62,969 nt of DNA from positions 1 through 62,969 of the forward strand of contig JAHHIL010000026.1 in the NCBI GenBank assembly GCA_019358975.1, written 5' to 3'. This DNA is from Trichocoleus desertorum ATA4-8-CV12 (GTDB taxonomy: Bacteria > Cyanobacteriota > Cyanobacteriia > FACHB-46). The translations under genes and the position numbers were made by a program. The notes beneath the pieces were generated by a model. It saw only the letters and a list, made by a program, of their open reading frames with translations. It was not told the DNA's origin and ran no database searches. Positions 1 through 62,969 of the stretch are shown here, piece after piece. Position 1 is the first letter of the stretch, and every line of letters begins with the position of its first letter.

Positions 1-47
1 ATCTGGAGGTTATTCATCGGGCTGATGGTTACAGCTATGGATTCTAG
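1..47 (+). CDS. 3' end of an unidentified gene (partial)
   Basis: One frame is open from the window edge and ends with TAG at 45-47. The tail reads LEVIHRADGYSYGF. It is too short to assign a family. It is followed by a small GC-rich inverted repeat (GCGGCT-AAA-GCCGC, about 48-61). It could be a chance open stretch; the sequence left of the window would decide. Confidence 0.3.
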   Translation, partial: LEVIHRADGYSYGF

Positions 48-338
48 GCGGCTAAAGCCGCTTGAGTCGGCTTTCCTCCTTGCTCTAAAGAGACAAGGCT
101 CCCAGCCATCCCAAAAAACTTGGTGGGTATTGAGTTCTAGGCAGGGGGTAAGCCAACTATACGGCTGCCCTGCTGAAGGTGGTTGGTTCTCGCTAGAGTA
201 GACGAGTGAGGAGTTTTTGTGGCCGCTTGCTTGGCTGGCTCCTCCGTGATATTTATGCCACCCCGCATTACCGATAGGATGCGCTCTATCTACACCTCAA
301 AAAAACCCAACCCACAAAAGACAAACCCGCGCAGCAGA

Positions 339-800
339 ATGCCATTGCAGCAGAGTTTCGAGCAGTCTATTCAAATCAGTGCTAGTGCTACCGCTGTAGA
401 GCGCTGTATTACAGACCTAAACCTAATGCATCGTTGGTTGAATCCAGCTTTGCGGTGTGAATCTCTAGGCGAATGGAGTACCGATGTGGGTAGTCGCAGC
501 CGTTTTATTATTCAGATCCCGTTCTTGCAGCCTTCGCTGAATAGTGTAGTGGCTGCAAGAGAACCAGGTTTAGTGGTGTGGGAGTTCGATGGTTTCTTTC
601 ACGGGCGCGATCGCTGGGAGTGCAACCCCAATGATCGGGGCACCTACCTGCTCAACCGCTTTGAATTCGAAATTCCCAACTCACTGGTGCGGTTTGGCTT
701 CAATACCTTCGCCGCTAGCTGGACGCAAGAAGATATGCAAGCTCAGCTACGCCGCCTGAAGCGAGTCGCAGAGGAGCTACACCGAAAACTGCACACTTGA
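339..800 (+). CDS. SRPBCC (START/Bet v1-like) family protein
   Basis: About 153 residues from the ATG at 339. The frame is open from a GTG at 219, but the first 40 residues of that reading (MAACLAGSS...) look like non-coding translation, so the internal ATG is preferred. The N-terminus FEQSIQISASATAVERCITD is typical of the first strand and helix of polyketide cyclase/dehydrase-type SRPBCC domains. The domain then continues to a C-terminal amphipathic helix (MQAQLRRLKRVAEELHRKL). These domains bind hydrophobic ligands in a helix-grip fold; no ligand can be inferred. It is a single gene facing the minus-strand gene at 885. Confidence 0.8.
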   Translation: MPLQQSFEQSIQISASATAVERCITDLNLMHRWLNPALRCESLGEWSTDVGSRSRFIIQIPFLQPSLNSVVAAREPGLVVWEFDGFFHGRDRWECNPNDRGTYLLNRFEFEIPNSLVRFGFNTFAASWTQEDMQAQLRRLKRVAEELHRKLHT

Positions 801-884
801 GTTTGCCTCGGTGGGAGGTAACTAAGTGTGAGGTAATCAGTGTGAGCTAGTAGGTGCGGAGCAAAATGCCAAACTCGAAGCGGG

Positions 885-2171
885 TTAGAGGGAGTACACC
901 TGCCCATCAATCAGCAAACGAGTAATTCCCTTCGCTTGTAAGTAGCCACTCACTTTCGGTAACATTCTGCCATCGGGAACCTTGATCACCCGCTGATTGC
1001 GCTTTGAGAAGCGACGAGCCACGCGATGATTGTCAAAAATTGGCAAAGTTTTGGCTTGAATATCTTCGCTAGGAATTTGTCCTAGATCCCCAAATTCTCG
1101 GAGTGGTCGAGTAATTAGCTCTGCCATCCGATCCACCACCAGGTAGAACGTTTTAGGAATTGAGGCTTCTGCTAGGGGCAAAACTCGGACAAATGCTCTG
1201 GTTGGCAGTTGACCATCCATGAAGGAGCCAGCATCATCCAAGTCTCCTTCATCGTCGTCATCGTCGTCTAGATCATCCAGGTCGTCATCATCTAGGTCAT
1301 CGTCATCCAGGTCGTCGTCTTCATCCTCTAAATCCATTAACTCTGCTGCTTGCGCTTGCAGATTTTCTGACAAGACCTCTCTGGCAATTTCAGCACCTAC
1401 CCCGTCAATGGGCGGAGCAACAGTCGCTCTGACAACGGGGGGTATTTTAGTTTGTTTTTTCTCACCTTCGGGAGCCGCAGAGGGAATATCCAAAAGCTGC
1501 AACTGCGATTCCATCACCTCCGGTTTCTCGGAAGGAGACTCAGCAGATGTCGCCTCATCATCCGCAGAAGAACGTTTACGCTGTCGTCGCTTGATGGGTG
1601 GCGCGATCGCAGGCTTGGTGACGGGAGTTACCACAGCTTCTAGAGCAACTGCTTCTACAGCAACTGCCTCTACAGGAAGTGCTTCTACAGCAACTGCCTC
1701 TACAGGAAGTGCTTCTACAGCAACTGCCTCTAGGGGAAACGTCTCTACAGGAACCGTTTCGATCGCATCTTCAGAAGCGCTCAACTCCGCGATCGCCGCT
1801 TCACTCATTTCAGCAGGCTGATCCTCCACCTCTGCAACCACTTCTGGTGTTGGTTCTGCAACCCCTTCTGCAACAGCGTCGAATTCTGCAACTGGAGCGG
1901 TGGGCTGAGCAACTTCACTTGCTTCTATAGGCTCATCTTCAAACGCCAGCTCAGCAGCGAATTCGGCAAACCCTGCTTGTGGACGAGCTGCTCGCTTTTG
2001 TTGCACAAGGGCTTCATATTCTCGCTCAGGCAGCAAACTCTTTAACACACGGCTAATAGTTGTGTTGCTGACTCCATAGCGCTCCGCCAGGGTCGAAGTT
2101 GTCTCTCCTGGATGCCGATACAGATGCAAGATGTTTTGTTTATCCGACTCAGACAGTTTTCTTGGAGTCAT
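885..2171 (-). CDS. Helix-turn-helix protein with Val/Glu/Ala repeats and poly-Asp tract
   Basis: 428 residues in three parts. Residues 1-55 form a resolvase/transposase-like HTH (LAERYGVSNTTISRVLKSLL), suggesting DNA binding. Residues about 60-310 are low complexity: a 10-residue PVEAVAVEAL repeat (DNA units at 1651-1740), then an almost pure Asp/Glu tract ending near LDDDDDDEGDLDDAG. Residues about 315-428 form a compact basic domain (RAFVRVLPLAEASIPKTFYL ... LQAKGITRLLIDGQVYSL) that I recall only from cyanobacterial hypothetical proteins. The acidic middle may be disordered or compete with DNA. A perfect palindrome at 2252-2277 lies upstream. The role is unknown; a nucleoid-associated or regulatory function is inference. 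Confidence 0.8.
   Translation of the reverse strand: MTPRKLSESDKQNILHLYRHPGETTSTLAERYGVSNTTISRVLKSLLPEREYEALVQQKRAARPQAGFAEFAAELAFEDEPIEASEVAQPTAPVAEFDAVAEGVAEPTPEVVAEVEDQPAEMSEAAIAELSASEDAIETVPVETFPLEAVAVEALPVEAVAVEALPVEAVAVEAVALEAVVTPVTKPAIAPPIKRRQRKRSSADDEATSAESPSEKPEVMESQLQLLDIPSAAPEGEKKQTKIPPVVRATVAPPIDGVGAEIAREVLSENLQAQAAELMDLEDEDDDLDDDDLDDDDLDDLDDDDDDEGDLDDAGSFMDGQLPTRAFVRVLPLAEASIPKTFYLVVDRMAELITRPLREFGDLGQIPSEDIQAKTLPIFDNHRVARRFSKRNQRVIKVPDGRMLPKVSGYLQAKGITRLLIDGQVYSL
1651..1740 (-). repeat. 30-bp in-frame minisatellite inside the HTH gene
   Basis: Three consecutive 30-bp units (1651-1680, 1681-1710, 1711-1740). The first two are identical and the third diverges in its last ten bases. 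Each encodes ten residues (PVEAVAVEAL-like) on the minus strand. The identity of units 1 and 2 points to recent slippage or unequal exchange. Confidence 0.85.
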
Positions 2172-2251
2172 GCCACCGCTTCAGAAAGAAAAACCACTGG
2201 CTAAATCATTTAGCCATCCACAGCAAGAAAGTGATTACTAATATTTAGCGC

Positions 2252-2277
2252 TTCAACTGAGCGATCGCTCAGTTGAA
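2252..2277. promoter_or_regulatory. 26-bp perfect palindrome centred on HIP1
   Basis: The arm TTCAACTGAGCG is followed at once by its exact reverse complement, so GCGATCGC (2261-2268) sits at the centre. It lies about 80 bp upstream of the HTH gene start (2171) and about 170 bp beyond the stop of the membrane-protein gene at 2447. It could be an operator for a dimeric regulator or a cruciform. It lacks the T-run of a terminator. The rest of 2172-2446 shows no gene. Confidence 0.6.
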
Positions 2278-2446
2278 AAGTATCCGCCTTATCGGTGCTC
2301 AGCTACCGAGGTTGAATGTGCTGTTCATCACAGAACTATCTTCATCTATTCTATGTCGTACCTTGCCGACAGGATGACATAAATTCTAGATGCGATCGCC
2401 CTCAGGACAGTTCAGGGCCAGTTCCGTCTGAACTTAGGTTTCTTAA

Positions 2447-3496
2447 CTAAGCTCGTCTCCGTCCACCCGGTCGCCGCGATCGCGTTGACAAGTCAAATTC
2501 TAGCGCTGCTCCAATTCCAAACAGCACACCGCTAAATACCCAAAAGACTTCTGGCAAACTGCCCGTTTGGTAATTTGGGATATTTTTCTGCGCATACTGG
2601 AACCAAATATCAGCGATGTAGAGCGAAAAAGCGGCGGCTGCAATCATCCGCCAAGACTGCGAAAATCGCCCACCCCAAAAAGCTAATAGCAAAACGGTGG
2701 CAATAATCAGCAAAGCGAGATCACTGACGACATAGAACCAAGCCAAAATAGGTTCTAGAGGAGCCAAGGTTTGCTCTAGGCTCGTTGCCCAAGCGGGAGG
2801 AGTCTTTTGTCCAGTAGCGGCTGGCGTTGCCGCTGAGGGAGTCGCAAGAGGGGTTGACGCTGGGGCCGCTGGTTTAGCAGGTTTAACTGGCGGAGCTTTT
2901 ACGGCTCTGGGTTGTGTAGTCGTTCGGGGTGATGGAGCGGTTTGAGCGATCGCAGGTGGCATCAGGAGCGACTGAGCATCCTGGACTGGAGCCGCAACTA
3001 GCCAAGCCAATAGCCCACCAATGACTGCGATCGCCCCGACAACTACCCACTGCCAATTCTCTAAGTTCAAGCGTCTGGAGAGCACCGCTAGCAGCATGCC
3101 CCAACCCAGAAAAAGGTAAGTTGCTACGAAAAACAAGTCCCCCGGTGATACCGCAGGCTCTTGGTTCAAGCCCAATTCCCAATAGCCCAACACCAAGTTG
3201 CCTAGGAAATAAGACAGCATCCCTAACCCAATGCCCAACCAAACATTGCGACCACTGACAATTTGTGGGCTTCGCCAATTTCTTAAGCACAGCACAGCGG
3301 CTCCGATATAGGCAACTTCCTCAAAAATATAAGTCCCAATGGCATACCAAGCAGGCCGAGCTTCTCCGGGTGCTGAAATACTGAATAGTAAGAAGAAGAG
3401 AAGGGCTAACACAGCCCAGCTTATTGCACCGAGAACAATTGTTTGTACTGACAGAAGAGATTTAGGACTAACTGACTTATTTGAAGGGCTGCTCAT
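2447..3496 (-). CDS. Multi-pass membrane protein with Pro/Ala-rich loop
   Basis: 349 residues, no family recognised. Hydrophobic segments lie near residues 20-45, 55-70, 85-105, 120-140 and 150-170. A roughly 60-residue Pro/Ala/Thr-rich linker (about 185-245) follows, then further segments (about 255-280, 285-300, 315-340) and a basic tail (STRSRRPGGRRRA). The gene starts at an ATG. The linker between two membrane blocks is probably exposed on one face. It looks like a single transcription unit. Confidence 0.7.
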   Translation of the reverse strand: MSSPSNKSVSPKSLLSVQTIVLGAISWAVLALLFFLLFSISAPGEARPAWYAIGTYIFEEVAYIGAAVLCLRNWRSPQIVSGRNVWLGIGLGMLSYFLGNLVLGYWELGLNQEPAVSPGDLFFVATYLFLGWGMLLAVLSRRLNLENWQWVVVGAIAVIGGLLAWLVAAPVQDAQSLLMPPAIAQTAPSPRTTTQPRAVKAPPVKPAKPAAPASTPLATPSAATPAATGQKTPPAWATSLEQTLAPLEPILAWFYVVSDLALLIIATVLLLAFWGGRFSQSWRMIAAAAFSLYIADIWFQYAQKNIPNYQTGSLPEVFWVFSGVLFGIGAALEFDLSTRSRRPGGRRRA

Positions 3497-3616
3497 GGAA
3501 GGTCAAAACCGGGTAACTGGCAATCAGACAGGTAGAACAGGGCAGCGAGACTAAGATTTTATGCAAGCGTCGCATATCCCCATCGGTTATGGGCTTGTTA
3601 TCAAACATTCTTAAGG

Positions 3617-4282
3617 CTAGCGCCACAATTTTCCTACGGGAGACTGCTCTAGCCATTGCAGAAATTGGTTGCGGTCTCCGCTGGACATATCTTGCAGCGC
3701 ATCTAGGGCTCGCTCTGTAAAATTGGCATTACCAAAGTATGCCTTGCCGATACGATGAAGTTCCTGCATCAGCGTATTGAGGTGATGCTCTTGCCAAGGC
3801 GGAAGTTGCAGGGCCGTCACAGGGTCCATTGTCAGCAAATAATTAATTGCTTCTGGAGATTCCGCTTGGGGAAACCGCCACTGCCGCAACACTTCTGCCA
3901 GATCTTTCTGAAACAGACCTGCCTGCCGACTGCCCAGCAAGTCTTCAACATCAATATACAGAGCCTGCAAAATCAACAGGCCTGCCTGGGTAAAGAACGC
4001 AGCAGTTGCATCCCCTGCCCCAGCCCCCTCATTTGCCAGCTGATCTATCCGAACTTTGCCCCAGACACTGTAGCGTTCTGGTTCTTCTAGGAGCACACAA
4101 GCTTTCCCACGGTTATCAGTCAGATCTCGCCAAAAGGCTTTTGCCTCTTCTTCTTGAGTCGCGTTAAAAACACTAATCAAGCGAAAGGTCTGCCCCTGAT
4201 AGTGGAGAATCAGAATCTGTTGATCCCGCTTGGGATGCTGAATGCTGGAGATGTCAACATCCTGCCTTTTTAGAATAAACAT
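3617..4282 (-). CDS. Conserved cyanobacterial hypothetical (Npun_F0813-like)
   Basis: 221 residues, soluble, beginning MFILKRQDVDISSIQHPKRD. I recall closely similar N-termini in the Npun_F0813 family, a cyanobacteria-restricted group of unknown function; this assignment rests on memory. No catalytic motif, signal peptide or membrane segment is visible. It is a single gene with an A/T-rich upstream region. Confidence 0.7.
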   Translation of the reverse strand: MFILKRQDVDISSIQHPKRDQQILILHYQGQTFRLISVFNATQEEEAKAFWRDLTDNRGKACVLLEEPERYSVWGKVRIDQLANEGAGAGDATAAFFTQAGLLILQALYIDVEDLLGSRQAGLFQKDLAEVLRQWRFPQAESPEAINYLLTMDPVTALQLPPWQEHHLNTLMQELHRIGKAYFGNANFTERALDALQDMSSGDRNQFLQWLEQSPVGKLWR

Positions 4283-4744
4283 GACACTGCCAATTGACTC
4301 CTATCCGGGTCGAGGATGCTGTGCGTGCAATAATCGAGTGACTTTTTTGATATACAGCATACTAGTGCAGAAATGATGGCTTGGAGACAATGCATTTCTG
4401 AGTGACGACATCGTACTATGCAAAGGTCACAGGTGGCGATCGTGCTGCTTAACACACTATCTCAGCCAACGCTTCATTATCTGGTTTTTAGCGTACATTT
4501 ACTATCTAATCTGCTCCAGGGGTTGCCCGGTTGAGCGATCGCGCGGCTCGACTATAGCTTTCCCCAAAACCGCTAAAATTTACTTAAGTTAGTGTGTCGA
4601 AATCGATCTTGGTCCTAAACCCTTAAATCTGAGCTTTACGAGGGCTACGACGGCTCAAGAGCAGCACCTTCTGGTACTATTAGCTTAGGGCTGTGAGTAA
4701 CTTACAGTCTTGCGTTGTGTTGAATACCAACTCAGCGGCTACTC
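4283..4744. other. Intergenic region with no gene seen
   Basis: About 460 bp between the divergent gene starting at 4282 and tRNA-Arg. The only open frame (4270-4455, minus) has no coding character. Near 4676 there is a TACTAT that could be a -10 element for the tRNA. I see no structured repeat. Confidence 0.5.
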
Positions 4745-4817
4745 GCTCCAGTAGCTCAGTGGATAGAGCATCTGCCTTCTAAGCAGACGGCCGTAGGTTC
4801 GAGTCCTACCTGGGGCG
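4745..4817 (+). tRNA. tRNA-Arg (anticodon TCT)
   Basis: A full cloverleaf can be drawn. The acceptor stem GCTCCAG/CTGGGGC pairs over 7 bp with one G-U. The D-arm is GCTC...GAGC. The anticodon stem CTGCC/GGCAG-type arm has loop CTTCTAA, giving TCT. The T-loop is GTTCGAGTC. No CCA is encoded. Confidence 0.95.
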
Positions 4818-4896
4818 CTTTTTGAATTTTGCTGGTTTGAGGGCCGTTACAGATAGACCTCGTAGGCGAACCCCCTAAACTACGACCTACTGACAA

Positions 4897-4937
4897 ACAA
4901 AAACCGACAGAGAAAACTACTGCTGTCGGTTTTTGTT
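4897..4937. terminator. Bidirectional terminator between tRNA genes
   Basis: A perfect 12-bp stem, AAAAACCGACAG/CTGTCGGTTTTT (4899-4910 with 4923-4934). The A-run on one arm and T-run on the other give a U-tract in both directions. It separates tRNA-Arg (+) from tRNA-Thr/tRNA-Tyr (-). Confidence 0.9.
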
Positions 4938-4952
4938 AGTATTTTGTTAAAG

Positions 4953-5024
4953 AGCCCGTGACGAGGATTGAACTCGTGACCTCACCCTTACCAAGGGTGT
5001 GCTCTACCACTGAGCCACACGGGC
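4953..5024 (-). tRNA. tRNA-Thr (anticodon GGT)
   Basis: The reverse complement begins GCCCGTGTGGCTCAGTGGTA. The 7-bp acceptor stem GCCCGTG/CACGGGC is perfect. The anticodon loop reads TTGGTAA. The gene lies 45 bp downstream of tRNA-Tyr on the same strand, so co-transcription is likely. No CCA is encoded. Confidence 0.95.
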
Positions 5025-5069
5025 AGGTTTGAACGCACAAAACAAAAATTGCTTTATGCGTTCCGTGGA

Positions 5070-5151
5070 TGGGCCGGGCTGGATTTGAACCAGCGTAGGC
5101 GTAGCCAGCGGATTTACAGTCCGCCCCCATTAACCACTCGGGCACCGACCC
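5070..5151 (-). tRNA. tRNA-Tyr (anticodon GTA)
   Basis: The reverse complement begins GGGTCGGTGCCCGAGTGG, with a 7-bp acceptor stem GGGTCGG/CCGGCCC. The anticodon loop is CTGTAAA. The long variable arm is expected of this class II tRNA. It lies between the CNNM gene and tRNA-Thr on the minus strand. Confidence 0.95.
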
Positions 5152-5246
5152 GCTCACCCACGGAAAACTATATTAGCATAACGGATTGGGAAATCAAGGG
5201 CTTTTTGAAAAAATCCTGTAGCTGTCACCGAAGGGTAGTTACAGGC

Positions 5247-6407
<1,161 letters not shown>

Positions 6408-6566
6408 TTAATGAAGGATTTAAAGCAAGGGGGAGGCTATTTAGTTGATGATAACCTCCCCTTTTCTCTTCACTCTATTAAAAGTGCTGGGTGGCAATTT
6501 GCGATCGCCTATGATTTCCCATGAGCTGGTTCAATCCTCCTTAACTAGGCTAAATAAGCAACTAGG

Positions 6567-8378
6567 CTAAATAAGCTCTCCAGTTTCTTGCAGAGAGTGC
6601 AAGCGACGGTAAATTCCTGCTTGGCGCAAGAGTTCAGCATGGTTGCCCATTTCCACAATCTGCCCTTGATCGAGCACCACAATCTGATCGGCTTCTCGCA
6701 CTGTGCTTAAGCGGTGGGCAATAATGATCGTGGTGCGGGTGCCCAAAATCGATCGCATGGCCAGTTGAATCGCACGTTCCGATTCATAATCGAGGCTGGA
6801 GGTGGCTTCGTCAAAGACCAAAACATCTGGTTCCGCTAAAAGGGCACGGGCAATGCCCACTCGCTGTCGCTGCCCTCCCGATAGCCGCATTCCTCGCTCT
6901 CCCACAATGGTTTTGTAGCTTTGCGGTAAGTGGTGAATAAACTCCTCGCACTGAGCAATCCGACAAGCTTCTTGTACCTGCTCGAAACTCGCTTGGGGGT
7001 TGCCGTAAAGCAGGTTATCTAGCAAGGTGCCATTAAAAATATCAACTTCTTGATGCACGATCGCCAGCCGTTTCCGGTATTGAGTCACATCTAAGGTGGT
7101 AATGTCTTCTCCATCCATCAACACACGGCCTTGAGTCGGCTCGAAGTAGCGAAACAGCAGCTTGACTAAGGTTGATTTCCCGGAACCAGAGCGCCCGACG
7201 AGAGCTACGGTTTGGTAGGGTTCGATCAACAAGTTAATGTTTTGTAGAACGGGGCGATCGCGGTCATAGCCGAAGGCCAGCTGCGAAAACTCCACCTTGC
7301 CTGTAAAAGAGTAAGCAGCTTGCTCACTAGAAGTCGTCAAACTGCCCGCATCTGCCCCGGTTGGCAACTGCACAAACTCATGGAAGCGCAGCATAGAGGC
7401 ATAACGGCGGGCAAAGGTCTCTGCGAGATTGCTAATCGGCTCTAACTCTGAGTAAGCCATGCTAGAAATCGTTAGCGTGGTGACAAAATGACCCAAAGAA
7501 ATTTTGCCGCTGACGGTGGCCACAAGCGTAAATGCCAGAATAAAGAACACGCAGCTTTGCACGACTAGGCGCTGCCAAGTTCCTAGGTGAATATAGCCTC
7601 GGTGAATGCGGTAATCTACCACCTTTAGCTCCCGGTCTAAGCGTTGCGATTGCCGCTTGAGCTCGGTTGCTTCTGTGGCAAATGCCTTCACCGTTTTGAT
7701 GTTGGTAATGATTTCCGAGGTTCGGCTCTCAGTATTCTCTTGATAGCGATCGAGAATGGCTTCGCGCTGAATCAAGCGCTTCAAGTGAGCAAAGGTGAAG
7801 CTGAGAATGAAGATGAAGGAAATTAAGAAGGCGATCGCGATTCGCCACTCAATTATCCAAATCATCACGAAGATGCCCAACACGCGAAAGAGCTTGGGAA
7901 TCAGTTGGCCTGCAATTTCGGGGTAGCTCCAAGTATGGTTCGCCAAACCTCTTGCCACCCGACCTGCAATTCGACCTGGGTTGTTTTCGTCATAAAACTC
8001 CAATGGCAGTGTCAGAATTTTTCGCAGCACCTGCTTGGAGTGGTCGCGACGGCTACGGAGGGCAATGTCCCAATGAAACCAAGATGCAGCCCACGGCTGA
8101 ATCGGGGCTCTAAGCACTGTGACCGCAAAGATCACACCTAATAGCACGCTCAGCGCTAAGAATTGGTTGTTGGGTAAACGGCCTAAACTCGCTACTAACG
8201 CCACGAGATCTTGCATGAAGTTGTCCAGCGGTTGCTTGGAGAGCACATTCAAAATTTGGCCAATCGCATAAGGTACTGCGAGGTCAATAATTTCAAAGGT
8301 GCTGGAAGCGGCAATACTGAAGGCAGACAGCGGCCAATAGCGACGGTAATAGCCCAGGACATCCTGAAAGGTGGCCAT
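6567..8378 (-). CDS. ABC exporter, fused permease and ATPase
   Basis: 603 residues. A type IV (MsbA-like) transmembrane domain covers about 1-330, with hydrophobic spans near 15, 65, 155-195 and 270-300. The nucleotide-binding domain has Walker [10 protein letters not shown] (about 396), signature LSGGQRQR (about 497), Walker [13 protein letters not shown] (about 517) and the switch His in IIAHRLS (about 552), all intact. It should work as a homodimer or with an unlinked partner. The substrate cannot be read from sequence; lipid or small-molecule export is typical. No partner gene is adjacent. Confidence 0.92.
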
Positions 8379-8827
8379 GACTTTTCCTAGAAAAACAGCA
8401 AAATAACTGGTTCAGGGCTCAATTTCAATAATGGCCCTGAAAAGTTCGCTCAAATTACCTGAGCAAATGGCTAATCAAGTTACCTGAGCAAATGACTTAT
8501 TAGTACGAACGCTCGAAACAGCCTAAATATTGAAACACTCTGAGGGCTATCAAGCAGCGCGACGAGCGGACGATCAAAATGAATTTACAGATTGTAGCAC
8601 GATATGTAGTATGACGTAATTCCTAGATATTGACCTTACCCACTCAAACAAAAACTTCCAGAACTTAACATCTGGAAGCCTGCATGACTGAGCCCAGTGA
8701 ATGTAGCAGTGACTCAGCCATTGCAAAACCCGAGCAATTTTACGTCAAAGCGATCGCAGATTAATTTCATCGAGGCGGAGATTGAGGCAGCTCAAGATTT
8801 TCTGGTCTATGCTGGGTCTGGTTAAGC
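8379..8827. other. Intergenic region with short repeats, no gene
   Basis: It holds a near-perfect direct repeat of 21 bp with a 25-bp period (TCAAATTACCTGAGCAAATGG at 8450-8470 with a second copy at 8475-8495). An inverted repeat TTCAGGGC/GCCCTGAA lies at 8411-8418/8434-8441 and a small hairpin CTTCCAG/CTGGAAG at 8655-8661/8672-8678. The direct repeat sits 70-115 bp upstream of the ABC exporter start and could be an operator. Confidence 0.5.
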
Positions 8828-9847
8828 TTGGCTCACTTAGAATCATTCGTGTTGCAAATAGAACTTTCCACCGTGAACATTGCAGGACTGCTTTTGGCAG
8901 GGCTCGTGGGGCTGCCGATTCTATTGGAACTTGGCTTACGCTTACTCTTCGGCTTTGGCAACCCTTTGATTTATCTCGCCGACTCAGATATTGGTTATCT
9001 GCTAGCACCGAATCAACAGACCCGCCGTTTTGGCAATCGCATCGCTATTAACCAATATTCCATGCGGAGTCCCGCGATCGCTCCTACCCCTGCGCCAGCC
9101 ACGTTGCGGATCTTGCTGCTAGGTGATTCGGTGGCGAATGGTGGTTGGTGGACTGACCAAACTGGCATCATCTCTGAAATGTTGCAGCAGCAATTACAGC
9201 CAGACTTGCAGGACACCCGTTGGCAGCAGGTAGAAGTGTTGAATGCTTCAGCTAACTCTTGGGGACCGCGCAATGAATTAGCTTATTTGCAGCGCTTTGG
9301 CAGCTTCGAGGCTCAAATTGTTGTCTTGCTACTGAACACGGATGATCTGTTTGCTACGGCTCCTAGTTCACTACAAGTGGGCAACGATATTAATTACCCA
9401 GATCGCAAACCACCTTTAGCCTTGGCAGAAGTCTTGGGGCGCTACCTTTTTCCACCTGCTCCCAATCCAGATTTCAAGGCCAAGTTCAAAGCCGTACAAG
9501 CAGAATCTGGCGATCGCGTGGGCTTCAACTTAGCGGCTCTTCAGCAGATTCATAGCTTCGTTCAAAGTCAGGGTGGACAACTGTTGCTGGCGATGACACC
9601 TTTATTACGAGAAACCAGTGCCAAAGGTGGCCCTCGTGATTATGAGCAAAAGGCTCGACAGCGGCTAGTAGACTTCACCGAGCGCGAACAGATTATCTAC
9701 ATTGATTTTCTTCCCAGTTTTAATGCGGTGGCTGAGCCAGAAACCCTGTATCGGGATCACATCCATCTCAGCCCTACTGGCAATCAACTGGTGAGCAAAA
9801 CGATCCGGCGATCGCACCAAGAAATGTTCTTACAACCAAACCCGTAG
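8828..9847 (+). CDS. SGNH/GDSL-type hydrolase, membrane anchored
   Basis: 339 residues from a TTG at 8828. GTG starts at 8849 or 8873 are equally plausible, and the start is unresolved. A hydrophobic segment (NIAGLLLAGLVGLPILLELG) just after the N-terminus looks like a signal anchor. The catalytic Ser block is LLLGDSVANGG, the oxyanion Asn region NASANSWGPRNEL, and the Asp/His dyad YRDHIHLSPTGN. These are the blocks I, III and V of SGNH esterases/acylhydrolases. It probably acts on an extracytoplasmic acyl group, perhaps on polysaccharide or lipid; this is inference. Confidence 0.82.
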   Translation: MAHLESFVLQIELSTVNIAGLLLAGLVGLPILLELGLRLLFGFGNPLIYLADSDIGYLLAPNQQTRRFGNRIAINQYSMRSPAIAPTPAPATLRILLLGDSVANGGWWTDQTGIISEMLQQQLQPDLQDTRWQQVEVLNASANSWGPRNELAYLQRFGSFEAQIVVLLLNTDDLFATAPSSLQVGNDINYPDRKPPLALAEVLGRYLFPPAPNPDFKAKFKAVQAESGDRVGFNLAALQQIHSFVQSQGGQLLLAMTPLLRETSAKGGPRDYEQKARQRLVDFTEREQIIYIDFLPSFNAVAEPETLYRDHIHLSPTGNQLVSKTIRRSHQEMFLQPNP

Positions 9848-9854
9848 CGTGTGT

Positions 9855-9970
9855 TAGGCGCAGTTGTAACTCACGGATCTTAAATGCAGCCGTAATGGAC
9901 GGATCTTAAATATTGATCAGAGCGGTGCGTGATCTGATGCTCACACACCCTACCGCTCACACACCCTACG
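9855..9970. repeat. Short direct repeats in intergenic DNA
   Basis: ACGGATCTTAAAT occurs twice (about 9873-9885 and 9898-9910), and CTCACACACCCTAC occurs twice (about 9940-9953 and 9956-9969). They sit between the SGNH hydrolase and the convergent oxidoreductase gene. They resemble decayed intergenic repeats; no function is apparent. Confidence 0.55.
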
Positions 9971-9988
9971 CCCGTTTAAGGATTGTGG

Positions 9989-11056
9989 TTATACAGCGAT
10001 CGCGGAGGAGTTCTTGCAATCCAATTCTAGTTCCTGCGAGTGCCACACTTGACCATCTAAGGCCATTTGTTCAATCAAGCTAGCTAATCGCAGGGCTTTG
10101 AGGGCTTGCTCTCCGCCCACAGAAGGCTGGTTGCCACCCCGCACACAAGCCACAAAATGCTCTAGCTCGGCGTGTAGTGGCTCAATATTGCTGGTGTAAA
10201 CCTTCTCAATGAGACCATCCTGGCGATACAGCACCTGACCGTAATCGGTCATGTAGTCGGCTGTAGTTTGGCGATGAATGGAAATATCGTTGCCCAAGAA
10301 ATCGGCTTCGGTGAGAGAGTTTTTGCAATGAGCAGCAATGCGACGGATTTTGCGGTGAGTTACCTTGCTGGAGGTAAGAGTTGCCACAATGCCATTGGCA
10401 AAGCCCAGAGTTGCAGTCACGTAATCCAGGTAGCCAGAGTCAGAGGCGCGACTACCACTGGCCGTTAGCTTCACCACTGGAGAGCCTGCCAACTCAAGCA
10501 GTAAGTCAATGTCATGGATCATGAGATCCAACACCACAGATACATCGTTGGCTCGGTTTGAGTAAGGACTCATGCGGTGTGCTTCTAGGGCCAGCAACTC
10601 TTCGGTTTTTAGCACCTTGCTGAGTTCTTGGAAGGCTGGGTTAAAGCGCTCGATATGCCCCACTTGCAAAATGCAATGAGAATCTGCCGCCGCATTTACC
10701 AAAGACTCAGCTTCGGCAATACTGGCTGCGATCGGCTTTTCGATCAGCACATGTACGCCTGCTTGCAAACAGGCCATTCCCACGGCATGGTGTAGTCGGG
10801 TTGGTACTGCCACACAGACTGCATCTACGTGTTGAAGCAAGTCGTGGTAGTCCTCGAAAAACCGGACTCGATATTTACTGGCTGTATCTAACCCGCGCTC
10901 CACATTGACATCGGACACACCAATCAGTTCGACATCTTTTAGCAAACTCAAGACGCGGGTGTGATGCTGTCCCATGTTGCCAACCCCAATCACCCCCACG
11001 CGAATGGGTTCCGGTTGGTTGCGTTGCGAACTGACCTTCGAATGCGTCGATGACAT
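9989..11056 (-). CDS. Gfo/Idh/MocA family oxidoreductase
   Basis: About 355 residues from ATG 11056; the frame extends to 11125, but the extra residues (LLDPCGGGGIG) lack character. The Rossmann NAD(P) site is VGVIGVGNMGQHH. The family EKP motif is VLIEKPIAAS. The substrate-side segment is MIHDIDLLLELAG. Such enzymes oxidise or reduce sugars, inositols or similar substrates, and this one cannot be made more specific. It is a single gene divergent from the gene at 11289. Confidence 0.88.
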   Translation of the reverse strand: MSSTHSKVSSQRNQPEPIRVGVIGVGNMGQHHTRVLSLLKDVELIGVSDVNVERGLDTASKYRVRFFEDYHDLLQHVDAVCVAVPTRLHHAVGMACLQAGVHVLIEKPIAASIAEAESLVNAAADSHCILQVGHIERFNPAFQELSKVLKTEELLALEAHRMSPYSNRANDVSVVLDLMIHDIDLLLELAGSPVVKLTASGSRASDSGYLDYVTATLGFANGIVATLTSSKVTHRKIRRIAAHCKNSLTEADFLGNDISIHRQTTADYMTDYGQVLYRQDGLIEKVYTSNIEPLHAELEHFVACVRGGNQPSVGGEQALKALRLASLIEQMALDGQVWHSQELELDCKNSSAIAV

Positions 11057-11288
11057 GTTGTCCTGCACTCCTATACCTCCACCACCACAGGGATCAAGCA
11101 GATTGGCTACACTAAGCCGCTTCAAACCATCCAGATAGTAGCACAGCGGCTCTCTTTATGAAGAATTCCAAAGTTTAATCTAGGTTCCTGAAACTCAAGC
11201 AAAGTTTTGTGCAGATTGTGTTTTTCTATCGGTCTTTGTATCTGTCGTAGTAGAATCTGGCAGTCTCTGGCTATGTCTAAAGGTACGA

Positions 11289-12674
11289 ATGCATTCTTTT
11301 TTCCTGTCACAGTGGCTGTGTCGAGTGAAACAACGATCGCTCCTTGTGGCCTGGGTTATGCTTTGGAGCTGGCTGACTGGAGTTAGCGCGATCGCCCCTG
11401 CCAATATTGCCCCTGCCAACCCAGTCCCCAAAGCCACTGCCGCTGCCAGGGTAGAGCAACGCCAAAAGCAAGTTCGCTTAGTCCAGCCAGAAAACTATGA
11501 CCTCAACCGCTATCCAATCACCGATGCGAATGAGCGACATTGGCGCACAGTGCTTTGGGCTACTGCTCTGCGGGAACCACAACCAGTCGAGGTTGCCCAA
11601 GCGTTGCAGAGAATTTTGGCCCTAACCCATAGCCCTAAACTCTCGCAGCCACAGATGCGGACGGTGGATATGGCGATGCAGGTAGGGACGCAGCTTTATC
11701 TACATTTTCCTACTCGCTATGGCAGCTTAGAGTCGTCCTTTCGCCAAACGATCGAGCGCAGTTCTGATCCGCAGTGGGTCGCGATGGCTTTGTCTGTCCT
11801 GGCCCAAGGAGGTTTGTCTCCAGCAGAGTTGCAATCACTCAGCGATCGCGTGCAGCAGCGTTTTCCCCGGTGGTCGCAGAATGTGTTTCTGCAAACTACT
11901 TTGCGAGACGTAGCAGAGCGCGTTAATCCTCCTGCTATACCGCCGTTACGAGATCTATTGCAGTGGACGATCGCGCCGCAACAACTACATCTCTATGTGC
12001 TGTGTCCTCGCGATCGCGGCTTACTCTGTCGGGCAGTCCTAAAGGATCAATCGGGACAATTTGTGCGGCAATCGGGGCAGCTATGGTCGGTGCCTCTGTT
12101 GTCGCGATCGCTTCATAATTTGGCGTGGAACTTTGAACGAGGGGAAACGCCACAAGGGATTTACCGGATTGAAGGCGTGGTGCCGCAACCAGATTTTGAT
12201 TTTTTTGGCGCTTATGGTCAGTTTGCCTTAGTCAAACTATTTGTGCCCTTTGAGTCAGGCGTGCGATCGTTTCTTCCTGGTCAGAGACGGTTTATGGGTA
12301 CGTTAGCCGCCTACCAATCTCTCTTGCCACCGTCTTGGCGCAACTATTTTCCCATCCAGCAAACTTACTGGGCTGGGAAAGCGGGGCGATCGCTGTTCCG
12401 GATTCATGGCAGTGGAGAGGCAACCAACTTCTTCAGCGGTAAGGAGCGCTACCCAGCCAGTGCCGATTGGAACCCCACCATTGGCTGTCTCTCTGCTTTG
12501 GAAATCTATGACGAAACAGGCCACTTACAACAAGCTGATATGCCTAAGATTTTGGACGCATTAACAACGGCAGGTGGCAAGAATTTCTCTGGTTATATGA
12601 TTGTGGTGGAAGTTCCTGACGCTACACCAGACTCTATTTCGACTGCTGCAATTGAAGCCGCCCCAGTTCCATAA
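11289..12674 (+). CDS. Secreted protein with L,D-transpeptidase-like His/Cys motif
   Basis: 461 residues with an N-terminal signal/anchor segment (LLVAWVMLWSWLTGVSAIA). The middle (about 60-300) has no family I recognise. The C-terminal third contains RIHGSGEA (His373) and PTIGCLSALEIYD (Cys400), followed by YMIVVEV. A His followed 20-30 residues later by a Gly-Cys resembles the YkuD catalytic signature, although the classic SHGC is TIGC here. If real, it would cross-link or trim peptidoglycan. Assignment to YkuD is inference. Confidence 0.65.
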   Translation: MHSFFLSQWLCRVKQRSLLVAWVMLWSWLTGVSAIAPANIAPANPVPKATAAARVEQRQKQVRLVQPENYDLNRYPITDANERHWRTVLWATALREPQPVEVAQALQRILALTHSPKLSQPQMRTVDMAMQVGTQLYLHFPTRYGSLESSFRQTIERSSDPQWVAMALSVLAQGGLSPAELQSLSDRVQQRFPRWSQNVFLQTTLRDVAERVNPPAIPPLRDLLQWTIAPQQLHLYVLCPRDRGLLCRAVLKDQSGQFVRQSGQLWSVPLLSRSLHNLAWNFERGETPQGIYRIEGVVPQPDFDFFGAYGQFALVKLFVPFESGVRSFLPGQRRFMGTLAAYQSLLPPSWRNYFPIQQTYWAGKAGRSLFRIHGSGEATNFFSGKERYPASADWNPTIGCLSALEIYDETGHLQQADMPKILDALTTAGGKNFSGYMIVVEVPDATPDSISTAAIEAAPVP

Positions 12675-12724
12675 AATCAGTGAATGCTGAATGATGGAAA
12701 AGTGGCCTTAAACGTGAGGTGTAG

Positions 12725-13411
12725 GTGGTGGCAGTCAAAGCGGTCATTTTGTTGTCCGGCGGATTAGATTCGTCTACGGTGCTCTATCAAGCTAAAGCTG
12801 ATGGCTGTGATGTTTATGCCATTTCGTTTGACTACCAACAACGGCATCGTCGGGAGCTAGACTCGGCAACGGCGATCGCTCAGGTTGCAGGCGTTATCCA
12901 ACATCAAGTCGTGAGTTTTGACCTGCGCCTTTGGGGTGGCTCTGCCCTCACAGACGACAGCATTGCAGTACCGAGCGATCGCTTTTTAGGAGAGATGGCC
13001 TCTCACATTCCGGTTACCTATGTACCTGCCCGCAACACTATTTTTTTAAGTTTCGCGCTTGGCTATGCCGAAGCTATAGAAGCAGAACGAGTTTATCTAG
13101 GGGTAAATAGCCTTGACTACTCTGGCTATCCGGATTGCCGCCCCGACTATTTGCAAGCAATGCAAGAAGTTTTTCGCCTAGGCACGAAGCAAGGCCGTGA
13201 AGGACAACCCATTCAAATCGTCGCTCCCCTAATCCAGTTGAAGAAAACTGAAATTATCCAGTTGGGCGATCGCTTAAGGGTACCTTGGCAGCAAACTTGG
13301 TCTTGCTATACGGGCGAAGCAATAGCTTGTGGCGTCTGTGACTCTTGCCGCTTGCGTCTAGCCGCTTTTGCCGAACTGGGGCAAGTTGATCCGCTCCCCT
13401 ACAAAGTTTGA
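12725..13411 (+). CDS. queC: 7-cyano-7-deazaguanine synthase
   Basis: 228 residues, start GTG 12725 or 12728. QueC converts 7-carboxy-7-deazaguanine to preQ0 with ATP and ammonia in the queuosine pathway. The N-terminal ATP-pyrophosphatase loop is LLSGGLDSST. The C-terminal zinc site has four Cys in CYTGEAIACGVCDSCRLRL. Substrate-loop residues PARNTIFLSFALGYAE are intact. Length is normal for the family. The 3' end overlaps the convergent CorC-type gene by 13 bp. No other queuosine genes are in the window. Confidence 0.95.
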   Translation: MVAVKAVILLSGGLDSSTVLYQAKADGCDVYAISFDYQQRHRRELDSATAIAQVAGVIQHQVVSFDLRLWGGSALTDDSIAVPSDRFLGEMASHIPVTYVPARNTIFLSFALGYAEAIEAERVYLGVNSLDYSGYPDCRPDYLQAMQEVFRLGTKQGREGQPIQIVAPLIQLKKTEIIQLGDRLRVPWQQTWSCYTGEAIACGVCDSCRLRLAAFAELGQVDPLPYKV

Positions 13412-14928
13412 TTGTCTTGATCTAAGCCAAACTCTTGGTTAGGACGTTCTGAACTAGATTCATCGAATGCAGTATCAGAAGTTTCAGCGTTTACAGCTGC
13501 TTCAGACGCAATAATCACCTCATTGAGTTCTTCCAAGAACTGTTCCGTTTCTGGTTCTTCCAGCCGTTGAATCCGAATCTGATCTAGGCGAGGGCCTTCA
13601 GCAGACACCACCGACAACTCCAGATTTTTGTAGAGCAGCACCTCACCTTCGGCTGGAATCTTTTGCAATTGGTCAATCAGAAAGCCGCCCAACGTTTGGT
13701 AATCATCTGTGAGTGGCAGGCTCAGATTTAGCAATTCATTGATTTCTTCAATGTCTATCTGGGCTTGAACTAAGAATGTGCGGTCATCCAAGGCTTGTAC
13801 GGTTAAATCCTCACTACTCTCAGACTCCGGCGTTTCCCCAATAATTTCAGCCACTAAATCAGTCAGCGTCACCAGACCGGAGGTGCCACCAAATTCGTCT
13901 ACTACCATCACCATGGCTTGGCGCGATCGCTGCATCAGGGGCAACAGCTCATTTAAGGGCATGTACTCTGGTACGAACCGAGCTGGACGAATCCAGGCCT
14001 TAACCGGAGTTTCAGGCGTGAGCAACCCCTGTGCTAAAGGTTCGGCTAACTCCTTGAACGAAATAATGCCACGAATATCGTCTAAAGACTCTCCCATTAA
14101 AGGGTAATAAGAATGCCCGGATGTCGCTACTTCTTCTAATAGCGTTTGAAAGGTGGCATCGTAGGGAATAGCAGCGATACTCGTTCGTGGAATCATTGCC
14201 TCTTCTGCCAAAACTTCCCCAAACTCAAACACGTTATTGAGTAGTTCTCGTTCTTCTGCCTCCAGCCCGGTGGACTCCGTAGAGGTGGCAATAATCAATT
14301 GCAGCTCCTCTGGAGTAACCTGGTTGTACCAACCGTGCCCAGTGTATTGAATCCCGACTAATTGCAGCAGCCAGCGAGTCGATTGGTTTAAAACCCAAAT
14401 AAAAGGATTAAAGAAGCGAGCGATCGCTAAACTCGGTGGGCCTAAAAATCGTGCTAGTTGCTCTGAGTACAACAACGCCACCGACTTCGGGCACAGTTCC
14501 CCCAGCACAATCTGCAAATAAGCAATTAGCAGAAAGGCAATTGGCACCGCAAAAGAATGAGCTAGCGTTTGCCGTAGAGCGGAAGATACGGGTAACTGGC
14601 CAAGCCAAGCTGCCATTGAAACAGCCATTGTGCTCTCGCCAATCCAACCCAACGCCAAGCTAGACAAAGTGATGCCTAATTGGGTTGTAGAGAGTAGGCG
14701 ATCAATACTTCTTTGTAAATCTTGTACGGTCTTGGCCTGCACATCCCCTGCGCCCACCAACTGATTAATGCGCGATCGCCGCACTGAGACAATTGAAAAC
14801 TCAGCGGTGACAAAAAAAGCATTAATGGCGATCAGCAGTAGCACTGACAGCAAGCGCACTAGGGCCTCTCGCCCCGTGACAGGTAAAGAATCACTCGTCG
14901 CCAGCGCAAAGACAATAGGGGCAATCAT
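13399..14928 (-). CDS. CNNM/CBS/CorC_HlyC protein (hemolysin family)
   Basis: 509 residues. CNNM block (about 20-205) with NAFFVTAEFSIVSVRRSRI and LGELCPKSVAL. CBS pair (about 215-345) with MIPRTSIAAIPYDATF and MVVDEFGGTSGLVTLTDL. CorC_HlyC domain (about 360-440), then an acidic tail rich in Glu. This is the full form compared with the shortened paralogue at 5247. It is probably an inner-membrane divalent-cation transporter or regulator. It lies 39 bp downstream of the gene at 14968 on the same strand, so the two may be co-transcribed. Confidence 0.9.
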   Translation of the reverse strand: MIAPIVFALATSDSLPVTGREALVRLLSVLLLIAINAFFVTAEFSIVSVRRSRINQLVGAGDVQAKTVQDLQRSIDRLLSTTQLGITLSSLALGWIGESTMAVSMAAWLGQLPVSSALRQTLAHSFAVPIAFLLIAYLQIVLGELCPKSVALLYSEQLARFLGPPSLAIARFFNPFIWVLNQSTRWLLQLVGIQYTGHGWYNQVTPEELQLIIATSTESTGLEAEERELLNNVFEFGEVLAEEAMIPRTSIAAIPYDATFQTLLEEVATSGHSYYPLMGESLDDIRGIISFKELAEPLAQGLLTPETPVKAWIRPARFVPEYMPLNELLPLMQRSRQAMVMVVDEFGGTSGLVTLTDLVAEIIGETPESESSEDLTVQALDDRTFLVQAQIDIEEINELLNLSLPLTDDYQTLGGFLIDQLQKIPAEGEVLLYKNLELSVVSAEGPRLDQIRIQRLEEPETEQFLEELNEVIIASEAAVNAETSDTAFDESSSERPNQEFGLDQDNQTL

Positions 14929-14967
14929 CTGTAAAACAGGATCAACAGGCTACAGCGCCTCCAGAAC

Positions 14968-15660
14968 TCACCTGGGGATGGGGATACTGGATAGCTTTAG
15001 CTGTAGTTTTTGGTCTGGATAGTCCGTCAAAGTTAACGAAAGCTTATCAGCTCCGTCTAACAAAGAGATAGGGATACTTACAGTACCAGAAAAAGGACCA
15101 CTGGTGGGTGGCAACTCTTCTGGCAACCCTTCCGCCGTAGCGCTTAAGGCTCGGCCCCGCTGATCTGTTACATCCAAAAAGCTGTAAAGAAATCGTACAT
15201 TTTGCTTGCCTTGGTTCCGCATTTTGACGTTTAGCAGCAATGAACCCCCTTGGGTCTGCACAGTATTGACTTCCATGCGGACATCTTGGTCTTGACCCAC
15301 CACTGGCAATCCAGGCTGAGCGATCGCCACCTGGGATTTTGCTTCAGCTGCCGCCTCCTCATCTAACGCCTTATTCCCATCTTTTTTTGCAGGCGCATCA
15401 TTGTCCTTAATTGTGCCTTCAATACGGCCTTTAACCCGCTTTAAGATGTCTTCCTCTTTCAGAATCATCACCTCTTCCCGACGCAGTGGCTTCTTCTGGT
15501 CTCGCCCAACTAATTTACTCGTAGGTCGGACATCGGGTTGAGTAATGCCCTTCAAGGCTTGACGACCAAGAGCAAATCCCCACGCAGCACTGACTAACCC
15601 TGCGCCAAACATCAAGGTCAGCAGAACTAAGGTAAGTGCCACATTCACATTTAATTTCAT
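14968..15660 (-). CDS. Membrane-anchored hypothetical protein
   Basis: About 230 residues from ATG 15660; an upstream in-frame start at 15726 adds a segment without character. The N-terminal signal anchor is VALTLVLLTLMFGAGLVSAA. A charged Lys/Glu-rich linker follows (about 45-100), then a beta-rich C-terminal domain (VNTVQTQGGSLLLNVKMRN ... PISLLDGADKLSLTLTD). The family is not recognised; the C-terminal part resembles a small immunoglobulin-like fold. It is probably extracytoplasmic. It sits upstream of the CNNM/CorC gene in the same direction. Confidence 0.7.
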   Translation of the reverse strand: MKLNVNVALTLVLLTLMFGAGLVSAAWGFALGRQALKGITQPDVRPTSKLVGRDQKKPLRREEVMILKEEDILKRVKGRIEGTIKDNDAPAKKDGNKALDEEAAAEAKSQVAIAQPGLPVVGQDQDVRMEVNTVQTQGGSLLLNVKMRNQGKQNVRFLYSFLDVTDQRGRALSATAEGLPEELPPTSGPFSGTVSIPISLLDGADKLSLTLTDYPDQKLQLKLSSIPIPR

Positions 15661-15829
15661 TGCTGATAATCGGGGTATGCAATTACAAAGACTTATGCCA
15701 CAGAAAAATTTTTCAGAAGAAGCCAAAACAGATGTGAATAGAAGGAAAGATTATTCCATAATATGAATAGAAGATACTAGCTGCTTCCTTACGGCAAGCT
15801 AGGTATCAGGATACAATCAAAAAGCTTCA

Positions 15830-15902
15830 CCAGGGTTGGCCGATCGGTTGAGGCAGCGAACTCATAATTCGCGTTAGGCAGGTTCAACTCCTGCACCCTG
15901 GA
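15830..15902 (+). tRNA. tRNA-Ile2 (anticodon CAT, lysidine type)
   Basis: The acceptor stem CCAGGGT/ACCCTGG is perfect. The D-arm GCC-GATCGGTTGA-GGC, anticodon arm GCGAA-CTCATAA-TTCGC and T-arm GCAGG-TTCAACT-CCTGC are complete. CAT could be read as Met, but the body (GGCCGATCGGTTGAGGC, AACTCATAATT) matches the pattern of plastid trnI-CAU, whose C34 becomes lysidine to read AUA. It also lacks the initiator C1-A72 mismatch. The identity therefore rests on recalled resemblance. Confidence 0.85.
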
Positions 15903-16071
15903 TTACTTCATCAACTATTAAATTTAGCTCCCCCTCCCTTAAAGAGAAGGGGGTGAGGACTAGGCCTTGATTTAAGGGAGCGAATTTGGCAACTCATCAT
16001 CTTCCTAAACCTCAGCTATTGTCCTCTCAGGGCTATATAGTGCTACGCATCAAGTTTAGGGCAAAGGGGGT

Positions 16072-16109
16072 GTGGGGGCTTCGCCCCCAGCCAGGGGTGA
16101 AACCCCTGC
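16072..16109 (+). repeat. Tandem double hairpin in intergenic DNA
   Basis: Two adjacent perfect 7-bp hairpins with 3-nt loops: TGGGGGC-TTC-GCCCCCA (16073-16089) and CAGGGGT-GAA-ACCCCTG (16092-16108). It lies between tRNA-Ile2 and the convergent gene at 16144. A second common cyanobacterial motif (CTCCCCCTCCCTTAAAGAGAAGGGGGTGAGG) precedes it at about 15930-15960. The organisation resembles the four-copy double-hairpin repeat elsewhere in the window, but the sequence differs. Confidence 0.7.
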
Positions 16110-16143
16110 ACCCCGTCTTAACCTTTATCAGTACTGCTATAGC

Positions 16144-16620
16144 TTAGCGAGGAGGTACGGTTTCAAACTGAAACTCGCCCGCTGTAGGCAGTGCATCAGA
16201 GGTCAGACGGTTGACATAAATGCTGGGGTTGATTAGTACGGACGTATCGTAGGGAGTTGGCAAATCTGGAGTCCGAATTACGGGACCGCTAGAGGCTTGC
16301 TGCTCTAGGGCATCTCGATACAGAATATTTACGAGCCGGGCGTCACGTGCAATGCGGTTCTCAGCAAAAGAGTTACGAACGATTGACCCTTGCCCTAGAA
16401 TCGTATTGGCTTGGTTGAGTAATCCTTGCTCTCTAAAAAAGTTGCCTGAGTTCGTGTAAAGAGCGCGATTGAAAGCTTCATTCAACGATTCAGTACTGAT
16501 GCGATCGCTGACTGTTACCTGCTCTTGCGCCCCTTCTTGCGCCACTGCGGCAGAGGTAAAGACTGTTGACGCGGTAGCAAGCACTAATAGACTAACTAGA
16601 CCTTTAAACCTCATACCCAT
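16144..16620 (-). CDS. Secreted hypothetical protein
   Basis: 158 residues. The ATG at 16620 is preferred over the GTG at 16635 because a GAGGAG ribosome-binding site lies just upstream of it. The signal peptide is LVSLLVLATASTVFTSAAVA, with likely cleavage before QEG. The mature part is about 130 residues with no known motif (ALYTNSGNFFREQGLLNQ; VNRLTSDALPTAGEFQFE). It is probably periplasmic or secreted. The gene diverges from pyrE. Confidence 0.75.
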   Translation of the reverse strand: MGMRFKGLVSLLVLATASTVFTSAAVAQEGAQEQVTVSDRISTESLNEAFNRALYTNSGNFFREQGLLNQANTILGQGSIVRNSFAENRIARDARLVNILYRDALEQQASSGPVIRTPDLPTPYDTSVLINPSIYVNRLTSDALPTAGEFQFETVPPR

Positions 16621-16738
16621 AGCAGTACTCCTCACTTTTTCGGTTAAATACTAACTCACCCTTGAGTTTAAGATCATTAGCTGCAGACCTTGGTGATCTG
16701 CTACATCTTACGGTTCTTAAACTTTACCTGCTCTTACC

Positions 16739-17359
16739 ATGACTGACGGAATTCTAGTCCAAACTGGTTCACTTTCTTCCATCATCAATGCTGATTTACA
16801 AACGGTACGTCAGCAGTTGCTAGATCTATTTTGTGAAGGTGCCTATAAAGAAGGCGATTTTGTTCTCTCTTCGGGACAGCGAAGTTCGTACTACATCAAC
16901 GGTAAGCAGGTGACGCTCCACCCCGCAGGAGCCGTAGCAGTTGGTCGCATTTTACTACCATTGCTACCACAGAATACCCAAGCTGTAGCTGGTTTGACGC
17001 TAGGGGCAGACCCAATTGTGACAGCGGTGAGCGTCGTGGCAGCCTACGAGGGACGGGCGATCGCGCCTCTGATCATTCGTAAAGAAGCCAAAGGTCACGG
17101 CACCCAAGCTTATATCGAAGGCTTAACCTTACCTGCTAATAGCTCTGTCGTGGTTTTAGAAGATGTAGTGACGACGGGAGGCTCTGCAATGAAAGCTGTG
17201 GAGCGGCTGCGGGATGCGGGGTACTCAGTTGAGCAGGTAATCTCTCTAGTCGATCGCCAGCAAGGGGGAGCTGAACTATATGAGCGAGAAGGTTTGAAGT
17301 TCCAAGCAGTATTTACAATTCAAGACCTCCAAACCCACTGGAAACAATTGCAACAATAG
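16739..17359 (+). CDS. pyrE: Orotate phosphoribosyltransferase
   Basis: 206 residues. Transfers orotate onto PRPP to give OMP in pyrimidine synthesis. The PRPP-binding motif VVVLEDVVTTGGSAM is intact. The N-terminal loop SGQRSSYYINGKQ and the segment IIRKEAKGHG (catalytic-loop Lys residues) are typical. The first 20 residues are a little longer than in many homologues, so the start could be internal. A hairpin AGGTGCC/GGCACCT follows at 17368-17388. Confidence 0.95.
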   Translation: MTDGILVQTGSLSSIINADLQTVRQQLLDLFCEGAYKEGDFVLSSGQRSSYYINGKQVTLHPAGAVAVGRILLPLLPQNTQAVAGLTLGADPIVTAVSVVAAYEGRAIAPLIIRKEAKGHGTQAYIEGLTLPANSSVVVLEDVVTTGGSAMKAVERLRDAGYSVEQVISLVDRQQGGAELYEREGLKFQAVFTIQDLQTHWKQLQQ

Positions 17360-17367
17360 AAACGTAG

Positions 17368-17442
17368 AGGTGCCCCCGATCGGCACCTTCGCAAAGATGC
17401 TGCGAGGATTGATGGTGAAAAAAGGCAGGCATAAGACCTGCC
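17368..17442 (+). terminator. Two hairpins between convergent pyrE and ffh
   Basis: AGGTGCC/GGCACCT (17368-17374 with 17382-17388) and GGCAGG/CCTGCC (17424-17429 with 17437-17442). They lie between the stop of pyrE and that of ffh (17515) and probably end one or both transcripts. Neither has a long T-run. Confidence 0.5.
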
Positions 17443-17514
17443 CCTATAGAAATGGTGTGGTTCAACCAATCGAAAATTGCTGTGCTCACTAACCGCCAAA
17501 TGCTACTGCAATGA

Positions 17515-18966
17515 CTACAGATTTCCGAAGCCCTTCTTTTTTTTCTCCTTCTTTTTCTTAGTAGGGGCACCACCGGGATAACCACGCCAACCGGGTTGAG
17601 GTGGTTGATTGCCACCATAGCCAGGACCGCCAAATGGCCCCCCACCAAACATACCGGGCATGGGGAGTTGGCCTTGTCCCATCTGTTGCATCAAGGTTCG
17701 CATCTTCTGGAAATCGGCTACTAACTTGGCCACATCTGACTCCGCATACCCAGCGCCACGGGCAATACGACGGCGACGGCTAGGGGAACCTGCTAGCAAA
17801 TCAGGATCTTTGCGCTCTGCGGAGGTCATGGAGTTGATCATGGATTCAGCCCGCTTGAGTTGGGCTTCCCCTTGTTGCAGTTGATCGCTGCTCAGCTTAT
17901 TCATGCCAGGGATGAGCTTCATGATGCCACCCAAGGAGCCCATATTCTTCAGCAATCGGGTTTGCTTCAGGAAGTCTGTGAAGTCAAACTTAGCCGAGAG
18001 GATTTTCTCCTGCATTTTCTCGGCATCGGCCAGATCTACTGCTTCTTGGGCTTTTTCTACCAGGGTTAGTACGTCCCCCATGCCCAAGATCCGGGAAGCC
18101 ATCCGGTCGGGGTAGAAGGGTTGCAGGGCATCAACTTTTTCCCCGACCCCAATAAATTTGATGGGTTGACCAGAGATGCGTCGCACGGAGAGGGCAGCCC
18201 CACCACGGGTGTCGCCATCCATTTTGGTGAGGATTGCACCTGTAATCCCAATTTGGTCGTGGAAGGTGCGGGTTAAGTTGGCGGCTTCTTGCCCTGTCAT
18301 GGCATCCACGACTAGCAAGGTTTCGTGAGGCTGAATGGTCTCTTTAATGCGAGCCAACTCCGCCATCATGTTTTGGTCGATTTGTAGACGACCTGCGGTG
18401 TCAATGATGACGGTGTTAATGCCTTCTGCTCTAGCTCTTTCGACCCCTTGTCGCGCAATTTCAACTGGGTCGGCATCTTTGCCTAGCTCAAACACGGGTA
18501 CGTCAATTTGTTTCCCTAGGGTCACGAGCTGGTCGATCGCGGCGGGGCGGTAAACGTCTGTAGCGACCAGGAGGGTGCTGCGGTTCTCTTTGCGTAGATG
18601 TAACGCGAGTTTGGCGGTCGCGGTAGTTTTACCCGTTCCCTGCAAACCTGCCATTAGAATTACGGTGGGGGCTGGGTCTACTTCTGCTAGGGGAATATTG
18701 GTTTCCCCCATGACGGACACCAACTCGTCGTAAACCAGTTTGATGAATTGCTGGTCAGGCCTTACCCCAGTCACTACTTCTGCGCCTAGGGCTTTGGTTT
18801 GCACCTCTGCCACAAAATCTTTCACTACTTGGAGGCTAACATCTGCCTCCAGCAGGGCACGACGAACTTCTCGTAGGGCTTCCTGAACGTTCGATTCAGA
18901 AATTTTGTCCTGACCCCGCAGTGTCTTCCAAGCAGATTCTAAGCGTTCAGCGAGCGCGTCAAACAT
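17515..18966 (-). CDS. ffh: Signal recognition particle protein Ffh (SRP54)
   Basis: 483 residues. N domain (about 1-90), G domain (about 95-295) with P-loop MAGLQGTGKTT, DTAGRLQID and TKMDGDTRGGAALS, and a methionine-rich M domain (about 325-445). It is a GTPase that binds SRP RNA and signal peptides and delivers ribosomes to FtsY at the membrane. The C-terminus is Gly/Pro-rich then Lys-rich (KKKKEKKKKGFGNL). Length is close to that of other cyanobacterial Ffh proteins. Confidence 0.97.
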   Translation of the reverse strand: MFDALAERLESAWKTLRGQDKISESNVQEALREVRRALLEADVSLQVVKDFVAEVQTKALGAEVVTGVRPDQQFIKLVYDELVSVMGETNIPLAEVDPAPTVILMAGLQGTGKTTATAKLALHLRKENRSTLLVATDVYRPAAIDQLVTLGKQIDVPVFELGKDADPVEIARQGVERARAEGINTVIIDTAGRLQIDQNMMAELARIKETIQPHETLLVVDAMTGQEAANLTRTFHDQIGITGAILTKMDGDTRGGAALSVRRISGQPIKFIGVGEKVDALQPFYPDRMASRILGMGDVLTLVEKAQEAVDLADAEKMQEKILSAKFDFTDFLKQTRLLKNMGSLGGIMKLIPGMNKLSSDQLQQGEAQLKRAESMINSMTSAERKDPDLLAGSPSRRRRIARGAGYAESDVAKLVADFQKMRTLMQQMGQGQLPMPGMFGGGPFGGPGYGGNQPPQPGWRGYPGGAPTKKKKEKKKKGFGNL

Positions 18967-19155
18967 AACTTAATGGCTGTCAGATAATGAGTCTTCAATC
19001 CCGAGGTGCGCTTGTGAGCAAGCTGCTGCTTCCCCATCTATCCAGATTAATCGTTTTCGTTCCAGGTAGGTTGGAGAATTCGGTGGGGATACTCTGGGAA
19101 TACTCTGGTCAAAGTCTAGGAAGTTACAGTCTGGGGCTGCAATTTTCATCTTTGT

Positions 19156-19649
19156 ATGACGACGATTCATAACATCCATCCCGCTGTGGAATGGCGGTTT
19201 CTCCAAGAAGCGGAGCGGCAAAGTTGGGGGCTGCCACCAGAGCCTGTGGTGTTTGCTAATGTCTATCCTCTTTATGGCATCTCGGATATTCGTGGATCTT
19301 CCGATGAGCGCAACCGAGCGATCCAAGCCGATTTGCTAGAACAGTTTCGGTTGGGGTTGGCTGTGGTTGATGCGGTCTGCCAGTACCAGGAGACAGCCCT
19401 AGGCGAACAGTTACGACTCGATCTGCTGGAGCATATTGATCGCTTGCAAGCAGAAATTACAGTTGATGCTGAAATGACAGCCCTGAAGTACCTGAGCGAT
19501 TCCTAGAAGGGCATTTTGACTACTTTGCCCACTGTGGATCTGCGGTGCAAGCGGCAGTTGCAGCGTATCGAGCTGCTTGTGAGAATGACCAGAAAAGTGT
19601 GTATGTCGCTCGGAGTCACTATGACCAAGCGATCGGTCAGATCAATTAA
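19156..19649 (+). pseudogene. Frameshifted remnant of a GAF-type regulatory protein
   Basis: The frame 19156-19506 reads VEWRFLQEAERQSWGLPPEP ... DIRGSSDERNRAIQADLLEQ and stops at TAG after KYLSDS. From 19491 the -1 frame continues without a break (PERFLEGHFDYFAHCGSAVQ ... VARSHYDQAIGQIN) to TAA at 19647. The two halves read as one protein split by a frameshift. I recall this sequence type from the interior of long cyanobacterial GAF-containing proteins, so both ends are also missing. It lies upstream of the solute-binding protein/kinase pair. The flanks 18967-19155 and 19650-19927 show no gene. Confidence 0.7.
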
Positions 19650-19927
19650 AGTTTGCTCACGTTCAAGTGTTGCCCGCTTAAGGTTTGCGGGACCAAGCTG
19701 CCATCATTAAGGTGAGGGTCTGACCGCAGTTTTACTGAGAATCAGCAAGATGGCGGATAAAAATTCTCCAGTTTGTGACTTCGATCGCCCTTAGACACGG
19801 GGAAAATTAAGTAGTAGGTCGGCTTTGGTTCTTAGCACGACTGGTAGGATGGTTGGCGATCGCTGATTCCGCCATCCGATAAAGAGATCTCTGGCAGATG
19901 GGTTGAGATGGGGCGAAGCCTCGCTAA

Positions 19928-21034
19928 ATGAATCAAAAAACTCAACTCGCCAGAATCAATTTGCCAGAATCCAGTATGAGAGACAGTAGAACTGCTATCA
20001 AACACCCCATCGGCCTGGTCAGTATGCCATCTCGGTTTCTTCGCCTATTCTGTCTTGCTCTATTGAGTGTTCTGCTGATTGTGGCCTGCCATAGTGCTAC
20101 CACGGTCACATCCCAGTCAGAGCAGTCCCCCTTAAAAATTGGTTGCTATACCTCTTGGCCAGGTTACTTTCCCCTGATTCTGGCTCAAGAAAAAGGTTTC
20201 TTTGCCCAGCAGGGAGTGCAAGTTGAGCCAATCTATTCCAGCAACTATTTAGAGTCAGTCTCTAACTTCAGTGCGGGGCATTCCGATGGAGTCACAGTCA
20301 CCCTAGGTAGCCTCATGAGCATCGCTGGGCAAAACCCGGATGTGAAGCTGGTTTTGGTTAGTGATCAGTCTGCTGGAGCAGATATGTTAGTGGTTGGGCC
20401 TGAGATTAAGAATTTGAGCGACCTCAAGGGCAAGCGGATCGGGGTAAAGCTGGGTGACTTTGGAGAGCTATTTATTACAACGCTGCTAGGATTCCAGCAC
20501 CTCACTGCGGCTGATGTCACCCTGGTCAACATTGAAGGGGAAATGGTGCCAGACCGCATGGAGAAAGGTGATATTCAGGCGGGACATTCATGGGAGCCCT
20601 ACGTCTCACAAGTGATGAAAGCGGGAGGGCAGGTTTTACTTAGCAGTCAGGACACCCCAGGGCTAATTCCGGATACTCTTGTGTTTCACGCTAATGTTGT
20701 GCGCGATCGCCCTCAACAAGTACAAGCCTTTGTCCGGGGTTGGTTCCAAGCGGTAGATTATTGGCAAGCTCATCCTCAAGAGAGCAACGTCTTGCTGGCA
20801 AAAGTGCTCAAGCTGAAGCCAGAAGAGATTTCAACTGAGGGAATTCATCTCGCGACTGTGGCAGACAACTTAAAGGCATTGACTCCAGGCAAAACCACAG
20901 AGTCGTTGTATCACACTGCCCAGTTGTACGCTGACTTTTTTATTCGTACTGGAGGACTGAGTGCTGCACCGGATATTGACAAGCTAATTGTTCCTTCCTT
21001 TATACAAGCTTTGGGAGAGGGACATTTGCAATGA
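19928..21034 (+). CDS. NitT/TauT-type solute-binding lipoprotein, kinase partner
   Basis: 368 residues at the ATG 19928; internal ATG starts at 19976 and 20024 would place the signal peptide closer to the N-terminus. The lipoprotein signal is LALLSVLLIVAC with lipobox IVAC. The SsuA/THI5-like fold follows (LKIGCYTSWPGYFPLILAQE; LSDLKGKRIGVKLGDFGE; ALTPGKTTESLYH). Its stop overlaps the kinase start (ATGA, 21031-21034), implying translational coupling. No permease or ATPase gene is nearby, so it probably presents a ligand to the kinase. The ligand is unknown. Confidence 0.85.
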   Translation: MNQKTQLARINLPESSMRDSRTAIKHPIGLVSMPSRFLRLFCLALLSVLLIVACHSATTVTSQSEQSPLKIGCYTSWPGYFPLILAQEKGFFAQQGVQVEPIYSSNYLESVSNFSAGHSDGVTVTLGSLMSIAGQNPDVKLVLVSDQSAGADMLVVGPEIKNLSDLKGKRIGVKLGDFGELFITTLLGFQHLTAADVTLVNIEGEMVPDRMEKGDIQAGHSWEPYVSQVMKAGGQVLLSSQDTPGLIPDTLVFHANVVRDRPQQVQAFVRGWFQAVDYWQAHPQESNVLLAKVLKLKPEEISTEGIHLATVADNLKALTPGKTTESLYHTAQLYADFFIRTGGLSAAPDIDKLIVPSFIQALGEGHLQ

Positions 21035-23649
21035 AGCTGCAATTTTTAGGTCTGCGTAGCAAATTGATCTGGTCTTTTTTGGGCGTGGCGCTCTTGCCGC
21101 TTTTGGTTTTGGCGCTGCTAAATCAGCGGACGACCCAAAAAGCATTGACCAACAATGCCAATCTGGCTCTCTTAGGAGCTGCTTCCCAAACTGCTCTCAG
21201 TCTAGATTCATTTATTAAAACGAATCTTGATGCGGTTCGGGTGGAAGCGCAATTACCCATTCTGTCTCAATATCTCGCTTTGCCAACTCAGAGGCGAGCC
21301 GCGATTCGGGCTGAGGTAGAAACAACTTTACTGGCGCTAGGCCGCAAAGACACGCTGAATATCTTGTCTTATGCCTTGCTCGACCAACAGGGACAAAATG
21401 TTGTAGACACCTACACGGCAGATGTGGGAAACAGTGAAGCCAATTGGAATTATTTTCAGCAATCCCTCAAAACTGGCTTACCTTACGTTTCGCCCGTGCA
21501 ATATGCTGCCAATGCCAAAGTGGCGAGTTTGTATTTTAGTAGCCCGGTTCGTAATGCCACAGGCAACATCATTGGTGTGGTGCGAGTTCGCTACAATGCC
21601 AACGTGATTCAACGGCTAGTCGCGCAGAATAGCGATCTGGTCGCGGGTGACAAAGCCTCGTTCGCAATTTTGTTGGATGAAAATCAAGTTCGTCTAGCGC
21701 AAGGGTATGCTCCAGAGCTAATTTTTAAGGCCGTTACACCCCTACCACCCGCAAAAGTGCGATCGCTACAAGCCGCAGGACGATTGCCACAGGTTCCCCC
21801 AACCGAGCTAGCGACAAACTTACCTGAGTTTGCTCAGGGGCTTCAGAACGCTAATAAATCTGCTTTCTTTACCACCTTTTTAGTCGCTAACAACTCTGAG
21901 CTGAGTTCAGCTGCCGTCGCTAAGTTGAAAACTCAGCCTTGGTCGGTGGTTTTTGTAGAGTCACAGAGTTTATTTCTCGCACCCATCCAAGCCCAAATTC
22001 GGGCCACCTTGCTGTTGGCGATCGCGATCGCAGTCTTGGTGATTGCGGCGGCAATTGCGCTCAGTCAGTTTTTGACCAAACCATTGCTAGGGCTGACGGG
22101 TGTCGTGACCCGCTTTACCACAGGTGATCTCAAAGCTCGGAGTACCATCCAAACCAAAGACGAAATTGGCCTGCTGGCGGATAGGTTCAACCAAATGGCC
22201 GAGCAGGTGGGCAAGCTGCTGGAAAACTTAGCAGAGCGCACCCATGAGTTAGAAGTGAGCCAGCAAGTCACGGGGGCTATGAGTGAACTGTCACAAGTCA
22301 TCCTAGATCCAAAACTTCTGTTACGGGAGGCGATCGCTCTGATGCAAAGTCGCTTCAACCTGCACTACATCCAAATCTACTTGCTCAACATCGATAAACA
22401 AGTTTTGGTCAAAGAAGTTGAGTCTAGCCAGGAAGATATTACGAGACTAGGACAACCAACCCAGATTGCCTTAGATGATTCCGAAAGCTTGATTGCCACT
22501 GCCGCTCGCACCCAAGAGATTATTTGCCTTGATCAAGCGAACCGTGCCTCTGAGTTAGCGGGGGTCCATCTACTGAGTGTAGGGTCTGAAGTTGTGGTGC
22601 CTCTGATCACGCGAGGCGCTTTGCTAGGGGTACTCAACGTCCAGGACAAGCGGAGCCACCGTTTTAGCCAGATGGACTTGGAAACCTTTAATACTTTGGC
22701 GGGGCAGATTGCCACGGCTCTCGATAATGCCCGTTTGTTCGAGGAAGTGCAAAAGACTGGAGCAGAACTGCGAGCCAAGGCCCAAGAGCTAGAGCAGACT
22801 TTGCGAGAACTTCAGCAAACGCAAGCTCAAGTCGTGCAAAGCGAGAAGATGTCTAGCTTGGGTCAATTGGTGGCAGGGGTAGCCCATGAGATTAACAACC
22901 CGGTGAATTTTATCTACGGCAATCTCAGCTATGCCGGAGAGTACATTCAAGACCTGACTCGGTTGTTGAAGCTTTATCAGCAGCAGGTCCCGGATCTGAC
23001 TCCTGAAATTGCCGCCGAAGTGGAGGCAATCGATCTTGATTTTTTGCTGGCAGACTTGCCAAAACTCCTAGCCTCCATGAAGGTAGGAGCCGATCGGATT
23101 CAAAAAATTGTGTTGTCTCTGCGAAACTTCTCCCGGATGGACGAAGCAGAAATGAAGGCTGTGGACATCCACGAGGGGATTGATAGTACCTTGATGATTT
23201 TACAGAATCGGCTCAAGGCTAAATCCGATCGCCCTGAAATTGCAGTGATTAAAGATTATGGAAATTTACCTTTGGTAGAGTGCTACGCGGGGCAACTCAA
23301 CCAAGTCTTTATGAACCTGCTAACCAATGCGATCGATGCTTTGGAAGGTGATCAGACCCAATCTCCTGAGCAGTTGCAGGCAGCCAAGATTGAAATCTGC
23401 ACCCGCCCGCTCGGTACTCAATCTGTTGAAATTCGAATTGCTGATAATGGTTTTGGGATTGCTGAAGCTGACCAGCCACGGCTATTTGACCCCTTCTTTA
23501 CCACCAAGCCTGTCGGTAAAGGCACAGGGTTAGGTTTATCAATTAGCTACCAAATCATCACAGATAGGCATGGAGGAACCTTGCGCTGTGTTTCGGTTCC
23601 AGGCCAAGGAACTAAGTTTGTAATTGAGATTCCTTTGCGCCAAACCTAG
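21031..23649 (+). CDS. Transmembrane sensor histidine kinase (Cache-HAMP-GAF-HisKA-HATPase)
   Basis: 872 residues. TM1 is about 15-30. A periplasmic Cache-like sensor is at about 35-320, then TM2 (LLLAIAIAVLVIAAAIAL) and HAMP (about 345-400). GAF is about 425-570, a coiled coil (KAQELEQTLRELQQTQAQV) follows, then the dimerisation domain with phospho-acceptor His619 in VAGVAHEINNPVNF. The ATPase domain has N-box VFMNLLTNAIDAL, DNGFGIAE and GKGTGLGLSIS. All kinase boxes are intact. It is coupled to the solute-binding gene. No response regulator is adjacent, so the output partner is elsewhere. Confidence 0.93.
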   Translation: MKLQFLGLRSKLIWSFLGVALLPLLVLALLNQRTTQKALTNNANLALLGAASQTALSLDSFIKTNLDAVRVEAQLPILSQYLALPTQRRAAIRAEVETTLLALGRKDTLNILSYALLDQQGQNVVDTYTADVGNSEANWNYFQQSLKTGLPYVSPVQYAANAKVASLYFSSPVRNATGNIIGVVRVRYNANVIQRLVAQNSDLVAGDKASFAILLDENQVRLAQGYAPELIFKAVTPLPPAKVRSLQAAGRLPQVPPTELATNLPEFAQGLQNANKSAFFTTFLVANNSELSSAAVAKLKTQPWSVVFVESQSLFLAPIQAQIRATLLLAIAIAVLVIAAAIALSQFLTKPLLGLTGVVTRFTTGDLKARSTIQTKDEIGLLADRFNQMAEQVGKLLENLAERTHELEVSQQVTGAMSELSQVILDPKLLLREAIALMQSRFNLHYIQIYLLNIDKQVLVKEVESSQEDITRLGQPTQIALDDSESLIATAARTQEIICLDQANRASELAGVHLLSVGSEVVVPLITRGALLGVLNVQDKRSHRFSQMDLETFNTLAGQIATALDNARLFEEVQKTGAELRAKAQELEQTLRELQQTQAQVVQSEKMSSLGQLVAGVAHEINNPVNFIYGNLSYAGEYIQDLTRLLKLYQQQVPDLTPEIAAEVEAIDLDFLLADLPKLLASMKVGADRIQKIVLSLRNFSRMDEAEMKAVDIHEGIDSTLMILQNRLKAKSDRPEIAVIKDYGNLPLVECYAGQLNQVFMNLLTNAIDALEGDQTQSPEQLQAAKIEICTRPLGTQSVEIRIADNGFGIAEADQPRLFDPFFTTKPVGKGTGLGLSISYQIITDRHGGTLRCVSVPGQGTKFVIEIPLRQT

Positions 23650-23709
23650 AAATAATTGATATTGGCATGGAAATATTGGCATGAAAATATTGACTAGCAG
23701 CGATCGCCC

Positions 23710-23949
23710 CTACTGCCAAGACTGATCAGATTTCTCCATCTTGTTCCTGGCTTTATCCTCAATGGTTTTCAGAGTTTGTAGGATCAGCATTTCATCTAAA
23801 TGAGTTGGCTGATTCTTATTGATAGAGTCAGAGTTTGCAGGATCGCCAATGGCCTTTTGGACTTTGTTTTCAATATCTTGAGAAACGACCTTGACTTTAT
23901 GAGAAAGTCGCTCGTAGAGTTTTTTAACTGAAGGAGACTCAGAAAACAT
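23710..23949 (-). CDS. Small charged hypothetical protein
   Basis: 79 residues from ATG 23949 (MFSESPSVKKLYERLSHKVK); the frame extends to 24003 without character. It is Lys/Glu-rich and predicted helical. No family recognised. It faces the kinase gene tail-to-tail. Confidence 0.55.
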   Translation of the reverse strand: MFSESPSVKKLYERLSHKVKVVSQDIENKVQKAIGDPANSDSINKNQPTHLDEMLILQTLKTIEDKARNKMEKSDQSWQ

Positions 23950-24060
23950 GGCAAGTAGTTTTATTTTTAAATGTAAACTTGCTACGCCTCTAGAACCCTG
24001 CACCTTTGGTCAGAAAAAGTACATCAGCGGCTATGCTGCCAGAATTATCTTTGAGCAGAG

Positions 24061-24504
24061 CTAACACAGCTCATTAACCAGCGGTTGGCAACCTTGAAGT
24101 CCTAGGCTAGGGGTCTGGCGGTAATCTGAGCGGGGAGTCCAAACACTCATGGTGCGGTTAGCAGCAATGTAGTAAAGGTACTCCACCTCAGGACGATAGG
24201 TCAGCCCTACCCGGAGATGGGAGAAGTCATCCTCGCACATTTCAAATCCAAATCTCACGACCAGTTGAGCTAACAAGCACTCTGGAGTATCACAGTATTC
24301 TCCAGAGATGTCTCTTTCCTGCCAAAATTTTGATAGAAAAGGCTGAAGCCGAGGCAGAATCTTTGCGGGACTTCCTTCTCTACTAGCGTAGATGATGGCT
24401 GGATTACCTTCTACGATGATGTGACAGGGTGTAGCCATGTGGTCGAACTCCTGATAGTTCAGCGCTGAACTGCTAATCTGCAATGATGCGAATAAATCTA
24501 GCAT
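24061..24504 (-). CDS. Conserved hypothetical protein
   Basis: 147 residues from ATG 24504 (MLDLFASLQISSSALNYQEF). The frame is open to 24663, but that part overlaps the divergent gene at 24558 and lacks character. Features seen: FDHMATPCHIIVEGNPAIIY and a C-terminal EVEYLYYIAANRTMSVWTP. Several Cys are present but no clear metal motif. I do not recognise the family. It diverges from 24558, with 53 bp between the starts. Confidence 0.65.
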   Translation of the reverse strand: MLDLFASLQISSSALNYQEFDHMATPCHIIVEGNPAIIYASREGSPAKILPRLQPFLSKFWQERDISGEYCDTPECLLAQLVVRFGFEMCEDDFSHLRVGLTYRPEVEYLYYIAANRTMSVWTPRSDYRQTPSLGLQGCQPLVNELC

Positions 24505-24557
24505 CGTGGTTTTGCCAACTTCAGTCTGCCCATTGTTGAACAATTGGGCACAATTAC

Positions 24558-25037
24558 TTGCCAAATCCCATTGCCTATAATCCCTTTGGTACGTCGGAAG
24601 GAGTGGTTCAAGTGAACGCAGCCGAGCAGGCCCTGAACCTTGAAACCGCCAGCAAAATCGCAACGGTGGTTAACTTATTTAAGACCAAATTTCCTGATGC
24701 TAGAGCTGATCTCAAGCCTTGGGCGAATGATTCCGATACGAGAGAGTTAGTAGACCCCGATTCGATCGATATTGGTTTTCACTTTCCGGGTCGTAGCCGT
24801 CTGTTTCAAAGCCGCAGTATTTTGGTACAAATTCGGTTCTATCAAGACCCTATAACAAAAATCCGCCGAGCGATCGGGGTAGAGGCCGTGGGTTTTGACC
24901 ATAAAGGTAAACAGTGGCGACTTTCCACCGTAGAAAACTGGAGCTTTGAAGGAGCCAAACAGCCAGTGCCAGAGATCGCTGAAGAACTAAAAGGCTTTTG
25001 TCGTGAAATTCTAGAGTTGTTCAATGCTGCTTGCTGA
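24558..25037 (+). CDS. Conserved hypothetical protein
   Basis: 159 residues. It begins MPNPIAYNPFGTSEGVVQVN and ends EELKGFCREILELFNAAC. The middle (IDIGFHFPGRSRLFQSRSIL ... KIRRAIGVEAVGFDHKGKQW) is beta-rich. No signal peptide, membrane segment or known motif. It is followed at once by a strong bidirectional terminator. Confidence 0.7.
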   Translation: MPNPIAYNPFGTSEGVVQVNAAEQALNLETASKIATVVNLFKTKFPDARADLKPWANDSDTRELVDPDSIDIGFHFPGRSRLFQSRSILVQIRFYQDPITKIRRAIGVEAVGFDHKGKQWRLSTVENWSFEGAKQPVPEIAEELKGFCREILELFNAAC

Positions 25038-25049
25038 AGTGAGTGATCC

Positions 25050-25096
25050 GCAAAAGAGGCTGAACTACCGCACTTAGGTAATTCAGCCTCTTTTGC
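25050..25096. terminator. Bidirectional terminator between convergent genes
   Basis: A perfect 15-bp stem, GCAAAAGAGGCTGAA (25050-25064) with TTCAGCCTCTTTTGC (25082-25096), and a 4-bp inner stem TACC/GGTA in the loop. It carries A/T runs in both arms. It ends the gene at 24558 (+) and ftsH (-). Confidence 0.85.
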
Positions 25097-25132
25097 ACTA
25101 ATTGCACTAGTTAGATGCTACTTAGCAAGGGC

Positions 25133-27019
25133 TTAAGCAATGCCAGCAGGGATTTTGTCGCTAGCTGATTTGACTTGGCTTAAGAGCTTGTGCAGCGTCT
25201 CTCCTTCAATCACTTCTGTTTCTAGCAGTTGAGTGGCGATCGCCTCCAACAAGTCTCGGTTTTGGTTCAAAATATCGAGGGCTTGTTGGTGAGCCGTTTC
25301 AACAATATCCTTAACTTCGCGATCGATTTCTTCAGCCACTTTCTCGCTGACCATGCGGCGAGGATTCATACCTTCGCCCCCTAGGAACATGCCCTGTTGA
25401 CCTTTGTCATAGGCGAGCGGGCCGAGAACTCTGCTCATACCGTAGGTGGTAACCATGCGCTCAGCTAAGTCTGTAGCACGTTGGAGGTCATTGGAAGCGC
25501 CTGTGGTAATGCTACCGAAGATAATTTCTTCTGCGGAGCGACCGCCTAACAACGTAGCAATTTGACCGCGCAGTTCGCCTTCATCCATTAAGAAGCGATC
25601 TTCGGTAGGGAGCTGCAAGGTATAACCCAGCGCTGCCATGCCACGAGGAATAATCGAGATTTTTTCCACGCGACCGCTGCCAGGGATGAGAGCACCGACT
25701 AAAGCGTGACCAACTTCGTGGTAGGCCACAATCTTTTTCTCTTTTTCGTTGAGGACGCGGCTCTTTTTCTCTAAGCCCGCTACTACACGCTCGATCGCCT
25801 CAGCAAAGTCTTCTTGGGCGACGGCTTGACGATTTTGACGAGCGGCTAAGAGCGCAGCTTCGTTGACTAAGTTAGCCAAGTCTGCCCCCGCAAAACCAGG
25901 AGTCCGAGTCGCGATCGCCCGTAAGTCTACATCTGGGCCTAGCTTCACTTTCTGGGCGTGAATTCCAAGAATTTCTTCCCGACCTGATAAGTCTGGGCGA
26001 TCGACCAACACTTGACGATCGAAACGTCCCGGACGCAGTAATGCTGGATCTAAGCTTTCAGGACGGTTAGTGGCGGCTAGTACGATTACAGTGGCTCCAC
26101 CCGCAGCAAAGCCATCCATCTCAGTCAGCAACTGGTTAAGGGTTTGCTCCCGCTCATCGTTGCCACCGTAGAAACCACCGGAGGCGCGGGACTTGCCAAT
26201 CGCATCTAATTCATCAATAAAGATGATGCAAGGGGCTTGTTTCTTGGCTTGCTCAAATAGGTCGCGGACCCGAGAAGAACCGACGCCAACAAACATTTCG
26301 ACAAACTCAGAGCCAGAGATACTGAAGAAAGGCACTCCAGCTTCACCCGCAACTGCTTTAGCTAACAAGGTCTTACCTGTACCCGGAGGGCCAATCAGCA
26401 ACACGCCTTTAGGGATGCGAGCACCAATTTGCAGGAAGCGATCGGGACTTTTGAGAAAATCGACAATTTCTACCAGTTCAGTTTTGGCTTCTTCGACGCC
26501 TGCCACATCCCCAAACGTGATTTTGGCAGATTCACCTTCGACATAAACTTTGGCTTTGCTCTTGCCAATGGAGAGTACACCTCCTTGAGAGCCACCAGCA
26601 CTCCGGGCAATAAAGAATTGCCAGATACCGATGAAAATCAGCGGTGGAATCACCCAACTGATGAGGGTGCTAATCCAGCCATTTTTAGACGGTGGCGTTG
26701 CACCAAACTCAACCCCTTTTTCTTCTAGAAGCTTGGGCAGGTTGAGGTCAAAAATGGGAGTTGTGCTGAGGACTTGACCCTGTTGGTCGCCTTCTCCTTT
26801 CAGCTGATAGCGAATTTCATTTTGGCCCACCGCTGCCTTGGCAACTTCTTGCTCATCAACTTGATGAATGAACAAGCTATAAGGGACTCGCGGAACTTGA
26901 GGGGCAAATAAATTGGGAAAAACTAGGTTTGCCAACAAAAATAAGCCTGATAGCAATAGCAAAATATTGCTAATTTGGCGAGAACGGGGGGGTTGAGGCT
27001 GATCTTTTTTAATTGGCAT
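25133..27019 (-). CDS. ftsH: ATP-dependent zinc metalloprotease FtsH
   Basis: 628 residues. Two N-terminal membrane spans (about 18-35 and about 115-135) flank a periplasmic domain. The AAA+ domain has Walker A GPPGTGKT (about 208), Walker [10 protein letters not shown] and the SRH region [20 protein letters not shown]. The M41 protease motif is HEVGH (about 432), with the third zinc ligand Asp in [15 protein letters not shown]. It degrades misfolded and photodamaged membrane proteins such as D1 in cyanobacterial thylakoids. Which of the several cyanobacterial FtsH paralogues it is cannot be fixed here. Confidence 0.97.
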
Positions 27020-27110
27020 TTGTGAATGCTCTTGATTCTCTTAAAGCAATTGCTTGAATTCTAGAAGTCAAAGAGCGTCTGGGTAAACCTGCTGAAGGGG
27101 TGGTTATCCG

Positions 27111-27302
27111 CTATGCCGTTTCCATCCAGTCGAATACACGATTGAGCTGGTCGAGGGTGATTAACCCGTACTGCCAAAGAATCATGGGTAACTGGCTCAT
27201 ATCTTGCTCCCGATGGCGTAAACCAATGGCGATCGCCGCAGCGGGCACTGCTAGCTCCTCTCGCAAGAACTTGATCAATCGGGTCAATCTTCTACTTTCC
27301 AT
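27111..27302 (-). CDS. DUF2949 family protein
   Basis: 63 residues: RLTRLIKFLREELAVPAAAI ... LPMILWQYGLITLDQLNRVF. This matches the small DUF2949 family as I recall it, found in cyanobacteria and of unknown function. It is all helical and has no membrane segment. It lies 91 bp upstream of ftsH on the same strand and could be co-transcribed. Confidence 0.85.
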   Translation of the reverse strand: MESRRLTRLIKFLREELAVPAAAIAIGLRHREQDMSQLPMILWQYGLITLDQLNRVFDWMETA

Positions 27303-27574
27303 AGCTGCTTTTATGATCCTTTGTTAAAAAATGCAAGAACAAGTGTTAAGTTTTGAAATGTTTTTTCAGAAAAGATGGCTGAATTATACAAGCAACATCG
27401 GCACTTCCGGAGAAACAAGATGGAGGGGATCTCCGTACTTCCGTCCCGTATTTTGCTTGAACTGCAATGTACTGTAGGAGCTATAGCCCTTTGCTCTTCC
27501 TGTAGGCCAGTCCTATACCCTACCAAGAGACAGAACTAAAAGACGAAGGTTCCTGTGTTGAATTTGTAAACAAG

Positions 27575-27766
27575 CTTCTCATTTTTGGACTGGCTTGTTG
27601 CTCTTGCGATCGCCCCTTGCGAGTTTGCTTTTGCGATTGCTTTGGCAAGGTTTTACACTTGACGAGGATTACCAACGGCAACAGTAATCTCAGCTTGCTT
27701 CAAGGCTTGAGCGATCGCTTGTCCATTTTCCCGCGATCGCTGTTTCAGAACTAGTGGGATTTCCTA
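27575..27766 (-). pseudogene. Fragment of an IS110-like transposase
   Basis: The minus strand reads NGQAIAQALKQAEITVAVGN followed by PRQV, then an in-frame TAA (27653-27655), then NLAKAIAKANSQG in the same frame. IS110 transposases contain a conserved ...VNPRQVRDFAKA(I/M)G... segment, so this reads as that segment with the Arg codon replaced by a stop. No start codon and no further IS sequence are seen. It lies in the 500-bp gap between DUF2949 and trpB. The rest of that gap holds no gene. Confidence 0.5.
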
Positions 27767-27799
27767 TAATGAAACCTATCCCATCACTGCGCTAGCTCT

Positions 27800-29083
27800 G
27801 TGACACGTACTCCTCTCTCTTCTACCCATCAATCTGCGATCGATAATCTTGCTGAAGTGATCACGTCTGCTCAGCGGCCTGATGCCCTGGGGCGATTTGG
27901 TCAGTTTGGGGGTAAGTATGTGCCGGAAACGCTGATGCCAGCGCTGAGTGAGTTAGAAACGGCGTTTCATCAGTATTGCAATGATCCGGAGTTCCAGCAG
28001 GAGCTACAAGGACTGATGCGGGATTACGTAGGAAGACCCAGCCCGCTTTACTTCGCGGAACGGTTAACGACTCGGTATGCCCGCCCGGATGGGAGTGGCC
28101 CGCAGATTTATCTGAAGCGCGAAGACTTAAACCACACGGGTGCCCACAAGATCAATAATTCTTTGGCTCAGGCGCTGCTAGCAAAGCGGATGGGTAAGCA
28201 GCGGATTATTGCTGAAACTGGCGCGGGGCAGCATGGGGTGGCGACAGCGACAGTCTGCGCTCGGTTTGGTCTGGAGTGCATCATCTATATGGGGGTGCAC
28301 GATATGGAGCGGCAAGCCCTGAATGTGTTCCGGATGCGGTTGATGGGTGCGGAAGTGCGTCCGGTGGCTTCGGGGACAGGCACGCTCAAAGATGCGACTT
28401 CGGAGGCGATTCGGGACTGGGTGACGAATGTGGAGAATACTCACTACATCCTCGGTTCGGTCGCTGGCCCCCATCCTTACCCAATGATTGTGCGCGACTT
28501 CCAAGCGGTGATTGGTCAAGAAACTAGGGCGCAGTGCCAAGAAAAGTGGGGTGGCTTGCCTGATATTCTGTTGGCTTGTGTGGGCGGTGGCTCGAATGCA
28601 ATGGGTCTATTCCACGAATTTGTGAATGAATCCAGTGTGCGCTTCATTGGTATTGAAGCGGCTGGGGAAGGTGTGGACACGGAGAAACATGCGGCGACGT
28701 TAACTCGCGGACGGGTAGGGGTATTGCACGGGGCGATGAGCTATCTGTTGCAAGACCAGGACGGCCAGGTAATTGAGCCACATTCGATTAGCGCAGGTTT
28801 AGACTACCCTGGCGTTGGCCCTGAGCACAGCTACCTCAAGGACAGCGGTCGGGCAGCGTACTACAGCATTACGGATCAAGAAGCGCTGGAAGGTTTTCAA
28901 TTGATTTCTAAGCTAGAAGGAATTATTCCCGCTTTGGAAACCTCTCACGCGATCGCCTACTTAGAGCACCTTTGCCCTCAACTCGAAGGTAGCCCCCGCA
29001 TTGTGATTAACTGCTCTGGTCGAGGTGACAAGGACGTACAGAGCGTGATCAAATACTTGAAGCTAGATGAACAGAATTCCTAG
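27800..29083 (+). CDS. trpB: Tryptophan synthase beta chain
   Basis: 427 residues, GTG start. Condenses indole with serine using PLP. The PLP lysine is in [13 protein letters not shown]. The phosphate-binding GGGSNAMG, the [15 protein letters not shown]-terminus and [10 protein letters not shown] are all intact. Length is normal. No trpA is adjacent, which is usual in cyanobacteria. Confidence 0.97.
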
Positions 29084-29112
29084 GGAATAACAACCCAACA
29101 ATTCTGCATGGC

Positions 29113-29184
29113 GTAGGGGCAAAGCATTCGATAACAGTACTTTGGACAACTGCAAAGACTCTTGCCCGAATGCTTCGCCCCTAC
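29113..29184. repeat. MITE-like inverted repeat downstream of trpB
   Basis: 18-bp arms GTAGGGGCAAAGCATTCG (29113-29130) and CGAATGCTTCGCCCCTAC (29167-29184), one mismatch, with a 36-bp spacer. This 'GGGGCGAAGCATTCG' motif is familiar as a dispersed repeat in cyanobacterial genomes. It has no coding capacity. The surrounding 29084-29387 shows no gene. Confidence 0.75.
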
Positions 29185-29387
29185 GGTGGGTTATCTTGAG
29201 AGGCGCGATAAGGGCTACGCCCTCGCAAGCGATCGCTAATTTGGGAACCATTGTTCTAGTTGCAAGTCCGAATAGATTGGGTGTCAGCTTGAGAAACTTT
29301 TCTCTCCTCAAAGCTTGACTTTTCAGGTTTCTACGCACCTCATCTACCCTTTTTAACTTGCTCTAGATCACATAGGAGCCATGTTTC

Positions 29388-29957
29388 ATGATGCGACCCC
29401 TTCTGACTGGGATTGCTTGCAGTGCTGTCGTGATGACAGGCGGATTGGCAGGAGCCCTCACCACTCAAAATCCTGCCCCTGCTGTCACCAAACCTATTAG
29501 TCGCACGCTTCAGCCTGCGAACTCACACACCCCACTAATTGCTCAGACACCAACGACTGCTAGTTCTCTCAGTGCCATTGAGAAATCTGCTTTTGACCAA
29601 ATCAACAAGTACCGTGCCTCCAAGGGCTTACCTGCCTTAACTTGGAACGCGGCGATCGCGGAGCAATCTCGCAAACATAGCCAAAGCATGGCTAATGGTA
29701 AAGTGCCCTTTAGCCATAATGGATTTCAGCCGAGAGTCGCGGCGATCGCCAAAACAGTGGCATACAGAGGTGCGGCTGAAAACGTGGCCTATAATCAAGG
29801 CTTTAACGACCCTGCCAGTAAAGCAGTGCAAGGCTGGATTAAAAGTAATGGACACCGCACCAACATTGAAGGCAACTACAACGTCAGCGGCATCGGTGTC
29901 GCCAAAAACGCCAAAGGCGAATACTACTTGACCCAAATCTTTATCCGTTCCCGTTAA
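29388..29957 (+). CDS. CAP (SCP/PR-1) domain protein, secreted
   Basis: 189 residues. Signal peptide at 1-24 (LLTGIACSAVVMTGGLAGAL). The CAP domain covers about 60-188: DQINKYRASKGLPALTWNAA, EQSRKHSQSMA, the CAP signature GAAENVAYNQGF and GWIKSNGHRTNI. The His and Glu of the CAP cavity are present. Bacterial CAP proteins are extracytoplasmic; their activity is unsettled. A terminator follows. Confidence 0.92.
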   Translation: MMRPLLTGIACSAVVMTGGLAGALTTQNPAPAVTKPISRTLQPANSHTPLIAQTPTTASSLSAIEKSAFDQINKYRASKGLPALTWNAAIAEQSRKHSQSMANGKVPFSHNGFQPRVAAIAKTVAYRGAAENVAYNQGFNDPASKAVQGWIKSNGHRTNIEGNYNVSGIGVAKNAKGEYYLTQIFIRSR

Positions 29958-29996
29958 CGGATAGTCTCAAGTTCTCGTAACTCATACAATAATGAG

Positions 29997-30034
29997 GTGC
30001 CCTGCTGCTGCTGCGGTTCAGGGCACTTTGTTTA
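29997..30034 (+). terminator. Intrinsic terminator of the CAP gene
   Basis: Stem GTGCCCTG (29997-30004) with CAGGGCAC (30019-30026), followed by TTTGTTTA. It lies 40 bp after the CAP stop and 23 bp before the next start. Confidence 0.75.
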
Positions 30035-30048
30035 TGAGCAGTTGAGCG

Positions 30049-30678
30049 ATGGATTTTGAAGACTTTCAGGTTTACGATCGCGATTTACCTGAAGCAGCGT
30101 TACAGCAATATTTACCCGTCGAAGCGATCGCCGTCGATACAGAAACGATGGGCCTGCTGCCCCACCGTGATCGGCTTTGCTTGGTGCAACTTTGCGATTC
30201 ACAAGGTCGCGGGGCAGGGGTGCGAATCGAGCGGGGCCAAACTGAGGCTCCCCATCTCCAGCAATTGCTAGAAGCGCCAACGGTGACAAAGGTGTTTCAC
30301 TTTGCTCGGTTTGATATCGCTACGCTGAAGCATAATTTAGGCATTCAAACTTCACCCGTTTTCTGCACCAAAATTGCCAGTAAACTAGCCCGCACCTACA
30401 CTCCACGCCATGGCTTGAAAGATGTGGTGCAAGAGTTAGAGAGTGTGGAATTGGACAAAAGTGCTCAAAGCTCAGATTGGGGCAATGCAGCCAATTTATC
30501 TGACGCTCAACTGCGCTACGCTGCCAATGATGTGCGCTATCTCTTGAGCGTGCGTCAAAAGCTCACAGCCATGTTGCAGCGAGAAGAGCGGTGGGAGTTA
30601 GCCCAGCAGTGCTTTAACTGTTTGCCAACCATTGTTACCCTAGATTTGCTGCAATATAAAGATTTGTTTGAACACTAA
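30049..30678 (+). CDS. RNase D-like 3'-5' exonuclease (DEDDy)
   Basis: 209 residues. Exo I is AIAVDTETMGLLP (D, E). Exo II is KVFHFARFDIATL (D). Exo III is RYAANDVRYLLSV (Y, D). All four carboxylates are present. There is no HRDC domain, so it is the short exonuclease form rather than full RNase D. It probably trims stable RNA 3' ends. Start ATG 30049, just after a terminator. Confidence 0.9.
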   Translation: MDFEDFQVYDRDLPEAALQQYLPVEAIAVDTETMGLLPHRDRLCLVQLCDSQGRGAGVRIERGQTEAPHLQQLLEAPTVTKVFHFARFDIATLKHNLGIQTSPVFCTKIASKLARTYTPRHGLKDVVQELESVELDKSAQSSDWGNAANLSDAQLRYAANDVRYLLSVRQKLTAMLQREERWELAQQCFNCLPTIVTLDLLQYKDLFEH

Positions 30679-30729
30679 CCTCTAGCCAGCTAGGGGGCGT
30701 GACTTGCTGAGTGCAAATCGTATTGAAAC

Positions 30730-30816
30730 CTAACCCCCCAATCCCTTCCCTAGTAGGGAAGGGGAGCCAAATTCAAAGCCTCTCGCCGTGTCGGAGAGGG
30801 GTTTGGGGAGAGGTCA
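30730..30816. repeat. Common cyanobacterial intergenic hairpin repeat
   Basis: CCCTTCCCTA-G-TAGGGAAGGG (30743-30763) is a near-perfect hairpin, and CCTCTC...GAGAGG (30779-30798) forms a second. The flanking strings TAACCCCCCAATC and GGGTTTGGGGAGAGG mirror each other, so the whole block folds as one imperfect inverted repeat. It lies between convergent genes and may also terminate transcription. Confidence 0.65.
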
Positions 30817-30826
30817 ACATTATTGG

Positions 30827-31219
30827 CTATGACGATTTTCCAGCTTGAAAGGTTGTTAGTGTTGCTTCAATCGGATAACCTACTGCTTTCCAGGCAGGCA
30901 ATCCACCCCGCAACTCTGAGACATTGTGGTATCCGGCGGTTCGCAGCTTAGCGGCGGCTTCGGCGGCTTCTTCGTCAATGTCGCCGTAGATGTACAAATC
31001 GCGATTGAATTCTAGGCAATCCAAGGTGCGGGCGGGAAGCTCGGGCAGGGGCATGGAGATGGCACCCGTGATGTGACTGAGGTTAAATTGGCTGCGATCG
31101 CGCACATCAATAATGGTCAGTGCGGGTTCACCCCAATCTAGGCGAGCTTTGAGATCGTAAACGCGGGACTTGGAGCGTAGCGCTGGAGGCCGAGGGAGAA
31201 GGCTAAAGAACGCGTCCAT
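30827..31219 (-). CDS. Rhodanese-like domain protein lacking catalytic Cys
   Basis: 130 residues from ATG 31219. The rhodanese fold is clear (LTIIDVRDRSQFNLSHITGA and LRGGLPAWKAVGYP). The loop that normally starts with the sulfur-accepting Cys reads IYGDIDEEA, so the Cys is replaced by Gly and the protein is probably not a sulfurtransferase. It is a close paralogue of the next gene upstream on the strand (31442). The pair arose by duplication. Confidence 0.85.
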   Translation of the reverse strand: MDAFFSLLPRPPALRSKSRVYDLKARLDWGEPALTIIDVRDRSQFNLSHITGAISMPLPELPARTLDCLEFNRDLYIYGDIDEEAAEAAAKLRTAGYHNVSELRGGLPAWKAVGYPIEATLTTFQAGKSS

Positions 31220-31441
31220 GAGGGTGAATGGCAAGTGGCTTTGCTTGCAATCTAACAACTGATTTTGTAAGCTGCAAAATTTTATGTAGAAACCTTGACT
31301 TTAAAGCCTTGACTTAATCTATTGCCTTGCATCTAGCAGGCAGGCACCAAAAATCAAAAATGGGGCATCACCTAAAGGCAGCCCCGAATCAATCCATCGC
31401 TTCAAGCAAGACCCTAGACGCAGCAAGGATTCAATGCTTAA

Positions 31442-31993
31442 TTATTGGAAATCGATTTCTTGCTTCTGAGTATGGTTGGCGATCGCAGAGATCACGTTGT
31501 AGCCTTCGGGGCCAGGAGGAGTTTGGGAATCAATGGTGCCATCCGTTGCGCCATCTATTGCTTTCCACGCTTCCAATCCACCTTTTATTTGAGCAACGTT
31601 AAAGAAACCAGCACCTTGGAGTACCTGTGCAGCTTGAGCGGTTTCTTGATCACTGCTGCCATAAATATAAATGTCCCGGTTAGGCTCTAGGCTAGACTTG
31701 GCCCAATCTACCAGCACGTCCATCGGCATAGACATGGCTCCGGTGATATGGCTGGCATTAAAGCTTTCGCGATCGCGAGCATCCAAAATCGTCAGAGCAG
31801 GTTCGCCCCACTCCAAGCGAGACTTGAGGTCATGCACCGAAGACTCAGCTTTCAATCCAGGAGGGGTAGGAGTGACATTGGGCAAAGCATCTTTAGCATG
31901 GTCAATAGCGTCTGCTACCTTGTGGGTTGCCTTATCCGCAGCATGGGCAGCATTATCTACAGCACTTTTAGCTTTATCTTGCATATTTTCCAT
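31442..31993 (-). CDS. Rhodanese-like domain protein with amphipathic N-terminus, no catalytic Cys
   Basis: 183 residues from ATG 31993; a TTG at 32011 is the longer alternative. Residues about 1-45 form an Ala/Lys/Asp-rich amphipathic helix (DKAKSAVDNAAHAADKATHK) of the type seen in stress proteins. The rhodanese domain follows (LTILDARDRESFNASHITGA ... IKGGLEAWKAIDG). The active loop is IYGSSDQET, again without Cys. The tandem arrangement with 30827 and the shared Cys-to-Gly change suggest a common binding role. Confidence 0.85.
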   Translation of the reverse strand: MENMQDKAKSAVDNAAHAADKATHKVADAIDHAKDALPNVTPTPPGLKAESSVHDLKSRLEWGEPALTILDARDRESFNASHITGAMSMPMDVLVDWAKSSLEPNRDIYIYGSSDQETAQAAQVLQGAGFFNVAQIKGGLEAWKAIDGATDGTIDSQTPPGPEGYNVISAIANHTQKQEIDFQ

Positions 31994-32186
31994 AACGAAC
32001 TTTTTAATCAAATCACATCACTTGAACTGTAATGGCAAGCTAGAAGCAATCGATCCCCCCTGAGTAGTAAGGTCGAAAAGTTCTCCCTTTGGGCAGATCG
32101 CGCCGTTTCCAGATGCCGCCAAAAGCGAGGCGATCGTACTCAAAACCTAGCTCCACTCTGACGAATCTGTCCTTTAAACTGGATCT

Positions 32187-33935
32187 ATGGCACCCAGAAT
32201 TCAGACCCTGCCTCTAGAGGTAGTTCATTTAATCGCGGCTGGAGAAGTGATCGATTCTCTGGCAGCAGTTGTGCGGGAATTAGTCGAAAATGCCCTAGAT
32301 GCAGGAGCAACTCGGATCGCGATCGCGCTCTGGCCAGAGCAATGGCGAGTCCGAGTTGCAGATAACGGCTCTGGCATGGATTTGACTGATCTGAAACAAG
32401 CTGCAACGCCCCACAGTACCAGCAAAATTCAGGTGAGCGAAGACCTGTGGAAGATCACCAGCTTAGGGTTTCGGGGTGAAGCATTACATAGCTTAGCTCA
32501 GTTGGCAGAACTAGAAGTTTTGAGTCGGCTCCACAGCAATCAAGCAGGCTGGCAAGTCAGCTACAACACCCAAGGCGAGCCAGTCCGAGTCGAACCTGTC
32601 GCGATCGCCCCTGGCACCGTCATCACCGCCAGCAACTTGTTTGGCATCTGGCCCGCCCGTCGAGAAGGACTGCCCTCCCCCACGCAGCAACTGCGCCTGA
32701 TTCAGCTCACCATTCAGCAGATTGCTCTCTGTCACCCCCACGTCACCTGGCAAGTCGAACAAAACGATCGCCCTTGGTTCTCGATTTGGTCAGGAGAAGA
32801 TGCCAAGCCCGTCTTAGCCCAGATTTTACGAAGTAGCCATCTCAGTGACCTACATGCTCTAGCGATCACCAACCCCAGAAGCGCCCCCAATCTAGACACA
32901 CCAACTTCCAATTCTGCCAGCCCAGAAAACCTCCAACTCGTACTGGGTCTACCAGACCGTTGCCATCGTCGCCGCCCCGATTGGGTCCGAGTCGCCATCA
33001 ATGGCCGCATCGTCAAGGCTCCAGAACTAGAGCAAACCATTCTCGCCGCCTTTCGCCGCACCCTGCCTCGCGATCGCTACCCTGTTTGCTTCGTCCACTT
33101 GCAAGTCCCTTCCGACCAAATCGATTGGAACCGTCACCCCGCTAAAGCTGAAGTATATCTGCATCATTTAAGCAATTGGCAAGAGGCCATCACCCAAGCG
33201 ATCGCCCAAGCCCTCCACTTCAGCCCTGCTCAGCTCACAGAGTCTTACCAATCAGAGCGAATCGGGCAGCTATTGAAAGTAGCCGAAGCCGATGGCGTTT
33301 ATCAAGTCAGCCGTACCATTCCTGTAGAACCTGAAACTTCAAATCCTGAAACTCCAAATACAGCCGAAGCCAAGCAACCCCTCCCTTCGCAGCTTCTAGA
33401 ACTCAGAGCCGTCGCCCAAGTCAGCAACACCTATATTGTGGTCGAGCATCCTGCCGGGATGTGGTTGATAGAGCAGCATATCGCCCATGAGCGCGTCCTG
33501 TATGAGCAACTGTGCGATCGTTGGCATCTAGTTCCTCTAGACCCTCCCGTCGTTCTTAACCAACTCTCAGCCCCCCAGCGCGAACAACTACAACGCCTAG
33601 GGCTAGAAGTAGAACAATTCGGCGAACAACTGTGGGCAGTACGGACAGGCCCAGACCTATTAGCCAAACGCGAAGACTGTGCCGCCGCCCTCTGGGAACT
33701 TAGCTTAGGCGGCGACCTAGAATCCGCGCTCATTGCCACCGCCTGCCGCAGCGCCATCCGCAACGGCACCCCCCTTACCCTGCCAGAGATGCAAACCCTG
33801 CTTGATCAGTGGCAACAAACCCGCCGCCCCCACACCTGCCCCCACGGTCGCCCCATCTACCTATCCCTAGAAGAAACCACCCTATCGCGATTTTTCCGCC
33901 GCCATTGGGTAATTGGCAAAAGTCATGGGATTTAG
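32187..33935 (+). CDS. mutL: DNA mismatch repair protein MutL
   Basis: 582 residues. GHL ATPase domain (about 1-330) with VRELVENALDAGAT, VADNGSGMDL and SLGFRGEALHSLA. The C-terminal dimerisation/endonuclease domain (about 400-582) carries LIEQHIAHERVLYEQL in place of the usual DQHA(x)2E(x)4E: the first Asp is Glu and the Ala is Ile, while the His and both Glu are kept. CPHGRPIYL is also present. It couples MutS to strand cleavage. The inter-domain linker is Pro/Glu/Thr-rich. Confidence 0.95.
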   Translation: MAPRIQTLPLEVVHLIAAGEVIDSLAAVVRELVENALDAGATRIAIALWPEQWRVRVADNGSGMDLTDLKQAATPHSTSKIQVSEDLWKITSLGFRGEALHSLAQLAELEVLSRLHSNQAGWQVSYNTQGEPVRVEPVAIAPGTVITASNLFGIWPARREGLPSPTQQLRLIQLTIQQIALCHPHVTWQVEQNDRPWFSIWSGEDAKPVLAQILRSSHLSDLHALAITNPRSAPNLDTPTSNSASPENLQLVLGLPDRCHRRRPDWVRVAINGRIVKAPELEQTILAAFRRTLPRDRYPVCFVHLQVPSDQIDWNRHPAKAEVYLHHLSNWQEAITQAIAQALHFSPAQLTESYQSERIGQLLKVAEADGVYQVSRTIPVEPETSNPETPNTAEAKQPLPSQLLELRAVAQVSNTYIVVEHPAGMWLIEQHIAHERVLYEQLCDRWHLVPLDPPVVLNQLSAPQREQLQRLGLEVEQFGEQLWAVRTGPDLLAKREDCAAALWELSLGGDLESALIATACRSAIRNGTPLTLPEMQTLLDQWQQTRRPHTCPHGRPIYLSLEETTLSRFFRRHWVIGKSHGI

Positions 33936-34087
33936 GAAGGATGAGGGAGGAAGGATGAAGGATGAAAAGAGAGGAGTGAGGGGAGAGGAGTTAGAAGCCA
34001 AGAGCCAAGAGTTACAACTTCAGAAATAAAGACACAAGCTCGAAAAGAAATAAAGACACAGGCTCGAAACACCCACAAATAGCTTCG

Positions 34088-34158
34088 TTTGGAGGGGGTC
34101 TGGGGGACGCAACCGTCCCTCAGCGGGAGTTTGAGGGCAGGTGCCCTCAAGGGTTCGG
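34088..34158 (+). repeat. Double-hairpin interspersed repeat, copy 1
   Basis: Order: TGGAGGGGGTCTG, hairpin CTGGGGGACG-CAAC-CGTCCCTCAG, spacer CGGGAGT, hairpin TTGAGGGCA-GG-TGCCCTCAA, then GGGTTCGG. It lies between mutL and murF. Related copies lie at 40976, 53915 and 60868. It has no coding role, although frames across it yield a recurring peptide. Confidence 0.85.
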
Positions 34159-34190
34159 ATTTCAAAATCTAAACTCAGACCACCAACTAA

Positions 34191-35579
34191 CTACGACAAA
34201 GAATTCACTTTCAACTCCTGACAAAAACCATCCACCACCCGATCCAATGCCACCGCCCTTGATGCCTTAAACAACAAGCGATCGCCCGGTTGCACCAACT
34301 GCCTTAACCGCTCCACCACCGCCTCATGCCCATCAAACTCTTCCGTCGCCACTCCCACCGCTCCAGCCACCATCGCGGCACTTTCCGCTGGATCAGCCAA
34401 AATCAACAAATAGTCTAAGCCCAGTTGCGCTGCCATCGCCCCTACTTGCTGGTGAAACTCCGGCGATCGCTCCCCCAACTCCTTCATCGTGCCCAGCACA
34501 GCAATATGACGCTGACCCGGAGTTTGAGCCAGCAGCTGCAAAGCCGCAATCATCGACTCCAGCCCAGCGTTGTAAGTCTCGTCCAAAATCACCACATCAT
34601 TTGGTAGCTCATGGCGTTTGGCACGACCACTGGGTAAATCAACCGCCAAACCTGCCTGCAATGCTTCCCAGCTAATATTCAAGCATTTGGCAACCACGAG
34701 AGCAGCCAAATAATTGAGAGCATTGTGTTGCCCCGGTAAGGGCAAGGGAAACTCTATCCCCTCTACGGTTAGGGTATTGACATCGACTAACTGTCCTTGA
34801 AAATCCCCACCCGCTAAACCATAGCTGATAGTTTTACCCGACCAGAGCGTCGCGGCAGTCGGCAATAACAGAGGGCTGTCGTGATTGAGAATTGCGATTC
34901 CCGTGGGAGCCATTTCCGCTAGCAGCTCACATTTGGCTTGCGCGATCGCCTCCTCTGAGCCTAGTCGTCCAATATGGGCCGTCCCCACGTTGGTAATCAC
35001 CGCAATATCAGGCCGCGCAATTTGCGTTAGCAGAGCAATTTCTCCCGGACCTCGCATGCCCATCTCAATCACGGCATAGTCATGCTCTGGCTCTAGTTCT
35101 AGTAGAGTTTTCGGCACTCCAATTTCGTTGTTGTAATTGGCTTGCGTTTTCAGCACTCGTCCCTGGGTTGCCAACACCGCGCCAATCAGTTCCTTCGTGG
35201 TGGTTTTGCCCACTGATCCCGTCACAGCAACCACTGGAATTGCACATTGGTCTCGCCACCACCGCGCGATCGCTTGATACGCCTGTAACGTATCTGGCAC
35301 TTGGAGCAGTGGCAAAACCCCGGTCTTTTCCCGTGGCGGAGTTTCCTCGTAAGCTTGATCCACAATTACCGCGATCGCACCTTGGTCTAGAGCGGCACCG
35401 ACAAATCTATGTCCATCGAACCTTTCACCCCGCAAAGCAACAAACACTTCTCCGGGTTGAAGACTGCGAGTATCGGTACCAATGCCTGTTGCTTGCTGCG
35501 CCAAATCTGCGCTAGAGAGGTTGAGAGGTGTGGCGTGCAGAATCTCTACGAGCTGGGATAGGGTGACACGACAAGGCAT
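34191..35579 (-). CDS. murF: UDP-MurNAc-tripeptide:D-Ala-D-Ala ligase
   Basis: 462 residues. Adds D-Ala-D-Ala to the UDP-MurNAc tripeptide in the cytoplasm. The P-loop VVAVTGSVGKTTTKELI, the N-terminal uridine-binding domain (GIGTDTRSLQPGEVFVALRG), the central AVIEMGMRGPGEIALL and the C-terminal VVILDETYNAGLESM are all intact. Length is normal. It is a single gene whose upstream DNA carries the structured region at 35699-35923. Confidence 0.96.
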   Translation of the reverse strand: MPCRVTLSQLVEILHATPLNLSSADLAQQATGIGTDTRSLQPGEVFVALRGERFDGHRFVGAALDQGAIAVIVDQAYEETPPREKTGVLPLLQVPDTLQAYQAIARWWRDQCAIPVVAVTGSVGKTTTKELIGAVLATQGRVLKTQANYNNEIGVPKTLLELEPEHDYAVIEMGMRGPGEIALLTQIARPDIAVITNVGTAHIGRLGSEEAIAQAKCELLAEMAPTGIAILNHDSPLLLPTAATLWSGKTISYGLAGGDFQGQLVDVNTLTVEGIEFPLPLPGQHNALNYLAALVVAKCLNISWEALQAGLAVDLPSGRAKRHELPNDVVILDETYNAGLESMIAALQLLAQTPGQRHIAVLGTMKELGERSPEFHQQVGAMAAQLGLDYLLILADPAESAAMVAGAVGVATEEFDGHEAVVERLRQLVQPGDRLLFKASRAVALDRVVDGFCQELKVNSLS

Positions 35580-35698
35580 AAGATGCAGTGCTTGAAACTA
35601 AACTAGCTGTGATCATACCGTTGCCTGCTCCTACCCACAGATTCCTACCCACAGATAATGTGACCTCAACCGGGCTCTAAAAATTTTTGATAAATTTA

Positions 35699-35923
35699 GG
35701 TCAATCTTTCCGGAAAAGACTGAGTTGTGGATGTATTGCCTAATGGGAATAAATAAAATCACTATTCCATCATGTGCCTACAAGGTTTTCAGCGCTAATT
35801 GCCCTTCCTGTAGCTCGCTACAACACAGGAAGTCTGGTCAAAAAAGCAGTTAACTTGTAGACTTCAAAGGACTGAAAACTTTACTGAATCTTTAAGCGAT
35901 TAGTGATTTCAGTCACATTGACC
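35699..35923 (+). ncRNA. Candidate structured RNA: nested rod of six helices
   Basis: Six helices nest without conflict. 35699-35705/35917-35923 is 7 bp (GGTCAAT). 35718-35723/35909-35914 is 6 bp (GACTGA). 35756-35764/35901-35909 is 8-9 bp. 35782-35792/35872-35882 is 11 bp with one G-U. 35794-35802/35846-35854 is 8 of 9. 35804-35811/35825-35832 is 8 bp capped by a 13-nt loop. Internal loops separate them. A terminator-like hairpin follows at 35976. The shape is like 6S RNA, but I see no sequence proof of that. It lies between divergent murF and 36087. The strand is assumed from the terminator. Confidence 0.45.
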
Positions 35924-35975
35924 AGTGATCTCGCCCAGTAGGATGGGAAAGTACTAGGATCAAGGCAGTATTGAA

Positions 35976-36008
35976 GTTTACAAGCCCTTTTTGTAAACCG
36001 GGATTTTT
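35976..36008 (+). terminator. Terminator-like hairpin before the gene at 36087
   Basis: Perfect 8-bp stem GTTTACAA-GCCCTTT-TTGTAAAC (35976-35998), then CGGGATTTTT. It lies downstream of the rod-like RNA candidate and 80 bp upstream of the next gene. It could end a small RNA or attenuate the downstream gene. Confidence 0.5.
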
Positions 36009-36086
36009 CCTCAGTATCTACGGAAATTCTCTATTCGCTCTTAATATCAAGCATCATAAATTCCCGCTTAGCCTCCTTTACCAGGT

Positions 36087-37394
36087 GTGGGAGCGCAAAC
36101 TAACGTGACTACTTGGATAGGCCAATACAATCGAGAAATTTCCCCAGAGGAGCAGAAGCTTTATGACCACATGCTCTTCTGTGTTGAGCATGAGTCGCCT
36201 CAGCAGTTACTAGGGCGCTTTCAGTCACTTTTTATTGATGGCATTGGCTATCCAGAACGCGAAATTACCGTTGCGCTCGATCAGCTAATTACCTCTAAGC
36301 TGGCAGAACAAGAATTCAAGTTTGTCTTAAATCGTTGCTGCCACATTTTGATCAACCGTTGGCAGACGCGATCGCAGTTGCAGCAGGCAATTTTAGAATT
36401 GGTCGCTCTGTTTGAGGCCCCTTCGATCCGCCCGATTACTGAGGTATCTCGCACCAAATCAGTGAGACGGTTAAGGGAACTCGTGGCCTTGTTTTGCCAA
36501 AGCGAGCACTGTGCTACCTTGCGCCGTTTAGCGCGAGTGATTATTCAAACCAATGAAGCTCAGCCTCAAGATAACCGCTCTCTAGGAACGCTGATTCGGC
36601 GCTATCCCTACCTGTATGACCACTGCTTGCTGAGTGAAGATAGTTCTTACGAGCATCAGCAAACGATCCGTCAAATTCAAACTCAGGTGCAGCGACAATT
36701 TGAAGTGGACCTGTCGCAGTACGTCACCTATCGAGTGCGGCAGTCTCAAATCATTCGCTTGTCACCGACCTTAATAGAAGCCCGCCAAATTCAAGCGGTG
36801 AAGAATCCCACCCTATTAAGCGACGAAGAACTCTACCAGGCTCTGCAACAATTTGCAGGTCGTGTCGATGGGGATGCTTCCTATCGAGATTTAGCTCAAC
36901 GCTTTCTGCTACATACCAAGTACACGCGATCCTATGCAACCTTTAAGGACGACTTGTACGAGTACATCGTAGACACCATTGATCCAGAGTATGGCAAGCG
37001 GCAATTTAACAATCAGCTTTACCTGCATCTGCGAAATACTTTGCCAGATAACCATGATCAGCCGTTAAATGAGTTTCTGCTAATCAGAACTTGTGCTTAT
37101 TTACTCAACTTCTTGGTCGTAGAAAGTGCCCAACGCCCCAACCATTTCGTGTTTGTTGATCTAATTACAAACTTAGGGGCCACCACTGCCACAGGCTTGC
37201 TACTAAAGATTGTGTTGCTTTGCCGCAAGGTGAGACCCTATCTTGAGAAGCGCTTCTCTATTTTGTTCAATCATTATGAGGCTTGTGCTCGTGAAGGGGT
37301 GCATTGGCTAATTCAGGCGTTGGAGAACCTCAATGTAGCCCTTAGCACTAACTTTGGTGTAGTGGATCTTTCCTACATCCATCAAATTAGTTAG
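36087..37394 (+). CDS. Conserved cyanobacterial hypothetical protein
   Basis: 435 residues, mostly helical and soluble. Start GTG 36087, or GTG 36105 (TTWIGQYNREISPEEQKLYD). Segments such as LNRCCHILINRWQTRSQLQQ and LIRRYPYLYDHCLLSEDSSY look strongly constrained. I recall similar proteins across cyanobacteria without a function. No domain motif is recognised. The 5' region is long and structured. Confidence 0.8.
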   Translation: MGAQTNVTTWIGQYNREISPEEQKLYDHMLFCVEHESPQQLLGRFQSLFIDGIGYPEREITVALDQLITSKLAEQEFKFVLNRCCHILINRWQTRSQLQQAILELVALFEAPSIRPITEVSRTKSVRRLRELVALFCQSEHCATLRRLARVIIQTNEAQPQDNRSLGTLIRRYPYLYDHCLLSEDSSYEHQQTIRQIQTQVQRQFEVDLSQYVTYRVRQSQIIRLSPTLIEARQIQAVKNPTLLSDEELYQALQQFAGRVDGDASYRDLAQRFLLHTKYTRSYATFKDDLYEYIVDTIDPEYGKRQFNNQLYLHLRNTLPDNHDQPLNEFLLIRTCAYLLNFLVVESAQRPNHFVFVDLITNLGATTATGLLLKIVLLCRKVRPYLEKRFSILFNHYEACAREGVHWLIQALENLNVALSTNFGVVDLSYIHQIS

Positions 37395-37499
37395 TCAGGC
37401 AAAGTATTATTGGATACCAAGCTCTAAAGAAATTGGGGCGATCGCTCCCTTTGGAAACAGGGCTGAAAAGCGATCGCCAGATCCTGCTTAACTAAGTCC

Positions 37500-38450
37500 C
37501 TAACTGCGCCAAGAATGGCTCACTTTATTGAGTTGCATCACGTCTTCATCGCTGAGCGTCCAGCCTAAAGCCCCCGCATTCTGTTGGGCTTGTTTGGCGT
37601 TCTTCGCGCCTGGAATTGGAATGACTCCCCCTTGAGCAATGAGCCAGTTGAGTGCGACTTGAGCTGGGGTACGCCCATACTTGGTGCCTAGATCTTGGAG
37701 AAGATCGATCACAGGCGCAAGTTTCTGGAGACCGTCGCGGCTAAAGCGAGAATCCCATTGGCGGGCTCCGGTAGGCTCTTGGTAATTCTCCACGGTGTAT
37801 TTGCCAGTCAGCAAGCCTTGAGCTAGGGGACTATAGGCCAGGATCGTCACACCCAGTTGCCGAGCTGCATCCAAAATGCCGTTGGCTTCAATTTGCCGAG
37901 TGATCAGGGAATAGCGGACTTGATTCACGGCTAAAGGGACACCCCGCGCAGCCAGAATTCTGTGTGCTTCCTGCATCTGCTCAGCCGAGTAGTTACTCAC
38001 GCCAATGGCGGCAATTCTGCCTCGCTGCACTTCGTCGGCTAAGGCATTCATTAGGGTGGATTGGCTCATCAGGAAGGCGAAAGGCCAGTGAACTTGGTAA
38101 AGTGCCACTTGGTCTACTTGTAACCGCTTCAAGCTTTCCGTCAGAGCATCAGCGACAGATTGCCCGCCAATGCGCCAAGGAGCGGGGCCATATTTGGTGG
38201 CAATCTGCACAGGTTGCTGAGTTTGCTGCATAAACTGCCCTAGCAGCTTTTCCGACTCACCAAACCCATAAACCTCGGCTGTGTCAAAGAAGTTGACACC
38301 CGCTTCTAGGGCAGCTTGGAAAGCGGATTCCACCTCGGTCGAGCCATAATGACTGCCGTAGTTCCAAAACAGCTTATCTCCCCAAGCCCATGTCCCGATT
38401 CCTAAAGCAGGCACAACTGGTCCGGTCGGACCAAGCTTAATTGTTTGCAT
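37500..38450 (-). CDS. Aldo/keto reductase
   Basis: 316 residues forming a (beta/alpha)8 barrel. The catalytic tetrad is visible as Asp and Tyr in FFDTAEVYGFGESE, Lys in QIATKYGPA and His in LYQVHWPF. The NADPH-binding region VIPIPGAKNAKQAQQNAGAL is present. The substrate is unknown. It diverges from the BCD transporter at 38708. Confidence 0.93.
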   Translation of the reverse strand: MQTIKLGPTGPVVPALGIGTWAWGDKLFWNYGSHYGSTEVESAFQAALEAGVNFFDTAEVYGFGESEKLLGQFMQQTQQPVQIATKYGPAPWRIGGQSVADALTESLKRLQVDQVALYQVHWPFAFLMSQSTLMNALADEVQRGRIAAIGVSNYSAEQMQEAHRILAARGVPLAVNQVRYSLITRQIEANGILDAARQLGVTILAYSPLAQGLLTGKYTVENYQEPTGARQWDSRFSRDGLQKLAPVIDLLQDLGTKYGRTPAQVALNWLIAQGGVIPIPGAKNAKQAQQNAGALGWTLSDEDVMQLNKVSHSWRS

Positions 38451-38473
38451 GCGCTGACCCTTAAACCCTTCAC

Positions 38474-38511
38474 TTTTCGTTACATGCTTAGAGTGTAACG
38501 TTCTACGAAAA
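38474..38511. promoter_or_regulatory. Two overlapping inverted repeats, possible operator
   Basis: CGTTACA (38478-38484) pairs with TGTAACG (38494-38500). TTTTCGT (38474-38480) pairs with ACGAAAA (38505-38511). The two arms share CGT, so the two hairpins cannot form together. They lie 24-61 bp upstream of the aldo/keto reductase start. A regulator site is plausible. Confidence 0.45.
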
Positions 38512-38707
38512 GGCTGGAGGGGCGTTGAGGTAAGCGTTCTAAGATTTCTATACAGTTTTGATTCTGCCTAAAGATAGAACCTAAGGGCTGTAAAAATCCT
38601 AGATCTCAGTATTCGCCCCCTAAAAGGCAGCTTGAAGCCTCTATCTTGAGAAAGAAAGCTATTGTTACCAGCTGGTCAATATTGTTCTAATCAACTTTTT
38701 AGCAGAT

Positions 38708-40144
38708 ATGGAAACAGATGATTTTTCAACCGAAAACTTAGAGCCATCAGCTAGTACAGCAGCAATCTCTCAGATTAATTTATTGACCATGTTCCGGTTA
38801 GGGCTGTTTCAGATGGGCTTAGGCATTATGTCTCTGCTCACATTGGGCGTCCTGAATCGCGTGATGATTGAGGAGCTGAAGGTTCCCGCTCTAGTGACGG
38901 CTGGGGCGATCGCCATGCATCAGTTTGTGGCTCCAGCGCGAGTTTGGTTTGGCCAGATGTCTGACTCCAAACCGTTTTTAGGCCATCACCGCACAGGTTA
39001 TGTCTGGGTAGGGGCTGCCTTGTTTGCGATCGCCTCTTTCTTAGCAGTACAGGTGATGTGGCAATTAGGCATTAGCTTGCAAACTCAAGGCTGGACTCCT
39101 CAAACCTATGCTTGGGTAGGGCTGCTAGGGTTAGTTTTTGCCCTTTATGGCTTGGCGCTAAGTTCTAGCTCGACCCCCTTTGCCGCCTTATTAGTAGATG
39201 TCTCAGATGAAAATAACCGCTCTAAGCTAGTAGGCATTGTTTGGTCGATGCTGATGGTCGGCATTGTGATTGGAGCCATCATCATCAGTGTGGCGCTGAA
39301 ACCACTGGCCTTGGATGCTCCGATCGCGACTGTACAAGCGTCGATCAACCGCATATTTATGATTATTCCAGCAGCAGTGTTTGGTTTGGCGTTGCTGGCA
39401 ACGGTGGGGGTGGAGAAGAAGTACTCCTGCTACGCTTCTCGCTCCAGCTTGGTCGATCGCGAAGATAGCATTACCTTTGGTCGTGCCCTGAAGATTTTGA
39501 CCGCCAATCGGCAGACTGGGCTGTTTTTCACCTTTCTCCTGGTAATGACAATTAGCTTGTTTATGCAGGAACCTGTGCTGGAGCCTTACGGAGCGCAGGT
39601 ATTCCAGATGCAGATCTCAGAAACCACGAGGCTGAATGCTTTTTGGGGGCTGGGCACGCTGTTGGGCATTGGTTCCACAGGCTTTCTTGTAGTGCCGCGT
39701 CTGGGCAAGCAGAAGACGACTCGTTGGGGTTGCTTTTTGGTGGCATTGAGTTTTCTTTTGATTATTTCGTCGGGCTTTAGTCAAAATGCCAAACTGCTCC
39801 AAGCTGCTTTGTTCTTGTTCGGCTTGGCCTCTGGAATCACCACAACTGGAGCGATCAGTTTGATGCTCGATCTCACGGCAGCAGAAACGGCAGGCACTTT
39901 TATTGGCGCTTGGGGTTTATCTCAGGCAATGGCCAGAGCGCTAGCAACAGTGACAGGCGGAGCGGTACTCGACCTAGGCAAGAAACTGTTCAGCAATTTA
40001 GTTTTTGCTTATGGTCTGGTGTTTGCACTGCAAGCTTTGGGCATGGTGTTGGCAGTTTGGTTTTTGGGGCGGGTAAATGTGCAAGAATTTCGCAGCAATG
40101 CTAAACAGGCGATCGCAGCGGTGCTAGAAGGTGAGCTGGATTAA
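38708..40144 (+). CDS. BCD/PucC-family MFS transporter
   Basis: 478 residues with about 12 hydrophobic spans. Family features: LGLFQMGLGIMSLLTLGVLN, EELKVPALVTAGAIAMHQFV and WFGQMSDSKPFLGHHRTGYV. PucC/LhaA-type proteins are linked to (bacterio)chlorophyll delivery and antenna or photosystem assembly in the thylakoid membrane. The stop overlaps the next start (TAATG at 40142-40146), so it is translationally coupled to the IMPase-family gene. Confidence 0.9.
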   Translation: METDDFSTENLEPSASTAAISQINLLTMFRLGLFQMGLGIMSLLTLGVLNRVMIEELKVPALVTAGAIAMHQFVAPARVWFGQMSDSKPFLGHHRTGYVWVGAALFAIASFLAVQVMWQLGISLQTQGWTPQTYAWVGLLGLVFALYGLALSSSSTPFAALLVDVSDENNRSKLVGIVWSMLMVGIVIGAIIISVALKPLALDAPIATVQASINRIFMIIPAAVFGLALLATVGVEKKYSCYASRSSLVDREDSITFGRALKILTANRQTGLFFTFLLVMTISLFMQEPVLEPYGAQVFQMQISETTRLNAFWGLGTLLGIGSTGFLVVPRLGKQKTTRWGCFLVALSFLLIISSGFSQNAKLLQAALFLFGLASGITTTGAISLMLDLTAAETAGTFIGAWGLSQAMARALATVTGGAVLDLGKKLFSNLVFAYGLVFALQALGMVLAVWFLGRVNVQEFRSNAKQAIAAVLEGELD

Positions 40145-40953
40145 TGACTGATTTTTGGACGACGATTCTGGACTTTGCTGAGGCAACGACGGCGAGAGTG
40201 GGTCAACAGTTGCTAGCAGATTTTGGTCAAGCGCAAGCGGCAGAAAAAGCTGATGGTAGCTTAGTCACGCAATCCGACCAATGGGCTGACCAGGAATTGC
40301 GAGAGGCGATCGCGGCGGCTTTTCCGGAGCATGGGGTGCTGAGTGAAGAGGTGGAGCACATTTTTCCGGGAACAGAATGGTGCTGGGTTATTGACCCGAT
40401 CGATGGCACGACCAACTTTGCTCGTGGCATTCCGCTCTGGGGGATTTCTTTGGGATTGCTATATCGCGGGACACCTGTGTTTGGGTATGTGCATTTGCCG
40501 ACACTAGGGCAATCATTTCATGGGTTTTGGTATGGTGATTCTGGGCTAAGTGGGCCGACTGGGGCGTTTCTGAATCGTCAGCCAATTCACAGCAGCGCAG
40601 ATGAGCCTTCGCGGAATCACTTTTTTAGCTTGTGTGCTCGTAGTACAGCGGTGATGCAAAATCGCTTTCCTTGCAAGATTCGCATGTTGGGGGTGGCGAC
40701 TTACAATCTGCTGACTGTGGCGCTGGGTTCGACTCTGGGGGCAGTAGAGGCAACTCCAAAAATCTGGGATATTGCAGCAGTATGGGCGATCGCACAGGCG
40801 GGTGGAGCAACCTGGGTGCCTCTGGAATCGGAGTCGATTTTTCCGCTGCAAGTAGGCCAAGATTACGGGGAGCGATCGTTTCCAACTTTGGTGGTGAGTC
40901 GGGGGGAGTTGGTGTCGTTTTTTAGGCCGTTTGTGGGGTTTTTGGAGAAATAG
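40144..40953 (+). CDS. Inositol monophosphatase family protein
   Basis: 269 residues. The metal-binding motifs are GVLSEEVEH (Glu), WVIDPIDGTTNFARG (Asp, Asp) and IWDIAAVWAIAQAGG (Asp). Such enzymes hydrolyse inositol-1-phosphate, histidinol phosphate, PAP or sugar phosphates, and the substrate cannot be told here. It is coupled to the upstream pigment-type transporter by a 1-bp overlap, which suggests a shared but undefined role. Confidence 0.93.
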   Translation: MTDFWTTILDFAEATTARVGQQLLADFGQAQAAEKADGSLVTQSDQWADQELREAIAAAFPEHGVLSEEVEHIFPGTEWCWVIDPIDGTTNFARGIPLWGISLGLLYRGTPVFGYVHLPTLGQSFHGFWYGDSGLSGPTGAFLNRQPIHSSADEPSRNHFFSLCARSTAVMQNRFPCKIRMLGVATYNLLTVALGSTLGAVEATPKIWDIAAVWAIAQAGGATWVPLESESIFPLQVGQDYGERSFPTLVVSRGELVSFFRPFVGFLEK

Positions 40954-40975
40954 GGGTTGCTTGAGAAAACCAAGA

Positions 40976-41041
40976 CCTTGAGGGCACCTGCCCTCAAACT
41001 CCCGCTGAGGGACGGTTGCGTCCCCCAGACCCCCTCCAAAA
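40976..41041 (-). repeat. Double-hairpin interspersed repeat, copy 2
   Basis: Inverted relative to copy 1. Hairpins TTGAGGGCA-CC-TGCCCTCAA and CTGAGGGACG-GTTG-CGTCCCCCAG. It starts 23 bp after the IMPase stop and may act as its 3' end. Open frames crossing it (for example 40957-41223) encode the repeat, not a real protein. Confidence 0.85.
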
Positions 41042-41063
41042 GTGGTTTAGTGGTTTGGAAGTT

Positions 41064-41174
41064 CTACTTTTTGTTCATTGCCAGGACACCGCCAAATAGC
41101 ATCAGCAAGGCTCCAGCGAGGATGGCGATCGCGAGCCCGCCTAAGATCCAGTCCAGTCCAGCCGTATTTTCCAT
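41064..41174 (-). CDS. Small single-span membrane protein (36 aa)
   Basis: Reads MENTAGLDWILGGLAIAILA, then GALLMLFGGVLAMNKK and a stop. A short polar N-terminus, one hydrophobic helix of about 22 residues and a Lys-Lys end give the layout of small thylakoid or inner-membrane subunits. I could not match it to a known Psb, Psa, Pet or Ndh subunit. No strong ribosome-binding site is seen. It lies between copy 2 of the repeat and the thiC 3' region. Confidence 0.5.
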   Translation of the reverse strand: MENTAGLDWILGGLAIAILAGALLMLFGGVLAMNKK

Positions 41175-41300
41175 GTTGTGTCTGTGGGATGGCCTTCGAA
41201 AGTTATCAGAACCAAGTCAATGACTGGTTGCTGTAGGGGCAGGTTCTGTAGATGGCGTATCAACCTCGGTAAGTTCTTCTAGCTAAACCCGCCCTTGGTA

Positions 41301-41364
41301 TTTAGGAAAAGATGAGAGAACTGAAATCACCACTGAAATCACAGGGACTCTCATCTTTCCTAAA
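41301..41364 (-). terminator. Long inverted repeat at the thiC 3' end
   Basis: TTTAGGAAAAGATGAGAG (41301-41318) pairs with CTCTCATCTTTCCTAAA (41348-41364) with a single-base bulge. The spacer holds a direct repeat CTGAAATCAC. It lies 33 bp after the thiC stop and probably ends its transcript or protects its 3' end. Confidence 0.65.
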
Positions 41365-41396
41365 ATTAGGCCAAATAAATGTATTGGACAGGCTAA

Positions 41397-42866
<1,470 letters not shown>

Positions 42867-43039
42867 TTGGTTAACGATTGTATCACCTGGGTCTTGGCGC
42901 GATCACCGAGTTCTCAAATCTCAGGAAACCTAAGTCTTTTGTAATCAAGAGAGTTACGGGGTGAGGAGGCGATCGCTCGAAGCAAATAGAACTGCGATCG
43001 CTGGGGCTGGACGGATAAGCCTTAGCTCACGGCTGCTCT

Positions 43040-43414
43040 CTATTGTGGAAAGAACACAGCGGAGGAGACATGAAAAAATTCTGCCAATCCTTTAATGTGA
43101 TTAACTGTTAGCTTCCGGCGACCTTTGAGGATGTCGGACACAATAGATTCTGTCTTAAAAATGGGCACTAAGTCTTTCTGGCGAAGGTCTTGCTCCTCGA
43201 TTAATACCTTGAGCAGCTCTACTCCATAGATATCAGGAATAAGTTCTTGGGTTTGCTCATATTCATACACAAGTGTGCCCAAGAGATTGAGGTAATCTTG
43301 TTCATCAGGTGTTAACTCTCCGCGATCGATCAACGAGTCAATCACCGTTTGAGCCGCTAACATTTCCGCCTCAGATTTGATTGGTCGAGGAGGAAAAGAT
43401 TGTAGTAGTTCCAT
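43040..43414 (-). CDS. HigA-type antitoxin (XRE HTH)
   Basis: 124 residues from ATG 43414 (MELLQSFPPRPIKSEAEMLA); upstream in-frame codons to 43477 overlap the toxin remnant. The C-terminal HTH has RQKDLVPIFKTESIVSDILK and GRRKLTVNHIKGLAEFFHV. This matches antitoxins of the HigBA type. The stop of the toxin remnant lies 13 bp upstream, giving toxin-antitoxin order. Because the toxin appears broken, this may be an orphan antitoxin. Confidence 0.88.
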   Translation of the reverse strand: MELLQSFPPRPIKSEAEMLAAQTVIDSLIDRGELTPDEQDYLNLLGTLVYEYEQTQELIPDIYGVELLKVLIEEQDLRQKDLVPIFKTESIVSDILKGRRKLTVNHIKGLAEFFHVSSAVFFPQ

Positions 43415-43427
43415 GTAGGAAATAGTG

Positions 43428-43646
43428 TTACTGATTCCACGGGTCATTTTTCCAATGTCCCTTGTCGTAGTCGGCATGAGTTAAGATGTGCCGGATAAAA
43501 ATTTTCTTAGTTTGGTAGTCAATGTATGTAATCAGTCGATAGTTCTTTCCACTGATGTTGAAGACGGTTAAGTTACCCACTTGATCAGCAGAAGCAAAAG
43601 TTTGACGCAGTTCAACAAAATTATTTAGCGAGAGCGATCGCCCGAA
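43428..43646 (-). pseudogene. 5'-truncated HigB-type toxin
   Basis: The minus strand encodes FVELRQTFASADQVGNLTVF, then NISGKNYRLITYIDYQTKKI and FIRHILTHADYDKGHWKNDP, ending at TAA 43428-43430. This is the C-terminal two thirds of a HigB/RelE-like mRNA interferase. Upstream of about residue NNF the similarity stops at FGRSLSL, next to a HIP1 site, and a TGA lies in frame at 43647-43649. No ATG, GTG or TTG start exists. About 35 N-terminal residues are missing relative to a typical HigB of around 100. Confidence 0.75.
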
Positions 43647-43710
43647 TCAAAATAGAACCGCGATCGCCCTATAGGTTAAACTCTAATCAACTGGACTCTG
43701 GCTAACTGCA

Positions 43711-44469
43711 ATGTCCATTGCCAAAGATTTCACCCCTACCAATGATGAGTGGGAAGAGATTGTCTTTCCGCCCAGTGACCTGTTGAGTGACGAGCCTCCC
43801 TGGGAAACAGATTTACATCTGCGGCAAATGGTGCTGCTGATTCAGTGCTTGGAATGGTTGTGGCGCGAAGGAGGGCCTACGGCACGCAATGACTTTTACG
43901 CTAGCGGCAACTTGACGATCTACTACAGCCCTCAGCAAATCAAATCGAGAGATTTTAGAGGGCCAGACTTTTTTGTGGTTTTAGGCACAGAACGTAAGCC
44001 TCGTAAAAGCTGGGTGATTTGGGAAGAAAACGGCAAGTACCCTAACGTGATTGTAGAAATTCTTTCGGGTAGCACTGCTGCAACCGATCGAGGCTTGAAA
44101 AAGCAGTTGTATCAGGATACTTTTCGTACACCAGACTACTTTTGGTTTGCCCCTGAGACACTAGAATTTGCGGGCTTCTTCCTCACCAGTGGTCAATATC
44201 AAGCCATTGAACCGAATCCTCAGGGATGGCTCTGGAGCCAGCAACTTGGACTTTATCTAGGAATTTACGAAGACAAGTTGCGCTTCTTCACTGCCGACGG
44301 GAAACTCGTATCTAGTCCCCAGGAGGCCGCAGAACTTGCTCAACAGCAGGTGGAAGTAGCCCAGCAGCAAGTAGAGATAGCTCAGCAGCAGGCCGAAGAT
44401 GAGCGGCGGCAAAAGGATCTCCTGCTAGCAAAGTTGCGAGAGCGAGGCATTGATCCAAACGCACTTTAG
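43711..44469 (+). CDS. Uma2 family endonuclease-like protein (DUF820) with coiled-coil tail
   Basis: 252 residues. The PD-(D/E)xK-like core covers about 25-190: FRGPDFFVVLGTERKPRKSW, then NVIVEILSGST (the D...E-x-L site). The C-terminal tail is a QQQVEVAQQQVEIAQQQAE coiled coil ending in LLAKLRERGIDPNAL, as in many cyanobacterial Uma2 proteins. The real substrate is unknown. It is a single gene. Confidence 0.9.
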   Translation: MSIAKDFTPTNDEWEEIVFPPSDLLSDEPPWETDLHLRQMVLLIQCLEWLWREGGPTARNDFYASGNLTIYYSPQQIKSRDFRGPDFFVVLGTERKPRKSWVIWEENGKYPNVIVEILSGSTAATDRGLKKQLYQDTFRTPDYFWFAPETLEFAGFFLTSGQYQAIEPNPQGWLWSQQLGLYLGIYEDKLRFFTADGKLVSSPQEAAELAQQQVEVAQQQVEIAQQQAEDERRQKDLLLAKLRERGIDPNAL

Positions 44470-44508
44470 CGAATTGCCTAACTCCAAAACGATCGCTCCC
44501 ACCAACCT

Positions 44509-45975
44509 CTAGACAAAAATCCCTTGTCCAGGTGCCAAGATATTGTCGGGGTCGTAGCTTTGCTTGGAACTGATGAGTTTGCCCCACCTAGGCTGAAAAT
44601 GCTGCTTCCAATCGGCTGGCGTCATCGGAACCGTACCCACAGGATAACGGTAGCCTCCCAAAGCGCGATCGCGTTCAAACAGGTTACGGTTGGCGGCAAC
44701 CATCTGGTTAATCACGGCTGGGTCAGGTGGCGCAGTCCGCAAAATCGCGAAGAGAAAGGCAATGTTTTCTCTGGGAACTCGAAAGAGTGGCCGATTAAAG
44801 CGCCAGGTTTTGACCGGGTAGAGCAAAATTGGGCCTTGACCTGTGTCTGCCAACGTTAGTGTCGAGACGACTTCGCCGATAAAGCGATCGACCTGGCTAC
44901 TGGGTACAAACAGATTTAACCAAGGGTGAGGGAATGACCAAACGCCAATCGATTTAAGGGTTGCGACTACAGGGGCGAGACGGTTGGCGAAGTCAAAATA
45001 AGTGGGATCTGTAATTTGCTCTGAACCAGCTTGGTAGCTTAAACCAGCAAGCAACGCTACGTGATTCGGCTCATTGGGTGGCGTATAAAAGCTAACGGCC
45101 TCTATCATGTAGCGCCATCCACCATTCGGGGACGGTACTACTTGCCCTTCCACATAATCAAAGCGTTCTTCGCTAATCAACAGGCGTTGATCTTGAGTAA
45201 AGGTTGCCAGATCGTCATAGAAGAGCAGGAAAACGCGGGCTTGTTGCCTAGCAGGAATGAGACGAACGGTTGCTTGCACGATAATACCGCACTGCCCCAA
45301 ACCTGCTAGCACTGCTTCAAACAGGGGTTTATTTTGTGTAGGTGAACAAGTTTCTAGCCTTCCCTGGCCTGTGACAACTTCTAATTCCAAAACTTGATCG
45401 ACCTGTACGCCGTAGCGATGACTGGCTCCCCCAATGCCACCTGCTGACAACGTTCCGCCAATGGAAAGTTCTAGATAGTCAGTGAGAACGGGAGGGGTTA
45501 AGCCTTGAGCGATCGCAGCCTGCAAGAGTTCGAGCCAAAGTACGCCTCCTTGTACCTTCGCCCGGTCAGCGCCAATCTGGACAATTTGATTGAGGGTGCT
45601 CATGTCGATCACAATCCCTGCCTCAACTTGAGCCTGACCATTGCTGGAGTGACCCTGCCCTCGTGCCGCCACTTTGAGTTGATGAGTCCGGGCAAACTGC
45701 ACAACTTTCACAATGTCGGTTTTAGAGCCTGGTTTGAGGACCGCGATCGGTTGGCGATGCACAATATGCCCAAAGTCATCGGCTGCGGCTTGTCGCGTTG
45801 CCTCATCGGTGTAGATCGCACCGTCTAATGGTGGAAGCTCAGCTAAGTTCAGACTCGATTGGGCGTTTGCAGCAGTCACCCAAGCTCGACTAATAACATC
45901 AAACCCAATCACAGTAGTACTAGCGAGTAACCCTTGGAGAAAAGTACGGCGTGAGGAGCGATCGTGCATAAACAA
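44509..45975 (-). CDS. FAD oxidoreductase resembling cytokinin dehydrogenase
   Basis: 488 residues with a Tat signal (SSRRTFLQGLLAST). FAD-binding type-4 domain at about 75-245: AARGQGHSSNGQAQVEAG (His of GHS, likely covalent FAD site), SIGGTLSAGGIGG, LAGLGQCGIIVQATVRLIP. The C-terminal half includes FPHPWLNLFVPSSQVDRF and ends PDNILAPGQGIF, very close to plant cytokinin dehydrogenases as I recall them. It would cleave the isoprenoid side chain of adenine-type cytokinins, presumably in the periplasm. A related secreted oxidase with another substrate is possible. Confidence 0.82.
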   Translation of the reverse strand: MFMHDRSSRRTFLQGLLASTTVIGFDVISRAWVTAANAQSSLNLAELPPLDGAIYTDEATRQAAADDFGHIVHRQPIAVLKPGSKTDIVKVVQFARTHQLKVAARGQGHSSNGQAQVEAGIVIDMSTLNQIVQIGADRAKVQGGVLWLELLQAAIAQGLTPPVLTDYLELSIGGTLSAGGIGGASHRYGVQVDQVLELEVVTGQGRLETCSPTQNKPLFEAVLAGLGQCGIIVQATVRLIPARQQARVFLLFYDDLATFTQDQRLLISEERFDYVEGQVVPSPNGGWRYMIEAVSFYTPPNEPNHVALLAGLSYQAGSEQITDPTYFDFANRLAPVVATLKSIGVWSFPHPWLNLFVPSSQVDRFIGEVVSTLTLADTGQGPILLYPVKTWRFNRPLFRVPRENIAFLFAILRTAPPDPAVINQMVAANRNLFERDRALGGYRYPVGTVPMTPADWKQHFQPRWGKLISSKQSYDPDNILAPGQGIFV

Positions 45976-46412
45976 AAGCCTGCTTCAAGTACGGGGCAAA
46001 AGCGTATCCAACACAACCTCTTTAGTTTGGCTGCTCCGATAGATTTAATTCCAAGAAGAATTTCTTAAGGTTTCACTTTTGGCAGAAGCAAGGATTTTAA
46101 TTTTTCTACCTATAGATAGATGATTACGTAAAAGCTATGGGATCAAAGACTTGAATATTTGTTATTCTCAGTACATTCCAGATTTTCCAAGTGTAAAAAG
46201 TTTTGGAATCGCCTTAAATCTCTAGCGCGATCGCGACCACTCACAGCGTTATTGTTTCTCGGCCCCTTAAAGCCACTTCAGCGCCATTGCTTCCCCACCG
46301 AAACCGCATGAAGTGAATCTTGCTTTTTAGTCGTTGCAACCGAGAGCACATTGAACCTAGAGCCAGAGCGATCGCTAGGGAAAACTCCAGCTACCTGTAA
46401 GCCAAAATCACA
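45976..46412. other. Intergenic region, divergent promoters, no gene
   Basis: About 440 bp between the divergent flavoprotein and the serine-protease fusion. It holds HIP1 sites and A/T-rich tracts that can house two promoters. I see no ORF, RNA fold or repeat. Confidence 0.5.
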
Positions 46413-47792
46413 ATGAAGAAAGGACTTTGGAGCCTACTACTTGCGCTACTCATACTTTGGTCATTTTCGTTGCCAGCTTTTGCATCTCCAGCTCCGGTGC
46501 TGAGTCAAGCTCAGAGCAATACTTCTGAGAGCCTTGCTCAGGGCAATTGCCCTAGACCGCTCCAAAGTGCGATCGCTCCAGAACCATTGTCAGCAGCCAT
46601 TAGCATCAATCCTGAAGGTTTACCTCGTATTGGTGTCGCTCGCATTCGCTCTCGCATTCTGCCGGGTGTGGTCATTGGCGGGCATCATGAAGGCGTTCTC
46701 AAAATTCTTCAACAACGCTATACCGCTTCTGGGCAGTTAGATGAACAGCTAGAAGATGCAGCTTTACAAGCGATTGAGGATGAATTGGTGGATGCTGGCT
46801 ACAACGTGGGCAGATCAGAGCAGCATTCGGTGTTTGATGAGCAACTGATGGAAGAATCTGAACCCGTTAGATTCTTAGTGGGGGGCAAGATTACCAAAGT
46901 AGAACTGAATTCTTACAGTTCTTTCTTCAACAGCAGAACTTCAGACCAAAGAACGATTCAGTGGGAAATCTTCGATCGCGACACCAATAAAGTGATTGTG
47001 CGACAGGCAACTACAGGTCAGGCTGAGGTGGAGGGCATTGATAACCCTGCGGCCACCTATGAAGCAATTCGCGCCAGCTTTAAGGTTCTCCTTGCCCAGC
47101 CCAGCTTTGCTAACTCCCTACAGCAGGCGGTGGGACGAGATTTAGCGCCAACTGCGGCCAAGACTTACCAAATTGCCGCTCTGTCTAGCTCCCAACTTCC
47201 CCTCTCTACAGAGCAAATTGCTAGCCATACAATTCCTTCTGTAGTTTGGATTCGCACTCCAACGGGACGAGGTACGGGCTTTGTGATCGACTCATCTGGC
47301 TTGATTTTGACCAATCAGCATGTGGTGGGTTCCGCTTTCTCAGTCAAAGTGAAGCTGTATGATGGGTCAACCCAAACGGGACGAGTGCTGAAGCGCAATG
47401 CTGCTTTTGATGTCGCGCTGGTCAAACTCGAAGGGGACGTTGGCAATCTTCCCGCTTTAGCGATCGCGGATCTTAGTGCGGTCAAGGTGGGGCAAGAAGT
47501 AGTAGCGATTGGCAATCCCATCGCTTATTCCAACACGGTGACCAAAGGCATTGTCAGTGGCATTCGCACCATTGGTAGCCGAGACCTGATTCAAACCGAT
47601 GTTGCGATCAACCCTGGTAACAGTGGTGGCCCACTCCTAAACCAGCAAGGCGCTGTCATCGGGATTGTGACCGAAAAAATGGTGAGTCGAGGCATTGAAG
47701 GACTGGGCTTTGCCCTCCCAATCAGCGAATCCTTGCAGAATCTCGATGTGTTTGTGCAACCATCAAGATCTGCCAAGTCTATGGCTATGTAG
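46413..47792 (+). CDS. CsgG-like domain fused to trypsin-like serine protease
   Basis: 459 residues. Signal peptide at about 1-24 (LLLALLILWSFSLPAFASPA). An N-terminal CsgG/HfaB-like domain spans about 65-240: IGVARIRSRILPGVV, LEDAALQAIEDELVDAGYNV, VRFLVGGKITKVELN, IQWEIFDRDTNKVIVRQATT. The S1C (HtrA-type) protease covers about 265-455 with His303 (TNQHVVG), Asp333 (AFDVALVKLE) and Ser404 (NPGNSGGPLL). There is no PDZ domain. The pairing of a secretion-channel-type domain with a protease is unusual; the combined role is unknown. Confidence 0.85.
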   Translation: MKKGLWSLLLALLILWSFSLPAFASPAPVLSQAQSNTSESLAQGNCPRPLQSAIAPEPLSAAISINPEGLPRIGVARIRSRILPGVVIGGHHEGVLKILQQRYTASGQLDEQLEDAALQAIEDELVDAGYNVGRSEQHSVFDEQLMEESEPVRFLVGGKITKVELNSYSSFFNSRTSDQRTIQWEIFDRDTNKVIVRQATTGQAEVEGIDNPAATYEAIRASFKVLLAQPSFANSLQQAVGRDLAPTAAKTYQIAALSSSQLPLSTEQIASHTIPSVVWIRTPTGRGTGFVIDSSGLILTNQHVVGSAFSVKVKLYDGSTQTGRVLKRNAAFDVALVKLEGDVGNLPALAIADLSAVKVGQEVVAIGNPIAYSNTVTKGIVSGIRTIGSRDLIQTDVAINPGNSGGPLLNQQGAVIGIVTEKMVSRGIEGLGFALPISESLQNLDVFVQPSRSAKSMAM

Positions 47793-47817
47793 GGGTTGGG
47801 TAGTCTAACGGAGCGCG

Positions 47818-47860
47818 ATCGCTGCCCTATCGCTGCCCTATCGCTGCCCTATCGCTGCCA
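47818..47860. repeat. 11-bp tandem repeat between convergent genes
   Basis: ATCGCTGCCCT is repeated three times and then partly (47818-47828, 47829-47839, 47840-47850, 47851-47860). The first copy overlaps a HIP1-like GCGATCGC. The stop codon of the minus-strand ligase gene (47849) lies within it. Slippage is the likely origin. Confidence 0.8.
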
Positions 47861-49456
47861 AGTAATCGGCACGTGCGGTTGAGAAGGCCAATTGACAGAG
47901 GGTTTCTGTTGAGTTTCTTCATCTAAAACTTTGACCACTCGGTTGTAGATGTCTTCTGCTTGCTGAAGTGAGTTGCCAATGCTAGTAACTCCCACTTTGC
48001 CAAACTCAGATAACGCTCCCATCAGATGAAACACAGTTCCCGTTTCAGTACTGCTGTCAAAGTGCAACTGATGGTGGGCGATGATGTCCATCAGGTCGTT
48101 GGGGAGCAACCCGCGATAGCGTTCTTTTTGTAGGTTATCGGTGGCCATGTAATACTTAGGTCGCCCTTGTTGGCTGTAGAACAAGCCACTAGAGAGGTCA
48201 TAGCGACCGTTGGTGAGAAACTTTAGGGTCATGAAGGGGTGAGTCGTCCCCCCTTTACGCAAATTAATTTCGATCGCCTGCAAGTCCCATTGGGTTTGTT
48301 CAGTTTGGGGATCGTGATGTGGCACCGCGAGAAAATCAACCCCAAATCGCTCTAGAACCCCTTTGGCCGCTAGATTCTTGCCTACTTGTCGTCCTAACTC
48401 TTGCAGTTTTAAACGGTAAGATTCATCGGCGGGAAAGCGGCAACCTAAATAAATTTGTCCATCAGGGCCACCGAGAATTTGATCGTGGGTAGAGAGAATT
48501 TCTACCTCGCCTGTCGGGGTAATGCGACCTTGCACACTGGGCGATCGCTTTTCCTCTCCTTCAATGAAGGCCTCGGCGATCGCTCCTAGTTCCGGAATGC
48601 GGCTACTAAAGTTACTCCAAACCTCAGACTTCGCCTGAAAGCTCATACTTTCAAAGCGATCGCCAATAGTGCTCACTCGTTCTGCGTGAGTTGCCTGTCC
48701 CGGAGCCAAGCTGAGAATGGGACGGAGATCTAGAAGGGCATTGCCTTCACCGGAAAAGCCTTCATTCAACTTCACCACCATGCGTTGCAAGTGAGGTTGG
48801 CGCTCCCACAACTCTGCTGCCACCTCGGCTAGTTCGTCTATACTCTTCACTAACTCGCTACCGTCGGGGCAGGGAACCCCAGATTCAGCAAAGATTTGGC
48901 GGCTACCGCTTTTTGTCCCCCAGTACAACAGATCTGGATCAAGAGCATATAGAGGTACATTGAGCTGACAAGACAAATCCCGCTCCAAGGGGCTGGAGTT
49001 GTAGCAGATCATAAAGGTCTTGTCAGGGCGCAACGCCTGCCGAATCCGCTCCATCAAGCGCGGACGCTCTAAAATCTTCTGAGTTAGCGAGGTGGATGCA
49101 GAATCGTAGGTAGAAAACAGCAACAGGCGATCGCGAGCATGGGAAAAGGGAATCCCAGGCAACAGTTGCAGATAGTAATCAATGATGCTGGGGTGCAGCG
49201 GCTGCGACGTGATGTAAATCAGCCGAGTCCGAGGGTTACGCAGACGAATCAGTGAGAACAACAACCGTTCTTCGTAGTGGTGTACCCCCTGAATCTTGAG
49301 CAACTCTCGCTGATCTAAGCTCAGGGAAGGAATCACGACAATATCCGCATCGCTCGGATCGAACGACTCTATCGCCTGCCAGCGATCGGCCAACAAACCC
49401 TGTAGATGGTGAAACTGCTCTGCCTGCTCGGAGGAAGAAAAATCAAGAGTTTGCAT
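47849..49456 (-). CDS. ATP-grasp peptide ligase, PGM1-related
   Basis: 535 residues. The ATP-grasp core is at about 180-420 with VVKLNEGFSGEGNALLDL, EAFIEGEEKRSPSVQGRI, GVDFLAVPHHD and QAIEINLRKGGTTHPF (metal-binding Glu/Asn). The N-terminal part (DADIVVIPSLSLDQRELLKI; RLIYITSQPLHPSIIDYYLQ) and the C-terminal 100 residues match PGM1-related peptide ligases as I recall them. PGM1 in Streptomyces joins peptides in pheganomycin synthesis. The substrate here is unknown; no biosynthetic cluster surrounds it. The MBL-fold gene lies 105 bp upstream on the same strand. Confidence 0.82.
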   Translation of the reverse strand: MQTLDFSSSEQAEQFHHLQGLLADRWQAIESFDPSDADIVVIPSLSLDQRELLKIQGVHHYEERLLFSLIRLRNPRTRLIYITSQPLHPSIIDYYLQLLPGIPFSHARDRLLLFSTYDSASTSLTQKILERPRLMERIRQALRPDKTFMICYNSSPLERDLSCQLNVPLYALDPDLLYWGTKSGSRQIFAESGVPCPDGSELVKSIDELAEVAAELWERQPHLQRMVVKLNEGFSGEGNALLDLRPILSLAPGQATHAERVSTIGDRFESMSFQAKSEVWSNFSSRIPELGAIAEAFIEGEEKRSPSVQGRITPTGEVEILSTHDQILGGPDGQIYLGCRFPADESYRLKLQELGRQVGKNLAAKGVLERFGVDFLAVPHHDPQTEQTQWDLQAIEINLRKGGTTHPFMTLKFLTNGRYDLSSGLFYSQQGRPKYYMATDNLQKERYRGLLPNDLMDIIAHHQLHFDSSTETGTVFHLMGALSEFGKVGVTSIGNSLQQAEDIYNRVVKVLDEETQQKPSVNWPSQPHVPITWQR

Positions 49457-49561
49457 GAGCTTCTAAGGCTTGCCCTGCCTCAGCGATGCTTACACCTGCG
49501 ATTTTACCTGTATAGTGGCAAATCACACCTCTATCAATCGACTGGCAGAAATGAGGAAACG

Positions 49562-50338
49562 CTAAAATTTGTAGCTTAGAACGCGGACTACAGAGCCTTC
49601 CTGGGGCAGATCACCCGGTTTGATAGTGATGCCATCGTTTTGCACTTGGCGAATATTAGCTCCCTCCATCAAGGCAAGAAACTCATCTACAGAAGTCAAA
49701 TCGCAACTCGCGCTATCAGCCGCTGTTGTCCGGTAATGGGTCGGAATGATCACCTTCGGATTCAAAATCTGCACTGCTTGCTTGGCTTCCTGAGCGTTGT
49801 AGGCTTTAGGGCCACCTCCTACCGGAATCAGCAGTACATCAGGCCGTCCCATCAGAATCTTTTGCTCAATGGAAATAGGAGCTGCGGCTCCACCGAGATG
49901 CAGCACAGTAATGCCACCTTGCTGCCATCGCCAAGCTACATTGGTGCCAAAGCGTCGTCCACCCTGGCGATCGTGGTCAATGCTGATGCCTTGGAGTTGC
50001 AGACCCGCAACTTGATACGCTCCTGGCTGATACAACAACTTAGGCTCGCCAGGGATTTCTTCCACAGCTCCTTCATCTAGCAACTGACTGCTGATGAGAA
50101 CTAAATCGGTACTTACGTTGGGGCTACGATACCCAGATGTGCAGCCTAGTTGGCGAAACGGATTGGTGAGGACGCGCTGTCCGCTACCTGTAAACAAAAA
50201 TGAAGTATGACCTAACCACTTAATTGACAAGCCATTGTTGGTCTGAGCTTGATAAGCCTCAAATCCAGAAGCTAGACCCATACCCCCAGCAGCCAACAAA
50301 CCTGCTTGCGCGTAACGCATGAACTGTCGCCGTTTCAT
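49562..50338 (-). CDS. MBL-fold protein with Tat-like signal, metal motif lost
   Basis: 258 residues. ATG 50338 is chosen because GTGAGGAG lies just upstream; the frame is open to 50380. The signal is KRRQFMRYAQAGLLAAGGMG. The fold resembles UPF0173-type metallo-hydrolases (IKWLGHTSFLFTGSGQRVLT ... KVIIPTHYRT). Where HxHxDH should be the sequence is LISSQLLDEGAV, so three of the four ligands are gone. Other His remain (SIDHDRQGG, VLHLGGAAAP, PTHY). It may not be a classical hydrolase. Confidence 0.8.
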   Translation of the reverse strand: MKRRQFMRYAQAGLLAAGGMGLASGFEAYQAQTNNGLSIKWLGHTSFLFTGSGQRVLTNPFRQLGCTSGYRSPNVSTDLVLISSQLLDEGAVEEIPGEPKLLYQPGAYQVAGLQLQGISIDHDRQGGRRFGTNVAWRWQQGGITVLHLGGAAAPISIEQKILMGRPDVLLIPVGGGPKAYNAQEAKQAVQILNPKVIIPTHYRTTAADSASCDLTSVDEFLALMEGANIRQVQNDGITIKPGDLPQEGSVVRVLSYKF

Positions 50339-50438
50339 CTTTCTCCTCACGTTCCCTGTGTTTGCATCCAACTCGCGCAACTCGTAACCAGCAGCTAACT
50401 GCTAGCGATGAGTGGGTAAGCTTAACGCCACTGCTCAA

Positions 50439-50477
50439 CGCTAACCATTGACACTAGCCATTGACGCTAACTATTGA
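50439..50477. repeat. 13-bp tandem repeat, three units
   Basis: CGCTAACCATTGA, CACTAGCCATTGA and CGCTAACTATTGA follow each other exactly at 13-bp spacing. They lie about 100 bp upstream of the MBL-fold gene start and about 75 bp after the trpG/pabA stop. They could be regulator half-sites or slippage. Confidence 0.6.
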
Positions 50478-50552
50478 GAGGAGCATCGATCGCTCAATCT
50501 CCCCCTAAACAGGCTACAGGATTTTCCGGCGCTAACTGCTAAGCGCTAATGA

Positions 50553-51167
50553 CTAAGCCTTAACCGCCAACTGGCGATCGCTCACCGACAATAGAAAGTT
50601 CCGCAATAGCTGCTTACCTGACTGAGTCAAAATACTCTCTGGATGAAATTGGACGCCTTCGATATGAGGATAGTTCCGATGTCGCACCCCCATAATCGTG
50701 CCGTCATCTACCCAAGCGGTCACTTCCAGAGCATCCGGGCAGGTTTGTGGCTCAATCACCAAGCTATGATACCGAGTCGCGGTGAACGGGTTTTCTAGGT
50801 CTCGAAACACTCCAAGCCCTGTGTGGTGAACTTGCGAGGTTTTGCCATGCATCAATTCTGAGGCTCGGACAATATTGCCGCCGAAGACTTGCCCAATACT
50901 TTGATGACCTAAGCAAACTCCCAAAATGGGTAGAGTTGGCCCCAACTGGCGAATCAGCTCCAGAGAAACTCCTGCATCTTCTGGGCGACCTGGCCCTGGG
51001 GAAATCACCACACCATCAGGCTGGAGTTGCTGCACTTGCTCTAGAGAAATTTTGTCGTTGCGGTAGACCTGAACTTCTGCCGCGACGGGTAGCTCGACAC
51101 CGAGTTCACCCAGATACTGCACCAGGTTGTAAGTAAAACTGTCGTAGTTATCAATAACAAGAATCAA
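50553..51167 (-). CDS. trpG: Glutamine amidotransferase of anthranilate/aminodeoxychorismate synthase
   Basis: 204 residues. The class I amidotransferase triad is Cys in [13 protein letters not shown] and His/Glu in [10 protein letters not shown]. It supplies ammonia to chorismate for anthranilate (Trp) or aminodeoxychorismate (folate); one protein often serves both. The start [20 protein letters not shown] is typical. It lies downstream of dgkA and ybeY on the same strand. The symbol could equally be pabA. Confidence 0.93.
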
Positions 51168-51230
51168 GATTGACTCCTAGAAGGTAGGAACTAGGGCTGG
51201 TGAACCAACCTGTTAATTGTTTGCCAATCT

Positions 51231-51728
51231 CTAGCGTAAAGCAGATTGCAAAAACGTCAGAAGTGGGGATAATAGCAGTGAACCCGCGACCAAAATAGCA
51301 GCGATCGCCGAAATAAGGACCGCTCCCGCCGCACAGTCTTTGGCAATTTTAGCGAGTTCATGGTACGACTGCTTCACCGTCAGGTCAACGACCGACTCCA
51401 GCGCCGTATTGAGTAATTCCATTGCCAACACCGCCCCAATGGTTAGGCTGATAATTGACATCTCCACCGCACTTAGCCTTAAAAAAGCACCCAAGCCAAC
51501 CGCTAGAGTGCCCACGATGACGTGAATTCTGAAGTTGCGTTGGGTGCGGAAGGCGTAACTCAAGCCAGCCCAAGCATATTTAAAGCTGACCCACAAGTTA
51601 CCAGCAACCCGCCAGGACAGATCCCGATTTGGTTTAGCAATTACCTTATCACTCACTTTGTTGGAGGTCTGAGTTGAGAGATCTGGAGACATAGGCGCGG
51701 AAGCACAGGTGTTAGGGAAGTTAGGCAA
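51231..51728 (-). CDS. dgkA: Diacylglycerol/undecaprenol kinase (DgkA family)
   Basis: 165 residues with a roughly 40-residue soluble N-terminal extension. Three membrane helices follow. The family motifs are MELLNTALESVVDLT and KIAKDCAAGAVLI. It phosphorylates undecaprenol or diacylglycerol with ATP at the inner membrane. It lies 24 bp after ybeY and 63 bp before trpG, a gene order I recall from other cyanobacteria. The true start may be the internal Met at about residue 13. Confidence 0.93.
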   Translation of the reverse strand: MPNFPNTCASAPMSPDLSTQTSNKVSDKVIAKPNRDLSWRVAGNLWVSFKYAWAGLSYAFRTQRNFRIHVIVGTLAVGLGAFLRLSAVEMSIISLTIGAVLAMELLNTALESVVDLTVKQSYHELAKIAKDCAAGAVLISAIAAILVAGSLLLSPLLTFLQSALR

Positions 51729-51752
51729 GCGGCTCTCCTTTGGAGTAGCAGT

Positions 51753-52337
51753 CTATCCTGTTCTAGTAGCAAAACCAACAACCTGTAGCAGAGCTTCTTG
51801 CTGACTTAACATTCGCATCAAATGGTCATCATCAGGATGGTCCCATCCCAAAAGATGTAACAACCCATGTGCTGCCAGCCAAGCTAGCTCGTAGGACAAG
51901 TCATGGCCTTGCTGGTCTGCTTGCCGCTGTGCGGTCTCTACAGAGATCACAATGTCTCCCAGATATAAAGGGAGCTCCTCAATTTGGGGACTGTCTACTT
52001 CTAAGGCGGCAAAGGCCAGGACATCCGTTGGTTTGTCTATCTGCCGATATTGAGCATTCAGCGTTTGGATTTCAGTGTCATCTGTGAGCCGCAAGCTCAG
52101 CTCGTAGGCTTGGTCTAAGTCCAGAGAAATTTGCTCCTCTGGCGCGATCTGGCTCAGCGACTCCAGCCAATCCTGAAACCAGGTTTCCCACTTCTCTAAA
52201 GGAATGGGAGCTAAGGTAAGTGAACCAGGTGCGATCGCCTTAGTTAGAGGCAGTTCTAGCAGCTCGGATTCTACATCGACACTTTCATCCTCAGGAGATG
52301 AGTAGAAGCAATCCTGAACACTGACTTCAACTTGCAC
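51753..52337 (-). CDS. ybeY: Endoribonuclease YbeY (rRNA maturation)
   Basis: 194 residues. The zinc motif HGLLHLLGWDHPDDD (HxxxHxxxxxH) is intact. LSLRLTDDTEIQTLNAQYRQ and PTDVLAFAALE are family-typical. It processes 16S rRNA 3' ends and acts in ribosome quality control. The first 40 residues are acidic and longer than in many homologues, as is common in cyanobacteria. It is first in the ybeY-dgkA-trpG run, possibly preceded by DUF3285. Confidence 0.95.
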   Translation of the reverse strand: MQVEVSVQDCFYSSPEDESVDVESELLELPLTKAIAPGSLTLAPIPLEKWETWFQDWLESLSQIAPEEQISLDLDQAYELSLRLTDDTEIQTLNAQYRQIDKPTDVLAFAALEVDSPQIEELPLYLGDIVISVETAQRQADQQGHDLSYELAWLAAHGLLHLLGWDHPDDDHLMRMLSQQEALLQVVGFATRTG

Positions 52338-52410
52338 GCTTGAGTCTCCTCATCAATCCATTAGTCAGCCACACACCATCAAGTCAGCCACACCCAATTG
52401 TCTAACGAGA

Positions 52411-52671
52411 CTAGCGAGTCAAATAGGCCAAGCCAACCAAAACCCCGATCAAACCCACGGTGGTTAAAGTAAAGTGCCACAGCGATGTGCCCCGCTTGCG
52501 GACCATATTCCGCATGGCTAACTTGACGTAACTGGGGGGCGGAGAAGTTGCGGGAGTGGTTGGAGCAGAGTCACTGCTAGAGTCAGCGGCAGGTGCAGTT
52601 CCCGGTTCCGCAGACGGTTCTACAGATAGCGATTCTACAGCTAAAGGATCTGAATTCATAACCCTCATCAA
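52411..52671 (-). CDS. DUF3285 family small membrane protein
   Basis: 86 residues. A low-complexity Ser/Pro/Ala N-terminus is followed by PPSYVKLAMRNMVRKRGTSL and one transmembrane helix (LTTVGLIGVLVGLAYLTR). This matches the cyanobacterial DUF3285 family as I recall it; function unknown. It lies 73 bp upstream of ybeY on the same strand. Confidence 0.85.
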   Translation of the reverse strand: MMRVMNSDPLAVESLSVEPSAEPGTAPAADSSSDSAPTTPATSPPPSYVKLAMRNMVRKRGTSLWHFTLTTVGLIGVLVGLAYLTR

Positions 52672-52797
52672 AGCAATTTTGGTTCAGTTAGGTAGGAGTT
52701 CACCGCGAAACAACGGCTAGCCTCCTGCCTCAATGTAACAATTTGGTTGCAAACTCATCACCTCTATTGTCTCATCAGTGACTTAGAGCAGAGTGGC

Positions 52798-53757
52798 TTA
52801 GAAACTGACAGGTTCGGCAACTGTTACGGCACCTTTAAGGTCAATTTGTAGAGCTTTAACCAGCGGAGTAATCCCTTGTTCCACCCAAGCATTCGCGATC
52901 GCGGCTTCTACATTGGCCGCTTGTTGGCTGTTGGTCAGGGCGAGTAGGGTAGGGCCTGCGCCACTGATCACCAAGCCATAGGCTCCAGCCGCGATCGCGG
53001 TATCTTGTACGGCAGCGTAGCCAGGAATGAGGGTTTGGCGATAGGGCTGATGGATACGGTCTTGGAGGGCAGCACGCAGCCACTTGCCGTTCCCTGTTTC
53101 TAAGGCACGAACTAGCAGACCCAGGTGGGCAGTGTTGAAGATAGCATCCGCGCGGCTGTAGTCACTGGGCAAGACACGGCGAGCTTCAGCCGTCGAAAGT
53201 TCAAAATTAGGAATTGCCACCACAGGCACAATATCGCTGTGCCAAGGAATATCACAGATTTCCCATTTACCTTCCGGGTTAGTCGCAGCCAAACGGCACC
53301 CTCCAATCAACGCGGGCACCACATTATCTGGGTGGCCTTCCATCGCGATCGCCAGTTGCATCACCTCAGTGGCAGAGAGGGGTGAACCAGCCAGCACATT
53401 GGCTCCGACCAAACCTCCGACGATGGCTGTGGCAGAGCTGCCCAAACCGCGAGCTAAGGGAACCCCTAGTTGAATAGTGATCTGGACAGGCGGTGGCGTT
53501 TGGCCTAAGTGCTCATAGAGTTTGGCAAAAGCTTGGTAAGCTAAGTTGCTTTCATCCGTTTTGACGCGATCGGCTTCTAACCCTTCTACTATGATCTGCA
53601 CCCGCTGTTGCGCACCCACTTCTAGACCCACCAAGAGATGGGCAAATTGGAATTGGTTGTACACCGTCAAAGCCGCACCTAAACAATCGAACCCTGGCCC
53701 AATATTGGCAGTTGTCGCGGGAACAGTGACAGTAACAGTGGGACTCAACGACATCAC
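52798..53757 (-). CDS. thrB: Homoserine kinase
   Basis: 319 residues of the GHMP kinase family. Phosphorylates homoserine in threonine synthesis. Motif 1 is VTVPATTANIGPGFDCLGAA, motif 2 (phosphate loop) is PLARGLGSSATAIVGG and motif 3 is YGLVISGAGPTLLAL. All are intact. No thrA or thrC is adjacent. Confidence 0.96.
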   Translation of the reverse strand: MMSLSPTVTVTVPATTANIGPGFDCLGAALTVYNQFQFAHLLVGLEVGAQQRVQIIVEGLEADRVKTDESNLAYQAFAKLYEHLGQTPPPVQITIQLGVPLARGLGSSATAIVGGLVGANVLAGSPLSATEVMQLAIAMEGHPDNVVPALIGGCRLAATNPEGKWEICDIPWHSDIVPVVAIPNFELSTAEARRVLPSDYSRADAIFNTAHLGLLVRALETGNGKWLRAALQDRIHQPYRQTLIPGYAAVQDTAIAAGAYGLVISGAGPTLLALTNSQQAANVEAAIANAWVEQGITPLVKALQIDLKGAVTVAEPVSF

Positions 53758-53914
53758 AAATACCTATTAGCAGCGATCGCAAACTTTGATTCCTTGCAAA
53801 CCTGATCATAAAGCCCTGAAGTCACCTTCCCAAACGCGATCGCCCCTTCTATAAGCCTCTGTAAAGACCCCCTGTCCCAGCAATGCGCGTGAATCAAATA
53901 CCGTTAAACCCACT

Positions 53915-53985
53915 TTTGGAGGGAGTCTGAGGGACGCAACCGTCCCTCAGCGGGGGTTTGGGGGCAAGCGCCCCCAAGGGTTCGG
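53915..53985 (+). repeat. Double-hairpin interspersed repeat, copy 3
   Basis: Same order and orientation as copy 1: TTTTGGAGGGAGTCTG, hairpin CTGAGGGACG-CAAC-CGTCCCTCAG, spacer, hairpin TTGGGGGC-AAGC-GCCCCCAA, then GGGTTCGG. The second hairpin differs from copy 1 on both arms in a pairing-preserving way. It lies in the 330-bp gap upstream of the radical SAM gene, which otherwise shows no gene. Confidence 0.85.
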
Positions 53986-54085
53986 TTTTAGTAGAACATT
54001 CAACCCCTCACCAGCCACCCAAAATTGACTAGAGTGAAAGAACAAACATGATTCAACCCACCCAGATCCAAGCGATCGACCTTCT

Positions 54086-55753
54086 GTGACTAATTCACCC
54101 TTCGCCGCCGAACGCCTCCTCTTCACCCCTGCCACCCCCCATCCTGACGCGATTCCCGCTATCTTTGCCTTCCCGAACGACTACAACGTCGGCATTACTA
54201 GCTTGGGCTATCAAGTCGTGTGGGCAACTTTGGCATCGCGATCGGATCTGCAAGTCAGCCGACTGTTTACTGATGTCCACGAACCCCTGCCAGCCCAACC
54301 AGAACTCCTCGGCTTCTCTGTGTCTTGGGAACTGGACTATGTCAACATTTTGGGCTTGCTAGAATCCTTAGATATTCCGATTCGAGCCAGCGATCGCACT
54401 GATGACCACCCATTAGTCTTCGGCGGTGGCCCCGTCCTGACTGCCAACCCCGAACCCTTCGCCGACTTCTTTGATGTAGTGCTGCTCGGAGATGGCGAAA
54501 TTCTACTGGATGCGTTGATTGCCGCTTATAAAGAAGTGCGCGGCAGCGATCGCCAAACTCAACTCCGACACCTAGCTCAAGTCCCAGGAATTTACATTCC
54601 CAGCTTGTATGAGGTAACTTACCAAAGTCCAGAGGGAGCGATCGCCACCATTCAGCCAATCGACTCCACCATCCCCGCCCAAGTCGAAAAGCAAACTTAT
54701 CGCGGCAATACCCTCTCCGCCTCAACTGTTGTCACCGAAAAAGCCGCTTGGGAAAACATTTACATGGTGGAAGTGGTGCGGAGCTGCCCCGAAATGTGCC
54801 GCTTCTGCCTCGCCAGCTATCTAACGCTGCCCTTCCGTACCGCTGATGTGGAAGCATCCTTAATTCCGGCGATCGAGCAAGGGTTAAAGGTTACCAATCG
54901 CCTGGGCTTGCTAGGAGCTTCTGTCACCCAACATCCAGAATTTGATGCCTTGTTGGATCACCTCAGCCAACCTCAATACGACCAAGTGCGGCTGAGCATT
55001 GCGTCCGTGCGAACTAATACTCTCACCGAGAAACTCGCGCGAACCTTAACTCAGCACGACACTCGCTCCATCACGATCGCCGTAGAAAGTGGCTCAGAGC
55101 GATTGCGACAAATCATCAACAAGAAGCTGCACAACGACGAAATCACCCAAGCGGCAGTTAATGCTAAAGCGGGGGGCTTAAGCAATCTCAAGCTCTACGG
55201 TATGGTGGGGGTTCCCGGTGAAGAACCGGATGACTTAGAGCAAACCGTGGCGATGTTGCGTGGTCTCAAAAAAGCGGCTCCAGGTGTGCGTCTCACCTTT
55301 GGCTGTAGCACCTTCGTGCCCAAGTCTCATACCCCGTTCCAGTGGTTTGGGGTAAATCGCCAAGCGGAGAAGCGGCTGCAATTCTTGCAAAAACAACTGC
55401 GATCGCAAGGTATCGACTTCCGACCGGAAAGCTACAACTGGTCAGTGATTCAAGCCTTGATCTCCAGGGGCGATCGCCGTCTCTCACATTTGCTAGAACT
55501 CACTCGCCACTATGGAGATTCTTTGGGCAGCTATCGTCGTGCCTTCAAAGAACTGCGGGGACAGCTACCAGACCTAGAGTTTTATGTCCATGCGGATTGG
55601 ACTCCAGATCTGGTGCTACCGTGGCAGCACTTGAAAGGGCCGTTACCCCAACCCACCTTACTAAAACACCTCGCAACATCCACAGCGCTCTTTAACTGGG
55701 AGCACCAAGCCGCACTAGAGCAACAGTTAAGCGTTTCAGCGGCAGTAAAATGA
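54086..55753 (+). CDS. B12-binding-type radical SAM protein
   Basis: 555 residues, GTG start. The N-terminal part (about 15-150) resembles a B12-binding-like domain (FPNDYNVGITSLGYQ; LVFGGGPVLTANPEPFADFF). The radical SAM core (about 225-450) carries the cluster motif CPEMCRFC (about 234), with AVESGSERLRQIINKKL and LYGMVGVPGEEPDDLEQ. It is similar to TIGR03960-like proteins without the TIGR03936 partner domain. The reaction is unknown; methylthiolation or tRNA chemistry would be guesses. The CPXCG gene follows 23 bp later. Confidence 0.9.
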   Translation: MTNSPFAAERLLFTPATPHPDAIPAIFAFPNDYNVGITSLGYQVVWATLASRSDLQVSRLFTDVHEPLPAQPELLGFSVSWELDYVNILGLLESLDIPIRASDRTDDHPLVFGGGPVLTANPEPFADFFDVVLLGDGEILLDALIAAYKEVRGSDRQTQLRHLAQVPGIYIPSLYEVTYQSPEGAIATIQPIDSTIPAQVEKQTYRGNTLSASTVVTEKAAWENIYMVEVVRSCPEMCRFCLASYLTLPFRTADVEASLIPAIEQGLKVTNRLGLLGASVTQHPEFDALLDHLSQPQYDQVRLSIASVRTNTLTEKLARTLTQHDTRSITIAVESGSERLRQIINKKLHNDEITQAAVNAKAGGLSNLKLYGMVGVPGEEPDDLEQTVAMLRGLKKAAPGVRLTFGCSTFVPKSHTPFQWFGVNRQAEKRLQFLQKQLRSQGIDFRPESYNWSVIQALISRGDRRLSHLLELTRHYGDSLGSYRRAFKELRGQLPDLEFYVHADWTPDLVLPWQHLKGPLPQPTLLKHLATSTALFNWEHQAALEQQLSVSAAVK

Positions 55754-55776
55754 GGGTTTGCGCTGAGCCCTAATCC

Positions 55777-55965
55777 ATGCAAAACACGGCTGAATACTTT
55801 TGCGCCTTTTGTGGTGAACCCAACCTAACCTTCGTAGACTTTAGCGCTGGGGGACAGCAATCCTACATCGAAGATTGCCAAGTTTGCTGTCGCCCCAATG
55901 TGCTTTATGTGCGTATTGATGAAGACACGCTGGACATCGAAATTGACAGTGACTATGAAGGCTAG
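55777..55965 (+). CDS. CPXCG-motif cysteine-rich small protein
   Basis: 62 residues. Zinc-ribbon-like pairs are CAFCGEPN and CQVCCRPN, followed by LYVRIDEDTLDIEIDSDYEG. The family hallmark CPxCG reads CAFCG here. Function unknown. It is close behind the radical SAM gene, so co-expression is likely. Confidence 0.88.
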   Translation: MQNTAEYFCAFCGEPNLTFVDFSAGGQQSYIEDCQVCCRPNVLYVRIDEDTLDIEIDSDYEG

Positions 55966-56119
55966 AGCTTTGGCAATCTCTCTATTTTCGTCTTGAACTT
56001 GGCGCTAAAGCACCAGTTCTCTGAGAATTCTTACAAAGGGTTATCTCCCCTTCAAATTCTTGTTGCTTTCAACTACCTTAAGAGCTATAACTTCTTGTTC
56101 CAGTTTGTTACTCATCGTT

Positions 56120-57049
56120 ATGACACGTCAAGATTTACAGTCAGAGGATGGATTGAAGGGTAATCAGTTGCCCCGTGAAACTGAGGAGGCAAAAAGTTTT
56201 GAAGAGTTGCTGGATTACCTGTGGCAAAATCACGAGTTTGACTTCTCGGGCTACAAGCGTCCTAGTTTGATGCGTCGAACTCAACTACGGATGTCGGCAG
56301 TGCAAGTTGAAAGCTATAGCGCCTACCTTAACTACCTCAAAAAGCATCCCAAGGAGTTTATTGATCTCTTTAAGTCGATTGAGATCAACGTCACGGATTT
56401 CTTTAGAGATGCTTTCGTTTGGGATTATGTAAAAACTGTAGTCATTCCCCGCATGATTAGCAGCAAACCACCTAATGGGCTGATTAAGGTTTGGAGTGCT
56501 GGGTGTGCTTCGGGAGAGGAAGCTTATACGGTGGCAATTCTGCTAGCTGAAGCTTTAGGGATAGAAGAGTTTAAGCAGCGAGTTCGTATCTATGCCACCG
56601 ATGTTGATCAAGAAGCGGTGGTTCAAGCTCGTCGAGGTAGGTATTCAGAATCGCAGGTTCTGGGTGTGCCTGCTAATTTCTTAGCAAAATACTTTGAACG
56701 AACTGATGATAGTTATGTGTTTCGCCAAGACTTACGCCGTTCTATTGTTTTTGTCCAACGCAACTTGATCCTCAATTCTCCTTTTTCTCAGATTGACTTG
56801 TTGCTGTGCCGCAATACTTTGTTTTATCTAAATATTGAAGGTCAAATTCGAGCCTTGGTCCGCTTCCACTTCGGGCTAGAAAATGGTGGTTTGCTGGTAC
56901 TGGGTCAGTCTGAACTACCGACCCTATGTATTGAGAATGTGCTCTTCACTCCGGTTAGTTTGCAGCATCGAGTGTTTGCTAAAGTGCTAAAGCCTAACTT
57001 GGTGAAACTGCTACCTAGAGCATTCCGAAAGCGCCGCTGCCAAGGTTGA
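56120..57049 (+). CDS. CheR-type protein methyltransferase
   Basis: 309 residues from ATG 56120; a TTG at 56060 would add residues without character. The N-terminal CheR helical domain is about 25-90 (LWQNHEFDFSGYKRPSLMRR). The SAM domain has IKVWSAGCASGEEAYTVAIL, RVRIYATDVDQEAVVQARRG and IDLLLCRNTLFYLNIEGQ. It would methylate Glu residues of a chemoreceptor or another partner. No cheB, cheA or receptor gene is near, so it is an orphan. Its stop codon sits in the loop of a strong hairpin. Confidence 0.88.
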   Translation: MTRQDLQSEDGLKGNQLPRETEEAKSFEELLDYLWQNHEFDFSGYKRPSLMRRTQLRMSAVQVESYSAYLNYLKKHPKEFIDLFKSIEINVTDFFRDAFVWDYVKTVVIPRMISSKPPNGLIKVWSAGCASGEEAYTVAILLAEALGIEEFKQRVRIYATDVDQEAVVQARRGRYSESQVLGVPANFLAKYFERTDDSYVFRQDLRRSIVFVQRNLILNSPFSQIDLLLCRNTLFYLNIEGQIRALVRFHFGLENGGLLVLGQSELPTLCIENVLFTPVSLQHRVFAKVLKPNLVKLLPRAFRKRRCQG

Positions 57050-57067
57050 AACCTTGGCAGCGGCGCT
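57030..57067. terminator. 17-bp perfect hairpin overlapping the cheR stop
   Basis: AGCGCCGCTGCCAAGGT (57030-57046), loop TGAA, ACCTTGGCAGCGGCGCT (57051-57067). The loop contains the stop codon TGA (57047-57049), and the left arm encodes the last residues RRCQG. The convergent gene at 57102 ends 35 bp away, so the hairpin can serve both transcripts. There is no long T-run. Confidence 0.8.
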
Positions 57068-57101
57068 CGATCGTTTGTTGATTGTCAAAGCTAAGCAACT
57101 T

Positions 57102-58154
57102 TTAACGCCGTTCGGCATCCACTCGCTGAGCGACCCCAACAGGTTGGAAGCGTTTGGCAAAGTTAATGAATTTAGGAATTTTGTCTCCAGTAATGTTGAG
57201 CACAGGTAGGTTGTGAGTCTCCTTGGCAGAGTTGTTGCCATAGCCAAAGCTAATCAATGTTTGCTCTTTGCGACCTTGGCCATAAGCGCTAACAACATCT
57301 CGCACCAGGTTGCAACCCATGACAAAACGGCCCATGTTGATGTCGCCATTGCCCGCAAAGTAGTTCCACTCCACACTCTGCCAATCGCTAGTAGCGCAGT
57401 AGAGATTAGCGACTTCAAACATTTTGGCTAAATGCACATCGTAAAGTCGCAGATCACCACCATAGGCCGAGCGAGTGGTGTTGCGATCGGGCACGATGAA
57501 AATGCCACGAGCTTGTCCTCCCTGAATGGCTGGCAAGAAACGAACGCTACTAATGGGGACGACTGTGCTTGATGCGGTAGTGCTGGCAGCGATCGCAACA
57601 GGGAAACTATCACCACCCATCGCAGGTCTGAATTCAGAACTAACCGCAGGCCGAAACTGCTGCACAGTATCTTGAAATCGGGTCAGCCGATCGCCTCGTA
57701 AATTCAAAGTTGGGACATATTCAATCGTGTTTGCTCCCGTAACGCGATAGTTTACGGGTGTTGGTTCCGAGTTGGTCAAACCGTAAGCATCCACCACCTG
57801 CTGGGCCATCTGGCAACTAATCGAAAACTGATCCAAATTCCGAGTGCCATTGCCTGCTACATATTGCCATTGCACCCGTTGAATGTGAGGCCGCAACTGG
57901 TCACAGTGGGCAAAAGTGACTTCAAACATTTTGGCCATGTGTAGGTCGTAGCGGCTAAGACCAGCGTTAGAACGCTCCGAAACATCGCGATCGGGCACGA
58001 TCAGGGTCAATTGTTCCTGACCACTTTTTTGCATCGGTTCAATTTCGATCGCCGTGATATTCGTACTGGGACGAGCCAAGACGGGCTGAATGACTCCGAG
58101 AGTACTAAGAGTGACGCAGATAGAAGCACTGATTGTGAGAGACGGTTTGAACAT
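57102..58154 (-). CDS. Secreted protein with a tandem-duplicated domain
   Basis: 350 residues from ATG 58154; the frame extends to 58190. Signal peptide ISASICVTLSTLGVIQPVLA. Two copies of a roughly 115-residue unit follow. Copy A has LIVPDRDVSERSNAGLSRYD, LHMAKMFEVTFAHC, QWQYVAGNGTRNLDQF. Copy B has FIVPDRNTTRSAYGGDLRLY, VHLAKMFEVANLYC, EWNYFAGNGDINMGRF. Each ends near TLNLRGDRLTRF or VLNITGDKIPKF and keeps two Cys. The family is not recognised. It is probably periplasmic or surface-exposed. Confidence 0.75.
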   Translation of the reverse strand: MFKPSLTISASICVTLSTLGVIQPVLARPSTNITAIEIEPMQKSGQEQLTLIVPDRDVSERSNAGLSRYDLHMAKMFEVTFAHCDQLRPHIQRVQWQYVAGNGTRNLDQFSISCQMAQQVVDAYGLTNSEPTPVNYRVTGANTIEYVPTLNLRGDRLTRFQDTVQQFRPAVSSEFRPAMGGDSFPVAIAASTTASSTVVPISSVRFLPAIQGGQARGIFIVPDRNTTRSAYGGDLRLYDVHLAKMFEVANLYCATSDWQSVEWNYFAGNGDINMGRFVMGCNLVRDVVSAYGQGRKEQTLISFGYGNNSAKETHNLPVLNITGDKIPKFINFAKRFQPVGVAQRVDAERR

Positions 58155-58358
58155 AGGAAGCCTGACACACCAAAGCAATAAACAAAGCAACTAAAGCCTG
58201 ATTGATAAATAGCTACAGTCGCGATCGCCGTAATTTCCGATCTTGGCGTGACCGATGTTGCAAAAATTGCAACGGCTCAGATCGGTGGCTGAAACGATGT
58301 CATGGTAGGAGGCAATCGTTGCGATCTAGCGATTCTTTCTACTCCTAAGAGTTTAAGT

Positions 58359-60842
58359 ATGAAATTTGCCTATATTTTGCCTGCTGCTACGTTGCTGCTC
58401 GTTGGCACGCTAGGAGCGATCGCCCACTTTACTGTTGCTCAATCTGTAAGTCAGGTACCTATGCGCTCTACGATTGTGAATCCCAATCCCGGTGATGACG
58501 TTGTTAATTCCACTTCTACCCTGCCGCCGGGTGGTTTATTTGGGCAAAAGGATGGGCAGCAGCAAGCTTTTGTGCTGAAGCATACTGAGGTGAAGGCTAA
58601 GGTATCAGGTAACATTTCGCGGGTGGAAGTCACCCAAACCTTTGAAAATCCCTTTAAAGATCCCCTAGAAGCTATCTATGTCTTTCCCCTGCCCGATGAA
58701 GCAGCGGTGGATGATATGGAAATTAAAATTGGCGATCGCGTGATCAAGGGAGACATCAAGAAGCGGGAAGAAGCACAGAAAATCTATGAGCAGGCGAGGC
58801 AGCAAGGCCGTACCGCAGGACTACTAGAGCAAGAGCGAGACAACATTTTTACCCAGTCTTTAGCCAATATTCGACCGGGTGAACAGATTGAGGTAACGAT
58901 TCGCTACAGCGATAGCCTCAAGTTTGAGGGCGGCGATTACGAATTCGTCTTTCCGATGGTGGTAGGGCCGCGCTACATTCCTGGCAACGCGATCGGCAAT
59001 AGCGGCGATACCGATGTGGTACCCGATGCTTCCCGCATTACGCCTCCAGTGCTCAAACCTGGTACCCGCTCTGGTCATGATATTGGGGTCACGGTTGAGA
59101 TTGATGCAGGCGTACCTGTGCAAGAAGTGCGATCGCCTTCCCACAAGCTGAGAGTTGAGCCAAAGGGCAACACCACCCAGGTGCAACTGGTGACAGGAGA
59201 TACGATTCCCAATAAAGATTTAATTCTGCGCTATCGGGTGGCGGGCCAAGACACGCAAGCCACCGTACTGACTCAAGCCAACGATAAAGGCGGGCACTTT
59301 GCGGCGTACCTGATTCCGGCTGTGCAGTACCGCAGTAATGAGATTGTGCCGAAGGATGTGGTGTTTTTGATGGATGCCTCTGGCTCTCAGCAAGGCGATC
59401 CCTTAGCGAAGTCCCAAGAACTGATGCGGCGCTTTATCAATGGGCTGAATCCGAACGACACTTTCTCGATTATTGATTTTGCCAATACTGCGACTCAACT
59501 TTCTCCCGCCCCACTGCCCAACACTCCTGCCAATCGGGCCAAGGCGATCGCCTATATCAACCAGTTAGATGCCAATGGCGGCACCGAACTGATGAATGGC
59601 ATCCAAGCCGTAATGAACTTTCCGGCGGCGGAATCGGGTCGTTTACGGAGTGTGGTACTGCTGACCGACGGTTATATTGGCAACGAAAATCAGGTGATTG
59701 CGGAAGTGCAACGACAACTGAAACCGGGAAATCGCCTTTATAGTTTTGGAGTCGGTAGCTCGGTCAATCGCTTTTTAGTCGATCGCCTGGCAGAAGTAGG
59801 ACGTGGCACGTCCCAAGTCATTCGCCAAGATGAGCCAACTCAGCAAGTGGCAGAGAAGTTTTTCCGACAAATTAACAATCCAGTCCTGACCAATGTTCAA
59901 GTAACTTGGCAAGGCTCCGGTGCCGCTCCAGAGATGTATCCTTTAGCAGCTCCTGACTTATTTGCCAGTCAACCTTTGGTTCTGTTTGGGCGTAAAAGCG
60001 ATCGCACCAGTGGCAGCTTGAAAATTACCGGAACAGCAGCGGGGGGTGAGCGCTATGAAAAAACGCTCAGAGTCAACTTTGACTCAGGAAAAAGTAATCC
60101 AGCGATCGCTCAACTTTGGGGCCGCGCCCGGATCAAAGACTTGATGAATCAGATGTTTGGTGGCGAAACTACATCCGGCGTAGCGGCAGTCACAGATACG
60201 GCCTTGGCTTATCGCCTGCTCTCGCAATACACGGCTTTTGTAGCAGTCAGTGATGAGGTGCGGGTTAATCCGGATGGTACTAGCCAACGGGTGCAAGTGC
60301 CAGTAGAAATGCCAGAGGGAGTCAGCTATGAAGGTGTCTTTGGTAATGCTCAAGATGCTGCGGTGGGGGCAGGTGCTGCTTACTCAATGGCTCCCATGCC
60401 TGTGATGGCTCCATCACCACCTGGTCGTTTGGCGGGACGGCGAGTGGGAAGTGGCAACCAATCATCAACAGTAGCGAGTCCTCCAGTAGCTAAGACGCGT
60501 GTCACTTCTGAGGCGACAGACATGACACAGATGCCAGAGGCGATCGCTCCCTCATCTACCAACCCCCGCTTGCAAGTCGTGAGCATTACAGGTTTAGATC
60601 CGGCGAAAATGCCTGTTCTGACTCAATATCTACAGCGTTTGAATCTGCCAACTGGATTCAGTGGTGATGTAGTGTTGGAGTTCTCGGTGCAGAGCGGGCG
60701 GGTCGGTCGCATTTTATTGGATGACCAGGCTTCTACCTTGAAGGAAGCGGCTGTGGTTGATGTGATCAAGCGATCGCTTTTAACTTGGCAACCAGCGTCA
60801 GGGGTGACGGGTACGGTGAAGGTGGTGTTACGTCTGCGGTAG
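58359..60842 (+). CDS. VIT-VWA protein with TonB-like C-terminal domain
   Basis: 827 residues from ATG 58359; the frame is open to 58302. Signal peptide at about 1-25. The VIT domain (about 65-195) shows FVLKHTEVKAKVSGNISRVE and FPLPDEAAVDDMEIKIGDRV. The von Willebrand A domain (about 335-500) has the MIDAS motif FLMDASGSQQGD and VVLLTDGYIG. A linker with Pro/Met/Ser runs leads to a C-terminal TonB/AgmX-like domain (VVLEFSVQSGRVGRILLDDQ ... ITWQPASG-type end). No LPxTG or PEP-CTERM anchor is seen. It is probably an envelope adhesion or assembly protein. Confidence 0.88.
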   Translation: MKFAYILPAATLLLVGTLGAIAHFTVAQSVSQVPMRSTIVNPNPGDDVVNSTSTLPPGGLFGQKDGQQQAFVLKHTEVKAKVSGNISRVEVTQTFENPFKDPLEAIYVFPLPDEAAVDDMEIKIGDRVIKGDIKKREEAQKIYEQARQQGRTAGLLEQERDNIFTQSLANIRPGEQIEVTIRYSDSLKFEGGDYEFVFPMVVGPRYIPGNAIGNSGDTDVVPDASRITPPVLKPGTRSGHDIGVTVEIDAGVPVQEVRSPSHKLRVEPKGNTTQVQLVTGDTIPNKDLILRYRVAGQDTQATVLTQANDKGGHFAAYLIPAVQYRSNEIVPKDVVFLMDASGSQQGDPLAKSQELMRRFINGLNPNDTFSIIDFANTATQLSPAPLPNTPANRAKAIAYINQLDANGGTELMNGIQAVMNFPAAESGRLRSVVLLTDGYIGNENQVIAEVQRQLKPGNRLYSFGVGSSVNRFLVDRLAEVGRGTSQVIRQDEPTQQVAEKFFRQINNPVLTNVQVTWQGSGAAPEMYPLAAPDLFASQPLVLFGRKSDRTSGSLKITGTAAGGERYEKTLRVNFDSGKSNPAIAQLWGRARIKDLMNQMFGGETTSGVAAVTDTALAYRLLSQYTAFVAVSDEVRVNPDGTSQRVQVPVEMPEGVSYEGVFGNAQDAAVGAGAAYSMAPMPVMAPSPPGRLAGRRVGSGNQSSTVASPPVAKTRVTSEATDMTQMPEAIAPSSTNPRLQVVSITGLDPAKMPVLTQYLQRLNLPTGFSGDVVLEFSVQSGRVGRILLDDQASTLKEAAVVDVIKRSLLTWQPASGVTGTVKVVLRLR

Positions 60843-60867
60843 TTTTACTCTTTGCAGAATCAAGAAA

Positions 60868-60931
60868 TTGGGGGCACTCGCCCCCAAACCCCCGCTGAAG
60901 GACGGCTGCGTCCTCCAGACCTCCTCCAGAA
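60868..60931 (-). repeat. Double-hairpin interspersed repeat, copy 4
   Basis: Hairpins TTGGGGGC-ACTC-GCCCCCAA and CTGAAGGACG-GCTG-CGTCCTCCAG, orientation opposite to copy 1. It lies 25 bp after the VIT-VWA stop. A further T/G-rich stretch (CCCCCAAGTTTGGGGG at about 60954-60969) follows and can also fold. Confidence 0.85.
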
Positions 60932-60992
60932 GGAAAGGCAAGAATCTAGTTCCCCCAAGTTTGGGGGCTAGGGGGCCTCTAGTGCTGCCTAT

Positions 60993-61286
60993 GTGTTGGA
61001 AGACTGTCGTAAGCAAACAGTGGTGAGTCGAGGCAACCTGCCGAAAGGCGATCGCGTGCAGCTCAAACAACTGTTACGGAAGCAGTATGGTCAGTTTCAG
61101 TGGAAAAGCTCCAATCAAGGGATGGATGTGTTTAGCGATCGCTACGTCTTTAATGGCCGAGGTTCGCAAAAGCCCACTTTGGCAGAGCAAGCAGCTTTGA
61201 ATCAGGATTTGGCGCAATTAGCAGGCAAGTTGGCTCAGCGATCGCAAAGCCTACCTTTGGTTCTGCCACGGACAACCCAGAACTGA
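60993..61286 (+). CDS. Hypothetical protein, possibly a truncated gene
   Basis: 97 residues from a GTG at 60993. Open codons upstream (SSAAY) read on without a start, back to a TAG at 60969-60971, directly after copy 4 of the repeat. The body VSRGNLPKGDRVQLKQLLRK ... SSNQGMDVFSDRYVFNGRGS looks like real protein. No family recognised. It may be the C-terminal remnant of a longer gene cut off near the repeat. Confidence 0.5.
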   Translation: MLEDCRKQTVVSRGNLPKGDRVQLKQLLRKQYGQFQWKSSNQGMDVFSDRYVFNGRGSQKPTLAEQAALNQDLAQLAGKLAQRSQSLPLVLPRTTQN

Positions 61287-61368
61287 TGAAGCAGCATCCG
61301 CTAAGTTGCCTAATTACACCTGTGGGGAATCCTAAGACTAAGGACTTTCTGGTGAGACTAGGGTGCAT

Positions 61369-62328
61369 ATGGCAAATCCGGAACACCTTGCTTTGCTGGA
61401 GCGAGGAGTAACTGGCTGGAATCAGTGGTGGACGACCCAGGCTATAAGTAGTCCACCAGTGGGTGTCTCTGTAGACACCATGAATCTGAGAGATGCCAAT
61501 CTGAGTAAGGCAAATCTGAGGGGAATCAACTTAGAGGCGGCTGACCTCTGTTTAGCCAACTTTGAGACGGCAGATCTCTATCGGGCTCAGTTGATGCGAG
61601 CTAGCCTCTACACAGCTAATTTGTACCAAGCCAAACTGAGAGAAGCCAACTTGAGCAAGGCTGACTTACGGGAAGTGAACTTGCGCTATGCCGACCTCTG
61701 CATGGCAAATTTGACTGAAGCTAATCTCAGTCAAGCAGACTTGGAAGGCGCGACGCTTTACACGGCGACTTTATGTAAAGCAAACCTGCGAGAAGCCAAT
61801 CTCTATAAGGCAGATTTGCGGGAAGTGGATCTGAGTGTAGCGAAGCTGCGGGAGGCCAATCTCAGCCGCGCTAATTTAAGTATGGCTAACCTCTGCATGG
61901 CCGACTTTATTGGCGCGACCCTGCACGAAGCTAATCTGACCATGGCGAATCTCAGCATGGCGAACTTTTGTATGGCCAACTTGATGGGCACTACGCTTTA
62001 CAAAGCGATGCTGATCGGGGCGAATTGTATTGGCACTAACCTTTACAAAGCCAACCTGAGCCGAGCCAATTTCAGCAAGGCTGATTTGCGGGAAGCAACC
62101 TTAAGCCAAGCCAATCTGAGCCAAGCTGACCTAAGCAACGCTAACTTGTGTATGACCAATTTGCGCGGAGCCAACCTCAAAGGCGCTTGTCTAGCAGGTG
62201 CGAATCTCAACTGTGCCACCTTGGAGGGAGCCAATCTATCAGGAGCCAATCTCAATAAAGCCACGCTAGAAGGGGCTTGTCTACGAGGAGCCATTATGCC
62301 TGACGGATTTAGCCTTAGCTCAATTTAA
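61369..62328 (+). CDS. Pentapeptide-repeat protein
   Basis: 319 residues from ATG 61369; a GTG at 61363 is the longer option. From about residue 40 to 315 almost every fifth residue follows A(N/D)LXX, with Leu/Phe at the centre (for example LREANLSKADLREVNLRYAD). It will form a right-handed quadrilateral beta-helix. Recurrent 'ANL-(S/C)-M/K' cassettes suggest internal duplication. Such proteins are abundant in cyanobacteria and mostly of unknown function. Confidence 0.95.
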   Translation: MANPEHLALLERGVTGWNQWWTTQAISSPPVGVSVDTMNLRDANLSKANLRGINLEAADLCLANFETADLYRAQLMRASLYTANLYQAKLREANLSKADLREVNLRYADLCMANLTEANLSQADLEGATLYTATLCKANLREANLYKADLREVDLSVAKLREANLSRANLSMANLCMADFIGATLHEANLTMANLSMANFCMANLMGTTLYKAMLIGANCIGTNLYKANLSRANFSKADLREATLSQANLSQADLSNANLCMTNLRGANLKGACLAGANLNCATLEGANLSGANLNKATLEGACLRGAIMPDGFSLSSI

Positions 62329-62387
62329 TCTAGCGATCGCTCTATTCTAGTTGTCCTAAACCTGTCTTGAACTTATCCTAAACCTGT

Positions 62388-62858
62388 CTAGCGTGGGCTT
62401 GCAGCACTAGTTTGGGCGGGAGAAGCTTGGGCTGTGTCTGGCTCAGCACTGTTGAGGGGAGGTCGCAACGCCAGGTAGATCACGGGGCCTACCAGGGGTA
62501 ATGAAGCCGCCCAGAAGATCCGAGGATTTTGTAGCCCCCGACGAGCCATGTCATCACCAAGCACTGTCGGAAACAGCAGGCACAGCAAGCAAAAATCTAA
62601 ACTCATGACGTGGATGAAGCGGCTGGTTTGCCATTGCGCTACAAAATCACTCCAGTCACCTGCGATCGCGCCATAGCTCACCAAGGCGATCGTACCCAAT
62701 GCTAGAACGACACCTGTCCAACGGGAGTCCAGCAGCTTGATTACAGCAGTTTTAGAGCCAGTAAAGCCTGAATTGGGGTGGCGCAGAGCTAAGTAAGGCA
62801 GCAGCGCAAAGGCTCCAACTCCGAATGACCCCGCTACAAAAGGCCAAGGGGGTTGCAA
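62388..62858 (-). CDS. Membrane protein, perhaps N-terminally shortened
   Basis: 156 residues from a TTG at 62858; AGGGG lies about 10 nt upstream. Hydrophobic spans are near 10-25, 48-65, 85-105 and 115-130. Conserved-looking strings are PFVAGSFGVGAFALLPYLAL, SRFIHVMSLDFCLLCLLFPT and LGDDMARRG. I recall longer cyanobacterial proteins (about 250 residues) with this C-terminal half, so the first membrane helices may be missing. The frame is open upstream but unrelated (overlapping the neighbouring gene). Confidence 0.65.
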   Translation of the reverse strand: MQPPWPFVAGSFGVGAFALLPYLALRHPNSGFTGSKTAVIKLLDSRWTGVVLALGTIALVSYGAIAGDWSDFVAQWQTSRFIHVMSLDFCLLCLLFPTVLGDDMARRGLQNPRIFWAASLPLVGPVIYLALRPPLNSAEPDTAQASPAQTSAASPR

Positions 62859-62874
62859 ATAAATAACACCCCTG

Positions 62875-62969
62875 TCAAGCAGGAAGAATGGTGATATCCC
62901 ATTTGGGTAAAGTTTCAGACCGTTGCCAGAAGGGGAGATAGGATTCTAATTCCTCAGCCAGCAATTTGA
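62875..62969 (-). CDS. 3' end of an unidentified gene (partial)
   Basis: The minus strand is open from the window edge and ends at TGA 62875-62877: KLLAEELESYLPFWQRSETL, then PKWDITILPA. It reads like a genuine protein C-terminus. No family can be named from 31 residues. The next gene starts 16 bp later in the same direction, so the two may form an operon. Confidence 0.55.
   Translation of the reverse strand, partial: KLLAEELESYLPFWQRSETLPKWDITILPA

Follow-up and report, generated by a model that had tools for sequence, protein, structure and literature searches.

The region at positions 35699-35998, between murF and a conserved gene of the + strand, is very probably a class II cAMP-CRP promoter, predicted to serve the gene that probably starts at 36105. 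The window, i.e. the whole stretch of 62,969 nucleotides analysed here, is a contig of the cyanobacterium Trichocoleus desertorum ATA4-8-CV12, and the first-pass annotation had seen a long nested rod-like RNA at this place. The rod-like look is best explained by a CRP promoter that is wrapped, in this genus only, in inverted repeats that mimic a structured RNA on either strand. The parts of the promoter and the adjacent genes are the following:

34191-35579, - strand: murF, the divergent neighbour (TIGR01143, 443 bits, cut-off 288.6)
35902-35917, + strand: CRP-type operator AGTGATTTCAGTCACA of the form GTGAY-N4-RTCAC, from profile score and orthologue conservation
35939-35944, + strand: -10 box TAGGAT of the predicted class II promoter, beginning 21 nt after the operator
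35951-36104, + strand: predicted 5' leader of 154 nt, delimited by means of the -10 box and the start codon
35976-35998, + strand: leader hairpin GTTTACAA...TTGTAAAC with an 8-bp stem
36105-37394, + strand: target gene (probable start GTG 36105) for a conserved cyanobacterial all-alpha protein of 429 aa

A conserved CRP site with a -10 box at fixed distance

In a class II promoter of the SyCRP1 type, the palindrome GTGA-N6-TCAC lies near -41.5 and is followed after about 22 bp by a TAN3T box. The palindrome is present at 35902-35917 and TAGGAT follows at an offset of 21. When scored with a profile built without the genus itself, AGTGATTTCAGTCACA is the top site of the 63-kb window with 24.9 bits, the runner-up reaching 10.6 bits.

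Among 54 non-identical regions upstream of orthologues of the + strand gene, 31 contain the form GTGAY-N4-RTCAC, several of the 31 belonging to congeners so that the independent cases are fewer; resampled sequences of the same composition contain on average 0.095 sites and at most one (200 resamplings). The site-bearing regions represent the family of the organism itself and the families f16, f25 and f18. Most sites lie 178-386 nt ahead of the aligned start, with a single locus (L018) at 556. Although the sites were selected without regard to such boxes, each of the 29 distinct sites has a TANNNT motif that starts 20-22 nt past its 16-mer, a spacing that is thus fixed across genera. Four loci without the strict site (L034, L067, L081 and L037) have a version with one or two mismatches and a -10 box at the same offset. 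The strict site is absent from about 40 % of the upstream regions, even though a CRP is encoded in the majority of the corresponding genomes for which this was checked.

The two inner positions of the palindrome are occupied by T..G in 14 cases, C..A in 7, T..A in 3 and C..G in 3, a distribution unlike that of Watson-Crick pairs (Fisher p 0.013). Such combinations fit a protein site made of one GTGAT and one GTGAC half, not an RNA stem. The idea that GTGAY/RTCAC forms an RNA hairpin instead of an operator was rejected, the inner positions being without pairwise covariation.

The argument for the promoter rests on phylogenetic conservation and not on the bare pattern; a genome-wide count of site plus -10 box is uninformative (3 matches versus 7 for a reversed control). 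A scan for plain sigma-70 promoters gave no match on either strand of 35500-36200, as expected of a class II promoter, in which a good -35 element is missing.

Regulator and cyclases

A CRP orthologue is encoded in the same genome (G000:C18:89545-90267). It carries a GTGA-reading recognition helix with the motif RETVTR, and its cAMP pocket contains the cyclic-nucleotide cassette FGEMAPLDEVPRS (FGEM...PRS). It is similar to solved Crp-family proteins (best 1e-29; E. coli CAP 1e-16), and 28 of 29 further genomes included in the comparison encode relatives with 80-99 % identity; the only one that does not is an incomplete genome. The NtcA-type proteins of the genome read TRVTVTR where CRP has RETVTR. 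The genome also encodes other regulators of the CRP/FNR family, which might conceivably bind the site. Eight matches to cyclase domains of the adenylate/guanylate-cyclase family are also present.

Target gene and neighbours

The target gene probably starts with the GTG at 36105, 18 nt inside the start at 36087 given by the ORF tool, because its orthologues begin with (V/M)(S/T)TWT and a GGGAG sequence sits about 9-10 nt before this codon. Its family is present in 215 of the 291 genomes of the class, paralogues included, and orthologues from other families of organisms yield proteins that are 57-65 % identical. The protein matched no Pfam or NCBIfam family. Its predicted model is all-helical (mean pLDDT 81), and a fold comparison of this model with the PDB returned no significant match. 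In Synechocystis, CRP governs motility and pili (PMC2633013). By analogy, control by cAMP suggests, without proving it, a role of the target in processes governed by CRP such as these.

A paralogue of the target gene lies elsewhere in the genome (G000:C7:32404-33636, 51 % identity), and the matched stretch crosses one TGA and one TAA codon. The same paralogue contains one TGA and one TAA in the congener G002 and one TGA in G001; it may be a pseudogene or reflect short frame extensions.

Outside the genus, 8 of the first 27 orthologous loci likewise have a divergent murF upstream. In Synechocystis, murF may be a SyCRP1 target, a point that forms no part of the argument here. Near the murF start, a 14-nt tandem duplication (TCCTACCCACAGAT twice, 35629-35656) occurs only in the genome of the window, both congeners having one copy. 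Further along, a TPP riboswitch (RF00059, 68.2 bits) at 42777-42873 on the - strand is located directly upstream of an ORF of the same strand (41397-42770), which looks like thiC; this would be an ordinary riboswitch arrangement.

The rod and its helices

The helices named in the first-pass annotation do exist. The arms 35782-35792/35872-35882 are 91 % complementary over 11 nt and those of the proposed apical helix (35804-35811/35825-35832) match at 8/8 positions. The six-helix rod into which they had been assembled is nonetheless not the best reading of the region, nor is it preferred by the + strand. The fold of 35699-35998 on this strand has an energy of -75.1 kcal/mol, no better than what shuffling yields (z -1.24, 24 of 200 shuffles as good); the minus strand gives z -3.53. 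The energy optimum omits the 11-bp helix because 35872-35882 pairs with the arm holding the CRP site instead, and the region of the apical hairpin (35795-35845) does not surpass column-shuffled alignments (z -0.15 and -0.91).

That 6S RNA or a member of another known family lies between murF and the + strand gene, as the nested helices that can be drawn had suggested, has next to no chance of being right. The + strand folds no better than shuffles over the 300 nt, as just described, no Rfam family matches there even at E 10, barring a chance CRISPR repeat, and no 6S is detected in the window; the 6S RNA of the genome is found at G000:C2:291025-291212 with 89.8 bits, and 6S itself is rejected here. 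In addition, when the upstream regions of 26 other loci were aligned by their CRP site, they folded like their controls (mean z -0.7/-0.6 versus -0.6/-0.3 for controls further upstream).

The alternative proposal of a structured 5' leader does not hold for most of the rod, which would be promoter DNA upstream of the transcript because the predicted start at ~35951 lies inside it. What survives is the small hairpin at 35976-35998, which falls in the leader. Its stem (35976-35983/35991-35998) is complementary at 8/8 positions and identical in sequence in the three congeners. It had been called terminator-like, but a scan for intrinsic terminators on both strands of 35500-36200 returned no site, this hairpin included; the stem is A+T-rich and the T-run starts about 6 nt past it. 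The leader 35951-36104 as a whole folds much like shuffled alignments (+ strand z -1.3).

A palindromic element confined to the genus

A special fold does exist in a shorter segment, which has the following parts:

35854-35984, both strands fold: 131-bp palindromic element, a 14-bp inverted repeat enclosing P2 and P3, from shuffles and congeners
35854-35867/35971-35984: P1, 14 bp with one G-U on the + strand, the closing helix of the three-way fold
35870-35914: P2, within the element, its 3' arm holding the CRP site
35918-35963: P3, within the element, containing the -10 box

Between 35850 and 35990 the fold energy has a z of -4.88 on the + strand and -3.74 on the - strand, no shuffle being as good. 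A second, independent run on the three congeners gave z values of -4.0, -4.7 and -2.7 (+) and of -4.3, -5.0 and -4.1 (-), and in each congener and on both strands no more than 0-4 of 500 shuffles equalled the native sequence. RNAalifold on the three-way alignment yields z ~-5.7 on both strands against column shuffles, a null that does not preserve dinucleotides. Inverted repeats in DNA give folds of equal strength on the two strands, so this symmetry singles out no particular RNA.

Among the 291 genomes of the class, a covariance model built on the element hit the three congeners alone, with one copy each, and its fold is absent from the 288 others. A DNA search of the same genomes with 161 nt likewise returned the three congeners only, apart from chance-level matches of 18-36 nt (including one of 23 nt in G048), and no plasmid record matched the region. 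The CRP promoter is far older than the genus-only fold around it, which encloses it exactly (35854-35984 around 35902-35951).

The element and its immediate flanks (35850-35999) are the best conserved intergenic part in comparison with the congener G001 (83-97 % identity, versus 48-77 % in most other 30-nt stretches and 83 % at 36060-36089). The promoter alone explains neither why the fold at 35854-35984 is so strong and specific to the genus nor why about 155 bp are conserved among the congeners. The Pantanalinema-type locus L025 has a perfect inverted repeat TTAGGTA...TACCTAA between operator and -10 box, and at L071 and L073 a hairpin CTAAGTG...CACTTAG spans the operator; palindromes around the CRP promoter may have more than one origin.

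Could the element be a structured RNA of the genus, whether as a small RNA or within a longer leader from an upstream start? The z of -4.88 on the + strand and that of the alignment would agree with it, and 137 of 138 cells pair on the + strand across the three congeners while the minus strand with the same pairs keeps 124. Of the eight pairs that vary, seven are still standard pairs on the + strand, in several cases only thanks to G-U; this is a weak hint of a + strand RNA, although the structure was fitted on this strand. However, the minus strand folds equally well with a structure of its own, and covariation amounts to one double change, a count matched by 161 of 500 shuffles and drawn from three sequences, too few to give the test any power. 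The scan of 35500-36200 found no upstream promoter on the + strand, the element is missing outside the genus, and the CRP promoter lies inside it. Such an RNA is thus improbable. We give equally poor prospects to a switch, in which P1 of a long + strand transcript would hold 35971-35984 and block the hairpin 35976-35998 while a transcript started at the CRP promoter would be free to form it, even though P1 and the leader hairpin do overlap at 35976-35984.

The repeats may also be read as DNA. The unit CTTGTARACTTCA at 35854-35866 recurs in reversed orientation at 35972-35984, and shorter copies repeat near 35779 and 35991. Copies of an operator for a second regulator, for example a looping repressor, could thus flank the CRP promoter. 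The two 13-mers are found nowhere else in the genome and are identical across the three congeners, their position on both sides of the promoter would suit a two-site operator, and they fall within the best conserved intergenic part noted above. Against this, a regulator with a single target would be unusual and P2 and P3 are left unaccounted for; we know of no regulator that recognises a site of this type. We regard a two-site operator as a minority possibility, to be ranked above an RNA fold because the signal is strand-symmetric.

The first-pass annotation had also offered a decayed palindromic element. The sequence is indeed palindromic and its special fold is real for 35854-35984, but far from having decayed, it is intact in the genus and single-copy. 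Its 131 bp, bounded by terminal inverted repeats of 14 bp, are reminiscent of a miniature transposable element inserted in the intergenic region. We consider this very unlikely: each of the three congeners has one copy without obvious target duplication, and neither further copies nor an empty site in a close relative were seen. Moreover, operator and -10 box also occupy the equivalent position in other families, so they were not carried in by an insertion.

Proposed mechanism

In the mechanism that we propose for the CRP promoter, a dimer of cAMP-bound CRP (SyCRP1 type) would sit on 35902-35917, its centre about 41.5 bp before the start point. It would stand in for the -35 element beside RNA polymerase, which would hold TAGGAT at 35939-35944 in the manner of class II activation, and a rise in cAMP would switch on the + strand gene at 36105. 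The start point is predicted at ~35951, which would place the operator centre at -41.5; binding of CRP, activation and cAMP dependence are predicted likewise, from the sequence. The genus element might add a second layer of control around the old promoter, as a looping two-site operator or through a choice of promoter that sets the leader fold, an idea that we hold to be unlikely.

Significance and comparison with known systems

Cyanobacterial CRP targets are reported to be poorly conserved, the most conserved ones being common to five genomes (PMC2633013), and a CRP target kept across many genera would rank among the more conserved. If the prediction is correct, a gene family present in most genomes of the class, but without Pfam, NCBIfam or fold match, would, in four families at least, be linked to signalling by cAMP, and a conserved CRP target would offer a handle on an uncharacterised protein. 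The analysis also corrects a tempting misreading, since a set of palindromic operators can resemble a structured RNA.

Nested helices can be drawn here as they can for 6S RNA (RF00013), but a match to this family is lacking. The class II CRP promoters of E. coli have in common with the present one a centre near -41.5 that replaces the -35 element (a predicted position in our case) and a regulator with the motif RETVxR; the target here differs in having no link to carbon catabolism as far as known. The published CRP sites of Synechocystis and Anabaena have the form TGTGAN6TCACA with TAN3T about 22 bp downstream (PMC2633013). The first base is T in these sites and mostly A or G in ours, and the orthologous group of the target matched no CRP target listed in the main text of that article. 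A promoter inside a long inverted repeat, as in this genus, also differs from known cyanobacterial CRP promoters. In the form of the palindrome and in the spacing to the -10 box, by contrast, it equals the promoters of SyCRP1 in Synechocystis PCC 6803 and of AnCRP in Anabaena PCC 7120, and the distance of 185 bp upstream of 36087 is comparable to that of the Synechocystis slr0442 site, tabulated at -189 (PMC2633013).
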